In this document: one piece after another, positions 1 to 64,000 of the stretch
How positions within the stretch are numbered: the first letter of the stretch is position 1
How the letters are laid out: every line of letters starts with the position of its first letter
Assembly (NCBI GenBank): GCA_014654455.1
Contig: JACWCY010000001.1
Coordinates: forward strand, 53,501 to 117,500
DNA: 64,000 bases
From: Pelagibacterales bacterium SAG-MED01
Lineage (GTDB): Bacteria; Pseudomonadota; Alphaproteobacteria; Pelagibacterales; Pelagibacteraceae
Reading direction: 5' to 3'
Notes under the pieces: generated by a model
What the model was told of the DNA's origin: nothing
Databases searched by the model: none
What the model saw: the letters and a program-made list of their open reading frames with translations, nothing else
Position numbers and translations under genes: made by a program

Positions 1-544
1 TGTTGAAAACACAACTTTAACATTCAAACAAATTGCTGATTTTTGTAAACTACATGAAGTAGAAGTTCAAGGAATTGCTGATGGTGAAGTTGCAAAAGGT
101 ATTAAGGCTTATAACCCAATAATTTCTGGTCAACTTTCTAGGGAAGAAATTGATCTCTCTTCAAAAGATACAAATAGAGCGTTAGAAATAAAAAGTTCTG
201 ATATTGAAATATCTAATTCAGAAAATAAAATTAAAAAATATATTCCTTTATCTAAAAGACAAGATAAGCCAGACTCAGCTCTATGGTTAATTAAAAATCA
301 CGATATTTTAAAGGACTCTCAAATAGCTAGGTTAGTAGGTATTACAAAAAATTCTGTTTCATCGATTAGAAACAAAAGTTATTGGAATTACAATAATCTA
401 AATCCAAAAGATCCTGTTGCCCTCAATTTGTTTAGTCAAAAAGATCTAGTTGAAGCAATCGAAAAAGCTCAAAGAAGAATTAAAAGAGAAAAAAAACAAA
501 AAGAAAAACTTCAACAAAGTAAGATTATTAACAATAATGTGTAA
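1..544 (+). CDS. trcR: TrcR/DUF1013-like cell-cycle transcriptional regulator, 5' truncated
   Basis: Reading from base 2 gives an open frame of 180 codons ending in TAA at 542-544; the start lies left of the window, so it is absent from the ORF track. The first residues (TFKQIADFCKLHEVEVQGIADGE) match my memory of DUF1013 proteins, a family nearly confined to Alphaproteobacteria and named TrcR for its role in cell-cycle transcription. A second DNA-binding-like stretch (QIARLVGITKNSVSSIRNKSYWN) lies near residues 108-130, and the C-terminus is a lysine/glutamate-rich helix. It is followed on the same strand by rpsU. Identification is from family memory, but the motif match is strong. Confidence 0.82.
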   Translation, partial: VENTTLTFKQIADFCKLHEVEVQGIADGEVAKGIKAYNPIISGQLSREEIDLSSKDTNRALEIKSSDIEISNSENKIKKYIPLSKRQDKPDSALWLIKNHDILKDSQIARLVGITKNSVSSIRNKSYWNYNNLNPKDPVALNLFSQKDLVEAIEKAQRRIKREKKQKEKLQQSKIINNNV

Positions 545-565
545 AAATTATAGACATAAAAATAT

Positions 566-588
566 AAAAGTGTTACTTACTCACTTTT
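566..588 (+). terminator. Weak hairpin with T-run between trcR and rpsU
   Basis: AAAAGTG (566-572) can pair with CACTTTT (582-588) around a 9-base loop, with the T-run continuing to 590. It sits just after the trcR stop and directly before the rpsU Shine-Dalgarno sequence. It could be a leaky terminator or attenuator, but the stem has only two G-C pairs, so this is uncertain. Confidence 0.3.
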
Positions 589-590
589 TT

Positions 591-595
591 GGAGG
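591..595 (+). promoter_or_regulatory. Strong Shine-Dalgarno GGAGG for rpsU
   Basis: GGAGG lies 5 bases before an ATT codon (601) that aligns with the usual first Met of S21. The TTG start of the ORF track (589) overlaps this ribosome binding site and has no SD of its own, so the site argues for starting near 601. Such a strong SD stands out in this AT-rich window, where most starts have none. Confidence 0.55.
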
Positions 596-600
596 TAGTT

Positions 601-795
601 ATTAAAATAGAAGTTAAAGATAATAATGTTGAACAGGCTCTTAGAGTTTTAAAAAGAAAGCTTCAGCGAGATGGTTTTTTTAAGGTTATTAAACTTAAAA
701 ACACTTATGAAAAGCCATCAGAAAAGAAAAAAAGAATTCTTCAAGAAAATATTAAAAGAGTAAAAAAATTAAATAAACTAAAAAATAGAATTTAA
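601..795 (+). CDS. rpsU: 30S ribosomal protein S21
   Basis: bS21 is a small basic protein of the 30S platform, next to the 3' end of 16S rRNA, and helps translation initiation. The sequence shows the family core VKDNNVEQALRVLKRKLQRDG and the YEKPSEKKKR segment, then a Lys/Arg-rich tail. The ORF track begins at TTG 589 (68 aa). Alphaproteobacterial S21 usually starts five or six residues before the DNNV motif, which here falls on ATT at 601, and GGAGG lies just upstream of it. I therefore favour a rare AUU start giving about 64 aa; the TTG start remains possible. The initiator tRNA gene follows 6 bases after the stop, so both are probably on one transcript. Confidence 0.9.
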   Translation: MKIEVKDNNVEQALRVLKRKLQRDGFFKVIKLKNTYEKPSEKKKRILQENIKRVKKLNKLKNRI

Positions 796-801
796 TTATA
801 C

Positions 802-878
<77 letters not shown>

Positions 879-900
879 ATTAAAAATATAATGAAAAATT

Positions 901-1566
901 ATGTTTAAGAAAAAAATATTCAAAAAATTAACATCGAAATATAACGAACATGCTTACACAGGCTTGATGGGCTATTTTATGAAAAAATGTCATCAAGATT
1001 TAGAAAATTTTCCATTTTCAAATAAAATTAAAAATGTCTTGGAAATAGGTGCGGGGAATTCACCGCATTATAAATTTATTAATCACCATTACAAAAAATA
1101 TTATATAATTGAGACTACAAAGATTAAAAAAAATTATTACAGAGATAATCCTAGAGTTGTAGCAAAAAAATATAATGGAGAAAAAATCCCTTTTAAAAAT
1201 AATTTTTTTGACAGAATTATTATTTCTCATTGCTTAGAGCATATTAATTATCCAGAAAAATTTATTTTTGAAATGACTAAGAAACTGAGAAAGGGTGGCG
1301 TTCTATCTATTTCTTTACCAACCGATCCTGGAGTCTTATTTAGAATCGGAAGAATCTATTTAAAATTATTTTCTATTAGAAATAAATATAGGATTTCTGC
1401 AAATGAGTTTGATTATATGAATGCTACCGAGCATGTAAATTCAATTTTTGGACTTAACTCAATAATCAAATATAATTTTAAAAATTCAATTAAAGAGTCA
1501 TTTGTTCCTTTTAAGATTAAGTCTTTTGATTTAAACTTATTCTACAATGTACACATTACTAAATAA
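901..1566 (+). CDS. Class I SAM-dependent methyltransferase
   Basis: A 221-aa protein with a Methyltransf_11-type Rossmann fold. The SAM-binding motif I is NVLEIGAGNSPHY near residues 45-57, and the post-motif FFDRIIISHCLEHI near 102-115 is typical of small-molecule methyltransferases. The substrate cannot be told from sequence. It starts 22 bases after the tRNA and ends one base before the stop of the convergent transaldolase gene, so there is no room for a conventional terminator. It lies on the conserved side of the 5S gene but resembles the methyltransferases of the glycan island. Confidence 0.72.
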   Translation: MFKKKIFKKLTSKYNEHAYTGLMGYFMKKCHQDLENFPFSNKIKNVLEIGAGNSPHYKFINHHYKKYYIIETTKIKKNYYRDNPRVVAKKYNGEKIPFKNNFFDRIIISHCLEHINYPEKFIFEMTKKLRKGGVLSISLPTDPGVLFRIGRIYLKLFSIRNKYRISANEFDYMNATEHVNSIFGLNSIIKYNFKNSIKESFVPFKIKSFDLNLFYNVHITK

Positions 1567-1567
1567 A

Positions 1568-2272
1568 TTAAATTTTAAAACGAGACTTTTTACTATCTTT
1601 TAAAAAACCTTTTACCGTTTCAATTGTTAATTGATGAAATGTTTTCCCAAAGTTTTCAATTTTTTCTATGATCGATGGAGGAATTGTAATGATATGACAT
1701 CCTAGTTCTTTTGCTTGTAGATAATTATAAGGTTCTCTTACACTTGCCCATAGTATGTCAACATTCTTATATTTTTTTGCCATATAAATACTTTTTTTGA
1801 ATTCAGGAATTGAGTCTCTACCCACATCTCCTGCTCTACCTGCAAATATTGATATTATTACTTTAGTTTTTTTATTTATAGATTTTAGAATTTTTCTAGT
1901 TTGGTTAGCTGAGTAAACTGCTGTAATATTAAGTTTAATATTCCTATGATTTAAATTTTTTATTACTTTTCCGGTAAAATGACCTTTTGAATTTACAAAT
2001 GGTATTTTAACATAAACATTTTTTCCCCATGAATTTATTTGGAGACCTTGTTTTTCCATTTCTTTTACATCATCTGAAAAAACCTCTAGAGAAACAGGTT
2101 TGCTATTACAAATTTTTAATATCTTTTTTGAATAAGTCTTATAATCTTTTGCTCCTGCTTTACGCATTAGGCTTGGGTTTGTTGTAAATCCCTTTACTAT
2201 TTTTTTTTTATTAAATTTTTTAATTAAATTTAAATCTGCTATGTCGCAAAATATTTTTGTATTCAAATTCAA
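1568..2272 (-). CDS. tal: Transaldolase family protein (TalC/fructose-6-phosphate aldolase-like)
   Basis: A 234-aa single-domain class I aldolase of the short transaldolase type. It has the opening FCDIADLNLIKKF, the TTNPSLMRKAG motif, and NVYVKIPF near residues 85-92, where the lysine should form the Schiff base. SIFAGRAGDVGRD and LWASVREPYNY follow the family pattern. It would transfer or cleave three-carbon units in the non-oxidative pentose phosphate pathway. It is the last gene of the 5S-rpmJ-pnt unit, one base after the pntB stop. Substrate choice (transaldolase or F6P aldolase) is not decided by sequence. Confidence 0.82.
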   Translation of the reverse strand: MNLNTKIFCDIADLNLIKKFNKKKIVKGFTTNPSLMRKAGAKDYKTYSKKILKICNSKPVSLEVFSDDVKEMEKQGLQINSWGKNVYVKIPFVNSKGHFTGKVIKNLNHRNIKLNITAVYSANQTRKILKSINKKTKVIISIFAGRAGDVGRDSIPEFKKSIYMAKKYKNVDILWASVREPYNYLQAKELGCHIITIPPSIIEKIENFGKTFHQLTIETVKGFLKDSKKSRFKI

Positions 2273-2273
2273 A

Positions 2274-3671
2274 CTATAAATTTTTGGTTATATCTTCTGT
2301 CATTTTTTTTGCATCTGCAAATAACATCAATGTATTTTCTTTATAAAAAAGATCGTTATCGATGCCAGCATAGCCTGGGGATAGGCTTCTTTTTACAAAT
2401 AATACAGATTTACATTTTTCTACATCTAAAACTGGCATTCCATAAATTGGGCTTTGAGGATCTGTTTTGGCAACAGGATTTGTTACATCATTTGCACCTA
2501 TCACAAAGGCTACATCAGCATTTGCAAAATCATTATTTATTTCTTCAAGTTCAAAAACTTCATCATAAGGAACATTGGCCTCAGCCAACAATACATTCAT
2601 ATGTCCTGGCATTCTTCCTGCTACTGGGTGAATTGCATAAGAAACTTTTATGTCATTTTTTTTTAAAGTATCGACCATTTCTCTTAAAGCATGTTGAGCT
2701 TGAGCAACTGCCATACCATAACCTGGAACAATTATAACTGAAGAAGCATTTTTCATTAAAAAAGCTGCATCATCTGCATTTCCACTTTTTACTGGTCTTT
2801 GTTCTTTATTTTGAGAAGTATTAGATTGTTCTGTTGCACCAAAACCACCTAATATAACATTAAAAAACGAACGGTTCATACCTTTGCACATAATGTAAGA
2901 TAAAATCGCACCAGAGGATCCAACTAAAGCTCCAGTAATAATTAAAGCCGTATTTTCCAAAGTAAATCCAATTCCTGCAGCTGCCCATCCTGAATAAGAG
3001 TTAAGCATAGAAATTACAACCGGCATGTCAGCACCACCAATAGGTATTATTAATAAAAAACCAATCAAAAAAGAAATAGCTAATAACATCCAAAATAAAT
3101 TTGAAGATTGAGTAGAACAAAGTAAATATATCAAAACTATTATTGAAATTAATATTAATGCATTGAGTGGATGTTGACCTTTAAATGTAATTGGTGCACC
3201 AGACATTATCCCCTGAAGTTTTAAAAATGCTATTACTGACCCAGAAAAAGTTATTGCACCAACTGCAGCACCAATTGACATTTCTATTAAACTGCCAAGT
3301 TTTATATTGCCTGGATATCCTAGATTAAAAGCTTCTGGATTTAAAAATGCTGAAATAGCAACAAAAACAGCTGCAAGTCCAACAAGACTATGAAAACCAG
3401 CTACGAGCTCAGGCATAGCTGTCATGGGTATTTTATATGCAATAAATGCACCTACTAAACCACCTATTAAAAGAAAAATTATAACAAAAATAAATCCACT
3501 CGAAAAATTTCCTAAAGATAAAAATGTAACTGTAATTGCAATTATCATTCCTAAAATTCCAAAAAAATTTCCTTGTCTTGATGTTTCTGGAGATGATAGG
3601 CCTCTTAATGCTAAAATAAATAATATACCTGAAATAAGATAAAAAATTGCTGATAAATTTGATGATATCAC
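2274..3671 (-). CDS. pntB: Proton-translocating NAD(P) transhydrogenase, beta subunit
   Basis: A 465-aa inner-membrane protein: about nine hydrophobic helices in the first 270 residues (domain II), then a soluble NADP(H)-binding domain III. Domain III shows VIIVPGYGMAVAQAQHALREM, HPVAGRMPGHMNVLLAEANVPY, GANDVTNPVA and KRSLSPGYAGIDN, all diagnostic. With PntAA and PntAB it couples hydride transfer from NADH to NADP+ to proton entry. Its start overlaps pntAB by 4 bases (translational coupling). Length is as expected for the family. Confidence 0.96.
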   Translation of the reverse strand: MISSNLSAIFYLISGILFILALRGLSSPETSRQGNFFGILGMIIAITVTFLSLGNFSSGFIFVIIFLLIGGLVGAFIAYKIPMTAMPELVAGFHSLVGLAAVFVAISAFLNPEAFNLGYPGNIKLGSLIEMSIGAAVGAITFSGSVIAFLKLQGIMSGAPITFKGQHPLNALILISIIVLIYLLCSTQSSNLFWMLLAISFLIGFLLIIPIGGADMPVVISMLNSYSGWAAAGIGFTLENTALIITGALVGSSGAILSYIMCKGMNRSFFNVILGGFGATEQSNTSQNKEQRPVKSGNADDAAFLMKNASSVIIVPGYGMAVAQAQHALREMVDTLKKNDIKVSYAIHPVAGRMPGHMNVLLAEANVPYDEVFELEEINNDFANADVAFVIGANDVTNPVAKTDPQSPIYGMPVLDVEKCKSVLFVKRSLSPGYAGIDNDLFYKENTLMLFADAKKMTEDITKNL

Positions 3672-3979
3672 TTTTTATCCCTTTTCTTTTTTTTATACAT
3701 TGCTAACATTCTTTGTGTAACTAAAAATCCACCAAAAATATTTATTGCGGCCAATGAGATTGCTAAAAATCCAAATATACTAGAAGTATTAAAAACACTC
3801 TCATCATTACCAGCTAATCCAGCAATAATTGCACCTACTATAATTACTGAAGAAATAGCATTTGTCACTGACATTAAAGGAGTATGCAATGAAGGCGTTA
3901 CACTCCAAACAACATAATAACCTATGAAGATTGAAAGAATAAATATGCTTAGTCTAAATATAAAAGGGTCTATTTCCAT
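3668..3979 (-). CDS. pntAB: NAD(P) transhydrogenase, alpha-2 (membrane) subunit
   Basis: A 103-aa membrane protein with three or four hydrophobic helices, including the conserved HTPLMSVTNAISS segment and the FGFLAISLAAINIFGGFLVTQRML stretch. It is the membrane part of the alpha subunit, split from the soluble PntAA as is usual in Alphaproteobacteria. The basic tail KKKKRDKK follows the last helix. It lies 3 bases after pntAA and overlaps pntB by 4 bases. Confidence 0.95.
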   Translation of the reverse strand: MEIDPFIFRLSIFILSIFIGYYVVWSVTPSLHTPLMSVTNAISSVIIVGAIIAGLAGNDESVFNTSSIFGFLAISLAAINIFGGFLVTQRMLAMYKKKKRDKK

Positions 3980-3982
3980 GGT

Positions 3983-5071
3983 TTATTTAATTAATGTTTT
4001 TTCAATTATTTCATCTTCTAAATTTATATTAATTTCATTTTTTTCTTTATCAAATAAATTTGTGACAAAATTAAATACATTTTTAGCATAGAGATTTGAT
4101 GCAGATATAGGTAACTTATTTAAAATATTTGTTTCACCCATTATTTTTACTCCACTTTTGTCAACTAACTTATCTACTTCTGTAAAAGCAGTATTTCCAC
4201 CCTGTATTGCAGCTAAATCATAAATTACAGAGCCTGTTTGCATATTTTTAATCATTTCATCTTTAATTATTATAGGTGCTTTTTTTCCAGGAATTAAGGC
4301 TGTACAAATTACAATATCGATTTTTTTTAAAGTCTCATGAAGTAATTCTTCTTGTTTTTTTTTAAAATCATCAGAAGCCTCTTTTGCATAGCCTCCTTTA
4401 GTTTCAAGATTTTCTGCACCTTCAACCGTTAAAAATTTTCCTCCTAAACTTTCAACTTGTTCTTTTGAGGCCATTCTCACGTCTGTAGCAAAAACAATTG
4501 CACCCATTCTTTTAGCAGTAGCGATTGCTTGCAATCCAGCAACGCCAGCACCAACAACTAATACTTTTGCAGCTGGAATTGTTCCTGCAGCTGTCATCAT
4601 CATTGGAATAGCTTTTTCAAACTTAGCAAAAGACTCTATTACCGCCTTATATCCTGCAAGGTTTGCTTGAGAAGAAAGTATATCCATTGATTGAGCTCTG
4701 GTTATTCTAGGTAATAATTCTAATGAAAACAAGTTAACTTTTTTTTTTGCTAAACTTTCTATTTTATCTTTATTTTTAAAAGGATCTAAAACACCAACTA
4801 CTGTTTGATTTTCTTTTAGTAGTGAAAGTTTTTCTGGTGATAACAATCCTAGCTGAATAATTAAATCACAATTCTCGATTAATTTTTTTTCATCTTTAAA
4901 TATTTTTGCCCCAATATCTTCAAATATATCATCACTAATTCCTAAATGAACGCCATAATTTTCTTGTAATGATAATTCAAAACCTAAAGATATATATTTT
5001 TTTGCAACATCTGGAGTAATAGCAATTCTTTTTTCAATTGATTGATCCTCTAAAACTGATGTGATTTTCAT
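3983..5071 (-). CDS. pntAA: NAD(P) transhydrogenase, alpha-1 (NAD-binding) subunit
   Basis: A 362-aa soluble domain I protein of the alanine dehydrogenase/PNT family. It has the N-terminal RIAITPDVAKKY motif, the Rossmann loop VVGAGVAGLQAIATAKRMGA near residues 171-190, and YDLAAIQGGNTAFTE near 285-299. It binds NAD(H) and passes hydride to NADP on PntB. The gene starts 9 bases after the aa3-oxidase subunit IV gene, in a string that begins with 5S rRNA. Confidence 0.95.
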   Translation of the reverse strand: MKITSVLEDQSIEKRIAITPDVAKKYISLGFELSLQENYGVHLGISDDIFEDIGAKIFKDEKKLIENCDLIIQLGLLSPEKLSLLKENQTVVGVLDPFKNKDKIESLAKKKVNLFSLELLPRITRAQSMDILSSQANLAGYKAVIESFAKFEKAIPMMMTAAGTIPAAKVLVVGAGVAGLQAIATAKRMGAIVFATDVRMASKEQVESLGGKFLTVEGAENLETKGGYAKEASDDFKKKQEELLHETLKKIDIVICTALIPGKKAPIIIKDEMIKNMQTGSVIYDLAAIQGGNTAFTEVDKLVDKSGVKIMGETNILNKLPISASNLYAKNVFNFVTNLFDKEKNEININLEDEIIEKTLIK

Positions 5072-5080
5072 AAAAGAGTT

Positions 5081-5191
5081 TTACAACAAGAAAAAAGCCA
5101 TTAGAACTAAAACTAATACAACAGCGACAGTTCCCCACAACACGAATTTGGTGAAATTATTCCAAGTATTTTTATGGCTTTCATTTTCCAT
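5081..5191 (-). CDS. aa3-type cytochrome c oxidase subunit IV (36 aa)
   Basis: Too short for the ORF track. On the reverse strand ATG at 5191 opens 36 codons ending in TAA at 5081: a short polar head with HKNTWNNFTKFVLWG, then one transmembrane helix of valines and leucines. This is the pattern of the bacterial aa3 subunit IV family, a single-helix accessory subunit of the terminal oxidase in Alphaproteobacteria. It lies 3 bases after rpmJ and 9 bases before pntAA. Function is by family resemblance; the reading frame is clear. Confidence 0.8.
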   Translation of the reverse strand: MENESHKNTWNNFTKFVLWGTVAVVLVLVLMAFFLL

Positions 5192-5194
5192 AAA

Positions 5195-5320
5195 TTACTT
5201 CTGACGGGCTTTAAATTTTGGATTTATTTTATTAATTATATAAACTCTGCCTCTTCTTTTTACTAACTTAGAGTTTAAATCTCTTTTTTTTATAGATTTT
5301 AATGAACTTTTAATTTTCAT
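5195..5320 (-). CDS. rpmJ: 50S ribosomal protein L36
   Basis: A 41-codon reverse-strand frame missing from the ORF track. The product is very basic ([20 protein letters not shown]...) and contains [20 protein letters not shown], the signature of the zinc-independent bL36 form (no CxxC/CxxxxH zinc site). Its ATG lies only 9 bases after the predicted 3' end of 5S rRNA, with no SD in the gap (ATTTAAATT), so the mRNA would be nearly leaderless if 5S is cut off. Confidence 0.93.
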
Positions 5321-5329
5321 AATTTAAAT

Positions 5330-5443
5330 GCCGGCAACGTCCTACTCTTCCATGCCTTAAGACAAAGTACCATCAGCGCAGAAGGGCTTGACTTCCGAGT
5401 TCGGTATGGGATCGGGTATAGCCCCTTCGCAATAATTACCGGC
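5330..5443 (-). rRNA. rrf: 5S ribosomal RNA
   Basis: The reverse complement reads GCCGGUAAU...GAAGGGGCUAUACCCGAUCCC..., followed by CCGAACUCGGAAGUCAAGCCC and ...GGUACUUUGUCUUAAGGC, a clear 5S. Helix I pairs the 5' GCCGGUAAU with the 3' GUUGCCGGC. Length is about 114 nt. No 23S or 16S gene lies upstream within this window; instead a polysaccharide island begins. It therefore appears detached from the rest of its rRNA operon. Confidence 0.95.
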
Positions 5444-5449
5444 GAGATG

Positions 5450-5477
5450 CTTATAACAAGGAATAAAAAAATGTAAA
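5450..5477 (-). promoter_or_regulatory. Sigma-70 promoter for the detached 5S rRNA
   Basis: On the reverse strand TTTACA (5477-5472), a 16-base spacer and TATAAG (5455-5450) precede the 5S 5' end by about 6 bases. Start-site spacing and box quality suit an rRNA promoter, so the 5S can be made without a 23S upstream. Confidence 0.6.
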
Positions 5478-5555
5478 GCTAGTTAACTTTCAGAATTTTA
5501 TGCAAAATACTTAAAAATACTAACCTTTTTAAGCTTTTTTGGATATTATCTAATA

Positions 5556-6242
5556 ATGAATGAATTAACTTTAGTTATACCTGCAAAAGAAGAAGCGGAA
5601 TCTTTGCCACTAGTTTTGGATGAAATAAAAGGCTTAAATTTAAAAGTTATTATTGTATTAGCTGATGATGATTTAAAAACAATCGATGCATTAAAAAATT
5701 ATGATTGTGAAATTTTATACCAATCTCAAAGAGGATATGGAAATGCAATAATTGAGGGTATTAAAAAAGCACAAACAAAATATATTGCAATTTTTTATGC
5801 AGATGGATCAACTGATCCATTATTTTTAAATCCTATGTTAGATAAAATTTTAAATGAAAAATACCAAATTGTTTTTGGTAGTAGATATGAAAAAAATGCA
5901 AAAAGTTATGATGATGATATAATAACAAGAATTGGTAATTTTGGTTTTACACTTGTTGGTAATTTGTTATTTTCATTAAAAATTTCAGATATTTTATTTA
6001 CTTATATTGTTGCTGAAAAACAAATTATGGAAAATATGGATTTAAAATCTAATGACTATTGTTTATGTACAGAAATCCCACTTAAATCTAAAAAAATGAA
6101 TTTGAAATATACAACACATCCTTGTATTGAAAGAAAAAGATTTGCTGGTAAAAAAAAGGTGAAAGCCATTAAAGATGGACTTAAAATTTTATTTTCTCTT
6201 ATTAAAAATTTTTTTAATTCAAGCTCTTTCGATACTAAATAG
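5556..6242 (+). CDS. Family 2 glycosyltransferase, Dpm1/polyprenyl-phosphate sugar synthase-like
   Basis: A 228-aa GT-A protein. It has the opening LTLVIPAKEEAESLPLVLDEI, a nucleotide-binding DDDLK, QSQRGYGNAIIEGI, and a DGS motif (FYADGSTDP) in place of DxD. There is no long C-terminal membrane domain. These traits resemble dolichol-phosphate mannose synthase-like enzymes that load a sugar on a polyprenyl phosphate. It is a clear paralogue of the protein at 25224-25892 (both begin MNE-TLVIPAK). It is the first island gene after the 5S border, and its 3' end overlaps the convergent dehydratase gene by 24 bases. Confidence 0.75.
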   Translation: MNELTLVIPAKEEAESLPLVLDEIKGLNLKVIIVLADDDLKTIDALKNYDCEILYQSQRGYGNAIIEGIKKAQTKYIAIFYADGSTDPLFLNPMLDKILNEKYQIVFGSRYEKNAKSYDDDIITRIGNFGFTLVGNLLFSLKISDILFTYIVAEKQIMENMDLKSNDYCLCTEIPLKSKKMNLKYTTHPCIERKRFAGKKKVKAIKDGLKILFSLIKNFFNSSSFDTK

Positions 6243-7463
6243 TGTTTCAACAATAAAGTTCAGTTGTTTATTTGAGATTTGTTTAGTGTGTAATCCAATG
6301 ACAAAACCAAGATCTTGGATTTTCTGTGCTCCATAAAAAATTTTATTATTGGGGTTTAGGTTGTATAATTTAGCAGATGGTTGATTTAAAAAAGAACCAC
6401 TAATTATTGGTCTTGTTTCTAATCCTTTTTTTTCAATGAGTTCTATAAATTTTCTTTTTTTATTTTTAAATTTTTCATTAAGTAAAATAGGTAAAACCAT
6501 GTAGCTTGGGTCAATTTTTTTTGAGTAACTTACAAAATGAAATTGATTTTTCCATCTTGAATCTTTTTGAAGTTTTGTGATAATCTTTTTTTTATTATTT
6601 TTTCTCGTTTTTTTAAATAAATCTAGTCTTTTTAATTGATTTCTTCCGATAGCAGCCTGAATGTCAGTTGGTCTTAAATTGAAACCAGAGTTTATAAAAA
6701 TATACCTAGGATCTAAATTTGGAAATTTTTTAGCATTTTCTTGATAAACTTTTTTACCCCTCGACCATCCGTGAGATCTTAGAGATAATAATATTTTATA
6801 ATCATTCTCATTATTACAAACTATCATACCGCCCTCACCACAAGTAATTTGATGGGAATAAAAAAAAGAATAAGTTCCAAAGTCACCATAAGTTCCAAGA
6901 TGTTTGTTTTGAAATTTTGCACCAAGAGCCTCACAATTATCCTCTATTACAATAATATTTTTTTTTTTTGCATAATTTGCAATTTTTTTTATATCTGTGG
7001 AAATTCCTAGAACATTTATCAACATTATTACTTTTGTCTTATTTGTAATCTGATTGATCAATTTATCAGCATCCACATTTAAAGTCTGTGGATTTACATC
7101 TACAAACTTAGGAACTAAGCCTGATTGAACTAATGGCCAAAGAGAAGTTGACCAGCAGAGAGCAGGTATTAATGCTTCATCACCTAATTTAAATTTATTT
7201 TTTCTTAGTGGATTACATGCCGCAAATGCAGCCAATAGATTTGCAGACGATCCAGAATTTACCATTAGTGAATATTTTGATTTTACTACTTTAGAAAATT
7301 CTTTTTCAAATTTTTCAGTTTCCTTATTCATGGTAATAAATCCTTTTTTTAAAACCTGAATTCCTTTACTTAAATCTTGTTTACTTAATCCTTTTTCCAA
7401 CAAAGGATAGAGATATTTCTTTTTATTTGGATCAAGGTATTTATAATTTTTTTTTATTTTCAT
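6219..7463 (-). CDS. PLP-dependent sugar 3-dehydratase of the DegT family (ColD/RfbH-like)
   Basis: A 414-aa DegT/DnrJ/EryC1/StrS-fold protein. The usual PLP lysine is replaced by His204 (SFFYSHQITCGEGG); the two other DegT proteins of this window have lysine at that place. Asp175 in IEDNCEALG should hold the PLP ring nitrogen. Lys-to-His is the mark of the 3-dehydrases ColD and RfbH(E1), which remove the 3-hydroxyl of a 4-keto-6-deoxy sugar. I do not see the cysteine cluster of the Fe-S type E1, which favours ColD acting on GDP-4-keto-6-deoxymannose. The adjacent GDP-fucose-synthase-like gene and gmd at 24172 fit that pathway. Confidence 0.75.
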   Translation of the reverse strand: MKIKKNYKYLDPNKKKYLYPLLEKGLSKQDLSKGIQVLKKGFITMNKETEKFEKEFSKVVKSKYSLMVNSGSSANLLAAFAACNPLRKNKFKLGDEALIPALCWSTSLWPLVQSGLVPKFVDVNPQTLNVDADKLINQITNKTKVIMLINVLGISTDIKKIANYAKKKNIIVIEDNCEALGAKFQNKHLGTYGDFGTYSFFYSHQITCGEGGMIVCNNENDYKILLSLRSHGWSRGKKVYQENAKKFPNLDPRYIFINSGFNLRPTDIQAAIGRNQLKRLDLFKKTRKNNKKKIITKLQKDSRWKNQFHFVSYSKKIDPSYMVLPILLNEKFKNKKRKFIELIEKKGLETRPIISGSFLNQPSAKLYNLNPNNKIFYGAQKIQDLGFVIGLHTKQISNKQLNFIVETLFSIERA

Positions 7464-7486
7464 TTTGAATTTTTCTATTTAAAAAT

Positions 7487-8449
7487 CTAGTTTTTAATCT
7501 GGCTTTGTTTTTTATCAACTAATTTTTTTAAACCTGATAAAAATTTGATTTTTGTTTTCCATTTAAGTTTTTTTATCAAAGTGCTATCAAGATTTTTGTT
7601 TAATGTTCCATCAGGGAATTTTTTATTATAAATTATTTTACCCTTAAAATTAGTTAGTTTTTTAATTTCTTTAACAAGTTTTTTAATAGAAACATGATCA
7701 CCACTACCAACATTCATAATTGGAAGTGATTTTTTAAAAATATTATTTAATTTTTTTTTACTTGTTTTAAGTGAAACTAAAATTGCATTAGCTAAATCAT
7801 CTGCATGAATAAATTCTCTTATTGGTTTTCCACTACCCCATATTTGTACATTAGTTCCATTTTTCTTTGCATAAATAAATTTACTTATTAATCCTGGTAT
7901 TACATGGCTCGACTTTATGTCAAAATTATCATTCAAGCCATAAACATTTGTTGGCATCAAACAAATGATATCTTTTTTATAATCTTCATGTAAAATTGAA
8001 CATAACTTTAAACCTGCTATTTTTGATAAAGCATATGCCTCGTTAGTCTTTTCAAGCTTACCTGTAAGAAGATACTCTTCTTTAATTGGAATTTTTGATT
8101 TTTTTGGATAAATGCAAGAAGAACCCAAAAAGATTGTTCTTTTAATGTTATATTTTTTTGAAGCTAAAAGTAAATTTTTTTGAATTTGAAAATTGTCAAT
8201 TAAAAACTCTAATGGTTTACTTTTATTTTCAATAATACCTCCAACTTTAGCAGCACATATAATTAAAATATCTGGTTTTTTTTTTTTAAAAAATAGATCT
8301 ACTTTTTTTTGATTTCTTAAATCTAATTTTTTGCGACTTGCTGTAAGTATTCTTTTAAATTTTTTAATTTTTAATAAATCAACTACTGAACTACCTACTA
8401 AACCATTATGACCAGCTACAAAGATTTTGGAATTTTTTTTTAGCATCAA
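7487..8449 (-). CDS. GDP-L-fucose synthase / ColC-like epimerase-reductase
   Basis: A 320-aa short-chain dehydrogenase of the GDP-fucose synthase group. It has the NAD(P) loop FVAGHNGLVGSSVV, ICAAKVGGI near residue 65, LGSSCIYPK, and the catalytic YALSKIAG (YxxxK), then NVYGLNDNFD. Fcl turns GDP-4-keto-6-deoxymannose into GDP-fucose; its close relative ColC makes GDP-colitose from the 3-deoxy product of ColD. It is the upstream partner (23-base gap) of the His-type dehydratase, so a ColC role is plausible. Sequence alone cannot separate the two. Confidence 0.82.
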   Translation of the reverse strand: MMLKKNSKIFVAGHNGLVGSSVVDLLKIKKFKRILTASRKKLDLRNQKKVDLFFKKKKPDILIICAAKVGGIIENKSKPLEFLIDNFQIQKNLLLASKKYNIKRTIFLGSSCIYPKKSKIPIKEEYLLTGKLEKTNEAYALSKIAGLKLCSILHEDYKKDIICLMPTNVYGLNDNFDIKSSHVIPGLISKFIYAKKNGTNVQIWGSGKPIREFIHADDLANAILVSLKTSKKKLNNIFKKSLPIMNVGSGDHVSIKKLVKEIKKLTNFKGKIIYNKKFPDGTLNKNLDSTLIKKLKWKTKIKFLSGLKKLVDKKQSQIKN

Positions 8450-8589
8450 TTATTAAGAATATTATATATCGAAACTAATATTTACTTTTAATAAACAATC
8501 AAGTTTTTTTTTTATTGATTATATAATTGTTAAATTAAAAAATTATAGGTATTAATATTAAAATTTTGCCATTAATGAATTGCTTAAAA

Positions 8590-9867
8590 ATGCGAATTTA
8601 CAATAAGAAAATATTAATTTTACCACTTATTATAATACTAAGTTTAATTGTCTCTTTTTATTTTGGAGAAGATACATTAGGAGGGGCTGAACATGATCAT
8701 TTTTTTATTTTAAAATTTAGTTTACTTTTTTCTGAAAATTTTTCCGAAACTTTTAGTAATTATGGAATAGGTATTCTTCAGGCAAGAAATTCTCCCATTT
8801 TTTCTATTTTTCAATCAGTATTTATAAGTTTAGGTACTGATTTAGATACTTTAAGATACTTAAATTCTTTAATAATAATTCCTATCTTTTATTTTTTTTA
8901 TAAATCTTTAAAAATAAAATATCCCGATCTCTCATATGAAGTAAAAATAATTTTTACTTCAATATTATTTTTATCACCTACAATAAGATCACTTATAATT
9001 TGGCCATACCCATTAATTTATGGACTATTATTTTTTATAATTTCGAACTATTTCTATATAAAATTTGAAACTATCGATAATGAAAAAAAGAAAATTATTT
9101 TTTCACTCAATAATGTTTTCTTTTTAGCAGTTGCAGCTTATTTTACGCCTAACTTTGCTCTTTTTTCTTTGTTTTATTTATACAAGTTTTTTTTACATTA
9201 TAAATTTTCAAAAAATTTATACATTATAATTATTTTAAATATTTTGCTCGCATTGCCAGCTATTCATTTTACAATTGAGAAAGATTTTTATTTTTTAAAA
9301 ATGAATGTTACAGGAGCTGCTCTAAGTTCAAAGCTTAATTTTTCTAATAAAATTATTTTGATCTCGACAATTTTTTTCTTTTATTTTATTCCATTTATTG
9401 AAATTAATAAAAAATTATTTTTTGAAGGACTTAAATTAAATAAAAATTTAATCTTTTTATTAATTTTTATTCTATTAAATATTTTTTTCTACGATTATAG
9501 TAACCAAACAGAAGGTGTTGGTAGAACTGGTGGTGGTTTATTTTTACATTTATCTCAATTATTGTTTTCGAGTCCAATTCTAGTTTTTTTAGTATTTATA
9601 ATTTTCATATATTTGATATTTATTTATGATCTTGTAAATTTAAATAATATTATCTTATTTTTCATTTTAATAGTTTATAATGCTCAATACTCAATCTATC
9701 ATAAATATTTTGATCCTCTCATTTATATAATTCTTTTATTTTTAATAAAATTTAATTACAAAAAAATTGTCATAAATTTTAGAAAAATATCTTTCAAATA
9801 TATTGGATTATATTTGTTTTTTTTACTAATGAGTTTTTTTAAAAACTCTATAATTAATTATTTTTAA
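8590..9867 (+). CDS. Polytopic membrane protein, possible GT-C glycosyltransferase
   Basis: About 425 aa with roughly ten transmembrane helices. After the first helix an acidic loop (GEDTLGGAEHDHFF) faces the periplasm, the place where GT-C enzymes carry their catalytic acid. No family is recognised with certainty. The ORF track starts at TTG 8566; ATG at 8575 or 8590 is more likely, and 8590 gives a short basic N-terminus before the helix. It runs against the epimerase gene at 9854 with a 14-base 3' overlap. Confidence 0.6.
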   Translation: MRIYNKKILILPLIIILSLIVSFYFGEDTLGGAEHDHFFILKFSLLFSENFSETFSNYGIGILQARNSPIFSIFQSVFISLGTDLDTLRYLNSLIIIPIFYFFYKSLKIKYPDLSYEVKIIFTSILFLSPTIRSLIIWPYPLIYGLLFFIISNYFYIKFETIDNEKKKIIFSLNNVFFLAVAAYFTPNFALFSLFYLYKFFLHYKFSKNLYIIIILNILLALPAIHFTIEKDFYFLKMNVTGAALSSKLNFSNKIILISTIFFFYFIPFIEINKKLFFEGLKLNKNLIFLLIFILLNIFFYDYSNQTEGVGRTGGGLFLHLSQLLFSSPILVFLVFIIFIYLIFIYDLVNLNNIILFFILIVYNAQYSIYHKYFDPLIYIILLFLIKFNYKKIVINFRKISFKYIGLYLFFLLMSFFKNSIINYF

Positions 9868-10732
9868 TAATCTTGGAGATATAATCTTTTAAATCTATTT
9901 TTCCAAAAACCCTATAAACTTTATTAGATAGATTTATATTTGTTAGAGCGGATGCATACCTTTCACCTCTTCTATAAGGTAATAATTTAATACGAGTATT
10001 AAACATTCTTGCAACATTAAGTATTGAGTAAGATTTTTTATTCAAAATACTGTAATGTCTACATTTATTTTCTTTCCAAGCTCTGATGCAAACCTCTACT
10101 GTATCTTGTATATGTGTAAATCTTCTTGACTGAGAACCCGGTCTTACTACTGGTAAAGGATTTTTTTTTTTGTAATGATCTTCAAATATTCCAACAACTG
10201 TTGCCATTTTTCCTTTAGAAATTTGGTGAGGTCCATAAACATTATAAAAATAAATAATTTCAAATTTGAAATTAAACCATTTTTTTAAATTTTCTAATAA
10301 TTCTAAGTTTTTAGCCTTTGTGAATGCATAAGGAGAAAGATCTTTATCTCTTCCCTTATTTCCCAGCGATGCTGAGGTTGCAGAATAAATTAATTTTATT
10401 TTGTTACTCAAACAGTAATTAAATACTGAATTAGATCCAACAGAATTAGATTGTAAGCAACTCTCCATTTGTAAAAAACTTTGGTATATCCTCGAAAATT
10501 CACCAAAATGAAAAATGGAATGAATATTTTTCGTATTTTTCAAAATTTTATCAATATCTTTAGTATCTCCTTTTATATATTTTACTCTTGATGATTTCTG
10601 ATGATTTTTTAATGAACCTGAAGAATAATTATCAATACTAACAAGTTTGAATTTAGTTTTTTTTAATAAATATTTAATTAGGTTGGTTCCAACAAATCCG
10701 GCTCCACCAGTTATAACAATTTTTTTTTTCAT
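9854..10732 (-). CDS. NAD-dependent epimerase/dehydratase (UDP-glucose 4-epimerase-like)
   Basis: A 292-aa extended SDR with ITGGAGFVGTNLIKYL at the N-terminus, FHFGEFSRI near residue 75, the serine in SATSASLGN and catalytic YAFTKAKN. NVYGPHQ and SRRFTHIQDTVE follow the GalE/RmlB-like layout. It is shorter than GalE, so the C-terminal substrate cap is reduced. The substrate is not clear. It is coupled to the membrane protein gene upstream by a 1-base overlap. A run of 11 T occurs in the coding region near 10161. Confidence 0.75.
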   Translation of the reverse strand: MKKKIVITGGAGFVGTNLIKYLLKKTKFKLVSIDNYSSGSLKNHQKSSRVKYIKGDTKDIDKILKNTKNIHSIFHFGEFSRIYQSFLQMESCLQSNSVGSNSVFNYCLSNKIKLIYSATSASLGNKGRDKDLSPYAFTKAKNLELLENLKKWFNFKFEIIYFYNVYGPHQISKGKMATVVGIFEDHYKKKNPLPVVRPGSQSRRFTHIQDTVEVCIRAWKENKCRHYSILNKKSYSILNVARMFNTRIKLLPYRRGERYASALTNINLSNKVYRVFGKIDLKDYISKIIKNN

Positions 10733-12366
10733 TATTTTTTAATTACTAAAAATCTAGTGTTTTTCCTCTTATTTTTATATTCTACTTTGACTAGATCATT
10801 TAATATAAAACCGTCTTTATTCAAATAGAAAAAAGCTTTATTAAATGGATTATAACCATATTGTTCAAATTCTTTATCAATCCTACTAATATTTCTACTC
10901 ACAAAAATTATTATCGCCAATAATAAAATAAGATAAATTTTTTTCTTAGTAATTAAATAATCAAACTTATACATACTTAAATAAACTGATATTGGTATAA
11001 AAAATATTAAAGCTAAAAGTGTATAACCTCCATATCTTAGCGCAGGATGGTTACAAAACCACTCAAGAGTTAAAAGTAAAATTAATAGATAAAAAAATTT
11101 ATAGTTATATTTTTTTATCTTTATCTTAGATTGATTATATCTAAATAAAAAAATAGTTATGATTGAGATTGTTGTTATAACTAAAATATTATCAGATACT
11201 TTATTAAAAAAGTAAACATCAATCCAATTACTAACCCAATTAAAATTAGCAACATAAACCTCTGGATTTTCAACTCTAAAATTAGGTCCCGCTCCACCTT
11301 TAGACCACTGTTCATACCATAAATACATTTGATCAACTTGCTGTAAAGGTATTGCCCAACTTAAATTTTCAAAACAAGTAAATCTTGCTGGGTAAATTAA
11401 ACAACCAGTATTTGTAAAAGTTGTGAAAATTGTAAATATAAAAAATATTAAAATTAAATACGTATAGTAATTTTTTAATACTAAATTTATTAAACTGTTA
11501 AGTTTGAAAAATTTACTAATTTGAAAAAACCACAATAAGAAAATTATAGAATATATAATGTAAAACGCCTTTAAAGAGATTATAATAGCGAAAAGTATTA
11601 CGAGTTTCGTATAATAATTAGTGAAATATTTTTGATCTAATTTCTTTTTTTCATAATTTAAACTTTTAAGATAAAATATGCTCATCAAAAAAATTAAAAT
11701 TAATGCAGATCTATCTGTTCCGTGCTCTGATAATCTTGGGAAAGAAGTATTAATGTAAAGAAGAGAAAGTATTGATAAAAATAAAATATGGCTGAAGTCT
11801 TTTTTAATTAGCTGGTCTCTAATTACATTGTAAAGTATAAAGTTAGAAAAACCAAAAATATATACGGCACCACCATTTAAAAAGAAGTACTTAATTCCTG
11901 GTAAATAGAATAATGAATTCAAATAAAAAATTGAGGATGGTGTTCTAAAGCCATGATTTAAATTACCTAACCCAAATACTTTTTCAAATTCTGTTAAAAT
12001 TATAGTGTATGGAAAATGATAATAAAAAAAATCATCATGATTTTTATACATTAACAACCCCATAAATATAATTGAAAAAATTATTGTTAAATCTTTTATC
12101 TCTTTTCTTCTTTTAAAAAAATTTTGACGAAAATCATAAATAAATACTATTAAACCAAGTAAAATAATTATTGAATTATGTAAATAATTGTGTGGGAAGA
12201 AAATATTGGTGAGATATGAAATAAAAATTAAAATTGCTAAACCAAGCAGACTATCAAATGAGCTTGCTTGATAATTGGAATTAATTAATGTAAATATTCT
12301 CCCGTATCCCATAATTGAATACAAAATTAAAAAATAAAAAAATAGTAAAATTAGAATCTGATCCAT
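10732..12366 (-). CDS. Large polytopic membrane protein, possible GT-C glycosyltransferase
   Basis: A 544-aa protein with a dozen or so hydrophobic helices. A loop after the early helices reads YKNHDDFFYYHFPYT, an acidic-aromatic motif of the sort used by GT-C enzymes that take polyprenyl-phosphate sugars. A large hydrophilic loop around residues 340-375 (CFENLSWAIPLQQVDQMYLWYEQW) may bind the acceptor. The family is not recognised. Its start lies 26 bases from the divergent WaaL/Wzy-like gene, so their promoters must overlap their 5' ends. Confidence 0.6.
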   Translation of the reverse strand: MDQILILLFFYFLILYSIMGYGRIFTLINSNYQASSFDSLLGLAILIFISYLTNIFFPHNYLHNSIIILLGLIVFIYDFRQNFFKRRKEIKDLTIIFSIIFMGLLMYKNHDDFFYYHFPYTIILTEFEKVFGLGNLNHGFRTPSSIFYLNSLFYLPGIKYFFLNGGAVYIFGFSNFILYNVIRDQLIKKDFSHILFLSILSLLYINTSFPRLSEHGTDRSALILIFLMSIFYLKSLNYEKKKLDQKYFTNYYTKLVILFAIIISLKAFYIIYSIIFLLWFFQISKFFKLNSLINLVLKNYYTYLILIFFIFTIFTTFTNTGCLIYPARFTCFENLSWAIPLQQVDQMYLWYEQWSKGGAGPNFRVENPEVYVANFNWVSNWIDVYFFNKVSDNILVITTISIITIFLFRYNQSKIKIKKYNYKFFYLLILLLTLEWFCNHPALRYGGYTLLALIFFIPISVYLSMYKFDYLITKKKIYLILLLAIIIFVSRNISRIDKEFEQYGYNPFNKAFFYLNKDGFILNDLVKVEYKNKRKNTRFLVIKK

Positions 12367-12392
12367 ATAGATTTAAATTAGTTATATAATTT

Positions 12393-13703
12393 ATGGTAAA
12401 ATTTAATCAATTAATAAATAATGAGGGTTTAAATATCTTTGATAAGGCATCTATTTTATTTTTTAGTTTGCTTCCTATTTCTATTTTAGTTGGAAATGCA
12501 GCAATTAATTTAAATATATTAATTATAAGTATAATTTTTTTAATTTATTGTTTAAAATTTGAATTTTGGACATGGCTAAAAAGTAAAATGTTTTTAGCTT
12601 TATTTTTCCTGTACATTTTTTTAATCATCAATTCTACTTATTCGCTTTTTTTTATAGTTGAAAATGAGTCTGGGGGATTAGTAAGATCTATTTTATTTAT
12701 CAAGTTTATTTTATTAGTATTTGCTTTCTCAACATTAGTTGAAAAAGAGAAGGTTCTATCTAAAATCAAAATTAATTGGTTAATCATTATATTGGTAGTA
12801 ATTATTGATATTTTTTATGAAAAATATTTTGGCAAAAATATTTTTGGATTTAAAAGTCCTAATCCTCAAAGAATAATATCTTTTTTTAAAGATGAAATGG
12901 TTGTTGGTGGTTACATTCTTTGCTTTGGATTTGCTACAGTTACATATTTCTTAAGCCAAAGTAAAAAAAATAAATCAATATTGTTTTTTTTGATTATTTT
13001 TTTGATAATTCCAGTTTCAATTTTTCTGACTGGTGAAAGATCTAATTTTATAAAATCTGCTTTTTTATTTATTGTAATTGGAATATTTTTAAATAATAAA
13101 AATTTTTATATTAGTTTTAAATATTTAATTCCGGTATTTTTTTTAATAATTTCATCATTTGTTTATTTAAATGATGATATTAAAGATAGGTACTCTGTAT
13201 TTTTTAAAAGAATTTTAGTAGTTGAAGGAAACAAAACTTTTTTAGAAAAATTTGAAAATATTAAATATTTTGCTCATTTTGATACAGCAATAAAGATTTT
13301 TAAAAATCATCCAATTACTGGAGTGGGTAATAAAAACTTTAGGAAAGAATGTTCAAAAGAAATTTATTTTGAAGAAAAAATAAAATTTTCTGCTCAGAGA
13401 TGTAGTACTCACCCACATCAAATTCATTTTGAAATACTTTCTGAATTAGGAATTATAGGATATTTTTTTATTACTTCCTTCATGATTGTTTTTTTATTTA
13501 AAAATATTAGGATATTCTTAAATACTCACAATATAAGTCATTTAAGCAATATTACTTATATTCTTCTTTTTTTTACGCCGTTACTACCTGGAGCGGGAAT
13601 ATTTAGTACTTTCAATGGTTCTATTTTTTGGATAATTTTTTCTCTAACATATCTTACCTATAAAAAAGAATATTTAAATTTTAGAAAAAAAATATTAAAA
13701 TAA
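12393..13703 (+). CDS. O-antigen ligase/polymerase family membrane protein (WaaL/Wzy-like)
   Basis: A 436-aa protein with about ten transmembrane helices. Near residues 335-360 a periplasmic stretch THPHQIHFEILSELGIIGYF matches the Wzy_C/WaaL signature, where the histidine acts in glycan transfer, and GVGNKNFRKEC precedes it as in ligases. It would join finished polysaccharide to lipid A core or polymerise repeat units in the periplasm. It is the first gene of a five-gene forward run that includes the Tat microprotein and the GMC oxidoreductase. Confidence 0.85.
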   Translation: MVKFNQLINNEGLNIFDKASILFFSLLPISILVGNAAINLNILIISIIFLIYCLKFEFWTWLKSKMFLALFFLYIFLIINSTYSLFFIVENESGGLVRSILFIKFILLVFAFSTLVEKEKVLSKIKINWLIIILVVIIDIFYEKYFGKNIFGFKSPNPQRIISFFKDEMVVGGYILCFGFATVTYFLSQSKKNKSILFFLIIFLIIPVSIFLTGERSNFIKSAFLFIVIGIFLNNKNFYISFKYLIPVFFLIISSFVYLNDDIKDRYSVFFKRILVVEGNKTFLEKFENIKYFAHFDTAIKIFKNHPITGVGNKNFRKECSKEIYFEEKIKFSAQRCSTHPHQIHFEILSELGIIGYFFITSFMIVFLFKNIRIFLNTHNISHLSNITYILLFFTPLLPGAGIFSTFNGSIFWIIFSLTYLTYKKEYLNFRKKILK

Positions 13704-13711
13704 GATTAATT

Positions 13712-13873
13712 ATGAAAAAATTTAGAAGAAATTTTATTAAATTATTTTTTTTAAGTATTTTTTCATTTATATACTTTGGCAAATCAAATGCCAAAGAAAA
13801 TTTCAATACAAATCTTAGAATAAAAAAAAAAAAACTAAAAAAATTTTATTGGTATTTAAATGAAAATGATTAA
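13712..13873 (+). CDS. 53-aa Tat-signal microprotein coupled to GMC oxidoreductase
   Basis: Not in the ORF track. ATG at 13712 opens 53 codons: MKKFRRNFIKLFFLSIFSFIYF, then a SNAKE-like signal peptidase site, then about 25 residues rich in lysine. FRRNFIK fits the twin-arginine consensus (RRxFxK) and is followed by a hydrophobic core. Its TAA overlaps the ATG of the GMC oxidoreductase (TAATG), so translation is probably coupled. It could escort the signal-less oxidoreductase through the Tat pore, as small Tat-bearing subunits do for gluconate dehydrogenase-type enzymes. A run of 13 A lies in its 3' part. Confidence 0.6.
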   Translation: MKKFRRNFIKLFFLSIFSFIYFGKSNAKENFNTNLRIKKKKLKKFYWYLNEND

Positions 13874-15285
13874 TGATTTACAAAAATATATTAGATACTA
13901 AAGATAAAAATTTTCCAATTGTTATTATTGGCAGTGGTCCGGCTGGAATTACACTTGCAACAAAATTAGCAAAAAAAAAAATTAATAGTTTAATAATTGA
14001 AGCTGGAGATGAAGAGTATAGTGATAGTTCCCAACAAAATTATAGATCCAAGGTGATAGGTGATGAAATTGATGACTTAAGATATAGCAGATTAAGACAG
14101 CTTGGAGGTACTAGTGGACACTGGGGAGGATGGTGTAAGCCCATTGAAAAATGGAATATTGAAAAATGGGGTCTTAATTACAAAGAAATTTCAAATTATG
14201 AGAATGAAACCTGTAAAATTTTAGATATAAAAAATAAATTCAAAAAAGCTAGATTAGACAAATACTTTAATCAGATTGAATTTAGATATTCAAAAGTAAG
14301 ATTTGCAGAAAAATATAAAGATGAAATTAAAAAATCAAAATATATTCATTTAGTATTAAATTCTCAAGTGACACATTTTGAAGGTAACGATCAAATTATA
14401 AATAAAGTAGTTGTCGCCCAAAATAAAAAAATTCATAAAATTAAATCTAATTTTTTTGTTTTATGCAGTGGTGGAATTGAAAACTCAAGAATATTGTTAT
14501 GGACAAACCAAAAAAGTAAAGGATTACTTAATAAAGATTTGCCGATTGGTAAATTCTGGATGACTCATCCGTGGATACTTGGGGGTGTTGGTTTTTTATA
14601 TAAGTCAAAAATAAAAGAAATATTAAAAGATAACTTTATAAATTATGACGGACCTATTCACATTTCTGCTAGCAAAGATTTAATTAATGAAAAAAAGATA
14701 ATGAGTGGTGCAATTTATATGAATGCCAAAGAGGATACCAAATTATACAAAGAGATAGTTAAAGATTTTTTATGTGTGGCACCTGATTATGGTAAAAAAA
14801 TTGCAAGAAGTATTTTTGATAAAGATTTAAAATGTGGAGATATATTCATGAATCTTGAAGAACTTCCAGATGAAAAAAATAGAATTGAATTAGATAAAAA
14901 TGAATTAGATAACAATGGTATTCCAATTACCAATCTTTACTACAAACAATCAATTGATACATTAATTTCAATGAAAACTATTTTGCAAGAATTGGGAAAT
15001 TTTTTTGTTAAAAAAGATATAGGAAGAGTTGCTATTAAAGAAAATATTGAAAATTTGACAAATTACGAACACTTAGGGGTTCATCATCATATGGGTGGAA
15101 CAAGAATAGGAGATAATCCAAAAATCTCTGTTGTTGATAAAAATTTAAAAGTTCACTCTACTAAAAATTTATATGTTTGTGGAAGTTCAACGTTTTCAAC
15201 AGGAGGATATTCAAACCCAACCTACACTATAGTTCAATTAGCTCTAAGATTATCTGATCACATTGATAAAAAGATAAATTTATAA
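13873..15285 (+). CDS. GMC-family FAD-dependent oxidoreductase
   Basis: A 470-aa flavoprotein. The FAD-binding VVIIGSGPAGITLATKLA-type loop is near residues 17-33, followed by IIEAGDEEY; RQLGGTSGHWGGW is the GMC signature; the C-terminal domain has YEHLGVHHHMGGTRIGDN with the catalytic His pair region and YVCGSSTFSTGGYSNPTYT. GMC enzymes oxidise alcohols of sugars or lipids. It has no signal peptide of its own, but a Tat-signal microprotein gene overlaps its start. In a glycan operon it may oxidise a sugar hydroxyl on a lipid-linked intermediate; the substrate is unknown. Confidence 0.85.
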   Translation: MIYKNILDTKDKNFPIVIIGSGPAGITLATKLAKKKINSLIIEAGDEEYSDSSQQNYRSKVIGDEIDDLRYSRLRQLGGTSGHWGGWCKPIEKWNIEKWGLNYKEISNYENETCKILDIKNKFKKARLDKYFNQIEFRYSKVRFAEKYKDEIKKSKYIHLVLNSQVTHFEGNDQIINKVVVAQNKKIHKIKSNFFVLCSGGIENSRILLWTNQKSKGLLNKDLPIGKFWMTHPWILGGVGFLYKSKIKEILKDNFINYDGPIHISASKDLINEKKIMSGAIYMNAKEDTKLYKEIVKDFLCVAPDYGKKIARSIFDKDLKCGDIFMNLEELPDEKNRIELDKNELDNNGIPITNLYYKQSIDTLISMKTILQELGNFFVKKDIGRVAIKENIENLTNYEHLGVHHHMGGTRIGDNPKISVVDKNLKVHSTKNLYVCGSSTFSTGGYSNPTYTIVQLALRLSDHIDKKINL

Positions 15286-15309
15286 TTAAATAAATGATAT
15301 AAAAATTGA

Positions 15310-16023
15310 ATGAATAAATTAAAGAATAATTTTGTACAAAATTCTATTCTAATCATTTTAGTTTTATTTTTTTTTTCAACAAAAACCAATTTTGTAAAAA
15401 ATATTCATTTTATTATTTCAAAAAATTATGATGAACGAATAAATAGTGTTTACGGTTTTTGTTCACCTGAAGGTATAGGATATTTACGTAGCATTAAAAA
15501 AAAATATAATTTTAAAGAAAATCCTAAAATTATTAATTATGAACATGTGCCTCAAAATAATTGGGCAATTCTAAACACAAAGAACATAGGTAAAGCTTCA
15601 AACAAATTAATATTTTTAAATTATCCGGGACCTCAGTATGAGATTAATCTCAACAAATCAAACAAAGGTATATATGAGTTAAAAGATGTAGAATTTATAG
15701 CTCAAAATTTTGAAACTATCTCAAAAATAAAAGTTTCAGATTATGCTAATTTAACAAACGAAGAAATTAAATTAGAAATATTATCAATAGATAAATCGCT
15801 TAATAAGAAAATAATTGAAAATATTGAATTAAGAAAAAATAAAAAAGAGAACCTAAATTTAATTTTCAAAAATTTAAATCTTTCTGAAAGTAAGCTATTT
15901 TTCAAACTTCATAATTCAAATGAAGTTAAAAGTATAGATATAACCCTACAAAATAAGTATGACTTAAATAATTTCAAAATTATAAATGAGTTTGAAAATT
16001 GCTACCTTGTTGAAAAATTATGA
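15310..16023 (+). CDS. Hypothetical membrane-anchored protein
   Basis: A 237-aa protein with one N-terminal hydrophobic helix (ILIILVLFFFS, residues 14-24) and a soluble, probably periplasmic part of beta-rich character. Motifs such as YGFCSPEGIGYLRSIKKKY are not familiar to me. It overlaps the following membrane protein gene by 4 bases, so the two are probably a pair. No function is proposed beyond service to that partner. Confidence 0.6.
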   Translation: MNKLKNNFVQNSILIILVLFFFSTKTNFVKNIHFIISKNYDERINSVYGFCSPEGIGYLRSIKKKYNFKENPKIINYEHVPQNNWAILNTKNIGKASNKLIFLNYPGPQYEINLNKSNKGIYELKDVEFIAQNFETISKIKVSDYANLTNEEIKLEILSIDKSLNKKIIENIELRKNKKENLNLIFKNLNLSESKLFFKLHNSNEVKSIDITLQNKYDLNNFKIINEFENCYLVEKL

Positions 16024-17339
16024 TTGAAATTACAAATATAATTTTAGCCTTATTTTCATTTTTGTTAATTACATTTGTACCATTAAATATATTTAACACT
16101 AAAAATAAGATTTTTAATGATTGTTCATCGTTAGATTTAGCTTCATTTAATTTGATTATTAATTGTAATATTTTGTTAATTTTTTCACTTCTTCCTCTTG
16201 CAATGGAAAATTATAATTACATTTATTACACTTTCTTAATACTCTTTTTTTTCTATTCTTATTTTCTAAAATTTAAGAATTTAAAAGATTTTAAAAGTAT
16301 GACTTTAAATATAATATTTTTAGCATCTATTTTTTTTATTATTTCTATTCATGTTACTGCAAAATTAAAACTTGGATGGGATGCCCAATTTTTTTACTTT
16401 ATTAAATCATTGTTTTTTATTGAAGGACAAAATTTTTATGATTTAAATAAATTTCAATATGGTTTTCATCCCCATTTAGGATCTTTTTTTTGGTCATTTT
16501 ATTGGAAGTTAATTAATATTAATTATGAGTATATTGGAAGATTATTCTATGTTTTTGTCTCTTGTTTTTCTTTATTTTATATTTGTAAAAAAAATTTTGA
16601 AGATAATGACTTCAGAATAATAATATTTTTTTTGTTGGTATTGTTTTTTTATGAATATGAGAGATTTTCTGGACTTCAAGAAATTCTTATATTCTCATTC
16701 TTAATTTTATTATCAAAATATTTTATGAAAATATTAAATACAAAAAATATTTTATATTCAATTTTTTTTGTAATCACATGCAATCTTATCTTGTGGATAA
16801 AAGCTGAAGGAGTAGTTTATTTATCTATCATGTTTATAATTTTTAATTTGAGTAATAAAATTAATATTAAACAAAAAATGTATATGAGTTTATGTTTTGT
16901 ATTAATCGTTTTATTTAAATATATGGTTTATGAGATTTCACAAAATGTGATGCTAGATAAAACTGGACACCCATATGATTTAAATTATTTTGAAATCTTA
17001 AATCTAAATTTTATAATTTTTAAATTAAAACTCATCATACCGTATCTGATTTATTATTTATTAAATAATATATTTTTAATTTTTGGAATAATTTTAATAA
17101 TTTACAATAAATATTATAAGATAAATATAGCGTATAATAACTCTATGTTATTATATTTATTTTTAAGCACTTGTTTTATTTTTAGTGCTTACCTATTCAG
17201 AGATATGGAAATTGAATATTCAATTAAAACTACTATGGAAAGAATTACATTTACAATATCTGGTTTTTATTTAATGACTTTAGTAAACTTTTTAACAGAT
17301 ATCGTAGATAAGTTTAAAAAAATAAAGTCAAAATCATAA
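16020..17339 (+). CDS. Polytopic membrane protein, probable GT-C glycosyltransferase
   Basis: A 439-aa protein with about eleven helices. The first large periplasmic loop carries KLGWDAQFFYFIKSLFF and then YGFHPHLGSFFWSFYW, a D-plus-aromatic arrangement close to the catalytic loop of GT39/ArnT-like GT-C enzymes. It would move a sugar from a polyprenyl phosphate to a glycan in the periplasm. It is coupled to the anchored protein upstream and shares its last 6 bases with the convergent UbiA-like gene. Confidence 0.65.
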   Translation: MIEITNIILALFSFLLITFVPLNIFNTKNKIFNDCSSLDLASFNLIINCNILLIFSLLPLAMENYNYIYYTFLILFFFYSYFLKFKNLKDFKSMTLNIIFLASIFFIISIHVTAKLKLGWDAQFFYFIKSLFFIEGQNFYDLNKFQYGFHPHLGSFFWSFYWKLININYEYIGRLFYVFVSCFSLFYICKKNFEDNDFRIIIFFLLVLFFYEYERFSGLQEILIFSFLILLSKYFMKILNTKNILYSIFFVITCNLILWIKAEGVVYLSIMFIIFNLSNKINIKQKMYMSLCFVLIVLFKYMVYEISQNVMLDKTGHPYDLNYFEILNLNFIIFKLKLIIPYLIYYLLNNIFLIFGIILIIYNKYYKINIAYNNSMLLYLFLSTCFIFSAYLFRDMEIEYSIKTTMERITFTISGFYLMTLVNFLTDIVDKFKKIKSKS

Positions 17340-18197
17340 AGCATAAATACAATATAGACTGTAAAAACCAAAGGATATCACTAATAATATTAAAATTTTA
17401 TCTTTAGTGAATACTTCTACAGGATCAGAAAAATTTTTTTTAAATAATGAGAATAAATATCTTGCTGTACCAAGGGCTACTATCACAAAGCTTAAATAAA
17501 AATTTTCTCCAAATTTATCTATACTTTTTTCGGATATAGAGAATACAAAGAATAGGATTATTAATATTGAAGAATTAATTAATATAAACTTTTGAAGTTC
17601 ATTTGTATTATAGAGAGATACAAAATTTTTGTTAATTTTATTATTATTTAAATCCATAAGTCTTTTTCCAAACCCAACAGTTAGTACTGCAAAAAAAATA
17701 ATTGATACTAACCATTTAGAAAAATCCAAATTAAAATAATAAATTGGTGCTAACACCCTAATAATATAAAATAATGATAAAACAACTACATCAATTATAT
17801 AAATTTTTTTAAGAAAGATTGAATAAGATAAATTTAATAAAAAATATGTTATAAAAACCATATTTAAAACAAAGTTATTTTTATAAAATAAAAAACTTAG
17901 TAGAGTTAAGAATAATATTAAACAAAGTATAATTGCATTTTTCTTTGAAATCTCACCAGATGCTATGGGTCTTTTTTTTTTTATTAAATCTTTTTTATCC
18001 TCATTGCAATCTATAAGATCATTTAGAATATAAATAGTACTTGATGAAAAAGAGAGAAGAAAAAATATATCTATTAAACCAATTAAAACTTCTTCTGAAA
18101 GATATAAAGAAGAAAAAAAAATTGGAACTAAAATTAATATATTCTTAATCCAATTTTTAACTTTAATTGTTCGAGCAATTGTAGATATATAATTCAT
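17334..18197 (-). CDS. UbiA-family prenyltransferase, polyprenyl-phosphate phosphoribosyltransferase-like
   Basis: A 287-aa membrane protein with about eight helices. It has the first aspartate motif YILNDLIDCNEDK, followed by KKKRPIASGEISK, and the early RTIKVKNWIKNILI; both are typical of the UbiA subgroup that includes decaprenyl-phosphate phosphoribosyltransferase. The second motif, near GFGKRLMDLNNN, is present. It would attach a phosphoribosyl (or similar) group to polyprenyl phosphate. It ends a three-gene reverse operon with two epimerases and may supply donors to the GT-C proteins nearby. Confidence 0.78.
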   Translation of the reverse strand: MNYISTIARTIKVKNWIKNILILVPIFFSSLYLSEEVLIGLIDIFFLLSFSSSTIYILNDLIDCNEDKKDLIKKKRPIASGEISKKNAIILCLILFLTLLSFLFYKNNFVLNMVFITYFLLNLSYSIFLKKIYIIDVVVLSLFYIIRVLAPIYYFNLDFSKWLVSIIFFAVLTVGFGKRLMDLNNNKINKNFVSLYNTNELQKFILINSSILIILFFVFSISEKSIDKFGENFYLSFVIVALGTARYLFSLFKKNFSDPVEVFTKDKILILLVISFGFYSLYCIYAL

Positions 18198-18201
18198 TCA
18201 T

Positions 18202-19242
18202 TTACAAAAATTTTTTTAAAATACCTAAAAATTTTTGTTTAATTTTACTTCTGTGGAGTGAAGAATCATATCCTAGTTCATCAATTCTATTTAAATAATC
18301 ATTGTAGGAATTACATAACATCTCAATATTTGATAACTTTGGTCTCCATTTCAATATTTTAAAAGAATTTTTTAGGTCGTAATGAAAATTCCATGAATAA
18401 GATAGATAATGCCAAGAAGAAAGGGGTGACAAATTTAATTTGTCTAAAACTGCTAAAGAAAAAATACAAAGATTCTTGTTTATAGGTAAAACTTGAGATT
18501 TAGAATTTACTTTTTGAAAAAAACCATTCAAATCATCTTTAAGGGTACCATAACGATCAGTTCCAACATTAAAGATACCAGATATGTTTCTCTCAGCAGT
18601 CTCTACACTTACGTCAACCAAGTCTGCAGTATTTGCAAATTGAAATGTATTATTACCATCACCAATGATAGGTATTTTCTTATTATCCCTAACCCAATCA
18701 AACAATATCTCAAATATTCCAAGTCTACCCTCACCTAAAATTGGTCTAGGTCTTATTATTGAACATGAAATCTTTGCTTCATCAAATTTTTTTTTATTAT
18801 TAACCATTTCCATCTCGGCATGATATTTGGAAACTCCGTAAGAGCCTGTTGGATTATAACTCATATAATCGACATTTAATGTTTCACTTTTAGGTTTTCC
18901 AAAAATTGCAGACGAACTCATATGACTTATATGAGAAATATTGTTACTTTTAAGAGCTAAATCTATTACATTCTTTGTGCCAACAACATTGGTCTCGTTA
19001 AATTTTTTTTCTGCTTTTGATAATGGCACTAAAGCAGCATTATGATGAACCACATCTGCTTTTTTTAATAATTTGTAAAGGTTTTCTTTATCTAAGATAT
19101 CTATTTTATGAAATTCTGAAATTGAAGAAATTTTATCATCTTCAATTATGTCTAAAGATATGACTTTTTGATTTTTTTTTACAAGATCTTTGACTATAGC
19201 TGAGCCAAGAAATCCACATGCACCAGTTACTAAATGAATCAT
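18202..19242 (-). CDS. NAD-dependent epimerase/dehydratase (extended SDR)
   Basis: A 346-aa SDR with VTGACGFLGSAIVKDL, VHHNAALVPLSKAE, MSSSAIFGKPK and catalytic YGVSKYHAEME. The C-terminal half (PIIGDGNNTFQFANTADL) follows the epimerase/3-beta-HSD-like pattern. It sits 4 bases before the UbiA-like gene, so it may change the sugar that is carried on polyprenyl phosphate. The substrate is not known. Confidence 0.75.
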   Translation of the reverse strand: MIHLVTGACGFLGSAIVKDLVKKNQKVISLDIIEDDKISSISEFHKIDILDKENLYKLLKKADVVHHNAALVPLSKAEKKFNETNVVGTKNVIDLALKSNNISHISHMSSSAIFGKPKSETLNVDYMSYNPTGSYGVSKYHAEMEMVNNKKKFDEAKISCSIIRPRPILGEGRLGIFEILFDWVRDNKKIPIIGDGNNTFQFANTADLVDVSVETAERNISGIFNVGTDRYGTLKDDLNGFFQKVNSKSQVLPINKNLCIFSLAVLDKLNLSPLSSWHYLSYSWNFHYDLKNSFKILKWRPKLSNIEMLCNSYNDYLNRIDELGYDSSLHRSKIKQKFLGILKKFL

Positions 19243-19247
19243 TAGAT

Positions 19248-20300
19248 TTAAAATTTTAGACTATTGTTTGATTGCATCCATTGAAAATTTCTTTTTAAAC
19301 CCAAACTAAGGTCAATTTTTGGATTATACCCAAGGTCTTTTTCAGTTTTTTCAATCGTACAAAATATGTTTTTACTAAGTTCTGACAGCACGTGTATTTT
19401 AGAATTATACAGACCAGTTTTTTGTAAGATTGCATCTGCAACATATGCTAAGTCACTAAAAAAACCAGGTAGTCTAATATTTTTATTTTTAGATTCTATT
19501 GAAAAATGTTCTAGAAGAACTTTTCTTATTGTCATAATAATTTCTATTTGACTATAAGGTTTTCTATCAGCAATCCAATAAGCATTTCCTACTGCTTTTT
19601 CTTTTAAGTATGCGAGTATTAATCCATAACTTAAATTTTCAGTATTAGACATAGATCTCAAATTATCACCTGAACCAACTAAGGGAACTTTTCCTTTATT
19701 AATCATTTCAAAAAATAAATTTTGTCTATCTGGCTGATGCGGTCCATAAAACCACATTGCTCTAACAAGAACCGTATCTATCAGTTTTTTTTTTTGTATT
19801 TCTCTAATATATTCTTCCATTAACATTTTAGATCTACCATAATTAAAATAAGGGTTATATTTTGAATTTTCATCAAATGGTGTATTTTGATTAACATTCA
19901 AACCAAACGGAGAATTAGAGGATAAGACAATAATTTTCTCAATATTGTTATCAATTGCATTTTGACATATATTTTTTGTTCCTTGAAAGTTAACGTTATA
20001 TAAATCTGAAATTTTTCTTGGATGAATAATTCCCACCAGATGAAACAATACTCCACTTTTAAAGTTATCTAAAAAACTTTTACAATCATCGAAACTTGTT
20101 ACATCGCCATAAAAATAATTTATTTTATCTCCAAATAGTCTAAATAACTTTTCGTGTTCATTTTTGGGAATAAATACATTAATATTTAAATTTTCACTAA
20201 GGTTATGAGTTTCAGGATAAATATCTATACCTTTTAAAAAGGCATTAATTAAATTAATACCCAACCAACCGCTTGCACCCGTAATTAAAATATTTTTCAT
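19248..20300 (-). CDS. NAD-dependent epimerase/dehydratase (extended SDR)
   Basis: A 350-aa SDR with ITGASGWLGINLINAF, FHLVGIIHP, LSSNSPFGLN and catalytic YGRSKMLMEEY; WFYGPHQPDRQN follows. It differs clearly from the neighbouring SDR at 18202, so this is not a recent duplication. First gene of the reverse three-gene operon; its start lies about 100 bases from the divergent methyltransferase. The substrate is unknown. Confidence 0.73.
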   Translation of the reverse strand: MKNILITGASGWLGINLINAFLKGIDIYPETHNLSENLNINVFIPKNEHEKLFRLFGDKINYFYGDVTSFDDCKSFLDNFKSGVLFHLVGIIHPRKISDLYNVNFQGTKNICQNAIDNNIEKIIVLSSNSPFGLNVNQNTPFDENSKYNPYFNYGRSKMLMEEYIREIQKKKLIDTVLVRAMWFYGPHQPDRQNLFFEMINKGKVPLVGSGDNLRSMSNTENLSYGLILAYLKEKAVGNAYWIADRKPYSQIEIIMTIRKVLLEHFSIESKNKNIRLPGFFSDLAYVADAILQKTGLYNSKIHVLSELSKNIFCTIEKTEKDLGYNPKIDLSLGLKRNFQWMQSNNSLKF

Positions 20301-20401
20301 TGTTTTGTAAATTTGTTTGTCGAATTTGTGAGTATATAACTTATAATATTAAAAAAATATACACATATATTATAAAAATAATTATAAGACACTTAGTGAC
20401 T

Positions 20402-21070
20402 ATGAAAGAAAAACTATACAATATTTTGAGATTATTACTTGGAAGTGGAAGTCTTTTAAGAAAATATCAAATCAACTTTTGTTCAAATTTATCTTTAAAA
20501 GGATTGTCACTAGAATTAGGTGCCACTGAAACTATTGAAAATAATTTTTCCTATTTCATAAAACATGACAATGAATTTCATCTGTCAAATAATTTCGAAA
20601 ACAAAAAATTAAAAATCTTTAGGGCAGACTTAACAAAAAAATTAAAAATTAGATCCAATAAATATAATAATATTTTAATTTTTAACGTTTTAGAGCACTT
20701 ACCAGATTATCACACTTCATTGACTGAAATTAACAGAATATTAAAAAAAGATGGTACACTTATAGGCTCTACTCCTTTCATTTATCAAATTCATGGAGCA
20801 CCAAAAGATTATTTTAGATTTACTAAACAATTTTTTGAAAATGAACTTAAAAAAAAAAAATTTAAAATAATTAAAATAGAATGTCTTGGAAAAGGACCTT
20901 TTACAGCTTGTTATTCATTACTTTTTGCTTATTTACGGTTTTTGCCAATTTTTAGTCAACTATTTTTATTAATCTGTTTCTTATTAGATAATTTTTTGCA
21001 AATTTTTATAAAAACAAATTTAAAAGATATATTTCCTATTGGAATTATTTTTTTAGCAAAAAAGAAATAA
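20402..21070 (+). CDS. SAM-dependent methyltransferase (Methyltransf_11-like)
   Basis: The ORF track opens at TTG 20300, inside the start codon of the divergent gene, and gives an implausible 34-residue head; ATG at 20402 (MKEKLYNILRLLLG) is the better start, giving about 222 aa. The core has SLELGATETIE (degenerate motif I), IFRADLTKKL and NNILIFNVLEHLPDYHTSLTEINRILKKDG, as in methyltransferases of glycan loci. A hydrophobic C-terminal stretch near LFLLICFLL may bind the membrane. The target is unknown. Confidence 0.7.
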   Translation: MKEKLYNILRLLLGSGSLLRKYQINFCSNLSLKGLSLELGATETIENNFSYFIKHDNEFHLSNNFENKKLKIFRADLTKKLKIRSNKYNNILIFNVLEHLPDYHTSLTEINRILKKDGTLIGSTPFIYQIHGAPKDYFRFTKQFFENELKKKKFKIIKIECLGKGPFTACYSLLFAYLRFLPIFSQLFLLICFLLDNFLQIFIKTNLKDIFPIGIIFLAKKK

Positions 21071-21079
21071 TTTTATTAA

Positions 21080-22219
21080 ATGAAAATTTTTTACTGGTCC
21101 CCGTTTTTTTCTAAAATAGCTACAATCCAAGCTGTAATAAGATCAGCTGAGTCTCTTATTCAATATGAAAAACAAAAAAAATACGATGTATCTATTATTA
21201 ATGCTATTGGAGAATGGGAAGAATATAAGAAATTTATTAATAAAAAAATTAACATTATCAATTTAAACAATAAAAATTTAATAAATATTATTCCAAAAAA
21301 TAGTTATATCAAAAGTAGACTTTCATATATTTTTATTTTTTTGTTTAATTTTTTTAAATTGAAACGGCTAATAAAACAAGAACAACCAAATTATTTAATT
21401 ATACATCTGATAACTTCATTGCCAATACTTTTATCTATTTTTTTTAAAAAAAAAACCAAGATCATTTTAAGAATTTCTGGTTTACCAAAAATAAATATTT
21501 TAAGACATTTTTTTTGGAAACTTTTTTCAAATAATATTCATATTGTTACTTGTCCAACAAAAGCGACTTATGATTATTTTAAACAAAAAAAAATTTTTTC
21601 TGATGAAAAATTAATAATTTTAAAAGATCCAGTAATTGATATCGAAAAATTTAAAGATCAATCTAAAGAAAAAATTGAAAATAAATTTTTAGAAAAAAAG
21701 ATCATTATAGGTATCGGAAGATTAACTAAACAAAAAAATTTCGAATTATTGGTAAATTTTTTTTTAAAAATAGAAAAGGATTATCCTGAATACATATTAA
21801 TTATTTTAGGTGAAGGTGAAAATAGGCACAAATTAGAAAAAATAATTAAAGATTTTAAGCTTCAAAATAAAATTTATATCTTAGGTCATCAAAATAATGT
21901 CTATAAATATTTAAAAAATTCTAAATATTTTATATTATCCTCATTATGGGAAGATCCTGGTTTTGTTTTAATAGAAGCTGCGTTGTCTAACTTGACTATA
22001 ATTTCTAGTGATTGCCCAAATGGTCCTGATGAAATTATTGTAAATAAAAATTTTTTATTTAAGAATAATAATTTAGAAGATCTCTATAAAAAATTTCAAA
22101 GAATAGAAGATAGCCCGCATGATTTGACAGTTTTAAATCAAAAAATTTTGGTTAAAAAAAGAATAAAGGAATTTACTAAATTTTGGCATTATAAAAGTTT
22201 AAATAAATTATTAAATTAA
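21080..22219 (+). CDS. GT4-family glycosyltransferase
   Basis: A 379-aa GT-B enzyme. The C-terminal half has IIGIGRLTKQKNFELLVNFF, ILGEGENRHKLEKI, the acid pair region LSSLWEDPGFVLIEAA and SSDCPNGPDEI, the standard GT4 donor-binding signature. The N-terminal domain (IYWSPFFSKIATIQAVIRSAESL) binds the acceptor. It transfers a nucleotide-sugar to the growing glycan on the cytoplasmic face. It is one base from the GT2 gene that follows. Confidence 0.85.
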   Translation: MKIFYWSPFFSKIATIQAVIRSAESLIQYEKQKKYDVSIINAIGEWEEYKKFINKKINIINLNNKNLINIIPKNSYIKSRLSYIFIFLFNFFKLKRLIKQEQPNYLIIHLITSLPILLSIFFKKKTKIILRISGLPKINILRHFFWKLFSNNIHIVTCPTKATYDYFKQKKIFSDEKLIILKDPVIDIEKFKDQSKEKIENKFLEKKIIIGIGRLTKQKNFELLVNFFLKIEKDYPEYILIILGEGENRHKLEKIIKDFKLQNKIYILGHQNNVYKYLKNSKYFILSSLWEDPGFVLIEAALSNLTIISSDCPNGPDEIIVNKNFLFKNNNLEDLYKKFQRIEDSPHDLTVLNQKILVKKRIKEFTKFWHYKSLNKLLN

Positions 22220-22220
22220 A

Positions 22221-23135
22221 ATGGATAATATCATTTTATGTATCTGCACTTATAAAAGAAATAACAAATTAATTGATTGTTTGTTAAGTATAAAAAGATT
22301 AAAGCTATTAAAAAAATTTAATATTAAGATATTAATCTTAGATAATACTATTAATTTTTCCTCAAAAAATATAATTAAAAATTTCAAAAAAAAAATTGAC
22401 TTTAAAATTTTTCTTAAAAACGAAAAAAGGAGAGGTGTAGTTTTTGCCAGAAATGCGTGCTTAGATTTTATCAATAAAGAAAATCCAAAATATGTTGGTT
22501 TTATTGACGATGATTGTATTTTAGATCCAAATTGGTTAATAAATACAACTAAAACTATAAATAATTTAAATGCAGACGTTGTAACTGGTCCACAACATTA
22601 CAATAAAAACAATTTTCATAAAGATAAAATAAATTACACAATGTTTTTTGAGAAAAGTTATAAAAAAGATATTTCAAAAGTTAATTGGGCTGCTACAAAT
22701 AATGTTTTTTTCAAATACAGTATTATAAAGAATAATAGTTTAAAGTTTGATCAAAATTTAAATAAATTTGGAATGGGAGAAGATCAGCTATTTTTTTTAC
22801 AACTATCAAAACTAGGAAAAAAAATTTATTGGTCAAAAGAAATATCTGTAACTGAAACCATTCATGCTCATAGGTTAAGTCTAAATTGGCTCATTAAGCG
22901 AAGTTACAGACTTGGTATACTTGGTAACTACATTGATAGAAAAATGCATGGTAATCTTTTTGGAATTTTAATCAATTACATAAAATCAATTTATTTTTTA
23001 CTAAAATTTATTCTTATTTTATTTTTACCGTTTAAAAAAAATTATTTCATCAGCCTAAATAATAACTTATTTAGAGCTATTGGAAAATTTTTAGGACCAA
23101 TTTTATTTAAAAAAATAAACTTTTTGAATAATTAA
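22221..23135 (+). CDS. GT2-family glycosyltransferase
   Basis: A 304-aa GT-A enzyme: LCICTYKRNNKLIDCLLSI at the start, RGVVFARNACLDF near residue 73, then FIDDDCILDPNWL with the DDD metal/nucleotide motif near residue 95. MGEDQLFFLQLSKLGKKIYW is the acceptor-side ED motif. Hydrophobic helices close the C-terminus. Its last 4 bases (TTAA) are shared with the stop codon of the convergent WecA-like gene. Confidence 0.85.
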   Translation: MDNIILCICTYKRNNKLIDCLLSIKRLKLLKKFNIKILILDNTINFSSKNIIKNFKKKIDFKIFLKNEKRRGVVFARNACLDFINKENPKYVGFIDDDCILDPNWLINTTKTINNLNADVVTGPQHYNKNNFHKDKINYTMFFEKSYKKDISKVNWAATNNVFFKYSIIKNNSLKFDQNLNKFGMGEDQLFFLQLSKLGKKIYWSKEISVTETIHAHRLSLNWLIKRSYRLGILGNYIDRKMHGNLFGILINYIKSIYFLLKFILILFLPFKKNYFISLNNNLFRAIGKFLGPILFKKINFLNN

Positions 23136-24166
23136 TTAGCTAATTTTTTTTTTAATATAAAGTATAAGAAATTATAAATTGTTAATGAAAAAATTGTAAT
23201 TGTTAATTGATATTTTGTATTAGAATAATTTAAGGTTGCTAAATAGAATACGATTAAATTAAATAAGTTAATCATCAAACCTGAAAAAGTATTCACAACT
23301 ATAGGATTGGTAATTTTTTTTTTTAAAAAACTATTAAAATTTAAATAAATTAATTGATGTAAATGTAAATTATCAGGTTTAAATGCTGAGTATTTAATTG
23401 AAATTTTTCTTATTATTGAAAACAAGTTTTCATATGCAGGATACCATAAAAGGTTCATTACGTAATATGGTGAAATTGAATTATTATTATTATATATATC
23501 AATTAAGAGAATACCAAAAAAAACTCCTAGTAAATAGGAACCTCCATCACCTAAATATAAAAGCTCGAATAAATTAAGAAAAAATAAAATCAATAAAGTG
23601 GTAATTAAAACAGAAAATAAGTTTTCATTAAAAAAATCATAGGAAAAATCTCCTAAAAGAGTATTAGCAAAAAATAATACTAAAATATAATAACCTATAA
23701 CTAAGGTATTAAGCCCGTCAATAAAGTTTGTTCCATTAACAAGAACCAAAATACAAAATGTTGAAAAAAAAAATTTAAAATAAAAATTTTTAAGAAGATT
23801 ATCAAAAAAATCTACTCTTATAGAATCAATTGTAATATCCATTAATATTATGAAAAAAACTAAAAATAAAATTTGTATAACAAAACGAAAATTTGGAGAT
23901 CTTAAAATATTTGTATCAGATAAAAATCCAAATAAAAAAATTAATGAACATAAAGTCAATAAATATAAATTTTCTTTTGATAAAAAAATAAATAGAGTTA
24001 GTAAAATTATTAATCCACCAGAAAATGGAGGTGAAATACTTTGATTTATGAGAATCTTATGTTCTGAAATGCCTTTTTTATCTCTTAGAAAAGAAAACTT
24101 AGAAAAAAAATAATTAATTATTAAACTATATGAAACAATAATAAAAAATAATTTAATATTTTCCAT
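23132..24166 (-). CDS. WecA/MraY-family polyprenyl-phosphate sugar-1-phosphate transferase
   Basis: A 344-aa membrane protein with about ten helices. It has the early LRDKKGISEHKILINQ, NGTNFIDGLNTL (the DGL catalytic motif), and YLGDGGSYLLGVFFGIL; the HLHQL motif near residue 270 corresponds to the sugar-recognition loop. Such enzymes move a HexNAc-1-phosphate from UDP to undecaprenyl phosphate and start O-antigen or capsule units. It is the last gene of the long reverse operon that begins at 34816, just after gmd. Confidence 0.85.
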   Translation of the reverse strand: MENIKLFFIIVSYSLIINYFFSKFSFLRDKKGISEHKILINQSISPPFSGGLIILLTLFIFLSKENLYLLTLCSLIFLFGFLSDTNILRSPNFRFVIQILFLVFFIILMDITIDSIRVDFFDNLLKNFYFKFFFSTFCILVLVNGTNFIDGLNTLVIGYYILVLFFANTLLGDFSYDFFNENLFSVLITTLLILFFLNLFELLYLGDGGSYLLGVFFGILLIDIYNNNNSISPYYVMNLLWYPAYENLFSIIRKISIKYSAFKPDNLHLHQLIYLNFNSFLKKKITNPIVVNTFSGLMINLFNLIVFYLATLNYSNTKYQLTITIFSLTIYNFLYFILKKKLAN

Positions 24167-24171
24167 TAAAA

Positions 24172-25227
24172 TTACTTTAATTCAGATTTGGCTAACTCTA
24201 AATCACTTTTGATCATATCCTCAACTAATTTTCTTAAAGTAAACTTTGGCTTGAATCTTAATTTTTTAAAAGCTTTTCTTGCATCACCTCTAAGATAATG
24301 AACTTCATTTGGTCTAAAATAACGTTTATCAACTTTAATCAATAATTCCTTTTTATTTTTATTTAATATGTAAGCTTTTTCATTAAGCCCTTTTCCCGTC
24401 CAAATAATTTTCATTTTCAAAACTTTTGCACACATATCTATAAATTGTCTGACGCTATAAGAATTTCCTGTTGCAACAACAAAATCTTCAGGTTTTTTTT
24501 GTTGTAAAATTCTCCATTGCATTTCAACATAATCAATTGCATGTCCCCAATCTCTTTTTGCATTGAGATTACCTAAATACAAAACGTCTTTAGATCCAAG
24601 TTTTTTTCTTGTTAAAAATCTTGTTATTTTTCTAGTTACAAAAGTTTCTCCCCTTCTTGGGCTCTCATGATTAAAAAGAATACCATTGCTTGCAAAAATG
24701 CCATAGGACTCCCTATATACAGAAGTAATCCAATATGAATACAATTTAGCAACACCATATGGGGACTTGGGATGAAACTTTGAATTTTCATCAAATACAT
24801 TTTTATTGTAAGTTTCTCCAAAAAGCTCTGAAGTACTTGCTTGGTAAAATTTTACTTTTTTAATATTTAAAAATCTCAATGCTTCTAAAATTCTTAATGT
24901 TCCTATTCCAGAAACTTCTGCAGTATATTCCGGATTATCAAAAGATACTCCAACGTGACTCTGAGCTCCAAGATTGTAAACTTCATCTGGTCTAATTTTA
25001 TTAATTATATTATAAACGCTATTGCTGTCGGTTAAATCACCATAATGTAAATAGAAATTTGTTTTATTATGTGGATCAATATAAATATGATCTATTCTTC
25101 CTGTGTTAAAGGATGAAGATTTTCTAATTACTCCATGGACAACATATTTTTTTTTTAATAATAACTCAGCTAAATATGAACCATCTTGTCCTGTAATGCC
25201 TGTGATTAATGCAACTTTTTTTTTCAT
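24172..25227 (-). CDS. gmd: GDP-mannose 4,6-dehydratase
   Basis: A 351-aa SDR with [62 protein letters not shown], catalytic [11 protein letters not shown] and [19 protein letters not shown], all diagnostic of GMD. It makes GDP-4-keto-6-deoxymannose, the branch point to fucose, rhamnose, perosamine and colitose. With the ColD-like (6219) and Fcl/ColC-like (7487) genes it could supply GDP-colitose or GDP-fucose. The paired GT2 gene overlaps its start by 4 bases. Confidence 0.95.
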
Positions 25228-25892
25228 TTTTTAACTATTAAAAGTCTTAATATAGAAATTAGTATTAAAAAACCATCTCTAAATTCATTTACCTTCTTCA
25301 CGCCTGCTATTCTTGATCTCTCAAAACTTGGAAAATCGGTTAAAATAAAATTTTTTTTTTTAGCTTTAATTGGTAATTCTACGCAAAATGAAAAATCATT
25401 ATACCTCATATCAAGGCTTTTAAACGCCTCAACTGATCCCATAACATACGTATATAAAACATCTGAAATTTTCAATTTAAATAAAAAATTGCATAATTGA
25501 GTAAAAAAAAAATTTCCAACGCTTGTTAAAAAAGTATCATCTTCGGTTCCTGCTCCTTTAATATATCTAGAGCTAAAAACAAAATCAGAACCACTCTCTA
25601 GCTTTTCTTTTAATTTATATAAATCTGAAGGATCAAAAGATCCATCAGCATTAAACACACAAAAGTATTTTGTTTCCACCGAGCTAATACCTTCTCTGAG
25701 TGCGTTTCCAAATCCTTTACCAGTTTGGAAAAGAATTTTTTCATTATAACTTTTGATTGAACTGTAAGTAGACAAATCATCTTTTGACATAACAATTATT
25801 TTTTTTACATCATATTTTTTTAATTCATCAAGTACTTTTGGCAAAGATTCTGGTTCATTTTTTGCAGGAATAACTAAAGTAATTTCATTCAT
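25224..25892 (-). CDS. Family 2 glycosyltransferase, Dpm1-like (paralogue of 5556-6242)
   Basis: A 222-aa GT-A protein with [35 protein letters not shown] and [14 protein letters not shown]. It aligns over its whole length with the island's first gene (both have DGS in place of DxD, GNFxF and a late ERxRxAGxKKV segment). No C-terminal membrane domain is present. It probably loads a sugar on a polyprenyl phosphate. It is overlapped by one base by the gene upstream and is coupled to gmd downstream. Confidence 0.75.
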
Positions 25893-26662
25893 TATAAATT
25901 ATAAATTTTAGTTTTTTTTATTAAAGCCTTAAATGATAATCTGGTTACGTAAAAAATAGATTTGATAATACTGAATTTTTTATAATAATGATATAGCTTA
26001 TATGCATCACTTAATTTTTGGAAGAAAGAGTCTGATAAGGAACCTTTTGTATATCTCCATGAAACAAGAAATTTATTTATTCCGTAAATTAAATTTATAT
26101 CTTTAATTATGTTTAACCATAAAAAATAGTCTTCTTTAGTTTTTAATTCACAAAACTTGTTTTTATTTGAAAAAAGTTTTTTATCAATTATTACTGTAGA
26201 TAGACCAATATCACAGCTTTGTATCAAATCATTATAAGAAATAACTGGATTAATTCTAAACTGTCCTATTTTATTATTGTTTGAGTCTATAATATTATAA
26301 TTTGAATGTGAAAAAATTAGTTTATTTTTTTTCATGAAGTTTAATTGTATCTTCAGCTTATTGTTTGACCAAATATCATCTGCATCACAAAAAGCTAAGT
26401 ATTTGCCCTTCGCATTTTTGATGCCTTTATTTCTAGACAATCCAGGACCTAAAATTTTTTTATTTTCGATTAATTTTTTTTTCTTAATTTTTTTGAGTTG
26501 ATTTTTAACAAAATTTAGTTCTTCTAAATTCTTATCATCGTATATCAATATAACTTCAAAATTTTTATAAGTTTGCGATTTAATTGAGTTGATAGTTGAA
26601 GCAAAATATTTTTTTTTCTTGTGATAGGGAATTATGATACTTACTAAATTTTTTTTAGACAC
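25892..26662 (-). CDS. GT2-family glycosyltransferase
   Basis: A 256-aa GT-A enzyme with VSIIIPYHKKKKYFASTINSI, SQTYKNFEVILIYDD, GPGLSRNKGIKNAKGKYLAFCDADDIW (DxDD metal site near residue 93) and LKTKEDYFLWLNII. It is a typical O-antigen glycosyltransferase, but donor and acceptor are unknown. It is part of a run of four glycosyltransferase genes with gaps of 0-4 bases. Confidence 0.85.
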   Translation of the reverse strand: MSKKNLVSIIIPYHKKKKYFASTINSIKSQTYKNFEVILIYDDKNLEELNFVKNQLKKIKKKKLIENKKILGPGLSRNKGIKNAKGKYLAFCDADDIWSNNKLKIQLNFMKKNKLIFSHSNYNIIDSNNNKIGQFRINPVISYNDLIQSCDIGLSTVIIDKKLFSNKNKFCELKTKEDYFLWLNIIKDINLIYGINKFLVSWRYTKGSLSDSFFQKLSDAYKLYHYYKKFSIIKSIFYVTRLSFKALIKKTKIYNL

Positions 26663-26664
26663 AA

Positions 26665-27405
26665 TTACTTAAATAATCTTTTAAAATTTCTTATTAACCT
26701 TAATAAAAAAATTATGTAAACTATAAACTTATTTTGTCCATTATTAATTCTAATTCTATTATTTTCTCTTAAAAAATCTATATATCTAATTCTTGAAGAC
26801 AAACCGCCTTTTCTGAATTTTCCTAAAATTTCATTTTTTTTAGTCGCGATACCTTTAAAATTTTCTTTTACTATCATCCTATAAAATAAGTCATAATCTG
26901 CAGAATATTTATATTGAGTATCATAAAGACCAAGTTTTAATTGAGATGTTTTTCGTATAAAAAAACCAATGGAGTGAGTTGTATAAAATCCAAAAGTCCA
27001 TTTGATTTTTTTTGGATTAAAACCATGCATTAACTTATGTTTTTCTACACTTCCAAATAAAAAGTCTATATCTGGATAGTTTGAAAAATAATCATTCACT
27101 ATTGATAATGCTTTGGGATAATAAATATCATCTGAATTAAGAATCCCTATTATATCGCCAGTTGATTTGCTTATTCCTTTATTCATAGCCTCATACAGGC
27201 TTGAGTCTGTTTCACTTTTCCAAAAGTGAATTTGATCAGAGTATTTTTTAAGTATTTCAACAGTTTTATCTGTGGATTTACCATCAATTATAATGTGTTC
27301 AAAATTTCTATATGTTTGATTTTTTAGGCTTTGTAGATTTTCCTCTAAAAATTTTTCTGAATTTTTAGTTACTGTAACAACTGATACTTTCAAATTTTTA
27401 TTCAA
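26665..27405 (-). CDS. GT2-family glycosyltransferase
   Basis: A 246-aa GT-A enzyme with VSVVTVTKNSEKFLEENLQSL, QTYRNFEHIIIDGKSTDKT, DSSLYEAMNKGISKSTGDIIGILNSDD (the DD catalytic site near residue 93) and YKYSADYDLFYRM. This is the WcaA/ExoO-like form common in O-antigen clusters. The donor sugar is unknown. Confidence 0.86.
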   Translation of the reverse strand: MNKNLKVSVVTVTKNSEKFLEENLQSLKNQTYRNFEHIIIDGKSTDKTVEILKKYSDQIHFWKSETDSSLYEAMNKGISKSTGDIIGILNSDDIYYPKALSIVNDYFSNYPDIDFLFGSVEKHKLMHGFNPKKIKWTFGFYTTHSIGFFIRKTSQLKLGLYDTQYKYSADYDLFYRMIVKENFKGIATKKNEILGKFRKGGLSSRIRYIDFLRENNRIRINNGQNKFIVYIIFLLRLIRNFKRLFK

Positions 27406-27409
27406 TTTA

Positions 27410-28507
27410 TCAAATATATTTATTTATAATTTTTAAATATTTTTTAAGATTTTTTTTGTAATCAAATCTATTTAAATATTTTTTGGCTAAAGTGGCTTTT
27501 TGTTTATATTTTTTTTTATCTTTAACAAATAGTAATAACTTTTTATATAGGTCGATATGATCTCCTGTTTTAAATAAAATTCCTAATTTACCACCCAAAA
27601 GTATCTCTTTTGGACCAGTTGGACAATCTGATGAGATAATTGGAACTTTGCTCATTTGCGCTTCTAATAAAGCATTTGGTAAACCTTCATACTTAGATGA
27701 TAGAATAAATAAATCAAATAGACTCAAATATGAAAAAGCATTTTTTTTATAACCTAATAAATAAACATTCTTTGTTAAATTATTTTCATTGATATATCTA
27801 TTTAATATTGTTTGATTTTTTCCTTTTCCAATTATAACTAATTTAAAATTAATATGTGATTTTTTTAAAATAAGTGCCATTGATTTTAACAATGTAAGTT
27901 GATCTTTTTGATCAGTTAGCCTTCCAATATTGATAATTTTTAAACCACCATAATTTTTTAACATCTTAATTTTAGGATTTTGTTTTTTATATTTCAAGAT
28001 TGGATTAAAAATAACCGTAGAATTTAATTTAAAAGTATTACTTATTATTTTTTTAAACTCTAAACTATTAACAATAATTTGATTAGGTAAACTATATAAA
28101 ATTTTATATAAAAAAAACTTAAAAAAATTATCTATATATTTATCTGGTGCAGTATTCAATCTAATCACTACAGGCCAAGACATTATTTTAGATAAAATTA
28201 TAGAAAAAACATTCGATTGAAAAGAAATAATCAGCGCTTCATTTCGCTTAAAAAATCTAAGTAAAATGATAGTACAAATTATGCTTTTCAGCAATCTACT
28301 TTTATTAAACCAAAAAGTTGATTTAGGCTTTATTATTTTAATGTTTTTATTTAAACTAACTTTTGAAGAAGTTACTAAATATATGTTTGAATAAAATTTT
28401 TTTAAATAATTAATTAAAAAAAATAAATTTTTTTCAACTCCCCCTCTTTCTATTGATGGAATAAATATTACAATTTTTTTATCAATTTTTTTTTTTTGAT
28501 ATCTCAT
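27410..28507 (-). CDS. GT4-family glycosyltransferase
   Basis: A 365-aa GT-B enzyme with IFIPSIERGGVEKNLFFLINYL at the N-terminus, IINIGRLTDQKDQLTLLKSM, VIIGKGKNQTIL, LSSKYEGLPNALLEAQ (EGxPxxxxEA donor motif) and SSDCPTGPKEI. Its first 26 bases overlap the previous gene. Codons 4-8 contain a run of 12 A, which could slip and switch the gene. Confidence 0.86.
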   Translation of the reverse strand: MRYQKKKIDKKIVIFIPSIERGGVEKNLFFLINYLKKFYSNIYLVTSSKVSLNKNIKIIKPKSTFWFNKSRLLKSIICTIILLRFFKRNEALIISFQSNVFSIILSKIMSWPVVIRLNTAPDKYIDNFFKFFLYKILYSLPNQIIVNSLEFKKIISNTFKLNSTVIFNPILKYKKQNPKIKMLKNYGGLKIINIGRLTDQKDQLTLLKSMALILKKSHINFKLVIIGKGKNQTILNRYINENNLTKNVYLLGYKKNAFSYLSLFDLFILSSKYEGLPNALLEAQMSKVPIISSDCPTGPKEILLGGKLGILFKTGDHIDLYKKLLLFVKDKKKYKQKATLAKKYLNRFDYKKNLKKYLKIINKYI

Positions 28508-29507
28508 AGATTTTTTTAAAAGTATTGTAATTTAAGTCCGGATTGTTGAAGAAATTATTCTGTTTGCAAATTTTTTGATGAAATATATTTTCATCATTAA
28601 TAAGATTATTTAATTTTTTTGATAATTGATCAAAATTGTTAAATTTTTCTATTATATCAAGTTCATAGAACTTTTTTGATGCATTTGATTGCTCAAGTTG
28701 AACCAAGAGTCCACCGTGTTCGATAATTTCTACTGATCTGGGATAAAAAATATTTGATCCCCATTTAGAGCCAAAATCTAAACAAATATTTCCATTATAA
28801 AATTTACTTATTTTTGCCAAGTCGAACTCGTCATCCAATGAATCATTAATATATTCTTTCCATTTTGATCCAATAATTAATATTTTATTTCCGAAAACTT
28901 TTTTTAACTCAATTATCAAATTAAACCTCAATCTCTCTTTTAATTGTAAATAGTATGTTTGAATTCTAGCATGATTGTGAAGATCATATTTTTTCCAAAA
29001 ATTGTAATTGTCTATTATTCTTAAATTATTGAATATTTCTTTTTTCTCTTTTTCCCAAATTTCATCGACTTCTTTAAAGTCTGAGATATTAAAACTTCCA
29101 ACAAAAACAATTTTATAATCTTTTAATAATTTAGATTTTGTAGGCTTGTGGGGATATAAATCTAATAAATTTTCCTCTAATTTTGAAAAATTTTCAAAAA
29201 CAAAACAATTATTTTTGAAATTTTTATACTCATTTGGGATTTTATAACTTGTTCCTCCAAACCAAATATTAATCCCTTGTTTATTTATCTGGGGTTTGCC
29301 ATCACAAGATATGAATATGAAATTTTTAAAAAATTTTGTAAATAATTTAGATAATAAATGTAATGGAAGTCCCAACATATAATATTTAAAAATCCCACTT
29401 AGATCAAATATTTTAAAATTTTTAATCTTTTTAATATTAATAAAATTATTTAAAGCTCTTCTTCTAAATCTATGTTTAAATATAAAAAAAAAAAATACTG
29501 GTTCCAT
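28482..29507 (-). CDS. Putative glycosyltransferase (GT-B-like, CgeB-type resemblance)
   Basis: A 341-aa protein of no firm family. The C-terminal third has ICLDFGSKWGSNIFYPRSVEIIEHGGLLVQ, which resembles the donor-binding end of CgeB/DUF3880-type glycosyltransferases, and the mid part has KIVFVGSFNISDFK. The N-terminus is odd: MEPVFFFFIFKHRF, where codons 5-8 are a run of 12 T. It overlaps the next gene by 26 bases. It sits between the VTC-domain gene and the glycosyltransferases. Confidence 0.55.
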   Translation of the reverse strand: MEPVFFFFIFKHRFRRRALNNFINIKKIKNFKIFDLSGIFKYYMLGLPLHLLSKLFTKFFKNFIFISCDGKPQINKQGINIWFGGTSYKIPNEYKNFKNNCFVFENFSKLEENLLDLYPHKPTKSKLLKDYKIVFVGSFNISDFKEVDEIWEKEKKEIFNNLRIIDNYNFWKKYDLHNHARIQTYYLQLKERLRFNLIIELKKVFGNKILIIGSKWKEYINDSLDDEFDLAKISKFYNGNICLDFGSKWGSNIFYPRSVEIIEHGGLLVQLEQSNASKKFYELDIIEKFNNFDQLSKKLNNLINDENIFHQKICKQNNFFNNPDLNYNTFKKIYEISKKKN

Positions 29508-29516
29508 TTTTAATAA

Positions 29517-30278
29517 TCAATTTGAAGTTTCACTTCCAAAGCCATTTTTTTCCATACCTAATGCAAATTTAGATATTGATAATCTCATTAAATTATAATT
29601 TTGAATTATCCTATGAAACCAAGGTTGAATACTTCTTTCGAACTTAAGTTCAAGTATAGTTTTTCCTGATGCAAATTCTTTAAAATTAAAGTTATTATCA
29701 TTATCAAAAATATTTTGACCAGTGCTGCTTTTGAGTTCCGTGTCAAATGTTAGTCTAAATAAAAGACCAAATTTATTGATATATGGGCGTCTATTATAGT
29801 CGACTACAATCTTTGGCTCTATCTTCTTTCTTAGTGTCTCAAAAACAAAGTCATTAATTACTTTATTTTCTCTAGAATAATATTTAAATAATTGAAACAA
29901 GCTTTTTTGATTTGAAAAAAAATTAAGATGTTCTTGTAAAATTTTAGTTCTTAATTTGTAAGTTTTTTGATTTTTTCTACCCTTCATTTCTAGGAATAAA
30001 TTTGATTTTCCATCTTCTTTATTAGTATAACTTCTAATTCTAAATTTTTTTCTCAATTTTATTCCATCAACTTTTTCATAAAAATTAGCATAATCTGGTG
30101 TATCGAAATATAAAGATCTTACAAAATATTTTTTACTTTTTTTCTTGTCTGCATTTATATCTAGTACCATAAAATTTTTTATCTCATTTTCTATTTGATC
30201 TGCTTTTTTTTTACTCAGTAGAAATTTAAATTCATACCTTGAAAAGCTCTCAGTTTTATTTGATTGTAATTTAGTCAT
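29517..30278 (-). CDS. VTC-domain (polyphosphate polymerase-like) protein
   Basis: A 253-aa tunnel-fold CYTH/VTC protein: YEFKFLLSKKKADQIENEI, SLYFDTPDYANFYEKVDGI, KLRKKFRIRSY (basic tunnel residues), NLFLEMKGRKNQKTYKLR and, near the C-terminus, TILELKFERSIQPWFHRII. In eukaryotic VTC4 this domain makes polyphosphate from ATP. In bacteria such genes often sit beside CotH and DUF4956 genes, as here; the role of that trio is, to my knowledge, not settled. It overlaps the CotH gene by 8 bases. Confidence 0.85.
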   Translation of the reverse strand: MTKLQSNKTESFSRYEFKFLLSKKKADQIENEIKNFMVLDINADKKKSKKYFVRSLYFDTPDYANFYEKVDGIKLRKKFRIRSYTNKEDGKSNLFLEMKGRKNQKTYKLRTKILQEHLNFFSNQKSLFQLFKYYSRENKVINDFVFETLRKKIEPKIVVDYNRRPYINKFGLLFRLTFDTELKSSTGQNIFDNDNNFNFKEFASGKTILELKFERSIQPWFHRIIQNYNLMRLSISKFALGMEKNGFGSETSN

Positions 30279-33048
30279 TTTTTTTTATTAATTTACCTTG
30301 ATTTTCTAAATCTTTTACTTTTGATATTTTGTTTATGTGTTTATTTTTTTTTGTAATAGAGAATATATTTTTATCTATTAAAGAATTGCCTATTTTACTT
30401 TTGATTATTTTTATGGAAGAATCTTCATCTGCACTAATTTGATTAAATTTTTTACTTATATCATTTGAATTATTAACCTCAAAAATTGAATTATGTATTT
30501 CTGAAATACCCCCATCTCCATATCTCCAATTTTTTTTATAATTTTTTATATGAAAATCATTATTTTTAAATTCCAAATTATCAATATAAGAGTAAGAATT
30601 ATCCTTTGTAGCAATTCCAACCTGATTTTCAGAAATTTTACTATTTTTAACCACCAAAAAAGAATTTTCGCCTACTGATATGCCTTTATCATTAGATCCA
30701 ACTAATTCAGAATTGTTAATAAAAACAATCGACTCCATTAAATCAACTGCATCATTTTTTGAGTTTTTTATAATAGCATTTTGTAAATAAATATTCTCTG
30801 ACATATCTATATCAATACCATCACCAAAAGCTTTATTTACTTTCAAATTCTTAAATGAAATATTTTGTGAATAAATGACGTGTATAGCGTCATCATAGCT
30901 AAGATTATTTTTTACTAATATATTTTTGAATAATATATTTTTGGCATTATGTAAAGATAAAGAAGAAATAAATCTTATATTTCCAATAGAGAAATAATCA
31001 AAATTTTTGTTGGTAAAATTTTCTCTTACAAAACCACTTCCACCATCAAAAATTATATTTTCAAAAAATGAATTTTGTGTTGAATTACCTACTAAAGCTA
31101 CAGTGCCCCAATTTTCCTGTTCAGCTTTTTGAAAAATTATAGGTGCATCAGTTGTTCCTTTTGCATTTACTTGGTTTTTAAATATTAAGCTTACATTTTT
31201 TTTCAAATTAAATTTAGTACCTGGCTCTATAACTACTTTTTCATTATATATTTTTGTTTTGTTAAAATTATAATTACCCTGGAGTTTTATTGTCTTTTCA
31301 TTTTTAAAATTTATATTTAATGGATAATTTAATTTAGCATATGGTGATGCTATGAAAGAGGTTTTTTCTAATGAATATATCTTTTTTGTAAACGGATTTT
31401 CAAATTCTATCTTATATGGGTTTTTTGGAACATCAAAGATAAACTTAAATCTCGTTTTTGATGTTTTTAAATTTATGTGTGATTGATAATTTGTTGTCTC
31501 AATAAAATTTAACCTATTTGAGTAAAAATTATAATCAATAAGTAAATAATCTTCTTCTTTTGAAAAATAAAATTTTTTTTCATTTTTATCTAAAACTCCA
31601 TTTTCATTTAAATCTAAAGCTACCCAGTCTGGTTTTTGATCTTTAAAATGAAATCTTAAATTTGATAATGGTAAATCTCCATCAACAAATAAAGTCAAAC
31701 CGTTCTTATTCTCTTTCCAGCCACCTACTGGCTTTCTCTTAATATATAAATGAAGTCTATTTAAATATTCATTATAAGATTTTAGAAAATTTTCATTTTC
31801 ACTGGTTGTCTTTTCATTTGATATGTTTTGATTATATAAATTTTGTATTAATTGGAAAATGTTAAAATTTTTAACTAATTCCTCAACATCTCTTTTCTGA
31901 GAGATTTTTATTTTTTTTTCAAACCTTTGAAATTCTTCAATTAAATTCTCTATTTCTTTGGAATTTAAAATTCTATAAATATTTTCTAATTTTTGATGAT
32001 GGAATAAACTTGATTGATTTAACAATAGAATGAGATCATTAGAAGAATAATTTATTCTAAAATTTTTTTGTTGCAAATTCCCGATTAATGGATCTTGAGC
32101 AATTGGAATTAAATTTCCAGACCAAGGATCAGAAACAATCCTAAAATTATGAGAATTATCGTTATGAAAATTTTGTGTTAAAATTTGATAAGCAGTAAAC
32201 TTTGCCCAATGGTTTATTCCAACTATGTTTGCTAAATTATCAAAATATTTTCTGTCATTATGGCTTACTCTTATTAATTCAAGGAAAAAAGTTAAATCAG
32301 ATTTATCTTCTTTATCTAGTTGATTGAAAATAGCACTTTTACTTGTTGCACCTGGACTATTAAAAGCATTCATTTCCAGTGCAATAATTGATTCATCTAA
32401 AATATTTTCTGCTTTATATAAATTAACAGGCATGATTTTTTTTCTTCTAAGAAAACTCTCATTTAAATTTTCACTTTCAATATAAACACCATGGCTGGTA
32501 TCATTTATATATAACTCTACTAAGTTGAATTCTGGAGATAAAACCCCAATTTTATTTGCTATCAAGCCTGAAAAATATTTATTAAAATTATATGGTAAAT
32601 AATCGAAATAACGCTTTTGATTTATTACATCATTCTTTCTAGTTTTTATTCTCCAATGTTTTTTTTCTAATAACCAATTTCTTGGATTGTCACCTCTAAA
32701 TCTTACCTGCATATCTTTTAATTTATTTTCTTGATTATAATGAAAACCATCTTGCCAAACTTTTGTGGAATTAGGGGTGTCACTTAATAATTTTTTTTGG
32801 TTTTGCTCCTCAACGTAAATTCTTTTTGTCTTAAGTCCTAAATTACTATTTTCTCTAAAATTGATGATTGATTTGACTACACCAACCTTTGTTTTGTACT
32901 CAAGCCAATTAAAAGGATCTTGATAAGTGTACATAGATTTATGTGCATAATTCCAGTCTGATTTGATTATGCTGTACAAAAAAGTTAGATATAAAACAAA
33001 TAGAAATGGTAAACTTCCAATGATTAAAAATTTTAATGTTTTTTTCAT
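30271..33048 (-). CDS. CotH-kinase-like domain fused to a right-handed beta-helix, membrane-anchored
   Basis: A 925-aa protein, the largest in the window. An N-terminal helix (residues about 8-28) anchors or exports it. Residues about 75-400 are CotH-like: VRFRGDNPRNWLLEKKHWRIK, TSHGVYIESENLNESFLRR and HNFRIVSDPWSGNLIPIAQD, the place of the metal-binding Asp of this atypical kinase fold. Near 477-490, DLNENGVLDKNE is a perfect EF-hand-type calcium loop. From about 600 to 870, short NxxF/VxN repeats form a parallel beta-helix with right-handed character (PbH1), as in carbohydrate-active or adhesive proteins. CotH proteins phosphorylate extracellular proteins. It probably acts outside the inner membrane on a surface polymer. 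Confidence 0.8.
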   Translation of the reverse strand: MKKTLKFLIIGSLPFLFVLYLTFLYSIIKSDWNYAHKSMYTYQDPFNWLEYKTKVGVVKSIINFRENSNLGLKTKRIYVEEQNQKKLLSDTPNSTKVWQDGFHYNQENKLKDMQVRFRGDNPRNWLLEKKHWRIKTRKNDVINQKRYFDYLPYNFNKYFSGLIANKIGVLSPEFNLVELYINDTSHGVYIESENLNESFLRRKKIMPVNLYKAENILDESIIALEMNAFNSPGATSKSAIFNQLDKEDKSDLTFFLELIRVSHNDRKYFDNLANIVGINHWAKFTAYQILTQNFHNDNSHNFRIVSDPWSGNLIPIAQDPLIGNLQQKNFRINYSSNDLILLLNQSSLFHHQKLENIYRILNSKEIENLIEEFQRFEKKIKISQKRDVEELVKNFNIFQLIQNLYNQNISNEKTTSENENFLKSYNEYLNRLHLYIKRKPVGGWKENKNGLTLFVDGDLPLSNLRFHFKDQKPDWVALDLNENGVLDKNEKKFYFSKEEDYLLIDYNFYSNRLNFIETTNYQSHINLKTSKTRFKFIFDVPKNPYKIEFENPFTKKIYSLEKTSFIASPYAKLNYPLNINFKNEKTIKLQGNYNFNKTKIYNEKVVIEPGTKFNLKKNVSLIFKNQVNAKGTTDAPIIFQKAEQENWGTVALVGNSTQNSFFENIIFDGGSGFVRENFTNKNFDYFSIGNIRFISSLSLHNAKNILFKNILVKNNLSYDDAIHVIYSQNISFKNLKVNKAFGDGIDIDMSENIYLQNAIIKNSKNDAVDLMESIVFINNSELVGSNDKGISVGENSFLVVKNSKISENQVGIATKDNSYSYIDNLEFKNNDFHIKNYKKNWRYGDGGISEIHNSIFEVNNSNDISKKFNQISADEDSSIKIIKSKIGNSLIDKNIFSITKKNKHINKISKVKDLENQGKLIKKND

Positions 33049-34094
33049 TTATAAATTTTACAGAAATTGCTATTTGTAAATTGCATCTTTTTAATAGTCA
33101 TTGATAATTCTAATTTGTCTATGTTTTCCAGGCTTTTATGCCTTAATCTTAAAACTTCTTCTTTCATTTGAGAAACTATTATATTTAAGGAGTTATCTAA
33201 ATTTTCAATTATATATGAATTATTAGAGCTAATAGTTAAATCATTTTCATTGATATTAATTTCAGCCCCAGATGAAAAATATTTCATTTCTTTTATATTC
33301 AAAATTAAATTACTTAAAGGTGCCATATGTAAATCTATACCATTTAAATTAGTCGATTTATCAAAAATAAATTCATAAGTTTCACTTTGATTTATTACAA
33401 AATTTGAATTTATAAAATTTAATTGATTTACATCTTTTAAATTATTTACTCTTAAAAAAAATTTTTGATTGTTATATGAATTAAATAAAGTTCCATATTT
33501 TAAAGGTAAATTACCTCCTAAAAATTCATCATTATATTTAATACAGTATTTATTTGCCAACTTGGGGTCATTATTTTTTTCAGAAATGAAAATTGCTAAT
33601 CTATATGCCTCATTTTCAGCAGGGGATATATTTATTGCTATATTAATGTGATCTAATGCTTTTTCGTAATCATTATCACTAATTGATCTTGCGTACCAAA
33701 TATGAAATTTGTAAATCCGGTCATCAAATTCCAAAAGCTGTTCAAAAATATTTTCAAGTTTATTGTAATCATCTTGGGTAATCGCTCTAGAAACAACTAA
33801 CTCTGTTGCCTCATATATGCCTGGAAGCATATAAGTTCTACCCTTTGAGAATTTTTTTGATGTATTAATATAATCATTTAATTTTTTTGAAAGTATTGAA
33901 AAATCTCTAACTTGCAATCCATGATCTAGTGTCTTTAATCTATAAAAATCATGAAGGACCAAAATTCTTGAAATGATAGACCTTCTATTTTCGTGATCTA
34001 ATGCAAGAAATGTAACTGAAACAAAAATTAAAAAAAAAACAGAAAAAAACAGGTATCTTATTTTTTTAAAAAAAAACATTTTATTATTGTACAA
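33045..34094 (-). CDS. Hypothetical membrane-anchored protein of the CotH/VTC/DUF4956 module
   Basis: A 349-aa protein with an N-terminal membrane anchor (YLFFSVFFLIFVSVTFLAL, about residues 13-31) and a helical soluble part. Around residues 130-190 (RIYKFHIWYARSISDNDYEKALDHINIAINISP) it looks like one or two TPR-like repeats. The C-terminal third is beta-rich. The family is not recognised. It overlaps the CotH gene by 4 bases and follows DUF4956 by 5, so it is a fixed part of this module. Confidence 0.6.
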   Translation of the reverse strand: MYNNKMFFFKKIRYLFFSVFFLIFVSVTFLALDHENRRSIISRILVLHDFYRLKTLDHGLQVRDFSILSKKLNDYINTSKKFSKGRTYMLPGIYEATELVVSRAITQDDYNKLENIFEQLLEFDDRIYKFHIWYARSISDNDYEKALDHINIAINISPAENEAYRLAIFISEKNNDPKLANKYCIKYNDEFLGGNLPLKYGTLFNSYNNQKFFLRVNNLKDVNQLNFINSNFVINQSETYEFIFDKSTNLNGIDLHMAPLSNLILNIKEMKYFSSGAEININENDLTISSNNSYIIENLDNSLNIIVSQMKEEVLRLRHKSLENIDKLELSMTIKKMQFTNSNFCKIYK

Positions 34095-34099
34095 TAAAA

Positions 34100-34816
34100 C
34101 TAATAATCTACATCATTTTTTGCAGCAACAGCAACAACTTCGGATAAACTCTGGAGGTTTGATAGTTCTTTTATAAAGTCTTCGTAAGATTTTCCTTCTT
34201 TTAATACAATATCAAAACTTAACTTCAGAGATGCGTTATCACTTGATGCTTCAGCATTTAATAAAGTTGATGTTTTACAAAAATTAGTAAATATTTTTTG
34301 ATAATCTTTTTTGTCTTGGTCTTTTTCATTTTGACTTCTAAATTGAATTATAAATTCACTTTTAAAAATTGAACCGTAGTTAGTATAATTTAAAACTAAA
34401 GCTATCATAGTTATAATAGTTGTCCCACTTGCAGCTAAAAAATAACTTCCTGTGCCTGCCGCCATTCCAGCAGCTAATGACCAAAATATATAAGCTGTAT
34501 CTTTTGTATCTTTAACGACAGTTCTAAATCTTATAATTGACAAAGCTCCAACTAATGCAAAAGCTCTTGCTAAATTATTTCCAATAACCATTATTACCAT
34601 AGCAACAATCACAGCTACAAAAATATTAGTAAGAACAAACGATTGCGAATAACTTAAACCTTTGTGAGTTTTTTTATAAACCAGACTTATTATAAATCCT
34701 AAGAAAAAAGCAATTAATAAATTTAAAATTACTTCCTCTGGATTATAAATTTCTGCAAACTTTATTGAATTAATAATATTATTATCTAACAAGGATGAGT
34801 TGGAATTATTTTCCAT
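34100..34816 (-). CDS. DUF4956 membrane protein
   Basis: A 238-aa protein with four or so helices, then a soluble ferredoxin-like C-terminal domain. The signature NNLARAFALVGALSIIRFRT and DTKDTAYIFWSLAAGMAAGTGSY is what I know as DUF4956. Its molecular role is unknown; the family is often beside VTC and CotH genes. It is the first gene of a reverse operon of eleven genes that runs to the WecA-like transferase, which links the module to glycan assembly. Confidence 0.85.
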   Translation of the reverse strand: MENNSNSSLLDNNIINSIKFAEIYNPEEVILNLLIAFFLGFIISLVYKKTHKGLSYSQSFVLTNIFVAVIVAMVIMVIGNNLARAFALVGALSIIRFRTVVKDTKDTAYIFWSLAAGMAAGTGSYFLAASGTTIITMIALVLNYTNYGSIFKSEFIIQFRSQNEKDQDKKDYQKIFTNFCKTSTLLNAEASSDNASLKLSFDIVLKEGKSYEDFIKELSNLQSLSEVVAVAAKNDVDY

Positions 34817-35026
34817 AAATTTTATTTAAATTAAGTTTACTTTTATATCAATTAAATGTTTTTAAAAGACATTGCTCTAATAATATTTTTAATACAAAAC
34901 ATCAAGAAATTTGCCTCATCTTGGCCAGATATTTAATCTATTAGTTTTTAAATTTTTCCATAAATGAGAAAATTTTAATTAAATTAGTGTTTATTTTGTA
35001 AAACTCTTTAATTAAACATATAAAAC

Positions 35027-36118
35027 ATGAAAATAAACTTAATAATTTTTATTTCTGAATTCAATTTAGGTGGAGCTGGAAATTCACTTTTTAAGTTGTG
35101 TAAAAATTTACCAAAAAAAAAATTTTCTATAACTGTATTATGTTTAAATAAATGTTTTTATAAATCAAAACTAAATGAACTTGGTATTAAGGTCTTTGAA
35201 ATAAGATCAGATAAAACTTTTTTTGCGATGCCAAAAATTAAAAAAATAGTTGAAAACTTGATCAAAAAAAAACAAAAAAATATTTTTTTATCGAATATTC
35301 ACTTTTCTAATGTTTTGTCTGTGCTATTTTTAAGATCTCTAAATATCAAAATAGTTCTTGTAGAAAGAACCCCATTTGAAGAATTATTTATTTACTATAA
35401 TTTTTTAGATTTTATTAAAAAAAATATCATAAAAATATTAATCAAATTTACATTTTATAAGGCTGATTTATGTATTTCAAACTCAAAATACATATCTGAA
35501 AAATATAATAAATTTTACAATTTAAAGTTTAAAACAATTCATGCTCCTTCTTTTAAAAAACTATATTTCAATAAACAAAAAAAATTAACTAAAAAAGAAA
35601 TATGTTTTGGAATAGTCAGTAGATTAAGTAGGGAAAAAAAGATTGAAGATGTAATTCAAGTATTTTCAAAAATTAATAAAAATATAATTTTAAAAATAGT
35701 TGGTGATGGTCCTGAAGAGAAGAAGTTAAAATACTTAACAAAAAGATTGAGACTAGAAAAAAAAATAAAATTCCTCGGTAGGCATGATCCAGATAAAATT
35801 AAATTTACCATGAAGAAATTTGATTATTTTATTAATAGCTCAGATTTTGAAGGATTTCCAAATAGTGTTGTAGAGGCATTGAGTGTAGGAATACCGGTAA
35901 TAGCGAAACAAAGCCATGGTGGTATAAATGACATGATCAAGAACAAAAACTATGGAATTATTTATAATAATTACTCAGAGTTAAAAACTATCATATGCAA
36001 TATAGTAGAAAAAAAATCATCCTTTAAATTAAATAAAAAAGATTTGTTTATTCATCTTAGCAATTTCAATGAAGAAAAAAGTGTTAGTAATTATCAAAAA
36101 TATTTAGAAAAAATTTAA
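35027..36118 (+). CDS. GT4-family glycosyltransferase
   Basis: A 363-aa GT-B enzyme: ISEFNLGGAGNSLFKLCKNL at the N-terminus, FGIVSRLSREKKIEDVIQVF, LKIVGDGPEEKKLKYL, FINSSDFEGFPNSVVEALSVGIPVIA with the EGxPxxxxEA donor motif. It is the only forward gene between two long reverse operons, with about 210 bases upstream of it (34817-35026) in which I see no palindrome or RNA. Its stop shares TTAA with the convergent epimerase gene. Confidence 0.86.
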   Translation: MKINLIIFISEFNLGGAGNSLFKLCKNLPKKKFSITVLCLNKCFYKSKLNELGIKVFEIRSDKTFFAMPKIKKIVENLIKKKQKNIFLSNIHFSNVLSVLFLRSLNIKIVLVERTPFEELFIYYNFLDFIKKNIIKILIKFTFYKADLCISNSKYISEKYNKFYNLKFKTIHAPSFKKLYFNKQKKLTKKEICFGIVSRLSREKKIEDVIQVFSKINKNIILKIVGDGPEEKKLKYLTKRLRLEKKIKFLGRHDPDKIKFTMKKFDYFINSSDFEGFPNSVVEALSVGIPVIAKQSHGGINDMIKNKNYGIIYNNYSELKTIICNIVEKKSSFKLNKKDLFIHLSNFNEEKSVSNYQKYLEKI

Positions 36119-37080
36119 TTATAAATTTTCCAATTACTTTTATACCAAGAACAGGTTTTATTAAGAGCTTTTTTAACATCAAAAAAATCTTTTTTATTTA
36201 TATAACCTTTTATTTTTTTGTTATTACCATGAGTTTTTTTAACATCTGCCAATTGAAACTTTCTTTTTTTTATATTAGGTTTTATAGAAAAGTTCATATC
36301 AATATATTTTAATATTGAAGTAATTTTAATAGGCTTATTAGAACAAATATTAAATACCTGGTGTTGTTTATCTATTTTTTTATTTAGCGTTTTATACATA
36401 ATTTCACAAACATCCTTAATGTAAGTAAAGTCTCTAGTATGGTTACCGAAATTATTTAAATAGAAAATTTTTTTCTTATTAAAGATTGACCCCAAGTACT
36501 GGTAAATAAGCATATCAGGCCTGCCCCATTCCCCAAAAACAGTAAAAAATCTAAATCCAATACATTTTGTATTAGAGTTTTTAAAAAAAGTTTCTACCAT
36601 TTCTTCATTATTTTTTTTTGTTAAACCGTAAATATTTTTTGGATTTATTTTATTTAACTCGTTTAAAGGAAATTTTTTACTATCCCCGTATACAGAACTA
36701 GAAGAAGCATAAAAAAATTTTTTAATATTATAATTTTTTATGCTCTCTAAAAGATTAAAAAAACCAAGTATATTACTATCAATATAGACTCTAGGATTTT
36801 CTAAAGAATACCTCACACCTGCTTGAGCTGCAAAATGAAAAACGGTATTAAAATTTTTTTTAAATATTTTTTCTACTTGATTTTTATTTTTTATGTCGAT
36901 CCTTGAAAAACTAAAGTTTTTAAATTTTTTTAATTCTTTTAGTCTTTTTTGTTTTATCTTTACCGGGTAATAATCGTTCAAATTATCGATCCCACAAATT
37001 TTATAATTAGTATTCTCTAAGAGATACTTTGAATAATTATAACCTATAAAACCTACCGCTCCTGTAATCAAAATTTTCAT
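36115..37080 (-). CDS. UDP-glucuronate 4-epimerase-like SDR
   Basis: A 321-aa SDR with LITGAVGFIGYNYSKYLL, the diagnostic DNLNDYYPVKIKQKRL, FHFAAQAGVRYSLENPRVYIDSN, YASSSSVYGDSK and catalytic YGLTKKNNEEM; GFRFFTVFGEWGRPDM follows. These are marks of the CapI/GAE group that interconverts UDP-GlcA and UDP-GalA (or their amino forms). It follows a UDP-sugar dehydrogenase gene in the same operon, which makes a uronic acid epimerase a natural step. Confidence 0.88.
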   Translation of the reverse strand: MKILITGAVGFIGYNYSKYLLENTNYKICGIDNLNDYYPVKIKQKRLKELKKFKNFSFSRIDIKNKNQVEKIFKKNFNTVFHFAAQAGVRYSLENPRVYIDSNILGFFNLLESIKNYNIKKFFYASSSSVYGDSKKFPLNELNKINPKNIYGLTKKNNEEMVETFFKNSNTKCIGFRFFTVFGEWGRPDMLIYQYLGSIFNKKKIFYLNNFGNHTRDFTYIKDVCEIMYKTLNKKIDKQHQVFNICSNKPIKITSILKYIDMNFSIKPNIKKRKFQLADVKKTHGNNKKIKGYINKKDFFDVKKALNKTCSWYKSNWKIYN

Positions 37081-37113
37081 AAATTAATTTTATTTATATA
37101 TTTTAAAGATGAT

Positions 37114-38343
37114 TTACTCATAATATTCAAATGGATCCATTATTTTTAATTTATTTTTTTTATTATTCAGTATTTTATATTGAGTTTTAAAATGGTCATT
37201 TTTAGACAAAAATAGAATAAGATCGTAATTATTATTAATATTAATTTTAGCTAAAGAGTTAAATTTTTTTTTTGCTTCATTGTTAATGAATGGATCATAA
37301 ATATCGACAATACCAGATTTTTTTTTTAATGTTTCATATATTTTTAAATTGATAGAATTTCTTAAATCTGCAATACCCGCTTTGTAAGACAATCCGATTA
37401 TCAAAATATTAGTTTTTTTTAATTTTTTTTTTTTTCTTTTTAAGAAACTTTTTATTTCATTAATCACAAATTTATCCATAAAATCATTAGTTTTTCTACC
37501 TGCTAAAGTAACAATTGTTTTTAAATTATTTTGTTTAGCTATAGATGCTAAATAATATGGATCAACTGGCAAACAATGACCACCTACTAATCCGGGGTGA
37601 AAATTTAAAAAATTCCATTTAGTTTTTGCAAGCTTTAAAACTTCTTTAAAATTTATTTTAAGCTTTCTACAAATTAGTAAAAATTCATTCATTAATGCTA
37701 TATTTAAATCCCTTTGAATATTTTCAATAACTTTTGCAGTTTCAGCAGCAGTTATATCATTTGAAAAAGCAATTTTTTTGCATACAGTTTTATAAACACT
37801 TGAAACCTTTGTTAAAATTTTTTTATTATTTGTATTAATTGATACAATTTTGTTTATGTTATCAATTGTATTTACTTTGTCTCCTGGGTTTACTCTTTCT
37901 GGACTATAACCAATATAAAAATCTCTATTGATTTTTAATTTAGTTTTTTTTTGTAAATAGTTCATATATTGAAATGTTAGACCTGGATAAATTGTTGATT
38001 CTATAAATAAAATATCACCTTTTTTTAATATTTTAGAAACCAGCTCAATTGCTAAATTTAAATTTCTTAAGTCAGGTTTTTTATTTTCAAAAATTGGTGT
38101 AGGTACACATAATATAAAAAAATTACATTTTTTTATATCTTGTAAATTGTTTGTAAAATTTATTTTTTTATTTTTAAAATCTTTAAATGAGAATTCTTTA
38201 TTGGTATCGATTTTGTTATTTAAATTTTCTACTCTTTTTTTATTTGTATCAAACCCAACACACTCATATCTTTTTGAAATATTTAAAATTAGTGGCAAAC
38301 CAACATAACCAAGTCCAATAATACAAATTTTAGTTTTGCTCAT
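37114..38343 (-). CDS. UDP-N-acetylhexosamine/UDP-sugar 6-dehydrogenase (WbpO/TviB-type)
   Basis: A 409-aa nucleotide-sugar dehydrogenase with CIIGLGYVGLPLILNIS, ILCVPTPIFENKKPDL, IESTIYPGLT, YSPERVNPGD, ETAKVIENIQRDLNIALMNE and GLVGGHCLPVDPYYL, where the Cys is the catalytic thioester residue. It oxidises C6 of a UDP-sugar to a uronic acid with two NAD+. The PERVNPGD form is typical of the HexNAc enzymes (WbpA/WbpO/TviB). It works with the epimerase 33 bases downstream. Confidence 0.88.
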   Translation of the reverse strand: MSKTKICIIGLGYVGLPLILNISKRYECVGFDTNKKRVENLNNKIDTNKEFSFKDFKNKKINFTNNLQDIKKCNFFILCVPTPIFENKKPDLRNLNLAIELVSKILKKGDILFIESTIYPGLTFQYMNYLQKKTKLKINRDFYIGYSPERVNPGDKVNTIDNINKIVSINTNNKKILTKVSSVYKTVCKKIAFSNDITAAETAKVIENIQRDLNIALMNEFLLICRKLKINFKEVLKLAKTKWNFLNFHPGLVGGHCLPVDPYYLASIAKQNNLKTIVTLAGRKTNDFMDKFVINEIKSFLKRKKKKLKKTNILIIGLSYKAGIADLRNSINLKIYETLKKKSGIVDIYDPFINNEAKKKFNSLAKININNNYDLILFLSKNDHFKTQYKILNNKKNKLKIMDPFEYYE

Positions 38344-38389
38344 TATATTTTATTTTAAATTAAAAAACTTATACTTATAAATGCTAAAC

Positions 38390-39328
38390 TCATTTGTCAA
38401 AGTTATAAATTTCTCTTATTTTTTTTTCCCGATTATTTTCTAAATCTATTAACTTACAATCTTTTATCTCAGTTAATTTTTTTTCACCTACTAAATAATT
38501 TAGATTACCTTTCGGATCTCTACTTTCAGTGAAATTAGCCATTACGTGATTATTTATATTTTCTGTAGTTAAATTCTGAAAATAAGTTTCTTTACTATAC
38601 TCATTAGATACGAAAAATGCGTTATTTTTAAATAAATTAGTGCCTAAAAAATAAAAATCTTTTTTTTCCATTAAATCAATTAAAGCCATTAGAGACATTC
38701 CAAAACATAAACTTGAATAATGATACTCTTTTCTATTGAAATTATTAATATTTGGAACACTTACTTTAAATTTGCTACCAAATATAGGATTGAATTCTAA
38801 CACTGCGATTTTTGAAAATTTTTTTGGCAATTTATCTAAAACCCAGTAATCAATACCATCTATATCTAAACTAAATAGATCTAAATTTGAAAAAATTTTT
38901 TTATTTTCAACAACATCATTAATATTATTAGTATCAATATTTTTTTTTATAATCTTTAATTCACCTCTCCATAATTTTATATTTTTTTTTACCTTTTTTT
39001 CAAAGTTTTCAATACAATCGATTATTGTGCCTTTAGGAGAACATCTATCAAAAATAAATCTGGTATTCGCTTCAGAATAATCACCTACCCCAATCTCAAG
39101 AAATTTAGGTTTTTCAATGTTCAATTTAAATAATAAATAATCTAATATTCCATCTTCACCATTTTGAGAAAAAACTTTAAAATCCACATCATTTAAACTT
39201 TTAACATTTTTGTAATTTTTTCTCATATTTAAGATATGAGATTGACCAATCATAAATAACTTTCGATTTTGATAATCTTTAAAAAAAAAGCGATATAAAA
39301 AAATTTTTATTATTTTGATACTAAACAT
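38390..39328 (-). CDS. FkbM-like SAM-dependent methyltransferase-fold protein
   Basis: A 312-aa protein. FSQNGEDGILDYLLF, FLEIGVGDYSEANTRFIFD and DLFSLDIDGIDYWVLDKL give an FkbM-like Rossmann fold, with the D-x-D-G-x-D-Y segment in place of the usual acceptor motif. Such proteins are common in marine bacterial surface-glycan loci; the substrate is unknown. Its start overlaps the ABC flippase gene by 8 bases. Confidence 0.65.
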   Translation of the reverse strand: MFSIKIIKIFLYRFFFKDYQNRKLFMIGQSHILNMRKNYKNVKSLNDVDFKVFSQNGEDGILDYLLFKLNIEKPKFLEIGVGDYSEANTRFIFDRCSPKGTIIDCIENFEKKVKKNIKLWRGELKIIKKNIDTNNINDVVENKKIFSNLDLFSLDIDGIDYWVLDKLPKKFSKIAVLEFNPIFGSKFKVSVPNINNFNRKEYHYSSLCFGMSLMALIDLMEKKDFYFLGTNLFKNNAFFVSNEYSKETYFQNLTTENINNHVMANFTESRDPKGNLNYLVGEKKLTEIKDCKLIDLENNREKKIREIYNFDK

Positions 39329-41084
39329 TATAATTATTTTTTTTTAATAACTCTTTATAAGTGATATTTGATTCAATCTTTCCATTTTTTAAAATATAAA
39401 TTTTATCACAATTAGCTAATGCATTTGTTCTATGTGATACAATAATGATTGTTTTGTCTCCTTTTAAATTATTCATCTCATCTATTATTTTTTTTTCATT
39501 ATTTAAATCTAATGAACTTGTAGCCTCATCTAACACTAGAATATCTGGATTGGTGTATAATGCTCTTGCAATACCAATTCTTTGTTTTTGACCACCAGAA
39601 ATTCTAGATCCAACATTTCCTACTGTTGTCATTTCTTTGTCTGGCAAATCATTAATAAATTCTTCTAGTTGAGCTTTTTTTATAGATAATTTTAAATTAT
39701 CCTCTTTGATTTCTTCATCAGATAGACCAAAGCAAATATTTGTTTTAATTGTATCATCAATTAAATATATATCTTGAGAAATATAGCCTATTTTTTTTTG
39801 CCAACTTTTTAAGTTTTTTGAAATATTGATACCATCAGATGCGATTGTTCCTTTGTTTGGTGTTAATAGTCCTAAAATTAAATTTATTAATGTGCTTTTT
39901 CCTTCGCCAGAAGAGCCTATTATTCCAATAGTTTCACCTTTGTTAATAACTAAAGACAAATCATTTATTACATTTTTTTTGTTATAGCCAAAACTCAAAT
40001 CATTAATTTCAATATTTTTTTTGAAAGAAATTTTTTTGACATCTAATTGATCATCATTTAATTTTTTTTCTAATTTCTTTTCTTCTCTAAAAGCTTTAAC
40101 AATACTGTCAAATTGAGGTTGCATATATCTAATAGTTCCCATTGATTGTGTTATAACTCCAAATGCAGGGATGAATCTTGCACCAGCGGCAACTAATAAA
40201 GAAATTATTGGGATTATCATATCATCAGGTTTGTCCAAAAAAATTAAAAATACTGAGATGCTAATAATAGAAGTAACTGCAAGCATTTCATAAACTATTT
40301 TTGGCAAAGCGGTTACAAAACCGGTTATAAAAGTAAGATGTTCTACAGAAAAATTTACTTTATTAAAAGAATTTAAAAAAAAATTTTCTTTATTTAAAAC
40401 TTTAACCTCTTTAATTGAATGAAATGTTTGTGAAACAATTTTATATTTTTTGGCTTGTTTCTCTCTTAGTATACGCGCTCTAAACTTTAATATTTTTTTA
40501 TAAAAAAAATAAAATATTGTTGCTGCAATAAATAATAAAAAAAAAGATAAGGAATAAATTATAGGATCTATAATAATCAATGATCCAAAAATAATAATTA
40601 CCAATATAATTTCTCTTATATATGTGATTTTTGCTAAAAAATATCTGTAGGCATAAGCTATATCTGATTCAAATCCTCTTATCATTTCTGATGGATTTGA
40701 TTTTAAAAAAAAAGTAAAATCGGATTTAATGTAATAATTATATAATTTTTTTGCTCCATTAATTTTAAAAATTTTCATAATTTCTAATTGAAGATAAGTA
40801 ACCCAAGTAATAACCAAATTCTTAATCATAAATACTGAAAGAAAAATAAAACCAGAAATGAGGATAATTTTTTTTCTATTAATCTCAAAATTAATTTCAA
40901 AATTTAAAAATTCAGATACTTTAACTACTGATGCCTCTGTGTTAATTATTGCCAATGCAAACATAGGCACCAAACCAATGCCTAACATTTCCAAAAAAAG
41001 AACTACAATTGAACTTAAAAATAAAAAGTAAACTTTAGATAAGCCACTACCTGCAACTAATAATTTATATTTTTCCGGCACCAT
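39321..41084 (-). CDS. ABC-type flippase/exporter, PglK/MsbA-like half-transporter
   Basis: A 587-aa protein with an N-terminal six-helix domain (residues 1-320) and a C-terminal ATPase: Walker A GSSGEGKSTLI, Q-loop IGYISQDIYL, signature RISGGQKQRIGIARALY, Walker B ILVLDEATSSLD and the His switch IVSHRT. It works as a homodimer and by type would flip a lipid-linked oligosaccharide. It is the first gene of its operon, with the palindromic operator 89 bases upstream. No Wzx-type flippase was seen in the window, so this may be the main flippase. Confidence 0.88.
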   Translation of the reverse strand: MVPEKYKLLVAGSGLSKVYFLFLSSIVVLFLEMLGIGLVPMFALAIINTEASVVKVSEFLNFEINFEINRKKIILISGFIFLSVFMIKNLVITWVTYLQLEIMKIFKINGAKKLYNYYIKSDFTFFLKSNPSEMIRGFESDIAYAYRYFLAKITYIREIILVIIIFGSLIIIDPIIYSLSFFLLFIAATIFYFFYKKILKFRARILREKQAKKYKIVSQTFHSIKEVKVLNKENFFLNSFNKVNFSVEHLTFITGFVTALPKIVYEMLAVTSIISISVFLIFLDKPDDMIIPIISLLVAAGARFIPAFGVITQSMGTIRYMQPQFDSIVKAFREEKKLEKKLNDDQLDVKKISFKKNIEINDLSFGYNKKNVINDLSLVINKGETIGIIGSSGEGKSTLINLILGLLTPNKGTIASDGINISKNLKSWQKKIGYISQDIYLIDDTIKTNICFGLSDEEIKEDNLKLSIKKAQLEEFINDLPDKEMTTVGNVGSRISGGQKQRIGIARALYTNPDILVLDEATSSLDLNNEKKIIDEMNNLKGDKTIIIVSHRTNALANCDKIYILKNGKIESNITYKELLKKNNYNV

Positions 41085-41165
41085 CTATTTTACTTTTTTG
41101 CACTTAGTTTGCTGATATATTTCTCAAAGTTAATATTACTTTTTTTTCTAATTTTATAAATGTGT

Positions 41166-41223
41166 ATCATATTGTTCAATAATTGAACATAAACATTGTG
41201 CTTAAAATAAGTCAATGTATACT
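41166..41223. promoter_or_regulatory. Operator site 1 (TGTTCAATAATTGAACA) in divergent promoter region
   Basis: The perfect 17-bp palindrome lies at 41173-41189 in the 173-base gap between the ABC flippase (reverse) and the aminotransferase (forward). On the reverse strand it is followed directly by TATGAT (41171-41166), a -10-like box. A forward promoter with TTGTGC (41196-41201), 16 bases and TATACT (41218-41223) lies next to it. The same palindrome recurs at 55528 and 63607. Confidence 0.7.
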
Positions 41224-41257
41224 TAATATTTAAATAATTTAATAATTATAAAAAAAG

Positions 41258-42436
41258 ATGAATAAACATAATTTTATACAATATGGCAAACCTTACTACG
41301 GTTCTGAAGAAGATAAACAAGTTAAAAAAGTTTTAAATAGTAACTGGATTGGAACAGGTCCTATTTCTCAAAAATTTGAAAAAAATTTTTCTGAATACAA
41401 AAAGGTTAACTATGCAAAATCTTTAAACTCATGTACTGCAGCTTTACATTTATCTCTTTTGCTTTTAAATTTAAAAAAAAATGATGAAGTAATAACTACT
41501 CCTTTAACTTTTGCTGCAACAATAAATTCAATAATTTTAGCTGGAGGTAAACCAGTGTTGGTAGATATTAGAAACGATACGTATAATATTGATGAAAAAA
41601 AAATAGAAAAAAAAATAACAAGAAAGACAAAAGCGATTTTACTTGTCCATTTTGGTGGTATCCCTTGTGATATGGATCCAATAATAAAAATAGCAAATAA
41701 ATATAATCTCAAAATAATTGAAGATTGTGCCCACGCAATTGAATCAAAATATAAAAATAAAAATACTGGATCGTTTGGATTTACTGGTTGTTTTAGTTTT
41801 TATGCAAATAAAAACATCACAACTGGTGAGGGTGGTATGCTTATATGTAAAGATAAAAATATCGCAAAAAAAATTGAAATAATGAGATTGCATGGGTTGA
41901 GTAGAGATGCTTGGAAAAGATATATGCCTCAAGAAAAAATTCCAAAAGCAGGTTTAGTCTGGGATCATTACGATATAAAATATGTGGGATTAAAATATAA
42001 TATGATAGATATTAATGCAGCTTTAGGAATATCTCAATTAAAAAAAATTACATCTATGCTTAAAGAAAGAAACAAATTAGTAAAAGAATATAATAAACAT
42101 TTAAAACATCTTCCTGTTTTTTTTCAAAATACAAATTCCTATAAATTTAAAAATGCACATCATTTATTTACTATAGTATTAGATAAAAAAAGAACGAAAA
42201 AAAAAAGAGATTATCTACTAAGATATTTAAATGAAGAAGGTATTGGTGTTGGTGTAAATTATAGATCAGTTACCTCAATGTCATGTTATAAAAAATTATT
42301 CAAATGGAATAATCAAACATGTAAAAATGCAAATTATATTGGTAATAATATACTTAGTTTGCCGCTTTATCCTGGATTAAAGAAAAAAGAGCAACAATAT
42401 ATAATAAAAAAATTAAAAAAATTTTTTGATAATTAA
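41258..42436 (+). CDS. DegT/DnrJ/EryC1-family sugar aminotransferase
   Basis: A 392-aa PLP enzyme with IIEDCAHAIESKY (Asp for the PLP ring) and FYANKNITTGEGGM, where Lys185 forms the Schiff base, so this is a true aminotransferase, unlike the His form at 6219. Opening YGKPYYGSEEDKQVKKVL and SNSCTAALHL-type phosphate loop are typical. It would put an amino group on a 4-keto-6-deoxy UDP/GDP-sugar, an early step to bacillosamine- or nonulosonate-type sugars. It is followed by an SpsF-like cytidylyltransferase. Confidence 0.86.
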   Translation: MNKHNFIQYGKPYYGSEEDKQVKKVLNSNWIGTGPISQKFEKNFSEYKKVNYAKSLNSCTAALHLSLLLLNLKKNDEVITTPLTFAATINSIILAGGKPVLVDIRNDTYNIDEKKIEKKITRKTKAILLVHFGGIPCDMDPIIKIANKYNLKIIEDCAHAIESKYKNKNTGSFGFTGCFSFYANKNITTGEGGMLICKDKNIAKKIEIMRLHGLSRDAWKRYMPQEKIPKAGLVWDHYDIKYVGLKYNMIDINAALGISQLKKITSMLKERNKLVKEYNKHLKHLPVFFQNTNSYKFKNAHHLFTIVLDKKRTKKKRDYLLRYLNEEGIGVGVNYRSVTSMSCYKKLFKWNNQTCKNANYIGNNILSLPLYPGLKKKEQQYIIKKLKKFFDN

Positions 42437-42460
42437 TTTTATAAACCTATAAAAACAAAA

Positions 42461-43216
42461 ATGAATAAAAAAGTTGGATGCATAATAGAAGCTAGAACTA
42501 ATTCTAAAAGATTGCCTAACAAAGTTTTGCTACCAGTGTTGAACAAACCAATTTTATACTGGCTAATTAAAAGAATAAAAAAAATAAAAAAAATTAAACA
42601 AATAGTATTAGCAACAACAATAAACAAAAATGATGATATTCTCGTTAAATTTGCAAAAAAAAATAAAATCAAATTTTTTAGAGGTAGTGAAAGTAACGTT
42701 GTGGGTAGAGTATGTGGTGCTGCAGAAAAATTTAAAATCAAAACTATTGTTGAAATAACTGGGGATTGTCCTGTAATTGATATAAATATAATAAATCAAT
42801 TATTAGATATTTTTGAAAAAAATTCGACTGAATATGTGAATAATTGTAATTACAGAAGCTATCCTGATGGGATGGATGTTCAAATTTTTAATGCAAAATC
42901 TTTAAAAAAAACTTTGAGAAATGCCAGAGACGCTAAAGAATTAGAACATGTGGGACTTCATCTAATTAGAAATCCTCAAAAATTTAAAACTATAAATGTA
43001 ATAGCTCCAAAAATTAATTATTTTCCTTCTCTTGGTCTAACACTTGATGAAAAAAAGGATTATATTTTATTAAAAAAAATTATTGAACACTTCGGTATAA
43101 AGAACCCCTATTTTACTTGTGAAGAAATAATTGATCTATTGAATAAGAAGAAAAAATGGAAAAAAATTAACAATAAAGTTAAAAGAATAGGATCTAACAT
43201 TTATAAAAATAGGTGA
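42461..43216 (+). CDS. SpsF/CMP-nonulosonate cytidylyltransferase-like protein
   Basis: A 251-aa nucleotidyltransferase fold: GCIIEARTNSKRLPNKVLLPV (the RxxSxRLPxK CTP motif with N for S), ITGDCPVID and CNYRSYPDGMDVQIF. These match the SpsF/NeuA-like family that activates acidic sugars with CTP. It is a paralogue of the gene at 62871. A decayed gene remnant overlaps its stop. The exact substrate is unknown. Confidence 0.8.
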   Translation: MNKKVGCIIEARTNSKRLPNKVLLPVLNKPILYWLIKRIKKIKKIKQIVLATTINKNDDILVKFAKKNKIKFFRGSESNVVGRVCGAAEKFKIKTIVEITGDCPVIDINIINQLLDIFEKNSTEYVNNCNYRSYPDGMDVQIFNAKSLKKTLRNARDAKELEHVGLHLIRNPQKFKTINVIAPKINYFPSLGLTLDEKKDYILLKKIIEHFGIKNPYFTCEEIIDLLNKKKKWKKINNKVKRIGSNIYKNR

Positions 43217-43290
43217 TATTAATAGTTTACCACGATGCAGGTGGTGCTGACATTGTAAGTAATTATATAAAAAACAATTTAATATTATGA
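43213..43290 (+). pseudogene. Remnant of a gene (N-terminal fragment, 25 codons)
   Basis: GTG at 43213, overlapping the TGA of the SpsF-like gene, opens MILIVYHDAGGADIVSNYIKNN and then meets TGA at 43288. The fragment reads like the first strand-helix of a Rossmann or GT-B protein; from memory, proteins starting with a HDAGGAE-type motif occur in nonulosonate clusters. A second 29-codon frame (ATG 43287, MRISDNDKYPSFFKIYNT...) overlaps it. I read the two as leftovers of a deleted gene; they are also at a change of gene direction, where recombination scars are expected. Confidence 0.45.
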
Positions 43291-43372
43291 GAATTTCGGA
43301 TAACGATAAATATCCATCATTTTTCAAGATATATAATACAAAATATATATTGAAAATTTTTAAAATCCAAAA

Positions 43373-44545
43373 CTAAAAGTATTCTTTTTTGATTATATCT
43401 ATAATTTGTTCGTTTCCAGAATTTTTATTTTTTGGCAAATATTTTTTTAAAAAATAATTGTAATATTTAAATCTTGATCTCAAATCTTTCATTAATTTTG
43501 TTTTACTAAATTTAAATTCCTCAGATATGTTAATTTCTTTAAGTTTTAAATATTTATTGTAATGATCAGTTTTATAATTAATCTTTTCAAATAAATTACT
43601 TTTTAAATTTATAATAGGCTTTTTATTCATTATCGCATAGAGGATAGTGCTAGAGTCATAAAAAACTACTAAAAAAGCTTCATGTATATATTTTTGAACA
43701 TTTCTATTTACGATTTTAAATTTTTTAAATCTAAATTTTGCTTTCTTAAACGAGTACTTGGGAGAAATTGATATTATAATTTTTTTTTTAAATGAATTTC
43801 TTAATTTTAAAAGAAAATTATTTAAGTTTTTATAATGTACTTTTAAATCTTGTTCCTTGAATTTTCCAGTTATCTCAGATACGTCTTCATAATTTGGTGG
43901 TAGTTCTAATAAAAGTATATGTTTTTGTTTTGGTTTTTTTATGTTTATTTTTTCTTCATAGTGCAGGCTATTAACTAACTTAAAGCTTTTTACGTACGAA
44001 AATTTTTTTTTAAAAGAACTAGAATTTATATCATTATAAAGTTTAGCATTACTAATAAATCTAATATCTATTTGTGAAAATAACTTAATCATAACAAAAA
44101 GATTATGTAACAGGTGAGGAATTGTTCTAATAAATAAATTATTTATTCTATGGCCAATCTTTCCTTGATAATAATATGGACTTGGTTGGATATGACCTAA
44201 ATGTGTAATCATGATTTGAGGAATTTTTTTTCTGGCTATAAAATAGAATAAAGCAAAGTATCTTAGCCTTCTTGATACACCATTTATAATCAAACAATCT
44301 TTATTTTTTATAAATTCATCAAAATGAGATAAACTTTTGGGGTCAAATAATTTCAGGTTTTTGAAAAAATTTGATTTTTTAAATTTTGGTGCATTACCTT
44401 TAAATATTATTTCTAGACGATCAGTATTAACTATATAAAATTCTTTAAATTCTCTATTTAAATCATGTAATATTTTTCCATAACTAGATGGAACAGTGTT
44501 CAGATCTCTAAAAGAAAATAAAAATAAAATCTTTGTTTTTTTCAT
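43373..44545 (-). CDS. Hypothetical surface-glycan protein
   Basis: A 390-aa soluble protein of no recognised family. The N-terminus (KILFLFSFRDLNTVPSSYGKIL) and the middle part HILLLELPPNYEDVSEITGKF, then ISISPKYSFKKAKF and AFLVVFYDSSTILYAIMNKKPIINLKS, suggest a two-domain GT-B-like fold: the last stretch is the usual donor-side 'time-and-again' segment of polysaccharide proteins. A glycosyl or glycerol-phosphate transferase is a guess only. It follows the DUF6580 gene in a two-gene reverse unit. Confidence 0.5.
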   Translation of the reverse strand: MKKTKILFLFSFRDLNTVPSSYGKILHDLNREFKEFYIVNTDRLEIIFKGNAPKFKKSNFFKNLKLFDPKSLSHFDEFIKNKDCLIINGVSRRLRYFALFYFIARKKIPQIMITHLGHIQPSPYYYQGKIGHRINNLFIRTIPHLLHNLFVMIKLFSQIDIRFISNAKLYNDINSSSFKKKFSYVKSFKLVNSLHYEEKINIKKPKQKHILLLELPPNYEDVSEITGKFKEQDLKVHYKNLNNFLLKLRNSFKKKIIISISPKYSFKKAKFRFKKFKIVNRNVQKYIHEAFLVVFYDSSTILYAIMNKKPIINLKSNLFEKINYKTDHYNKYLKLKEINISEEFKFSKTKLMKDLRSRFKYYNYFLKKYLPKNKNSGNEQIIDIIKKEYF

Positions 44546-44578
44546 TTAGATATTTATTTAAAATATGTCTTTACGATA

Positions 44579-45094
44579 TTATTTTATTAAAACTTTTTTA
44601 TAAAAACTATCTGCAAATAAAGCAATATATGAAAAAATTAGAGTGGAAATTAAAGTATTTTTAAAAAAAGGTAGCGCCATAACATAACTATTAAACAGAC
44701 CATTTAAATTCTTTTCATACATGTCGCTTGATATCCATGCACCAAAATTTGTAATAATGTAAAAAATTAGAGACCCAATAAATACGAAAACGAAAAAGTT
44801 TTTTTTATTTATTTTTGTTGAAATCTTAAAAAAGAAATATGAAATTACAAATAATGATAGATAAGTATAAAACATTTTATCATGAAATTTCAAAAAAATG
44901 TCTGACGCTAGCATTGAAACTGTAATTACAATTAAAGACATGGTAAAATTTTTAAATAAATATCCTCCCATGATTGCTACTGCTATTATAGGAGCAAAAT
45001 TTGGAGGGTGAGGTACCAATCTTGCAAAAGCTAATAATAGAATAATACAGATTGGAAACATCAATTCCCTAAATTTTTTATCAAATTTTGTCAT
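44579..45094 (-). CDS. DUF6580-like small membrane protein
   Basis: A 171-aa protein with about five helices. ARLVPHPPNFAPIIAVAIMGGYLF is the motif I associate with the DUF6580/ECF-substrate-component-like family, often found beside cobalamin or vitamin genes. Notably the divergent neighbour at 45249 is a B12-binding radical SAM protein. Function is not proven; a vitamin or precursor uptake role is an inference. Confidence 0.65.
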   Translation of the reverse strand: MTKFDKKFRELMFPICIILLLAFARLVPHPPNFAPIIAVAIMGGYLFKNFTMSLIVITVSMLASDIFLKFHDKMFYTYLSLFVISYFFFKISTKINKKNFFVFVFIGSLIFYIITNFGAWISSDMYEKNLNGLFNSYVMALPFFKNTLISTLIFSYIALFADSFYKKVLIK

Positions 45095-45169
45095 ACAACT
45101 TAGTTATATATTTTTTTTAATAACTCTAATAATAGACTATTTTAAACAACATGTTTTTTAGTGAAAATT

Positions 45170-45230
45170 GTTATATTTTATTAATATATTCAAGTCAACG
45201 CTTGAATAAATCACATTATTAAAATATATA
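45170..45230. promoter_or_regulatory. Back-to-back promoters sharing a TATTCAAG-N6-CTTGAATA palindrome
   Basis: Reverse promoter: TTGACT (45198-45193), 17 bases, TATAAC (45175-45170), for the DUF6580 gene. Forward promoter: TTGAAT (45202-45207), 17 bases, TATATA (45225-45230), for the radical SAM gene. The two -35 boxes are 3 bases apart and form a perfect 8-bp inverted repeat with a 6-base centre, which could be a regulator site that controls both. Confidence 0.55.
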
Positions 45231-45248
45231 TTTTTTTTAATTAATAAT

Positions 45249-46871
45249 ATGAGTTTAAAAATACTTTTTCTTTATCCAAATTTGTTTGGAACAAACATGA
45301 TACCGCCAGCTATAGCTTTATTTTCAGCTATGTTGAAAGAAAAAGGTCACCAAGTTGAGGTTTTTGATACCACTTATTATCTTGTAGATACTGGTACAAA
45401 TTCAGATAAAGCGATGGAAGATACCTTAGCAGTTATCCCAAGCAACTTAGCTAGTAGAGGAATTAAAATGAAAGAAACTCTATGGGAAGATGATCTTAAC
45501 ATTCATATAAATAGATTTAAACCTGATTTGATTGGAATTTCTGCAACTGAAGATATGTGGGAACTTGGAGAAAAACTTTTAAATAATATTAAAGATTATA
45601 AAGTAGAAAATAATGTACCAGTAATAGCTGGTGGAGTATTTCCAACTTTTGCTCCAGAATTAGTAATTAAAAATGAAGTTGTAGATATAGTATGTGTTGG
45701 TGAGGGAGAAAATGCATTACTTGACTTATGTGAAAGAATAAAAAATGGAGAAAAGGATTTTTCAAATATCACAAATTGCTGGGTAAAAACTATTGGACCA
45801 GAATATTTAAAAAATAGAAATGTTATAAGAAAAAATCCAATATCAAAACCTGTTGATGTAAATAAAAATCCAATAATAGATCTAAGTCTTTTTGAAACAA
45901 ACAGATTGTTTAGACCAATGGGTGGTCAAATCTATAAAATGTTTCCTGTGGAAACTATAAGAGGCTGTCCGTATACATGTACTTTCTGCAATTCACCAGA
46001 TCAAATGAAACTATACAACGAACAATCTGATGGTGGTTTTTTTCGAAAAAAGAGAATTGATTTAATTTCGAAAGAACTAAAGCATTTTAAAAATGATGAA
46101 GGGGTCGAATATAATTATTTTTGGGCAGACACATTTTTAGCAATGAATAAAAAAGAGTTTGAAGAATTTGTAGAAATGTACTCAGAAATCAAGATACCAT
46201 TTTGGATGCAAACTAGGCCTGAAACTATTACGGACTATAACATGAAAAAACTTAAAGAAGTAGGATTAGATAGAATTTCTTTTGGAATAGAACATGGAAA
46301 TGAAGAATTTAGAAAAAAAATTTTAGATAGAAGATGGTCAAATGAAAATATTATTGAAAAACTAAAACTACCAAATAAATATGATATAAGCTATACTCTT
46401 AATAACATTACAGGTTTTCCGACTGAAACAAAAAAATTAGCATTTGATACTATTGAGTTGAATAGACAAATTGATGCGGACAATTCCAATATAAGTACTT
46501 TCGTGCCTTTTCATGGCACCCCTTTAAGAAAGATGTGTGAAGATTTGGGGCTGATAAAACCTGAAACACTTGTAAAGTCCACTGCGTCAAATCCAGATGA
46601 AAAAGATATTGGGCAATTAAATATGCCTCAATATCCTCCTCATGAGATCAGGGAAATAAGAAAATGCTTTAATTTATACGTCAAATTTCCAAAAAATAGG
46701 TGGAAAGAAATTGAAAGAGCAGAAAAAGATGATGCTGAGGGAAACAGAATATATGATTATTTGAAACAGGAATTTCTTGAAAAATACATGCCCAAACCAA
46801 ATGCTGATCCTCATGGTGGAATTGAAGATTTTGTATGCATCGATAGCGCTAATAACGGTCTGGCAATTTAA
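45249..46871 (+). CDS. B12-binding-domain radical SAM protein
   Basis: A 540-aa protein. Residues 1-190 resemble a cobalamin-binding Rossmann domain (FLYPNLFGTNMIPPAIALFSAML; VIAGGVFPTFAPELV; VDIVCVGEGENALLDL) without the DxHxxG motif, as in the base-off class B enzymes. Then RGCPYTCTFCNS near residue 239 is the CxxxCxxC [4Fe-4S]-SAM site, and IEHGNEEFRKKILDR follows. Such proteins methylate unreactive carbons or rearrange substrates. It starts a five-gene forward operon with PseG-, SDR-, NeuB- and formyltransferase-like genes, so a nonulosonate precursor is a likely substrate. Confidence 0.82.
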   Translation: MSLKILFLYPNLFGTNMIPPAIALFSAMLKEKGHQVEVFDTTYYLVDTGTNSDKAMEDTLAVIPSNLASRGIKMKETLWEDDLNIHINRFKPDLIGISATEDMWELGEKLLNNIKDYKVENNVPVIAGGVFPTFAPELVIKNEVVDIVCVGEGENALLDLCERIKNGEKDFSNITNCWVKTIGPEYLKNRNVIRKNPISKPVDVNKNPIIDLSLFETNRLFRPMGGQIYKMFPVETIRGCPYTCTFCNSPDQMKLYNEQSDGGFFRKKRIDLISKELKHFKNDEGVEYNYFWADTFLAMNKKEFEEFVEMYSEIKIPFWMQTRPETITDYNMKKLKEVGLDRISFGIEHGNEEFRKKILDRRWSNENIIEKLKLPNKYDISYTLNNITGFPTETKKLAFDTIELNRQIDADNSNISTFVPFHGTPLRKMCEDLGLIKPETLVKSTASNPDEKDIGQLNMPQYPPHEIREIRKCFNLYVKFPKNRWKEIERAEKDDAEGNRIYDYLKQEFLEKYMPKPNADPHGGIEDFVCIDSANNGLAI

Positions 46872-46895
46872 TTTATTTAAAAAATAATTCTAAAG

Positions 46896-47879
46896 ATGCT
46901 TAGTGTAATATTTAGATGTGACGCTGGATACGTTAAAAGAATCGGGACTGGTCATTTATTTAGATCTATTACGATTGCAAAACTTTTAATTAAAAGATTT
47001 CATATACCCAGAAATAAGATTGTTTTTATTACTAAAACAAAGAATAAATTTTCAATTGCAAAAAAAGTATTAAAACAAAATAATTTTCAAAATATACCAA
47101 TTAAGGAAAATGCTAAAAGTATAGACGAATACTTGACTCTAAAAAAACTTAAATCATCATTATTAATTATAGATAAGTATAAAACAAAAAATACAGGATA
47201 CTTAAATAGATTAAAAAAAAATTTTAAAAAAATTATAATACTTGATGGTATTAAACATGAAAATAAGGATTTTTTATATATAAATTCATTAATTCAGGAT
47301 GTTAATAGAAATAAGATAAAACATATTGGTTTTAAGTATTTAATCTGCCCCTCTTTTTTTAAGCAGAAAAAATTAAAAATAAACAAAGAAATAAAAAAAA
47401 TTTTTTTGTTTTTTGGTGGTTTTGATAATAAAAATATTATGGATAAAATAATTAAATACTTTGTTACTAAAGAAACAAAATATGTATTGTGTGTACCTGA
47501 ATCATTAAAAAAAAAATATTATAAAAACAAAAAAATTAGATACTATAAAAATAGTAATATATATAATTTTTTATCATCATCTGATTTAGCGATAACTTCA
47601 GGTGGACTTATCATGTTTGACGCAATCAATTTAAAAAAACCATTAATTGCAATACCACAATATATGCATCAAAAAGTGAATATTAAAAAATTGAGTAAAA
47701 AAAGATGTTTGATTAACCTTAATTTAGACAAATATTTATATAAAAACTTAAAAAAATATTTATTCACCATTAATGATTTTAATAAAAGAGTTAAAATGAT
47801 TAACAACCAAAACAAAATTCTCTCTGGCAATAAAACACCAAAAGCAATAGAATTGATCTTCAATGAATTTAGAAAATAA
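46896..47879 (+). CDS. PseG/SpsG-like UDP-sugar hydrolase
   Basis: A 327-aa GT-B-like protein. IFRCDAGYVKRIGTGHLFRSITIAK contains the GxGHxxR motif whose His is catalytic in PseG, and LAITSGGLIMFDAINLKKPLIAIPQ is the C-terminal binding site. PseG removes UDP from 2,4-diacetamido-2,4,6-trideoxy-altrose before condensation by PseI/NeuB. The NeuB-like gene two places downstream supports this. It overlaps the following SDR gene by 17 bases. Confidence 0.82.
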   Translation: MLSVIFRCDAGYVKRIGTGHLFRSITIAKLLIKRFHIPRNKIVFITKTKNKFSIAKKVLKQNNFQNIPIKENAKSIDEYLTLKKLKSSLLIIDKYKTKNTGYLNRLKKNFKKIIILDGIKHENKDFLYINSLIQDVNRNKIKHIGFKYLICPSFFKQKKLKINKEIKKIFLFFGGFDNKNIMDKIIKYFVTKETKYVLCVPESLKKKYYKNKKIRYYKNSNIYNFLSSSDLAITSGGLIMFDAINLKKPLIAIPQYMHQKVNIKKLSKKRCLINLNLDKYLYKNLKKYLFTINDFNKRVKMINNQNKILSGNKTPKAIELIFNEFRK

Positions 47880-48636
47880 CAAATATTTTAATTTTAAAAA
47901 TAAAATTGTTCTAATTACTGGATCAAATGGGATAATTGGAAATGAACTTTGTAATTTTTTTTTAGAATTGGGTGCAATTGTTTTTGGGATTGATAGTAAA
48001 GAAAAATCAGTGAAAAATTCTAAATATACTCATTTCAAAGGAAGTGTTGCTAATGATAGATTCATCTTCAATAAATTATCTCTAATAATAAAAAAACATT
48101 CAAAAATTGACATTATTTTAAATTGTGCAGCTATTTCTATATTTAGTCATTTTGAAAAAAGGACAAAAAAAGAAATTGATCAAACAATAAATGTTAATTT
48201 GATAGGAACACATAATGTAATTAAAAATTACGTCAAATTACATACAAAGAAAAAACTACAATCTAGCAGAATAATTAATTTTGGCTCAATTTATGGAACA
48301 AATAGTCCTGATTTTAGAATATATGGAAACAATGATAGATTTAATTCTGAAATATATGGAGCATCTAAAGCATCAATCATTCAATTAACAAAATATCTAG
48401 GTGTTATGTACATAAAAAAAAAAATTTTTATTAATTGTATTTCTCCAGGTGGCACAATTGTGAGTAAAAACAAAATATCAAAAAGATTTTATACAAAATA
48501 TTCCTCAAGAACTCCTATCGGAAGAATGGCAACACCAAAAGACTTGTTCACTGCTATAATCTATTTATCAAATTCAGAAACAAAATATACTGTAGGTCAA
48601 AACATTGTAGTAGATGGTGGATTGACAGTATGGTAA
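47863..48636 (+). CDS. Short-chain dehydrogenase/reductase
   Basis: A 257-aa classical SDR with ITGSNGIIGNELCNFF, NCAAIS, NFGSIYGTNSP and catalytic YGASKASIIQL, then CISPGGTI and the VVDGGLTVW end. The length is standard. SDRs of this group (PtmA-like) are usual next to NeuB and SpsF genes and may reduce or oxidise the sugar before or after condensation. It overlaps the NeuB-like gene by 7 bases. Confidence 0.82.
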   Translation: MNLENNKYFNFKNKIVLITGSNGIIGNELCNFFLELGAIVFGIDSKEKSVKNSKYTHFKGSVANDRFIFNKLSLIIKKHSKIDIILNCAAISIFSHFEKRTKKEIDQTINVNLIGTHNVIKNYVKLHTKKKLQSSRIINFGSIYGTNSPDFRIYGNNDRFNSEIYGASKASIIQLTKYLGVMYIKKKIFINCISPGGTIVSKNKISKRFYTKYSSRTPIGRMATPKDLFTAIIYLSNSETKYTVGQNIVVDGGLTVW

Positions 48637-49457
48637 AAAAGATTTTTAATCGAAAAATCAAATCAAAATTTTTAATAGCAGAAGCCGGTATTAATCATAA
48701 TGGAAATTTAAAAGAAGCATTTCTTTTAGTAGATAAGGCTAAAGAAAGCTTAGCAGATGCAATAAAATTTCAAACATACAAAGCAGAAAAAAGAGTTAAA
48801 AAAAGTAGTCCAATATTTAGTATTCTTAAAAAATGTGAGCTATCAAATGAAGAATTTTTCAAATTAAAAAAATATTGTGATAAAAAAAAAATTACTTTTT
48901 TTTCAACACCTTTTGATTGTGAGAGTGTTAATTTTTTAAATAAGATAAATGTAAAGCTATTTAAAATTTCATCATTTGACATAGCTAATATTGATCTTAT
49001 CAGCGAAATAAAAAAAACAAAAAAACCAACAATAGTTTCTACAGGAATGGCCTCAATAGGAGAAATCCAAAGTACATTTAAAAAATTTAAGAATAAAAAT
49101 ATTCCTTTGGCATTATTACATTGTATTTCCTCATATCCAAATTTAGAGGAAAATTCATATTTAGCAAATATTACAGATTTACAAAAAAAATTTAACTGTC
49201 CTATTGGGTTATCTGATCACACGCCAAATATTAAAACATCAATATATTCATACATTTTAGGTGCAAATATCATAGAGAAACATTTTTACCTAGGTAAAGG
49301 CCACAATTGTGTCGATAAAAGTGTTTCATTAGATCCAAAAAAAATGAAGCAACTTAAAACTGAATTAATAAATATTGATAAGATATTAGGAGATATAAAA
49401 TATGGTTTTAAAAAAGGTGAAGAGTTTGCAAAAACACTTCGAAGGAAAAAAATGTAA
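48630..49457 (+). CDS. NeuB-family nonulosonate synthase lacking the SAF domain
   Basis: A 275-aa TIM barrel: FLIAEAGINHNGNLKEAFLLVDKA, AIKFQTYKAEKR, FSTPFDCESVNFL, KISSFDIANIDLI, PTIVSTGMA, LLHCISSYPN, GLSDHTPNI and GANIIEKHFYL are all NeuB marks. It should condense phosphoenolpyruvate with a six-carbon sugar. The usual C-terminal antifreeze-like SAF domain, present in the second copy at 58730, is absent: the protein stops after LRRKKM, the place where the linker begins. The stop overlaps the start of a formyltransferase gene (TAATG). Confidence 0.88.
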   Translation: MVKKIFNRKIKSKFLIAEAGINHNGNLKEAFLLVDKAKESLADAIKFQTYKAEKRVKKSSPIFSILKKCELSNEEFFKLKKYCDKKKITFFSTPFDCESVNFLNKINVKLFKISSFDIANIDLISEIKKTKKPTIVSTGMASIGEIQSTFKKFKNKNIPLALLHCISSYPNLEENSYLANITDLQKKFNCPIGLSDHTPNIKTSIYSYILGANIIEKHFYLGKGHNCVDKSVSLDPKKMKQLKTELINIDKILGDIKYGFKKGEEFAKTLRRKKM

Positions 49458-50113
49458 TGCCTAAAACAAAAAAAAATAAAAAGTACCATGTTACATTTTT
49501 ACTTGATAAATCAAATAACTGGATTGAAAAATATCTTATTAACTTTAATTTCAATTTAAAAAAAAAATTTTTTTTTAAAATTAAAAAAAATTTTCATTTA
49601 ATCAAGAATCAAGACCTAGTATTTGTTTTAAGTTATACAAAAATCTTATCTGAAAAATTTATTTTAAAAAATAAATTAAATATTGTTGTACATTCTAGTA
49701 AATTACCAAAAGATAGGGGCTTCTCTCCTGTTCAAAATCAAGTTCTTCGAGGAAAAAGTATTATAGATATATCGCTTATAAAGCTTGTAAAAAAAGTTGA
49801 CTCAGGTGATATTTTTTTGAGAGATAAATACAAAATAAATAACACAGATTTAAATGATGAAATAAGAAAAAAACAGGCTATTGCTACACTCAAAATTATT
49901 AAAAAATTTTTAATCAAATTTCCAAATATTAATAAAAAAAAACAATCTGGAAAAGCAAGTTTTAATAAAAGAAGAAATTTCTGGAGCAACAAATTAGATA
50001 TAAACAAATCTATAAGATCTCAAATCAATTTATTAAGAATTGCTGATAATGACAGATATCCGTGTTTTTTTGAATATAAAAAAAAGATTTTTAAAATTAA
50101 AATATATAAATAA
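49457..50113 (+). CDS. Formyltransferase-family protein (sugar N-formyltransferase-like)
   Basis: A 218-aa protein with the formyl-transferase fold: NIVVHSSKLPKDRGFSPVQNQVLRG contains the H-x-S-x-LP signature of this family, then LVKKVDSGDIFLRDKYKI and a C-terminal LLRIADNDRYPCFFEYKKK segment. It should use N10-formyl-tetrahydrofolate to formylate an amino sugar. The usual N-terminal Asn of the N-H-D triad is not obvious. Close relatives, by memory, lie beside NeuB genes, so the acceptor is probably a nonulosonic acid or its precursor. Confidence 0.8.
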   Translation: MPKTKKNKKYHVTFLLDKSNNWIEKYLINFNFNLKKKFFFKIKKNFHLIKNQDLVFVLSYTKILSEKFILKNKLNIVVHSSKLPKDRGFSPVQNQVLRGKSIIDISLIKLVKKVDSGDIFLRDKYKINNTDLNDEIRKKQAIATLKIIKKFLIKFPNINKKKQSGKASFNKRRNFWSNKLDINKSIRSQINLLRIADNDRYPCFFEYKKKIFKIKIYK

Positions 50114-50121
50114 TAATATAA

Positions 50122-51288
50122 TTATCTTATAGGTGTATCGTCCCACTGATCTTGGTCATGAAGTTTCTTTCCCTCTGATACTAAAGTATCATCATATTGC
50201 CAAGGTGATATTTGGTGTTTTAGTGCAATTTCCATAAATTCTTTTTCTGTAATATCCATAATTTTTAAAAAATATTCTAAACTTTTTGGTTTTTTTGCAT
50301 GATATTTATCTACAAGTATCTTCCCTTCCTCCTTAGTCATTTTTCCAAGTCTTATTTCCCTAGCAACAGATTGGGCAGTTCTTCCGAAGCCTCTTTTTAC
50401 ATATTTTAACCAATCTCTAATTCCATTTACTCTGCATTCAATCTTTTCCATCCAAAATTCTGGTGGCAAACCTTCAACTTCATCTTTTTTCCAGTCTAAT
50501 TCTTTCATTATAATTTCTGTTTGCTTAGCCGGATCCCAGTTTATAAATGTTCCATAGCACAAACTTTTATATCCAATTCTTTTCAAATCCCTGAGCTTAG
50601 GATATTTAAAAGGTGCTAAGTCTCTTTCAGAAATAACGCCATCTTTAATAAATCCATACATATCTTCTGCGTTTATACCCAAGTTTATATATCTATTGAA
50701 TGACTCCTCATCTTTTTCTTCCATATTTTTTTCATCAAAATCGTAATATCCATTATATTCTGCCTGAGACTCTCCCCAAATTATAAGTGGTATATTAAAT
50801 TTAACTGCTATCTGCATTGGGTAGGCAAATATGCCAGTATGACAATGCCAACAAAAATCACCTTTTCTTTTTAATGACTCTAACATTAATTTACCTACAA
50901 TTTTCATATTAGGCTTGAATACCATGTGATCAGTTCCCAGAATCTTAAGAGTCTTTTCAATATTTTTAGTATGTTGTTCTCTAAAAAAACCATGATCAAA
51001 AGATATGACAAGTGGTTTAAGCTTATGTTTAACAACTATTTCATATAAAACATAAGTCGAATCTTTCCCTCCACTAAAGGGAACTAAACAATCATAATCT
51101 CCCTTTCCTCTAAAATCTTTCACTAGCTCTTCAAATCTTTCGGCTCTTTTGTTCCAATCTATCTTTGATTTTTGGTGTTTATGATTATTACAAACGTTAC
51201 AAACTCCTTCTTTGTCAAACTCAAAAGTCTCGTATGTTTCTGGTAACATGCAGCTAGAACAGGATTTTAAGAAAAAATTGTTACTCAT
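50122..51288 (-). CDS. N-acetyl sugar amidotransferase (WbpG/PseA-like)
   Basis: A 388-aa protein with N-terminal zinc-type cysteines (CSSCMLPET, VCNVCNNH) and a PP-loop ATP site VPFSGGKDSTYVLYEI near residue 69, then CWHCHTGIFAYP and IIWGESQAEYNGYYDF. It is the amidotransferase that, with HisH/HisF-like partners giving ammonia, turns an acetamido group into an acetamidino group (as in P. aeruginosa WbpG and Campylobacter PseA). The HisF- and HisH-like genes follow next in the operon order upstream. Confidence 0.9.
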   Translation of the reverse strand: MSNNFFLKSCSSCMLPETYETFEFDKEGVCNVCNNHKHQKSKIDWNKRAERFEELVKDFRGKGDYDCLVPFSGGKDSTYVLYEIVVKHKLKPLVISFDHGFFREQHTKNIEKTLKILGTDHMVFKPNMKIVGKLMLESLKRKGDFCWHCHTGIFAYPMQIAVKFNIPLIIWGESQAEYNGYYDFDEKNMEEKDEESFNRYINLGINAEDMYGFIKDGVISERDLAPFKYPKLRDLKRIGYKSLCYGTFINWDPAKQTEIIMKELDWKKDEVEGLPPEFWMEKIECRVNGIRDWLKYVKRGFGRTAQSVAREIRLGKMTKEEGKILVDKYHAKKPKSLEYFLKIMDITEKEFMEIALKHQISPWQYDDTLVSEGKKLHDQDQWDDTPIR

Positions 51289-51323
51289 AAATTCATGATT
51301 AGATTAAATTTAAATATTATCAA

Positions 51324-52082
51324 CTAAAATAATCTTAAGTTAATATTGTAACTTTTAAGATATGCTTTGGCTCTTATAGGGTTGCTATCAGTAAAATTAA
51401 ATAAGCTTCCACATGCAACCGCACTTATATTAGAATTTTGAAAAATATTCTTTATTTGATCATAATTGCCAATACCACCAGAAAATATTATAGGCACAGT
51501 AGTTAAATCATTAACTTTTTGTGCAAGCTCATAATCAGGACCTTTCATTGTCCCTTCACAATCAATTGAATTTATCATTACCTCTCCTATATCGTTATCC
51601 ATCAATTTTTTTAGATGGTTTTCTAGAGAAATTTTCTCAATTTTTTTTCCACAATTTGAAACTAACTTGAGATTTCCATCAACTTTTTTTACATCAATAC
51701 TTGCTACAACTGCTTGTCTTCCAAATTTCTCAGCAATATTTTTTATTAAGCTGTAGTTTTCATAACACGCTGAATTAATTACAATTTTATCAGCACCATT
51801 TTTAATAATCTTTGTTGCATCTTCAATTGATTTAATACCACCACCGGCTGTTATAGGAATAAAACACTCTTTTGAAATTTCTTTTAAAAAAAAAATTAAT
51901 TTTGATAAAAATTTATTATCTCTATTAATATTTAGTAAAATTAATTCATCAGCATCTGAATCATTAAATATTTTTGCTGTAGAAATTGGGTCACCTACAT
52001 CTTTAAACGAATTAAAATTAATTGTTTTAACAAATCTATCATCTAAAATTAATAACAAAGGTATAATTCTTTTTTTTAACAT
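51324..52082 (-). CDS. HisF-like amidination synthase subunit
   Basis: A 252-aa TIM barrel of the HisF/WbpI-type: IIPLLLILDDRFVKTINF, ADELILLNI, PITAGGGIKSIEDATKII, AVVASIDVKKV and VPIIFSGGIGNYDQI. In a glycan locus this is not for histidine synthesis but conveys ammonia to WbpG (HisF2 type). The first catalytic Asp of true HisF is replaced in the LLILDDRF opening. It overlaps the hisH-like gene by one base. Confidence 0.88.
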   Translation of the reverse strand: MLKKRIIPLLLILDDRFVKTINFNSFKDVGDPISTAKIFNDSDADELILLNINRDNKFLSKLIFFLKEISKECFIPITAGGGIKSIEDATKIIKNGADKIVINSACYENYSLIKNIAEKFGRQAVVASIDVKKVDGNLKLVSNCGKKIEKISLENHLKKLMDNDIGEVMINSIDCEGTMKGPDYELAQKVNDLTTVPIIFSGGIGNYDQIKNIFQNSNISAVACGSLFNFTDSNPIRAKAYLKSYNINLRLF

Positions 52083-52708
52083 TAAATATTCCAGTTACAA
52101 AAATTTTCCAAAATTTTAAGACCGTTTTTAGAACTTTTTTCGGGATGAAATTGAAATCCAACCACATTGTTGTTTATTACAATTGAGGGAAAATTATCTA
52201 AATATTTTGTTTCAGCATACAAACACTCTTTGTTTCTCAGTTTCATTTGATATGAATGAACAAAATAAAAGTTACTTTTATTTTGAATTCCTTTCAAAAT
52301 ACTGTGATTTTTAATAATATTAATTTCATTCCAGCCAATATGAGGTAAATAAAACATTTTTGAATTATCTGTTTTCATTAAATCTACAGATGCTTTTATG
52401 AAGTTTAATCCTTTACTCTTTTTATTCTCGAAGCCTTCAGTCGCAAGAAATTGCATTCCAAGACAAATACCTAATAAAGGTTTTCCTTTATTTACATAAT
52501 CATTTAACTGTAATTGAAAATTTTCATTATTAAAATATTCATCTGATATATTTGAAAATGAGCCAACCCCAGGAATAATTAAGTGAGAAATCTTGTTTAG
52601 TTTTTTTTCTTCATTAATTTTTATAATATTAAAATCAAAACCTAAATTATAAACTGCACTTGAAACAGATGTTAAATTACATATTTCTAAATCCAATATG
52701 CCAATCAT
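52082..52708 (-). CDS. HisH-like glutamine amidotransferase
   Basis: A 208-aa class I glutamine amidotransferase: HLIIPGVGSFSNISDEY, the nucleophile elbow LLGICLGMQFLA (Cys near residue 82) and GFQFHPEKSSKNG with the His-Glu pair. It makes ammonia from glutamine for the HisF-like and WbpG-like partners. The three genes are in one reverse run, which makes the amidination role far more likely than histidine synthesis. Confidence 0.9.
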   Translation of the reverse strand: MIGILDLEICNLTSVSSAVYNLGFDFNIIKINEEKKLNKISHLIIPGVGSFSNISDEYFNNENFQLQLNDYVNKGKPLLGICLGMQFLATEGFENKKSKGLNFIKASVDLMKTDNSKMFYLPHIGWNEINIIKNHSILKGIQNKSNFYFVHSYQMKLRNKECLYAETKYLDNFPSIVINNNVVGFQFHPEKSSKNGLKILENFCNWNI

Positions 52709-52710
52709 AA

Positions 52711-53259
52711 TTATAAGACTTTACCAAAAATTAATTTATCAACTCTTTTTTTTTTAAAAACAAATTGTTTTTTTAATATACCTTCAAGTTTAAAACTGTT
52801 TTTTATTAAAACTTTTTTAGATGGAAGATTATTTGCATAAACACTTGCAATAATTTTTTTCAGTTTAAATTTATTTTTTGCTAATTTACAAATTTCTCTT
52901 ATAGCTGAAGTCGCTATTCCTTTTCTATGCAAAGATTTATCTCCAATGAAATAACCAATTTCAGCAGTTTTATGTATAAAATTTATTGGACCAATCTTTA
53001 TATTTCCAACATGTGCCCATTCTTTTTTTTTATCTTTAATATTAATTGTATACAAAAATTCATTTTTAGATTTCACCTTATCTTTAATGTAATTATAAAT
53101 TTTTATTTTTGTATTTTTAACAAATCTTTGCTCTGTAAATTCTATTATCTCACTAGTATTCATCCACTTAATATATTTTTCAGATATCATTTTGATAGTA
53201 AATCTAGACAATTTAACTCTAGGCAACACTATTTCTACTTTAAAGTAATTTTTTTTCAT
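52711..53259 (-). CDS. GNAT-family N-acetyltransferase (PseH/RimJ-like)
   Basis: A 182-aa protein of the Acetyltransf_3 type: MISEKYIKWMNTSEIIEFTEQR, HVGNIKIGPINFIHKTAEIGYFIGD and the acetyl-CoA loop HRKGIATSAIREICKLA, then ASVYANNLPSKKVLIKNSFKLEG. In this context it probably acetylates the 4-amino sugar (PseH/LegH step) or a nearby amine. It is 2 bases upstream of the hisH-like gene. Confidence 0.82.
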   Translation of the reverse strand: MKKNYFKVEIVLPRVKLSRFTIKMISEKYIKWMNTSEIIEFTEQRFVKNTKIKIYNYIKDKVKSKNEFLYTINIKDKKKEWAHVGNIKIGPINFIHKTAEIGYFIGDKSLHRKGIATSAIREICKLAKNKFKLKKIIASVYANNLPSKKVLIKNSFKLEGILKKQFVFKKKRVDKLIFGKVL

Positions 53260-53266
53260 CTCAATT

Positions 53267-53383
53267 TTATAATCTTTTAACTCTTTCAGCTAGCTCTTCT
53301 ATAAACAATTTATGGATTATATAAAAACGTTTTGTATCTTTGTAATTAGTAATAATTAAAACTTCGGTTCTATCTAGTGACAT
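53267..53383 (-). CDS. Small ORF of 38 aa between aminotransferase and GNAT genes
   Basis: Not in the ORF track. ATG at 53383 follows directly on the TAA of the class III aminotransferase gene and gives MSLDRTEVLIITNYKDTKRFYIIHKLFIEELAERVKRL, ending at 53267, 7 bases before the GNAT start. The composition looks protein-like and position suggests coupling, but no family is recognised. It may be a real small protein or the remnant of a longer gene. Confidence 0.4.
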   Translation of the reverse strand: MSLDRTEVLIITNYKDTKRFYIIHKLFIEELAERVKRL

Positions 53384-54700
53384 TTAGTTTAATCTGGGTA
53401 AACCCATAATACTTTCTTTAGTTTTTAAAAAGTCTGATACTTTTCTTCCATTCTCGCATTGATGAATTTTTTCAAAAATCTTTTCTAAATTATCATAATA
53501 TTTATTTAGGATAGATTTTTTATGATCTATTGATACATAAAATGTATCGGTAGCTAAAATATTTTTTTTTAACATTTCTTGTGTTATTAATGTTTTGTAT
53601 GCATTTGATTTGTCTGAAAGAATTTTGAATTGAGCTAATGCATTTAAACCCGATATCTCAATTGAAATATTTTTTAGTTTAGCTATTTCTTTCCATGTTT
53701 TTTTTATATCTTTTCCAATTTGGTCAATTATTTTCCATGATTTTAACTCGTTCATGACATCGAGAGTTGCTAAAGCAGCAACGGATCCTATTTTTTCAGT
53801 CCAAAAAGTACTACTAATGAATGTGTTTTGTGCATGTTCCATCACTTCTTTTTTGCCAACTATTGCAGTAATTGCGTATCCATTTCCTAGTGCTTTACCA
53901 AACATTGCTACATCTGGAATAACCTTATAATGTTTATGTAACCCACCAAATGTCTTTCTAAATCCAGAAGTACATTCATCAAATATTAAAACAATTCCTT
54001 TTTTTGTTGCTAAATCTCTAACTTTATTAAGAAAATTGTTTTTAGGCTCAATATTTCTATAAACTTCCATTTTTATTGTTCCAACTTTGTTTTTTTCAAC
54101 TATTTTTTTAAGTTCTTCAAAGTCATTGTACTCAAATGGAAAAACTGTATTTTTTAAAACTTTTGGAACACCATCTGTTTGTAAATTTTTTATTAGATGA
54201 GAATTTAAATTGTTTTTATTCTGTAAGTTAGAAGATAAATACCAGTCATGCCATCCATGATATCCACATACAGCAACCCCATCTTTTCCTGATGCTGCTC
54301 TGGATATTCTAATTGCTATTGAGTTAGCTTCTCCTCCACTTCTAGCAAATTTAGCCATATCAAAATGAGGATGAATTTTTAATAATTTTTCAGTAAGAGC
54401 AATCTCCTCTGGACTATTCAATGTCGACATATTTCCATTTTTTAAGGCTTTGATTACCTTAGAATCAACTCTTGAATTACTATAACCTAAAATATTTGTA
54501 CCAATCCCCATTAAAGAACAGTCAACAAATTCATTATTGTCTAAATCCCAAATTCTACAATCTTTTGCTTTTTTATAATAAGTGGGCCATACATTTGGTA
54601 AAAAACGATCAGGATTTTTTGATAAAAGCATATTTCCTGATGGAATTATTTTTTTTGCCCTATTCCATAATTTTTGACCTGTGTTTTTTCTTTTTGCCAT
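53384..54700 (-). CDS. Class III PLP aminotransferase/aminomutase (GSA-aminomutase-like)
   Basis: A 438-aa protein of the glutamate-1-semialdehyde aminomutase fold: KKIIPSGNMLLSKNPDRFLP, RIWDLDNNEFVDCSLMGIG, FARSGGEANSIAIRISRAA, YHGWHDWYLSSNL, LIFDECTSGFR and the PLP lysine in MFGKALGNGYAI near residue 265. Proteins of this form occur in nonulosonate gene clusters, where they may transaminate an unusual carbonyl; a haem role is unlikely here. The substrate is unknown. Confidence 0.82.
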   Translation of the reverse strand: MAKRKNTGQKLWNRAKKIIPSGNMLLSKNPDRFLPNVWPTYYKKAKDCRIWDLDNNEFVDCSLMGIGTNILGYSNSRVDSKVIKALKNGNMSTLNSPEEIALTEKLLKIHPHFDMAKFARSGGEANSIAIRISRAASGKDGVAVCGYHGWHDWYLSSNLQNKNNLNSHLIKNLQTDGVPKVLKNTVFPFEYNDFEELKKIVEKNKVGTIKMEVYRNIEPKNNFLNKVRDLATKKGIVLIFDECTSGFRKTFGGLHKHYKVIPDVAMFGKALGNGYAITAIVGKKEVMEHAQNTFISSTFWTEKIGSVAALATLDVMNELKSWKIIDQIGKDIKKTWKEIAKLKNISIEISGLNALAQFKILSDKSNAYKTLITQEMLKKNILATDTFYVSIDHKKSILNKYYDNLEKIFEKIHQCENGRKVSDFLKTKESIMGLPRLN

Positions 54701-54739
54701 TTTTTAATACAAATTTCTAATTTAATTAAATAAAACAGT

Positions 54740-55456
54740 TTATTTAATTGCCAAAAAAACCTCAAAACAAACAAATTTGGCAACAGTAGAAATATCTTTA
54801 AAACCTGCTCTTTTTAAAAGTTCTAAATTTCCTTTTGTGGAAAATGGATCCAAAACACCTTTTAAGCTTTTTGTTTTAGAATTAATTTCTTCATTAGAAA
54901 AACCATTATTATATTTCCACTCTTTATATATTTCATTCATCATATCTTGTGTACGTGCATCATATGACCTTACTTTTTCAGCAAAGAAGAATGCCCCACC
55001 CCAATTTAAATTTTTATATATTTTATTTATCATTGCTTGTCTGTAATTTTGATTAATAAACTGCAAGGTGTAAAAAGAAATAGTAAAATCATTTTTTTTC
55101 AACTTTAATTTTTTTATATCTTTATTCAAAAATTCAATATTTTTAATTTTATTATACTTTTTTGCATACGTTATCATTTGCTTTACTATATCAATTCCAT
55201 AATATTTGACATTTTTTTTTGCTTTATGTCTTATTGCAATTTGTTTTAAAAAAGATCCTGTTGAGCATCCAATATCGTAAATAATAGAATTTTCTTTAAC
55301 AAAGTAATCAGATAATTCTTTACACAACCATTGTGAGTCTTTGTACATTGGTACTGATTTTTTTATATGGTTATCAAATTTTGGAGCAATATTTTTACCA
55401 AAAGACCATGAGGCTTTTTTGGAGAAAATATTTTTATCTATTTTAATTTTTGACAT
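54740..55456 (-). CDS. CmoA-like SAM-dependent methyltransferase
   Basis: The ORF track opens at TTG 55534, but that codon lies inside the palindromic operator; ATG at 55456 (MSKIKIDKNIF) gives about 238 aa and a normal head. APKFDNHIKKSVPMYKDSQWL closely follows the CmoA form, and IIYDIGCSTGSFLKQIA is motif I, with DFTISFYTLQFI and FFFAEKVRSYD later. CmoA makes carboxy-SAM for tRNA; here, in a glycan operon, it is probably a diverged methyl or carboxymethyl-type enzyme acting on a sugar. Confidence 0.75.
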   Translation of the reverse strand: MSKIKIDKNIFSKKASWSFGKNIAPKFDNHIKKSVPMYKDSQWLCKELSDYFVKENSIIYDIGCSTGSFLKQIAIRHKAKKNVKYYGIDIVKQMITYAKKYNKIKNIEFLNKDIKKLKLKKNDFTISFYTLQFINQNYRQAMINKIYKNLNWGGAFFFAEKVRSYDARTQDMMNEIYKEWKYNNGFSNEEINSKTKSLKGVLDPFSTKGNLELLKRAGFKDISTVAKFVCFEVFLAIK

Positions 55457-55527
55457 ATTTTTTTTATTATTATTCAAATAATCTAAATAATAATATTTTA
55501 AATATTGAAAAAAGCTATTTTCAATAC

Positions 55528-55551
55528 TGTTCAATAATTGAACAATATGCT
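55528..55551 (+). promoter_or_regulatory. Operator site 2 (TGTTCAATAATTGAACA) before the EPS regulator gene
   Basis: The perfect 17-bp palindrome at 55528-55544 is followed by TATGCT (55546-55551) pointing to the regulator gene at 55588. It lies 72 bases before the likely start of the divergent methyltransferase. Position suggests that the regulator controls its own gene and perhaps the long reverse operon to 50122. Confidence 0.7.
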
Positions 55552-55587
55552 AAACATAACACTGATTTTTAAATAAAAAACAAAATT

Positions 55588-55899
55588 ATGAGCAAAAAAC
55601 AAAATTATTTGGATATATTAAGATCAATCCAAAAAGAACCTGAAATTACGCAGAGAAAAATGGCAACAAGTCTGGGCTTTAGTCTTGGAAAACTAAGTTA
55701 TTGTTTAAAAAGTCTTCAGCAAAAAGGTTATGTTAAAATAAATAATTTTAAAAAAAGTAAAAAAAAATTAGGATATATATATAAACTTACACCATCAGGA
55801 ATTTCAGAAAAAACAAAACTAACTATAAATTTTATGAAAAGAAAAATGATAGAATATGAGGAACTTAAAAAAGAATTAGATGATACAAAAAATAAATAA
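55588..55899 (+). CDS. MarR-like, EPS-associated transcriptional regulator
   Basis: A 103-aa winged-helix protein: YLDILRSIQKEPEITQRKMATSLGFSLGKLSYCLKSLQQKGYVKINNF gives helix-turn-helix and wing, YKLTPSGISEKTKLT ends the wing, and a C-terminal coiled helix (KRKMIEYEELKKELDD) should dimerise. This matches the small MarR-type regulators named EPS-associated in exopolysaccharide loci. A palindromic site lies right before the gene and recurs at two other divergent promoters (41173, 63607), so it is the probable regulator of the nonulosonate/export genes. Whether it activates or represses cannot be told. Confidence 0.85.
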   Translation: MSKKQNYLDILRSIQKEPEITQRKMATSLGFSLGKLSYCLKSLQQKGYVKINNFKKSKKKLGYIYKLTPSGISEKTKLTINFMKRKMIEYEELKKELDDTKNK

Positions 55900-55904
55900 A
55901 TTTA

Positions 55905-56696
55905 TTATTTTATTATTGCTCTAATGGTATATTTTTTATTTATTTCATAAATACTATTTAAATAAACGACTTTAAATTTCAATTTTTTTAAAAACATATT
56001 TAGCGATTTTAAACTAAAAATATTATAATGTTCTAAAAAAAATTCTTGTCTGTTATACCCATCTTTACATGCCGCAGAGTCAGGAACTTCGATATAAATT
56101 TTTCCATCTTTTTTAAGTAAAGATTTATATAATCTTAAAATTTTTTTAATCTCACTCAAATTAAAATGTTCTAGAACTTTATTGAATGTTATTAAATCAT
56201 ACTTCTTTTTAATTTTTTTGATTTTTTTGATATCATTTGAAACTAAATTAAGAAACTTACTTTTTAAAAAATTTATCATATTTCTATCACTTTCAATACA
56301 ATCCATTTTAAATCCACATTTCACCATTTCAAAAGGAAAGATTCCAAATCCACTACCAACATCTAAAACTTGTGAATTTTTTTTAATTTTTTTTTCTAAA
56401 AAATTTACTCTTTTTAAATTAGAAGATTTTTTTTTATTTTTTCTTATTTTTTCAAATTTTTTTTCAATATTTTTATGAGAGTAATTTGAATAGTTTTTTT
56501 TATATACTTTTTCTAAAAATTTTGAATATTTGTGTATGTTGTAATAATGTCCACATTCACAAGCATAAAGTGACCTTGAATAATTTTTTTTATTCTCCAA
56601 TCCAAATAAATTTTCACCTTTATTTTTTTTTTTAAATTTTTTAATTAATTTAATTTCCGATTTATTGCAAATTTTACATTTTAATGAAAAATTCAT
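55905..56696 (-). CDS. SAM-dependent methyltransferase with N-terminal zinc-binding segment
   Basis: A 263-aa protein. LKCKICNKSE and YACECGHYYN near residues 6 and 44 form a CxxC...CxCGH zinc-ribbon-like head, as in sugar C-methyltransferases. QVLDVGSGFGIFPFEMV is motif I, followed by YDLITFNKVLEHFNLSEI and GKIYIEVPDS. It faces the regulator gene 5 bases apart (convergent). Its own promoter region (56697-56808) is AT-rich, with a TTGACTTGAA sequence seen also in the 45.2 kb promoter. Confidence 0.78.
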   Translation of the reverse strand: MNFSLKCKICNKSEIKLIKKFKKKNKGENLFGLENKKNYSRSLYACECGHYYNIHKYSKFLEKVYKKNYSNYSHKNIEKKFEKIRKNKKKSSNLKRVNFLEKKIKKNSQVLDVGSGFGIFPFEMVKCGFKMDCIESDRNMINFLKSKFLNLVSNDIKKIKKIKKKYDLITFNKVLEHFNLSEIKKILRLYKSLLKKDGKIYIEVPDSAACKDGYNRQEFFLEHYNIFSLKSLNMFLKKLKFKVVYLNSIYEINKKYTIRAIIK

Positions 56697-56808
56697 ATTT
56701 TGAATAAATTGAGTTTTTTAAAACTATATTTTAAATTAAACAAAATTTGGATAATAATCAAAGTTTCTTAATTTAATTTTGTTCAAGTCAATATTTTCTT
56801 TTTTTCAT

Positions 56809-58512
56809 TTAATTTTTTTTAAGCTTGTAGTTTCCAATATACAATACATCAAGCCCTGACAAATAAAAATTTTTTAAAGCATCTTGAACTGAGCATACCA
56901 TTGGCTCGCCTTGCACATTAAAGCTAGTGTTTAATAATATTGGTATATCTGTTTTATTATAAAAAGATCCAATTAATTTATAAAATAGTGCATTTGAATT
57001 TTTATTAACTGTTTGTAGTCTACCCGAGCCATCTACATGTGTTACTGATGGTAGATATTTTATTTTATCTTTTTTTATCATCAAAGTATTTTCCATAAAA
57101 TAACTTGTTTGAACATTCTCAAAGTATTCTTTTGTTTTCTCTTCAAGTATCGCAGGTGCAAATGGTCTAAATTTTTCTCTATATTTAACAAATTTATTTA
57201 TTTTATCTTTGATTAAGGGGTTTCTTGGATCAGCCAAAATTGATCTATTTCCTAAAGCTCGATCTCCAAATTCAAGTCTTCCTTGAAACCAGGCAATAAT
57301 TTTTCCAGAAATTATTGAATTTGTTGCATCGTTACAAATATCTTCTTTATATTCAAACTTTAATTTAAATTTTTTTAATACCTCTAAAATCTGATTATTA
57401 GAATATGAAGGTCCTAAATAATTATTTTTAAAATTAATTTTATATGATTTATTAAATAAGCTATTTACAAATAAAGCAGCACCAGTCCCAGCACCACTAT
57501 CATCTGGTACAGGTGGAACAAAAAGTTTTTTAAAATTTGTTTTTTTTAAAATTTTACCATTAGCAACACAATTAAGAGCACATCCACCTGCAATTACAAG
57601 GTTACTTGACTTATTTTTTTTACTTAAAGAAATTATCAATGAAAGATAAATTTTTTCAAATATTTTTTGTGCTGCATAAGCAATATTATAATAATCTTTG
57701 GTCAAATTTTTCCCTAGTTTATTTTTATTAATACCCAAATAATTCTCTAAATTTTTGTTTACATATCCTGGTCTATGAAACATGTAATGATTGAAATATT
57801 TGAGTTTTAAAAAAAACTCTCCTTTGGAATTAAATTCAATAAGTTTCTCGATTTTATTTTCATATATTGAAGATTTTCCATATGAGCTAGCTCCCATTAA
57901 TTTCCATTCTTCACTTTGAGGTTTAAATCCACAAAATTCTGTAAATGTAGAATAAAAAGAACCTAGAGAATGTGGAAATTTTTGTTCAAAAATTTTTTTT
58001 ATTTTATTTTTTTTTCCGCTATAAAAACCTAAACATTGTTCTTCTCCAAAAGCATCAACTGTTAAGATTGATGACTCGTTAAAAGAAGATAAAAAATAAT
58101 TACAAGCGTGGCTTAAATGATGATTAACAAAATAAATTTTAATTATTTTTCCATTTTCCAATTCAAGTTCCTGTATAAAAAAATCCTTATTTATTTTTTT
58201 AATATCTTTCATCAAATGATTTAGGGTGCTGTGTAAAATAGATGGAATATAAGTTAAATTTTCTGAGTTATTATTATCAAACTTTTCCAAATTGATTAGT
58301 GGATTCCAAGAAATGGCTATTGCATCAATCTCTTCAAACTTAATATTAGCTTTTTCAAGACAAAATTTAATTGCTTTGTTTGGAAATTTTCTTGTTCTTT
58401 TTTCTCTTATAAGTCTTTCTTCCTCAACAGCTGCTATTAACTCATTGTTGCAAATTATTGAGGCTGAAGTATTAAAACCAATGGCATTGAGTCCAAGAAT
58501 ATATTTTTTCAT
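56809..58512 (-). CDS. NodU/CmcH-family carbamoyltransferase
   Basis: A 567-aa protein with the Kae1-like N-terminal domain (ILGLNAIGFNTSASIICNNELIAAVEEERL; NHHLSHACNYFLSSFNESSILTVDAFGE) and the Carbam_trans_C domain (GPSYSNNQI; FQGRLEFGDRALGNRSILADPR; THVDGSGRLQTV). It carbamoylates a hydroxyl of a sugar using carbamoyl phosphate and ATP. It is the last gene in the run that starts at 63557 and so should decorate the nonulosonate made there. Full length. Confidence 0.9.
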   Translation of the reverse strand: MKKYILGLNAIGFNTSASIICNNELIAAVEEERLIREKRTRKFPNKAIKFCLEKANIKFEEIDAIAISWNPLINLEKFDNNNSENLTYIPSILHSTLNHLMKDIKKINKDFFIQELELENGKIIKIYFVNHHLSHACNYFLSSFNESSILTVDAFGEEQCLGFYSGKKNKIKKIFEQKFPHSLGSFYSTFTEFCGFKPQSEEWKLMGASSYGKSSIYENKIEKLIEFNSKGEFFLKLKYFNHYMFHRPGYVNKNLENYLGINKNKLGKNLTKDYYNIAYAAQKIFEKIYLSLIISLSKKNKSSNLVIAGGCALNCVANGKILKKTNFKKLFVPPVPDDSGAGTGAALFVNSLFNKSYKINFKNNYLGPSYSNNQILEVLKKFKLKFEYKEDICNDATNSIISGKIIAWFQGRLEFGDRALGNRSILADPRNPLIKDKINKFVKYREKFRPFAPAILEEKTKEYFENVQTSYFMENTLMIKKDKIKYLPSVTHVDGSGRLQTVNKNSNALFYKLIGSFYNKTDIPILLNTSFNVQGEPMVCSVQDALKNFYLSGLDVLYIGNYKLKKN

Positions 58513-58727
58513 TTATTCATATCCATTAAAATTTTAGCATTTATAAATTTAAATAAGAAATTTGAATTTTTACTTATCATGTCTTTATCATTTAAAATAT
58601 CTAAAATTTTTTTCTTACTTGTTATTGAATAAATTGATGATTTTTTTTTGACAAAATTAAGTATACTTTTAGACTTAAAATCTAATAATTTATCTGGTGA
58701 TATATTAAAACCTACAATTCTACACAT
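58509..58727 (-). CDS. Small protein of 72 aa between NeuB and carbamoyltransferase
   Basis: A small basic protein, MCRIVGFNISPDKLLDFKSK..., rich in Lys, Ser and Ile. It overlaps the carbamoyltransferase start by 4 bases and follows the NeuB stop by 2, so it is probably translated. The MCxIVGF start recalls the N-terminal Cys of class II glutamine amidotransferases (MCGIxGF), but Gly is Arg and the domain is missing. It may be a remnant of an asparagine-synthetase-like gene or a helper of the carbamoyltransferase. Confidence 0.5.
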   Translation of the reverse strand: MCRIVGFNISPDKLLDFKSKSILNFVKKKSSIYSITSKKKILDILNDKDMISKNSNFLFKFINAKILMDMNK

Positions 58728-58729
58728 CT

Positions 58730-59746
58730 TTATTTATTAAAATCACTTAATTGAACTAATTGATTCTTTTCTAAATCATGTTTAACTTTCTTACCTAAAT
58801 AATTCTTAGTTGAAGGAGGTATTCCACCTCCAGGTCTGATAAAAAAAACATTATTTTTTGTTAACACTTCACTTTTTTTAATTTTTCTTTTTGTGTGTAG
58901 ACTTCTTCTTGATTTTAAAATTTCCAAAGTTTCATTTTTTTCAATTTTCTTATTACCATTTCCCTTCATCAGATTTATTTCATTTAATTTTTTAATTAAC
59001 TTTTTTAATTCTAAAGGTGTTGCAGAAAGTTTATGATCCCTAAATGATTTTTTTTTGTCTTCAGTTAATGTAAAATGTTTTTCAATGATATTTGCTCCTA
59101 AGGAATAAGCATAAATACAAGCATCTATACCTATGGAATGATCAGAATATCCAGTAATAAAAATATCCTTTTTTAACTTTGATATAAACGAAATATTTAA
59201 GCTTTCTTTTGGGCATGGATAACTAGATACACAATGCATAAGACATATATTTTTTTTTATAAAATTTTTTTTCCAATTTTTAAAAATTATTCTTTTTAAA
59301 TCTTTTAATTGTAAATTGTTTAAAAGCCCTGTTGAAATTATAGTTGGTTTTTTAATTAATGAAATCTTTTTAATTAGTTCATAATAATTATTATCGCCTG
59401 AAGCAACTTTATAAATATTTTGAATTTTTGAAAACTTGTTTATATAATTTATATCAAAAATACTGCTAAAAAATTCAATTTTTTTTTTTTTACAAAACTT
59501 ATTGAGTAGTTCAAACTGTTTAAAGTTTAAACATATCTTTTTTAGTTGTTTAATTCTTTTGTTCTCATTAGTTGAAACTAAATTTTCAGGATTTATAAAC
59601 TGAAATTTTACTGCGTCTGCTCCTGCTTTTTTTGCTTCTATAATTAATTTTTTAGCTTTAAGAATATTACCACCATGGTTATTCCCAATTTCAGCAATTA
59701 TAAAAAAATTGTTATTTTTGATTCTTTGAAATAAAGTATTTTTCAT
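58730..59746 (-). CDS. NeuB-family nonulosonate synthase, full length with SAF domain
   Basis: A 338-aa enzyme. The TIM barrel has FIIAEIGNNHGGNILKAKKLI, AVKFQFINPENL, FFSSIFDINYI, YKVASGDNNYYELI, PTIISTGLL, LMHCVSSYPCP, GYSDHSIGI and GANIIEKHFTL; the C-terminal SAF domain begins at SRRSLHTKRKIKKSEVL and has FIRPGGGIPPS. It condenses PEP with a hexose derivative to give a nine-carbon acid. It is the intact counterpart to the SAF-less copy at 48630. Its start overlaps the epimerase gene by 35 bases. A run of 13 T lies in its coding region near 59479. Confidence 0.92.
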   Translation of the reverse strand: MKNTLFQRIKNNNFFIIAEIGNNHGGNILKAKKLIIEAKKAGADAVKFQFINPENLVSTNENKRIKQLKKICLNFKQFELLNKFCKKKKIEFFSSIFDINYINKFSKIQNIYKVASGDNNYYELIKKISLIKKPTIISTGLLNNLQLKDLKRIIFKNWKKNFIKKNICLMHCVSSYPCPKESLNISFISKLKKDIFITGYSDHSIGIDACIYAYSLGANIIEKHFTLTEDKKKSFRDHKLSATPLELKKLIKKLNEINLMKGNGNKKIEKNETLEILKSRRSLHTKRKIKKSEVLTKNNVFFIRPGGGIPPSTKNYLGKKVKHDLEKNQLVQLSDFNK

Positions 59747-60746
59747 TATCTTTTTGTCTATACCAATTAATCATTTTTTTCATTCCTCTTTCCAAATTGT
59801 ACTCAGATGAAAAATTTACTAAATTTTTTGCTTTTTTCATTGATAGGGTTCCTCTGATGGGCATGAGTTTGTCTCTTTTAATTGTTTTTATTTTTAATTT
59901 TGGAAAATAAATCTTAAGTATATTTATTAATTCTAAAATTGATCTTGATTTTCCATAAGTTAAATTAAATATTTGATTTTTTGATTTATTACTTTTCATC
60001 ATTTTTATCATTCCGTTGATGAGATCACCTATATAAGTGAAGTCTAATTTTTCTTTTCCATTCCCATTTACTAAAACTGGTTCATCTTTCAAAGCACTCT
60101 CTATGAAAATCTGAATCACCCTTCTACTTACACATCTTTCCCCATAAAGTGCGGATGGTCTTATTATTGTGTAGGGTGTTTTAAATACTTGATTATATCC
60201 AATAACCATTTTTTCACCTGCAAATTTTAAAGCCCCATATATGCCCAAAGGTTCACATATTGTATTTTCATTTACTGTTGTTTTTTTAAATTGTCCGTAA
60301 AGCATGCTCGAAGATAAATAAAAAAATCTTTTTAATTTTTTTAAAGATCTAGATGCATCCAAGGAATTTTCTAGTGTTCTAACACTGTTATCAAAAGTAG
60401 AAAACGGATTTTTATTTGATACATTTGCATGAGCAACTGCAGCTAAATGAAAAAAATAATTTGGGTTAATTTTATCTACTAATTTGCTTATTTTTTTATA
60501 GTTTCTTGCATCTTGATTATAAATTTTTACATTACTTTCTTTTAATAGTTTTATTCTTTCATTTAATATTTTTATATAAAAACTATTTTGATTGTTAGAA
60601 ATTTTACTTTTAAAACTTTTAATATTATTTACATCAAATGAGTCGACTACTGATACGTCATAATCCTTACATAATTTAATTGCTAAGTTGTGACCTATAA
60701 ATCCCGATCCACCTATAATTAAAACTTTTTCTTTTTTAATTTTCAT
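59712..60746 (-). CDS. NAD-dependent epimerase/dehydratase (extended SDR)
   Basis: A 344-aa SDR with LIIGGSGFIGHNLAIKL, FHLAAVAHANVSNKNPF, YLSSSMLYGQFK and catalytic YGALKFAGEKM, then RPSALYGERCVSRRVIQIF and LDFTYIGDLINGM. It probably works on the UDP- or GDP-sugar that the DegT aminotransferase next to it (zero gap) takes. A 4,6-dehydratase (PseB/LegB) role cannot be told from sequence. Confidence 0.78.
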   Translation of the reverse strand: MKIKKEKVLIIGGSGFIGHNLAIKLCKDYDVSVVDSFDVNNIKSFKSKISNNQNSFYIKILNERIKLLKESNVKIYNQDARNYKKISKLVDKINPNYFFHLAAVAHANVSNKNPFSTFDNSVRTLENSLDASRSLKKLKRFFYLSSSMLYGQFKKTTVNENTICEPLGIYGALKFAGEKMVIGYNQVFKTPYTIIRPSALYGERCVSRRVIQIFIESALKDEPVLVNGNGKEKLDFTYIGDLINGMIKMMKSNKSKNQIFNLTYGKSRSILELINILKIYFPKLKIKTIKRDKLMPIRGTLSMKKAKNLVNFSSEYNLERGMKKMINWYRQKDNEKYFISKNQK

Positions 60747-61886
60747 TTAAATTTTATTTATTCCTTCGAGTTTTTTAGCAATATAAATAAGATTTTGTTG
60801 ACTAACATGGGGACCTATTGGCAAACATATTGAATTATTACTAATGTTATTTGCGTTAATTAAATTTTTTTTATTAATATTAAATTTTTTTTTATAATAT
60901 TTTAATTCTGGTAAAATTTTAGGATAATAAATACTTGTTCCAATTCCATTGTTGTTGAGATATTGAATAATTTTTCTTCTCTTTTTTTTTAATGATCTTT
61001 CCAATAAAATTGACATGCAATAATAACTGCTAATGAACTTATTTTCAGAATGAGTTGAAATAATATTAATATTTTTAATATTATTAATTTTTTTTTTCAA
61101 GAAATTAAAATTTTCTTTTCTTTTTTTTATAAATAATTTCAATTTTTTTAATTGTTCAACACCCAAAGCACATTGCATTTCTGTCATTCTAAAGTTTAAC
61201 CCGATAGTTAAAACATCATACTCACCAGGAATTTTTCTTTGATCAAAAGTTTTATCAACTCCAAATCCTTTAAACAGTTTTGCCTTTTGTAAATCATTTT
61301 TATCTTTACATATTAAAATTCCTCCATCACCTGTGGCTATGTGTTTGGCTGGATAAAAAGAAAAACAAGCAAAATCTCCAAAACTACCTACATGTTTATT
61401 CTTATATTTTGCCCCTAGCGCTAAAGCACAATCTTCAATTAACTTAATTTTATATTTTTTGCATAATTTTAATACTTTATCTATTTTGACTGGCTTTCCT
61501 AAATAATGAACAATTGTTATAGCTTTTGTTTTTTTTGTTATTTTTTTTTCTATTAGGTCAACATCAATATTGCCGGTATCTTTTTCACAATCCACAAAAA
61601 CTGGTTTAGCACCTAAAAAAGTGCCTGCATGAACTGTTGCTACGTGAGTTTGTGCGGGTACTATAAATTCTGAGTTTTTATCTAAACCACTCAAAAAATA
61701 TGATGTCAATAAAGCTGAAGTGCATGAACTGATTGCTAGTATATTTCTAATCTGAGTAAAATTTGCAAAATCTTTTTCAAATTTTCTAGAAAAAGGTCCA
61801 TGTGTTAAAATACCAGATTTTAAAACTTTATTCACCAATGAAATCTCATTAGTACCAATAATTGGACGCGCAAAAGGAATTTTCAT
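60747..61886 (-). CDS. DegT/DnrJ/EryC1-family sugar aminotransferase
   Basis: A 379-aa PLP enzyme: IPFARPIIGTNEISLVNKVL, AISSCTSALLTSYF (phosphate-binding), LIEDCALALGAKY and CFSFYPAKHIATGDGGI with the Schiff-base Lys181. So it is a true aminotransferase. It should aminate a 4-keto sugar in the path to the NeuB product. It overlaps the Gfo/Idh/MocA gene by 4 bases and abuts the epimerase gene. Confidence 0.87.
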   Translation of the reverse strand: MKIPFARPIIGTNEISLVNKVLKSGILTHGPFSRKFEKDFANFTQIRNILAISSCTSALLTSYFLSGLDKNSEFIVPAQTHVATVHAGTFLGAKPVFVDCEKDTGNIDVDLIEKKITKKTKAITIVHYLGKPVKIDKVLKLCKKYKIKLIEDCALALGAKYKNKHVGSFGDFACFSFYPAKHIATGDGGILICKDKNDLQKAKLFKGFGVDKTFDQRKIPGEYDVLTIGLNFRMTEMQCALGVEQLKKLKLFIKKRKENFNFLKKKINNIKNINIISTHSENKFISSYYCMSILLERSLKKKRRKIIQYLNNNGIGTSIYYPKILPELKYYKKKFNINKKNLINANNISNNSICLPIGPHVSQQNLIYIAKKLEGINKI

Positions 61887-62887
61887 TTCAAATAATTAAT
61901 TTTAACTGTTTTATTGTTTTTAATAGATCTTTCAATAGCAAAACAAACTTTTATTGAATAAAAAACTCTTTCAATTAATTTTTTTCTTAAAGATTGCTTT
62001 CCAATTGATTCTAAAAAAAACTTAATTGCATTTCCTTTGTAATAATTTTTATAGTTATTTTTTGTTTTTTTAACAATATTTTTTGATTTAGATTTAAAAA
62101 TTCGGATGTTTTCAATATCATTTTCAAAAGTTTTTTTAGTTCCATATATTGCCAGTTTATGAAAATGTGGATAAACACACCCAAAATTACTTGAAATTTT
62201 AGCTATCATACCATTAGCAAATTTTAATAAAGAAACAGTACAATCATTATATTTAAATGCACTTTTATTGGTACAAAATTTATTTCCATAAGATTTAACT
62301 TCAACAATATGAGACTCAACCATCCATGAAATCAAATCGACCATATGAATTCCTCCACCTAGTGTAACAGAATAGTATGGGATTTTTCCTCTCCAACCAT
62401 GAGTAATTTTTTTTAATCTTCCATAATTATAATCAGCCTCTACTGAATATATTTTTCCAAAATCATTATTAAGAATAGATTTTTTTAAATTAATAAAAAC
62501 AGGAGACTCTGATAGAATGAAATTTGAGTATAAATGAATATTTTTATTTTTTTTTAATAAATTAAAAACTTTTGAAAGATGAGCCTCTTTTAAAACCATC
62601 GGTTTTTCAACAAAGATGTTTTTTTCATTCTTTATACCTTTTAAAATTTGATTGAAATGATAATTATCATAACTTGCAATTGAAATTATATTGATTTCGA
62701 TATCATTAAAAATATCATTTTCTGATGAGCATATTTCTATTGATGGATATTTTTTTTTTATTAACAGCATTTTTTTCTTATCAAAATCAAAAATTTTCTT
62801 AACTTTACATCCAAATTTAAAATAGGACTCAATGTGTCTTTCACCTACACCTAAACCTATAACACCTATATTAAAATTTTTTTTCAT
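61883..62887 (-). CDS. Gfo/Idh/MocA-family NAD(P)-dependent oxidoreductase
   Basis: A 334-aa protein with the N-terminal Rossmann loop IGVIGLGVGERHIESYF and the EKP motif of this family (NIFVEKPMVL near residue 90), then GGGIHMVDLISWMVES, where the His/Asp pair sits in the active site. It oxidises or reduces a sugar hydroxyl. In this operon it may set the keto group that the aminotransferase uses. It overlaps the SpsF gene by 17 bases. Confidence 0.85.
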   Translation of the reverse strand: MKKNFNIGVIGLGVGERHIESYFKFGCKVKKIFDFDKKKMLLIKKKYPSIEICSSENDIFNDIEINIISIASYDNYHFNQILKGIKNEKNIFVEKPMVLKEAHLSKVFNLLKKNKNIHLYSNFILSESPVFINLKKSILNNDFGKIYSVEADYNYGRLKKITHGWRGKIPYYSVTLGGGIHMVDLISWMVESHIVEVKSYGNKFCTNKSAFKYNDCTVSLLKFANGMIAKISSNFGCVYPHFHKLAIYGTKKTFENDIENIRIFKSKSKNIVKKTKNNYKNYYKGNAIKFFLESIGKQSLRKKLIERVFYSIKVCFAIERSIKNNKTVKINYLK

Positions 62888-63557
62888 TTATTATTTCTTT
62901 AGATATTTTTAATAGTTTTTTTATTCCTAAATTTTTATCTTTAGATCTTCTAATAATTTCTTTGATAACATTAAAATCTGATTTTGTATTAATTGATAAA
63001 TTAATATAATTTAAATTTTGATTTAAAGAAAAGTTTACTATATGAAATTTTTTGAAATTTTCATAAAAATACTTGGTAATATGCTCTTTGTGACTTTTTT
63101 TTTTTATTTTTTTAAAAAATTTAAGAAATGTTGCACAGTTAACGACTTCTACAGATTGACCTTGTGGATAAGATCTTGGAAAAGTGTTTGTAACTAAATC
63201 AGGTTTTTTTTTTAAAAAAATATTTACAGCTTTATCAACTAGCTTATAATCAATTAATGGACTGTCACCAGAAATTCGAATAAAATTATTACTTCTTACA
63301 TTTTTGATAACTTTTATAAACCTGTGATAAACATTATTTATACTACCTCTAAAATATTCAATTTTTTTTTCTTTACAAAATTTTTCAATTTTATCATCTG
63401 ATTTTAAAGATGAGGTTGCTATAATAATTCTACTAATTTTTTTGGATTTCTTTAACTTTTTGACCACTCTTTCCAACATAGTCTGATTATACATCTTTTT
63501 TAATACTTTTTTTGGTAATCTTGTGGAACTCATTCGGGCCTGGACTATACAAATCAT
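62871..63557 (-). CDS. SpsF/CMP-nonulosonate cytidylyltransferase-like protein
   Basis: A 228-aa nucleotidyltransferase with CIVQARMSSTRLPKKVLKKM (the QARxxSTRLPxK motif), IIIATSSLKSDDKIE, ISGDSPLID and NTFPRSYPQGQSVEVV. It is a paralogue of the 42461 protein and probably activates the product of the NeuB enzyme downstream in the same operon. First gene of the 56809-63557 reverse run; operator site 3 lies 50 bases upstream. Confidence 0.83.
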   Translation of the reverse strand: MICIVQARMSSTRLPKKVLKKMYNQTMLERVVKKLKKSKKISRIIIATSSLKSDDKIEKFCKEKKIEYFRGSINNVYHRFIKVIKNVRSNNFIRISGDSPLIDYKLVDKAVNIFLKKKPDLVTNTFPRSYPQGQSVEVVNCATFLKFFKKIKKKSHKEHITKYFYENFKKFHIVNFSLNQNLNYINLSINTKSDFNVIKEIIRRSKDKNLGIKKLLKISKEIINEKKF

Positions 63558-63599
63558 TAATTTTAAATTTGTCTTTTAATCATAATTTTTCTATTATGT

Positions 63600-63644
63600 A
63601 TCATATTGTTCAATTATTGAACATACAATAAACTAATATATAAT
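63600..63644. promoter_or_regulatory. Operator site 3 (TGTTCAATTATTGAACA) in divergent promoter region
   Basis: The perfect 17-bp palindrome is at 63607-63623. On the reverse strand TATGAT (63605-63600) follows at the same distance as at sites 1 and 2. On the forward strand TTGAAC (63617-63622, inside the palindrome), 16 bases and TATAAT (63639-63644) form a good promoter for the gene at 63668. So both directions could be controlled from the site. Confidence 0.7.
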
Positions 63645-63667
63645 CATTGTTATAATTACAAAAAATT

Positions 63668-64000
63668 ATGAATATTTTTAGACTTATAGTTATTAAGGCA
63701 TTAATATATTTTTTTTACAATGAATATCGATTATTCGTTAGAAAAATTAAATATTTAATAATATTCAATAAGGAATTAAGTTTTTTTAAATACCTTCAAA
63801 GTAAAGAAAAAAATTATCATATTCTAAAAGATGAAATAAAAAAGAAAGCTTTAGAAAAAAATTTTATTTTTTGGACAAAGTTTATTAAAAAAAATGAAAT
63901 ATTTAAAAGTAATAGTGAGGACACAATATTAATTACTAGTTTAGTAAGTACAAAATTCTATACAATTTATAATAATATAATTGGATTATATTTATCGAAA
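63668..64000 (+). CDS. Unidentified protein, 3' truncated by the window end
   Basis: ATG at 63668 opens 111 codons with no stop before the end. The visible part, MNIFRLIVIKALIYFFYNEY..., has no clear signal peptide; EDTILITSLVSTKFYTIYNNIIGLYL near the end reads like the start of a Rossmann or GT-B-like domain. No family is recognised. It has a good sigma-70 promoter whose -35 box lies in operator site 3, so it is likely to belong to the same surface-glycan regulon. Confidence 0.6.
   Translation, partial: MNIFRLIVIKALIYFFYNEYRLFVRKIKYLIIFNKELSFFKYLQSKEKNYHILKDEIKKKALEKNFIFWTKFIKKNEIFKSNSEDTILITSLVSTKFYTIYNNIIGLYLSK

Follow-up and report, generated by a model that had tools for sequence, protein, structure and literature searches.

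The 53-amino-acid protein encoded immediately ahead of a GMC flavoenzyme in the 64-kb window (the whole stretch of DNA that was analysed, from a 1.17-Mb SAR11-like genome) is very probably a minimal Tat hitchhiker, or carrier subunit, which would dock on the adjoining enzyme and be exported with it to the periplasm. This reading is based on the reality and conservation of the small gene, the Tat consensus of its family, the constant presence beside it of a GMC enzyme devoid of a signal peptide, the likeness of its C-terminal end to that of larger small subunits, and TatC, which is encoded in the genome. The features on which the original prediction was founded, namely a 53-codon gene with the twin-arginine motif FRRNFIK, a hydrophobic core and a TAATG overlap with the start codon of the GMC gene, were all seen in the sequence (Table 1). 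The W-x-L-x3-D end of the protein had been overlooked; judged by sequence, it appears to be a conserved functional end of the docking-motif type.

Table 1. Features of the small gene, its GMC partner and their neighbours (positions in the window)
Feature	Position	Strand	Remarks
Wzy_C (O-antigen ligase-like) membrane protein, upstream neighbour	12393..13703	+	Pfam match
Tat microprotein gene, proposed hitchhiker/carrier subunit	13712..13873	+	53 aa, MKKFRRNFIKLFFLSIFSFIYFGKSNAKENFNTNLRIKKKKLKKFYWYLNEND; ORF reading, homologs and dN/dS
FRRNFIK twin-arginine motif, residues 4-10	13721..13741	+	Matches family consensus [SNT]-R-R-[NK]-F-[LI]-K
Signal hydrophobic core, residues 11-23	13742..13780	+	LFFLSIFSFIYFG; translated ORF
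Basic stretch RIKKKKLKKFY, residues 36-46	13817..13849	+	Between hydrophobic core and C-terminal motif
WYLNEND, the C-terminal W-x-L-x3-D motif	13850..13870	+	Hairpin or peptide proposed to dock on the GMC enzyme
TAATG stop/start overlap, translational coupling	13871..13875	+	TAA of the small gene overlaps the GMC ATG
GMC flavoenzyme, 470 aa, partner, without own signal peptide	13873..15285	+	GMC_oxred_C match and FAD motif
237-aa protein, near the pair in some SAR11 relatives	15310..16023	+	No family match
439-aa protein, GT-C-like according to the original prediction	16020..17339	+	No family match; overlaps the 237-aa gene

The partner enzyme, which may be an oxidase or a dehydrogenase of sugars or alcohols, was identified by its match to GMC_oxred_C (PF05199; 68.4 bits, cut-off 24.6) and by an N-terminal GxGxxG FAD motif, and the GSGPAG, HHMGGT and NPT regions are all conserved. 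GSGPAG lies only about 15-20 residues from the start of the protein, so that the enzyme possesses no export signal of its own, as had been claimed. The best solved fold matches are the large subunit of fructose dehydrogenase and, slightly lower, the alpha subunit of Burkholderia FAD-glucose dehydrogenase (FAD-GDH), which are also the top solved relatives by sequence. Unlike the catalytic subunits of the DET-type FAD dehydrogenases, in which the 3Fe-4S cluster of BcGDH, for example, is bound by Cys212/213/218/222 (PMC6719666), the window enzyme carries no clustered Cys motif for such a centre among its six cysteines (88, 114, 198, 301, 321 and 436). Pyranose oxidases and C-glycoside oxidases share its fold, GMC_oxred_C domain and HHMGGT...NPT active-site region, but their identity to it in structural alignments is only 11-18% and a small Tat partner does not belong to their definition. 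In the GMC tree, a branch with an SH-aLRT support of 100% separates 41 enzymes associated with the short protein, and four without it, from the GMCs associated with longer small proteins, described below.

A search of 247 Pelagibacteraceae genomes yielded 12 close GMC homologs, that of the window included. In 11 of them an ORF of 42-56 codons precedes the GMC gene, its stop codon overlapping the GMC start or lying no more than 3 nt from it; the more remote GMCs inspected in that search have no such ORF beside them. The sole exception (L143, identical to L011) has its GMC at 772-2178 on a long branch (1.1) and is perhaps a decaying or re-purposed copy. Alignment of the close SAR11 small proteins displays invariant columns that include R6, K10, W47 and D53. 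The dN/dS ratio of the small gene, computable in 8 of 12 close pairs, ranges from 0.09 to 0.73 and is mostly 0.1-0.4, and the gene is under purifying selection.

For the wider scan the GMC alignment was used as query with one genome per species; a single GMC protein searched against genome contigs detected no related loci. With the 53-aa protein as the only query, the SAR11 genomes returned mostly signal-peptide noise, whereas anchoring on the GMC gene succeeded. The resulting 79 loci are distributed amongst Pelagibacteraceae, other Alphaproteobacteria, Burkholderiales, Halomonadaceae, Pseudomonas, SAR86, Litoricola, Nitrospira and Myxococcales, and the small gene is found in Pseudomonadota, Nitrospirota and Myxococcota. 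A matching ORF of about 39-100 codons, mostly 39-60, lies directly upstream of the GMC in 71 of the 79 loci when defined strictly as ending in W-x-[LIVMF]-x3-[DENS]. L177, one of the eight loci outside this pattern, possesses the motif with a longer end, and the L148 locus begins inside the GMC. Tat-like small ORFs precede the GMC in L168 (5735-5959) and L180 (5692-5958), with the divergent ends YRNGVITKV and YRDGVITRV instead of GWxLxxxD. L157 is a tandem repeat with the motif in its first copy. The small gene is absent beside the GMC in L133 and L135, which represent one Aliiroseovarius GMC type, as well as in L143; in L135 a small gene with the motif is located elsewhere. Among 1817 control ORFs of similar size from the same loci, none possesses the end motif. 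The original prediction had proposed that the same small frame be sought before the GMC genes of other SAR11 and marine bacterial glycan loci, and its recurrence in 11 of 12 close and 71 of 79 wider loci, together with the controls and the purifying selection, led to the rejection of a chance frame. The small ORF is a real gene.

Sixty-one pairs were curated. The second position of the twin-arginine motif is R in all 61 small proteins and the first is R in 52 and K in 9, so that motif and frame, whose loss in relatives would have counted against the original prediction, are retained over several phyla. The preceding position is mostly S, N or T, and F at +2 (40 members), L or I at +3 (38) and K at +4 (28) complete a family consensus [SNT]-R-R-x-F-[LI]-K, followed by a hydrophobic core and a basic stretch. 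SRRxFLK is the established rule of Tat signals. The N-terminus of a profile built from 45 members matches the signal of an MsrP-like Tat protein, and the same profile, compared with the PDB, finds a weak match to SufI (E 0.18); the MsrP-like protein and SufI are both known Tat-type substrates. Over the 14 residues preceding the conserved W the mean net charge of the 61 members is +3.5, and such a basic stretch would suit both Sec avoidance and Tat.

An AxA-like cleavage site is found in only 27 of the 61 members, and cleavage of the signal is therefore uncertain. The original prediction envisaged that little more than a lysine-rich remnant would be left after cleavage; the lysine-rich tail is indeed present, but it ends in the conserved WYLNEND and its release is not assured. 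Some of the small proteins may stay in place as N-terminal membrane anchors. The protein might then act mainly as a membrane anchor or assembly factor that holds the pair at the membrane and possibly aids FAD insertion or electron transfer to quinone, with transport secondary or absent. The many members with no AxA-like site could remain signal-anchors, and the gamma subunit of BcGDH also stabilises its alpha subunit (PMC6719666). A simple anchor, however, would not be expected to keep a canonical Tat motif with F at +2, L at +3 and K at +4, nor is it favoured by the basic stretch after the core, and this alternative is considered unlikely.

At the C-terminal end, W and D are found in all 61 members and L in 58. 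The W was fixed by the search pattern, while at the D position E, N and S were allowed as well, yet D occurs throughout. Outside SAR11 the end is typically IKVKNGW[ILV]LRxxD; in SAR11 members the residues preceding W are mostly basic or aromatic. In L142 the two genes are in frame with the stop codon alone between them, and this natural read-through was folded as a single chain. With a well-aligned set the model reached a mean pLDDT of 90.9 and placed the motif in a strand at residues 41-46 adjoining a strand at 33-38 (pLDDT about 72-74). A read-through model of L145 shows strands IKVK and WVLR about an NG turn at a pLDDT of about 61, a low value that says little because the short rows of its alignment were misplaced by MAFFT. 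The W-x-L-x3-D end is thus predicted, with moderate confidence (pLDDT about 61-74), to fold as a beta hairpin.

GMCs just outside the clade possess, in the equivalent position, Tat proteins of 113-136 amino acids ending in VVIDGW[ILV]LAR[ST]EA[RQ]LCAL. These are found in L087, L088, L090, L094, L103, L184 and L186, with the gene upstream or downstream of the GMC. Like the short proteins they combine a Tat signal, a GMC neighbour and an end of the [VI]-[ND]-G-W-[ILV]-[LM]-x3-[ED] type, in which W, L at +2 and the acid at +6 align with the short motif; they differ by an added middle region of about 70 amino acids and by the C-terminal LCAL extension. A PDB search with the long proteins gave chance matches to a repeat protein only.

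The close spacing of the two genes could suggest that the small frame is translated only as a leader, or as a device that couples and sets the translation of the GMC gene, its peptide having no function of its own: in nearly all loci it overlaps the start of the GMC gene or comes close to it, and the stop/start gap is -1 in 27 and -4 in 12 of the 61 curated pairs. Such a device would not explain why W, D and the twin arginines are kept at the protein level over several phyla under purifying selection, and it is contradicted by L075, L080, L091, L099 and L186, in which the small gene, in its long or its short form, is located downstream of the GMC. This explanation was rejected as highly improbable; the downstream position in several loci indicates a partner subunit rather than a pure leader. 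Equally little credence can be given to a small protein that crosses Tat or Sec alone, performs a separate envelope function and shares nothing but the operon with the enzyme. The AxA sites of some members would allow it, as would the indirect nature of the case for interaction with the enzyme, but strict co-occurrence with one GMC clade amid unrelated neighbourhoods, and the resemblance of the end motif to that of the larger small subunits of sister GMCs, make it very doubtful.

A Tat small protein beside a signal-less GMC is also the arrangement of the Burkholderia FAD-GDH gamma subunit (6A2U/8GRJ) and the small subunit of Gluconobacter fructose dehydrogenase (7W2J/8JEJ), and in both complexes the small subunit is regarded as a Tat hitchhiker. 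Classical hitchhiker small subunits are about 150-170 amino acids long. The members of the short family, in contrast to these two subunits, are mostly of 39-60 amino acids and contain no globular domain. Gluconate_2-dh3 (PF13618) has no match in the genome, in the 53-aa protein or in 45 relatives. In BcGDH gamma, a C-terminal hydrophobic loop that includes Trp159 packs on the alpha catalytic subunit (PMC6719666). TIGR02811 (formate_TAT, 66 positions) likewise describes a very small Tat-signal protein beside an oxidoreductase. One family member matches it weakly (E 0.0055), and a similar match reaches 15 bits against a curated cut-off of 48.45; the likeness is confined to the signal, the partner of TIGR02811 is a formate dehydrogenase, and the match shows no W-x-L-x3-D end. 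The small protein gave no informative match in Pfam, NCBIfam or the PDB, neither Pfam nor NCBIfam holds a model for the short or the long form, annotated records name these proteins hypothetical, and no earlier description of either family was found in the open-access literature. Tat hitchhikers of GMC enzymes are known as a kind; what appears to be new is that one is pared down to a signal with a docking motif, and that it is so widely spread.

The pair had also been assigned to a glycan operon. This holds for the SAR11 relatives, whose pairs are most often accompanied by glycosyltransferase 2, NAD-epimerases, DegT aminotransferases, methyltransferases and Wzy_C. The Wzy_C gene before the pair is kept in the close relatives L105, L107 and L108, and the 237-aa gene is found near the pair in L104, L105 and others. 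Outside SAR11 the neighbours are mixed housekeeping genes; a general glycan link was rejected, and the pair is regarded as a portable unit since it has no glycan context there. Several other neighbours were recorded. On the minus strand of the window, 10732-12366 encodes a membrane protein of 544 amino acids that resembles the LIC_10190 family (E 9.5e-26, slightly under the cut-off); in L105, L107 and L109, relatives of this protein are encoded near the pair. A UbiA-family gene (decaprenyl-phosphate phosphoribosyltransferase-like) lies near the pair in the window (17334-18197, minus strand), L134 (2467-3804) and L159 (2740-4197), and in L140 (4566-7588), L158 (7379-10398) and L182 (9120-12729), from marine bacteria, DprE1-, DprE2- and UbiA-like genes adjoin it as a cassette of the polyprenyl-phosphoryl-arabinose type. 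These genes hint at polyprenyl-phosphate-pentose chemistry in some lineages, in numbers too small for a claim. A Paracoccus plasmid GMC within a polysaccharide locus (L187, 3947-6619) is annotated at about 890 amino acids, much longer than its relatives, and may be a fusion.

The hitchhiker interpretation is supported at the level of sequence, as the frame and the twin arginines are kept and the small gene stays beside signal-less GMCs. Some observations stand against it: nine of the 61 members carry KR for RR, the gene is missing beside the GMCs of L143, L133 and L135, and the gluconate_2-dh3 domain is absent. In the proposed working, the small protein and the GMC would be made together through their overlapping stop and start codons, and the enzyme would fold with its FAD in the cytoplasm. 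The short C-terminal W-x-L-x3-D hairpin would then dock on the folded enzyme, and the pair would be exported via Tat, leaving the enzyme periplasmic or membrane-bound. There is a reasonable, better than even case that the whole GMC clade, in at least three phyla, is exported in trans in this manner by a separate signal polypeptide, often of about 40-60 residues, with a docking hairpin of about 14 residues.

RRxFLK followed by a GWxLxxxD end beside a GMC gene provides a rule for spotting missed genes of this family. If the proposal is true, a folded cofactor enzyme can be exported via Tat with no more than a signal plus a short docking motif, both carried by a separate polypeptide. The pair would then rank with the smallest Tat hitchhiker systems in nature, and the small protein would be a portable export tag, a compact natural one for Tat. 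A clade of GMC enzymes otherwise read as plain cytosolic oxidoreductases would be placed in the periplasm, including those in the surface-glycan loci of SAR11.
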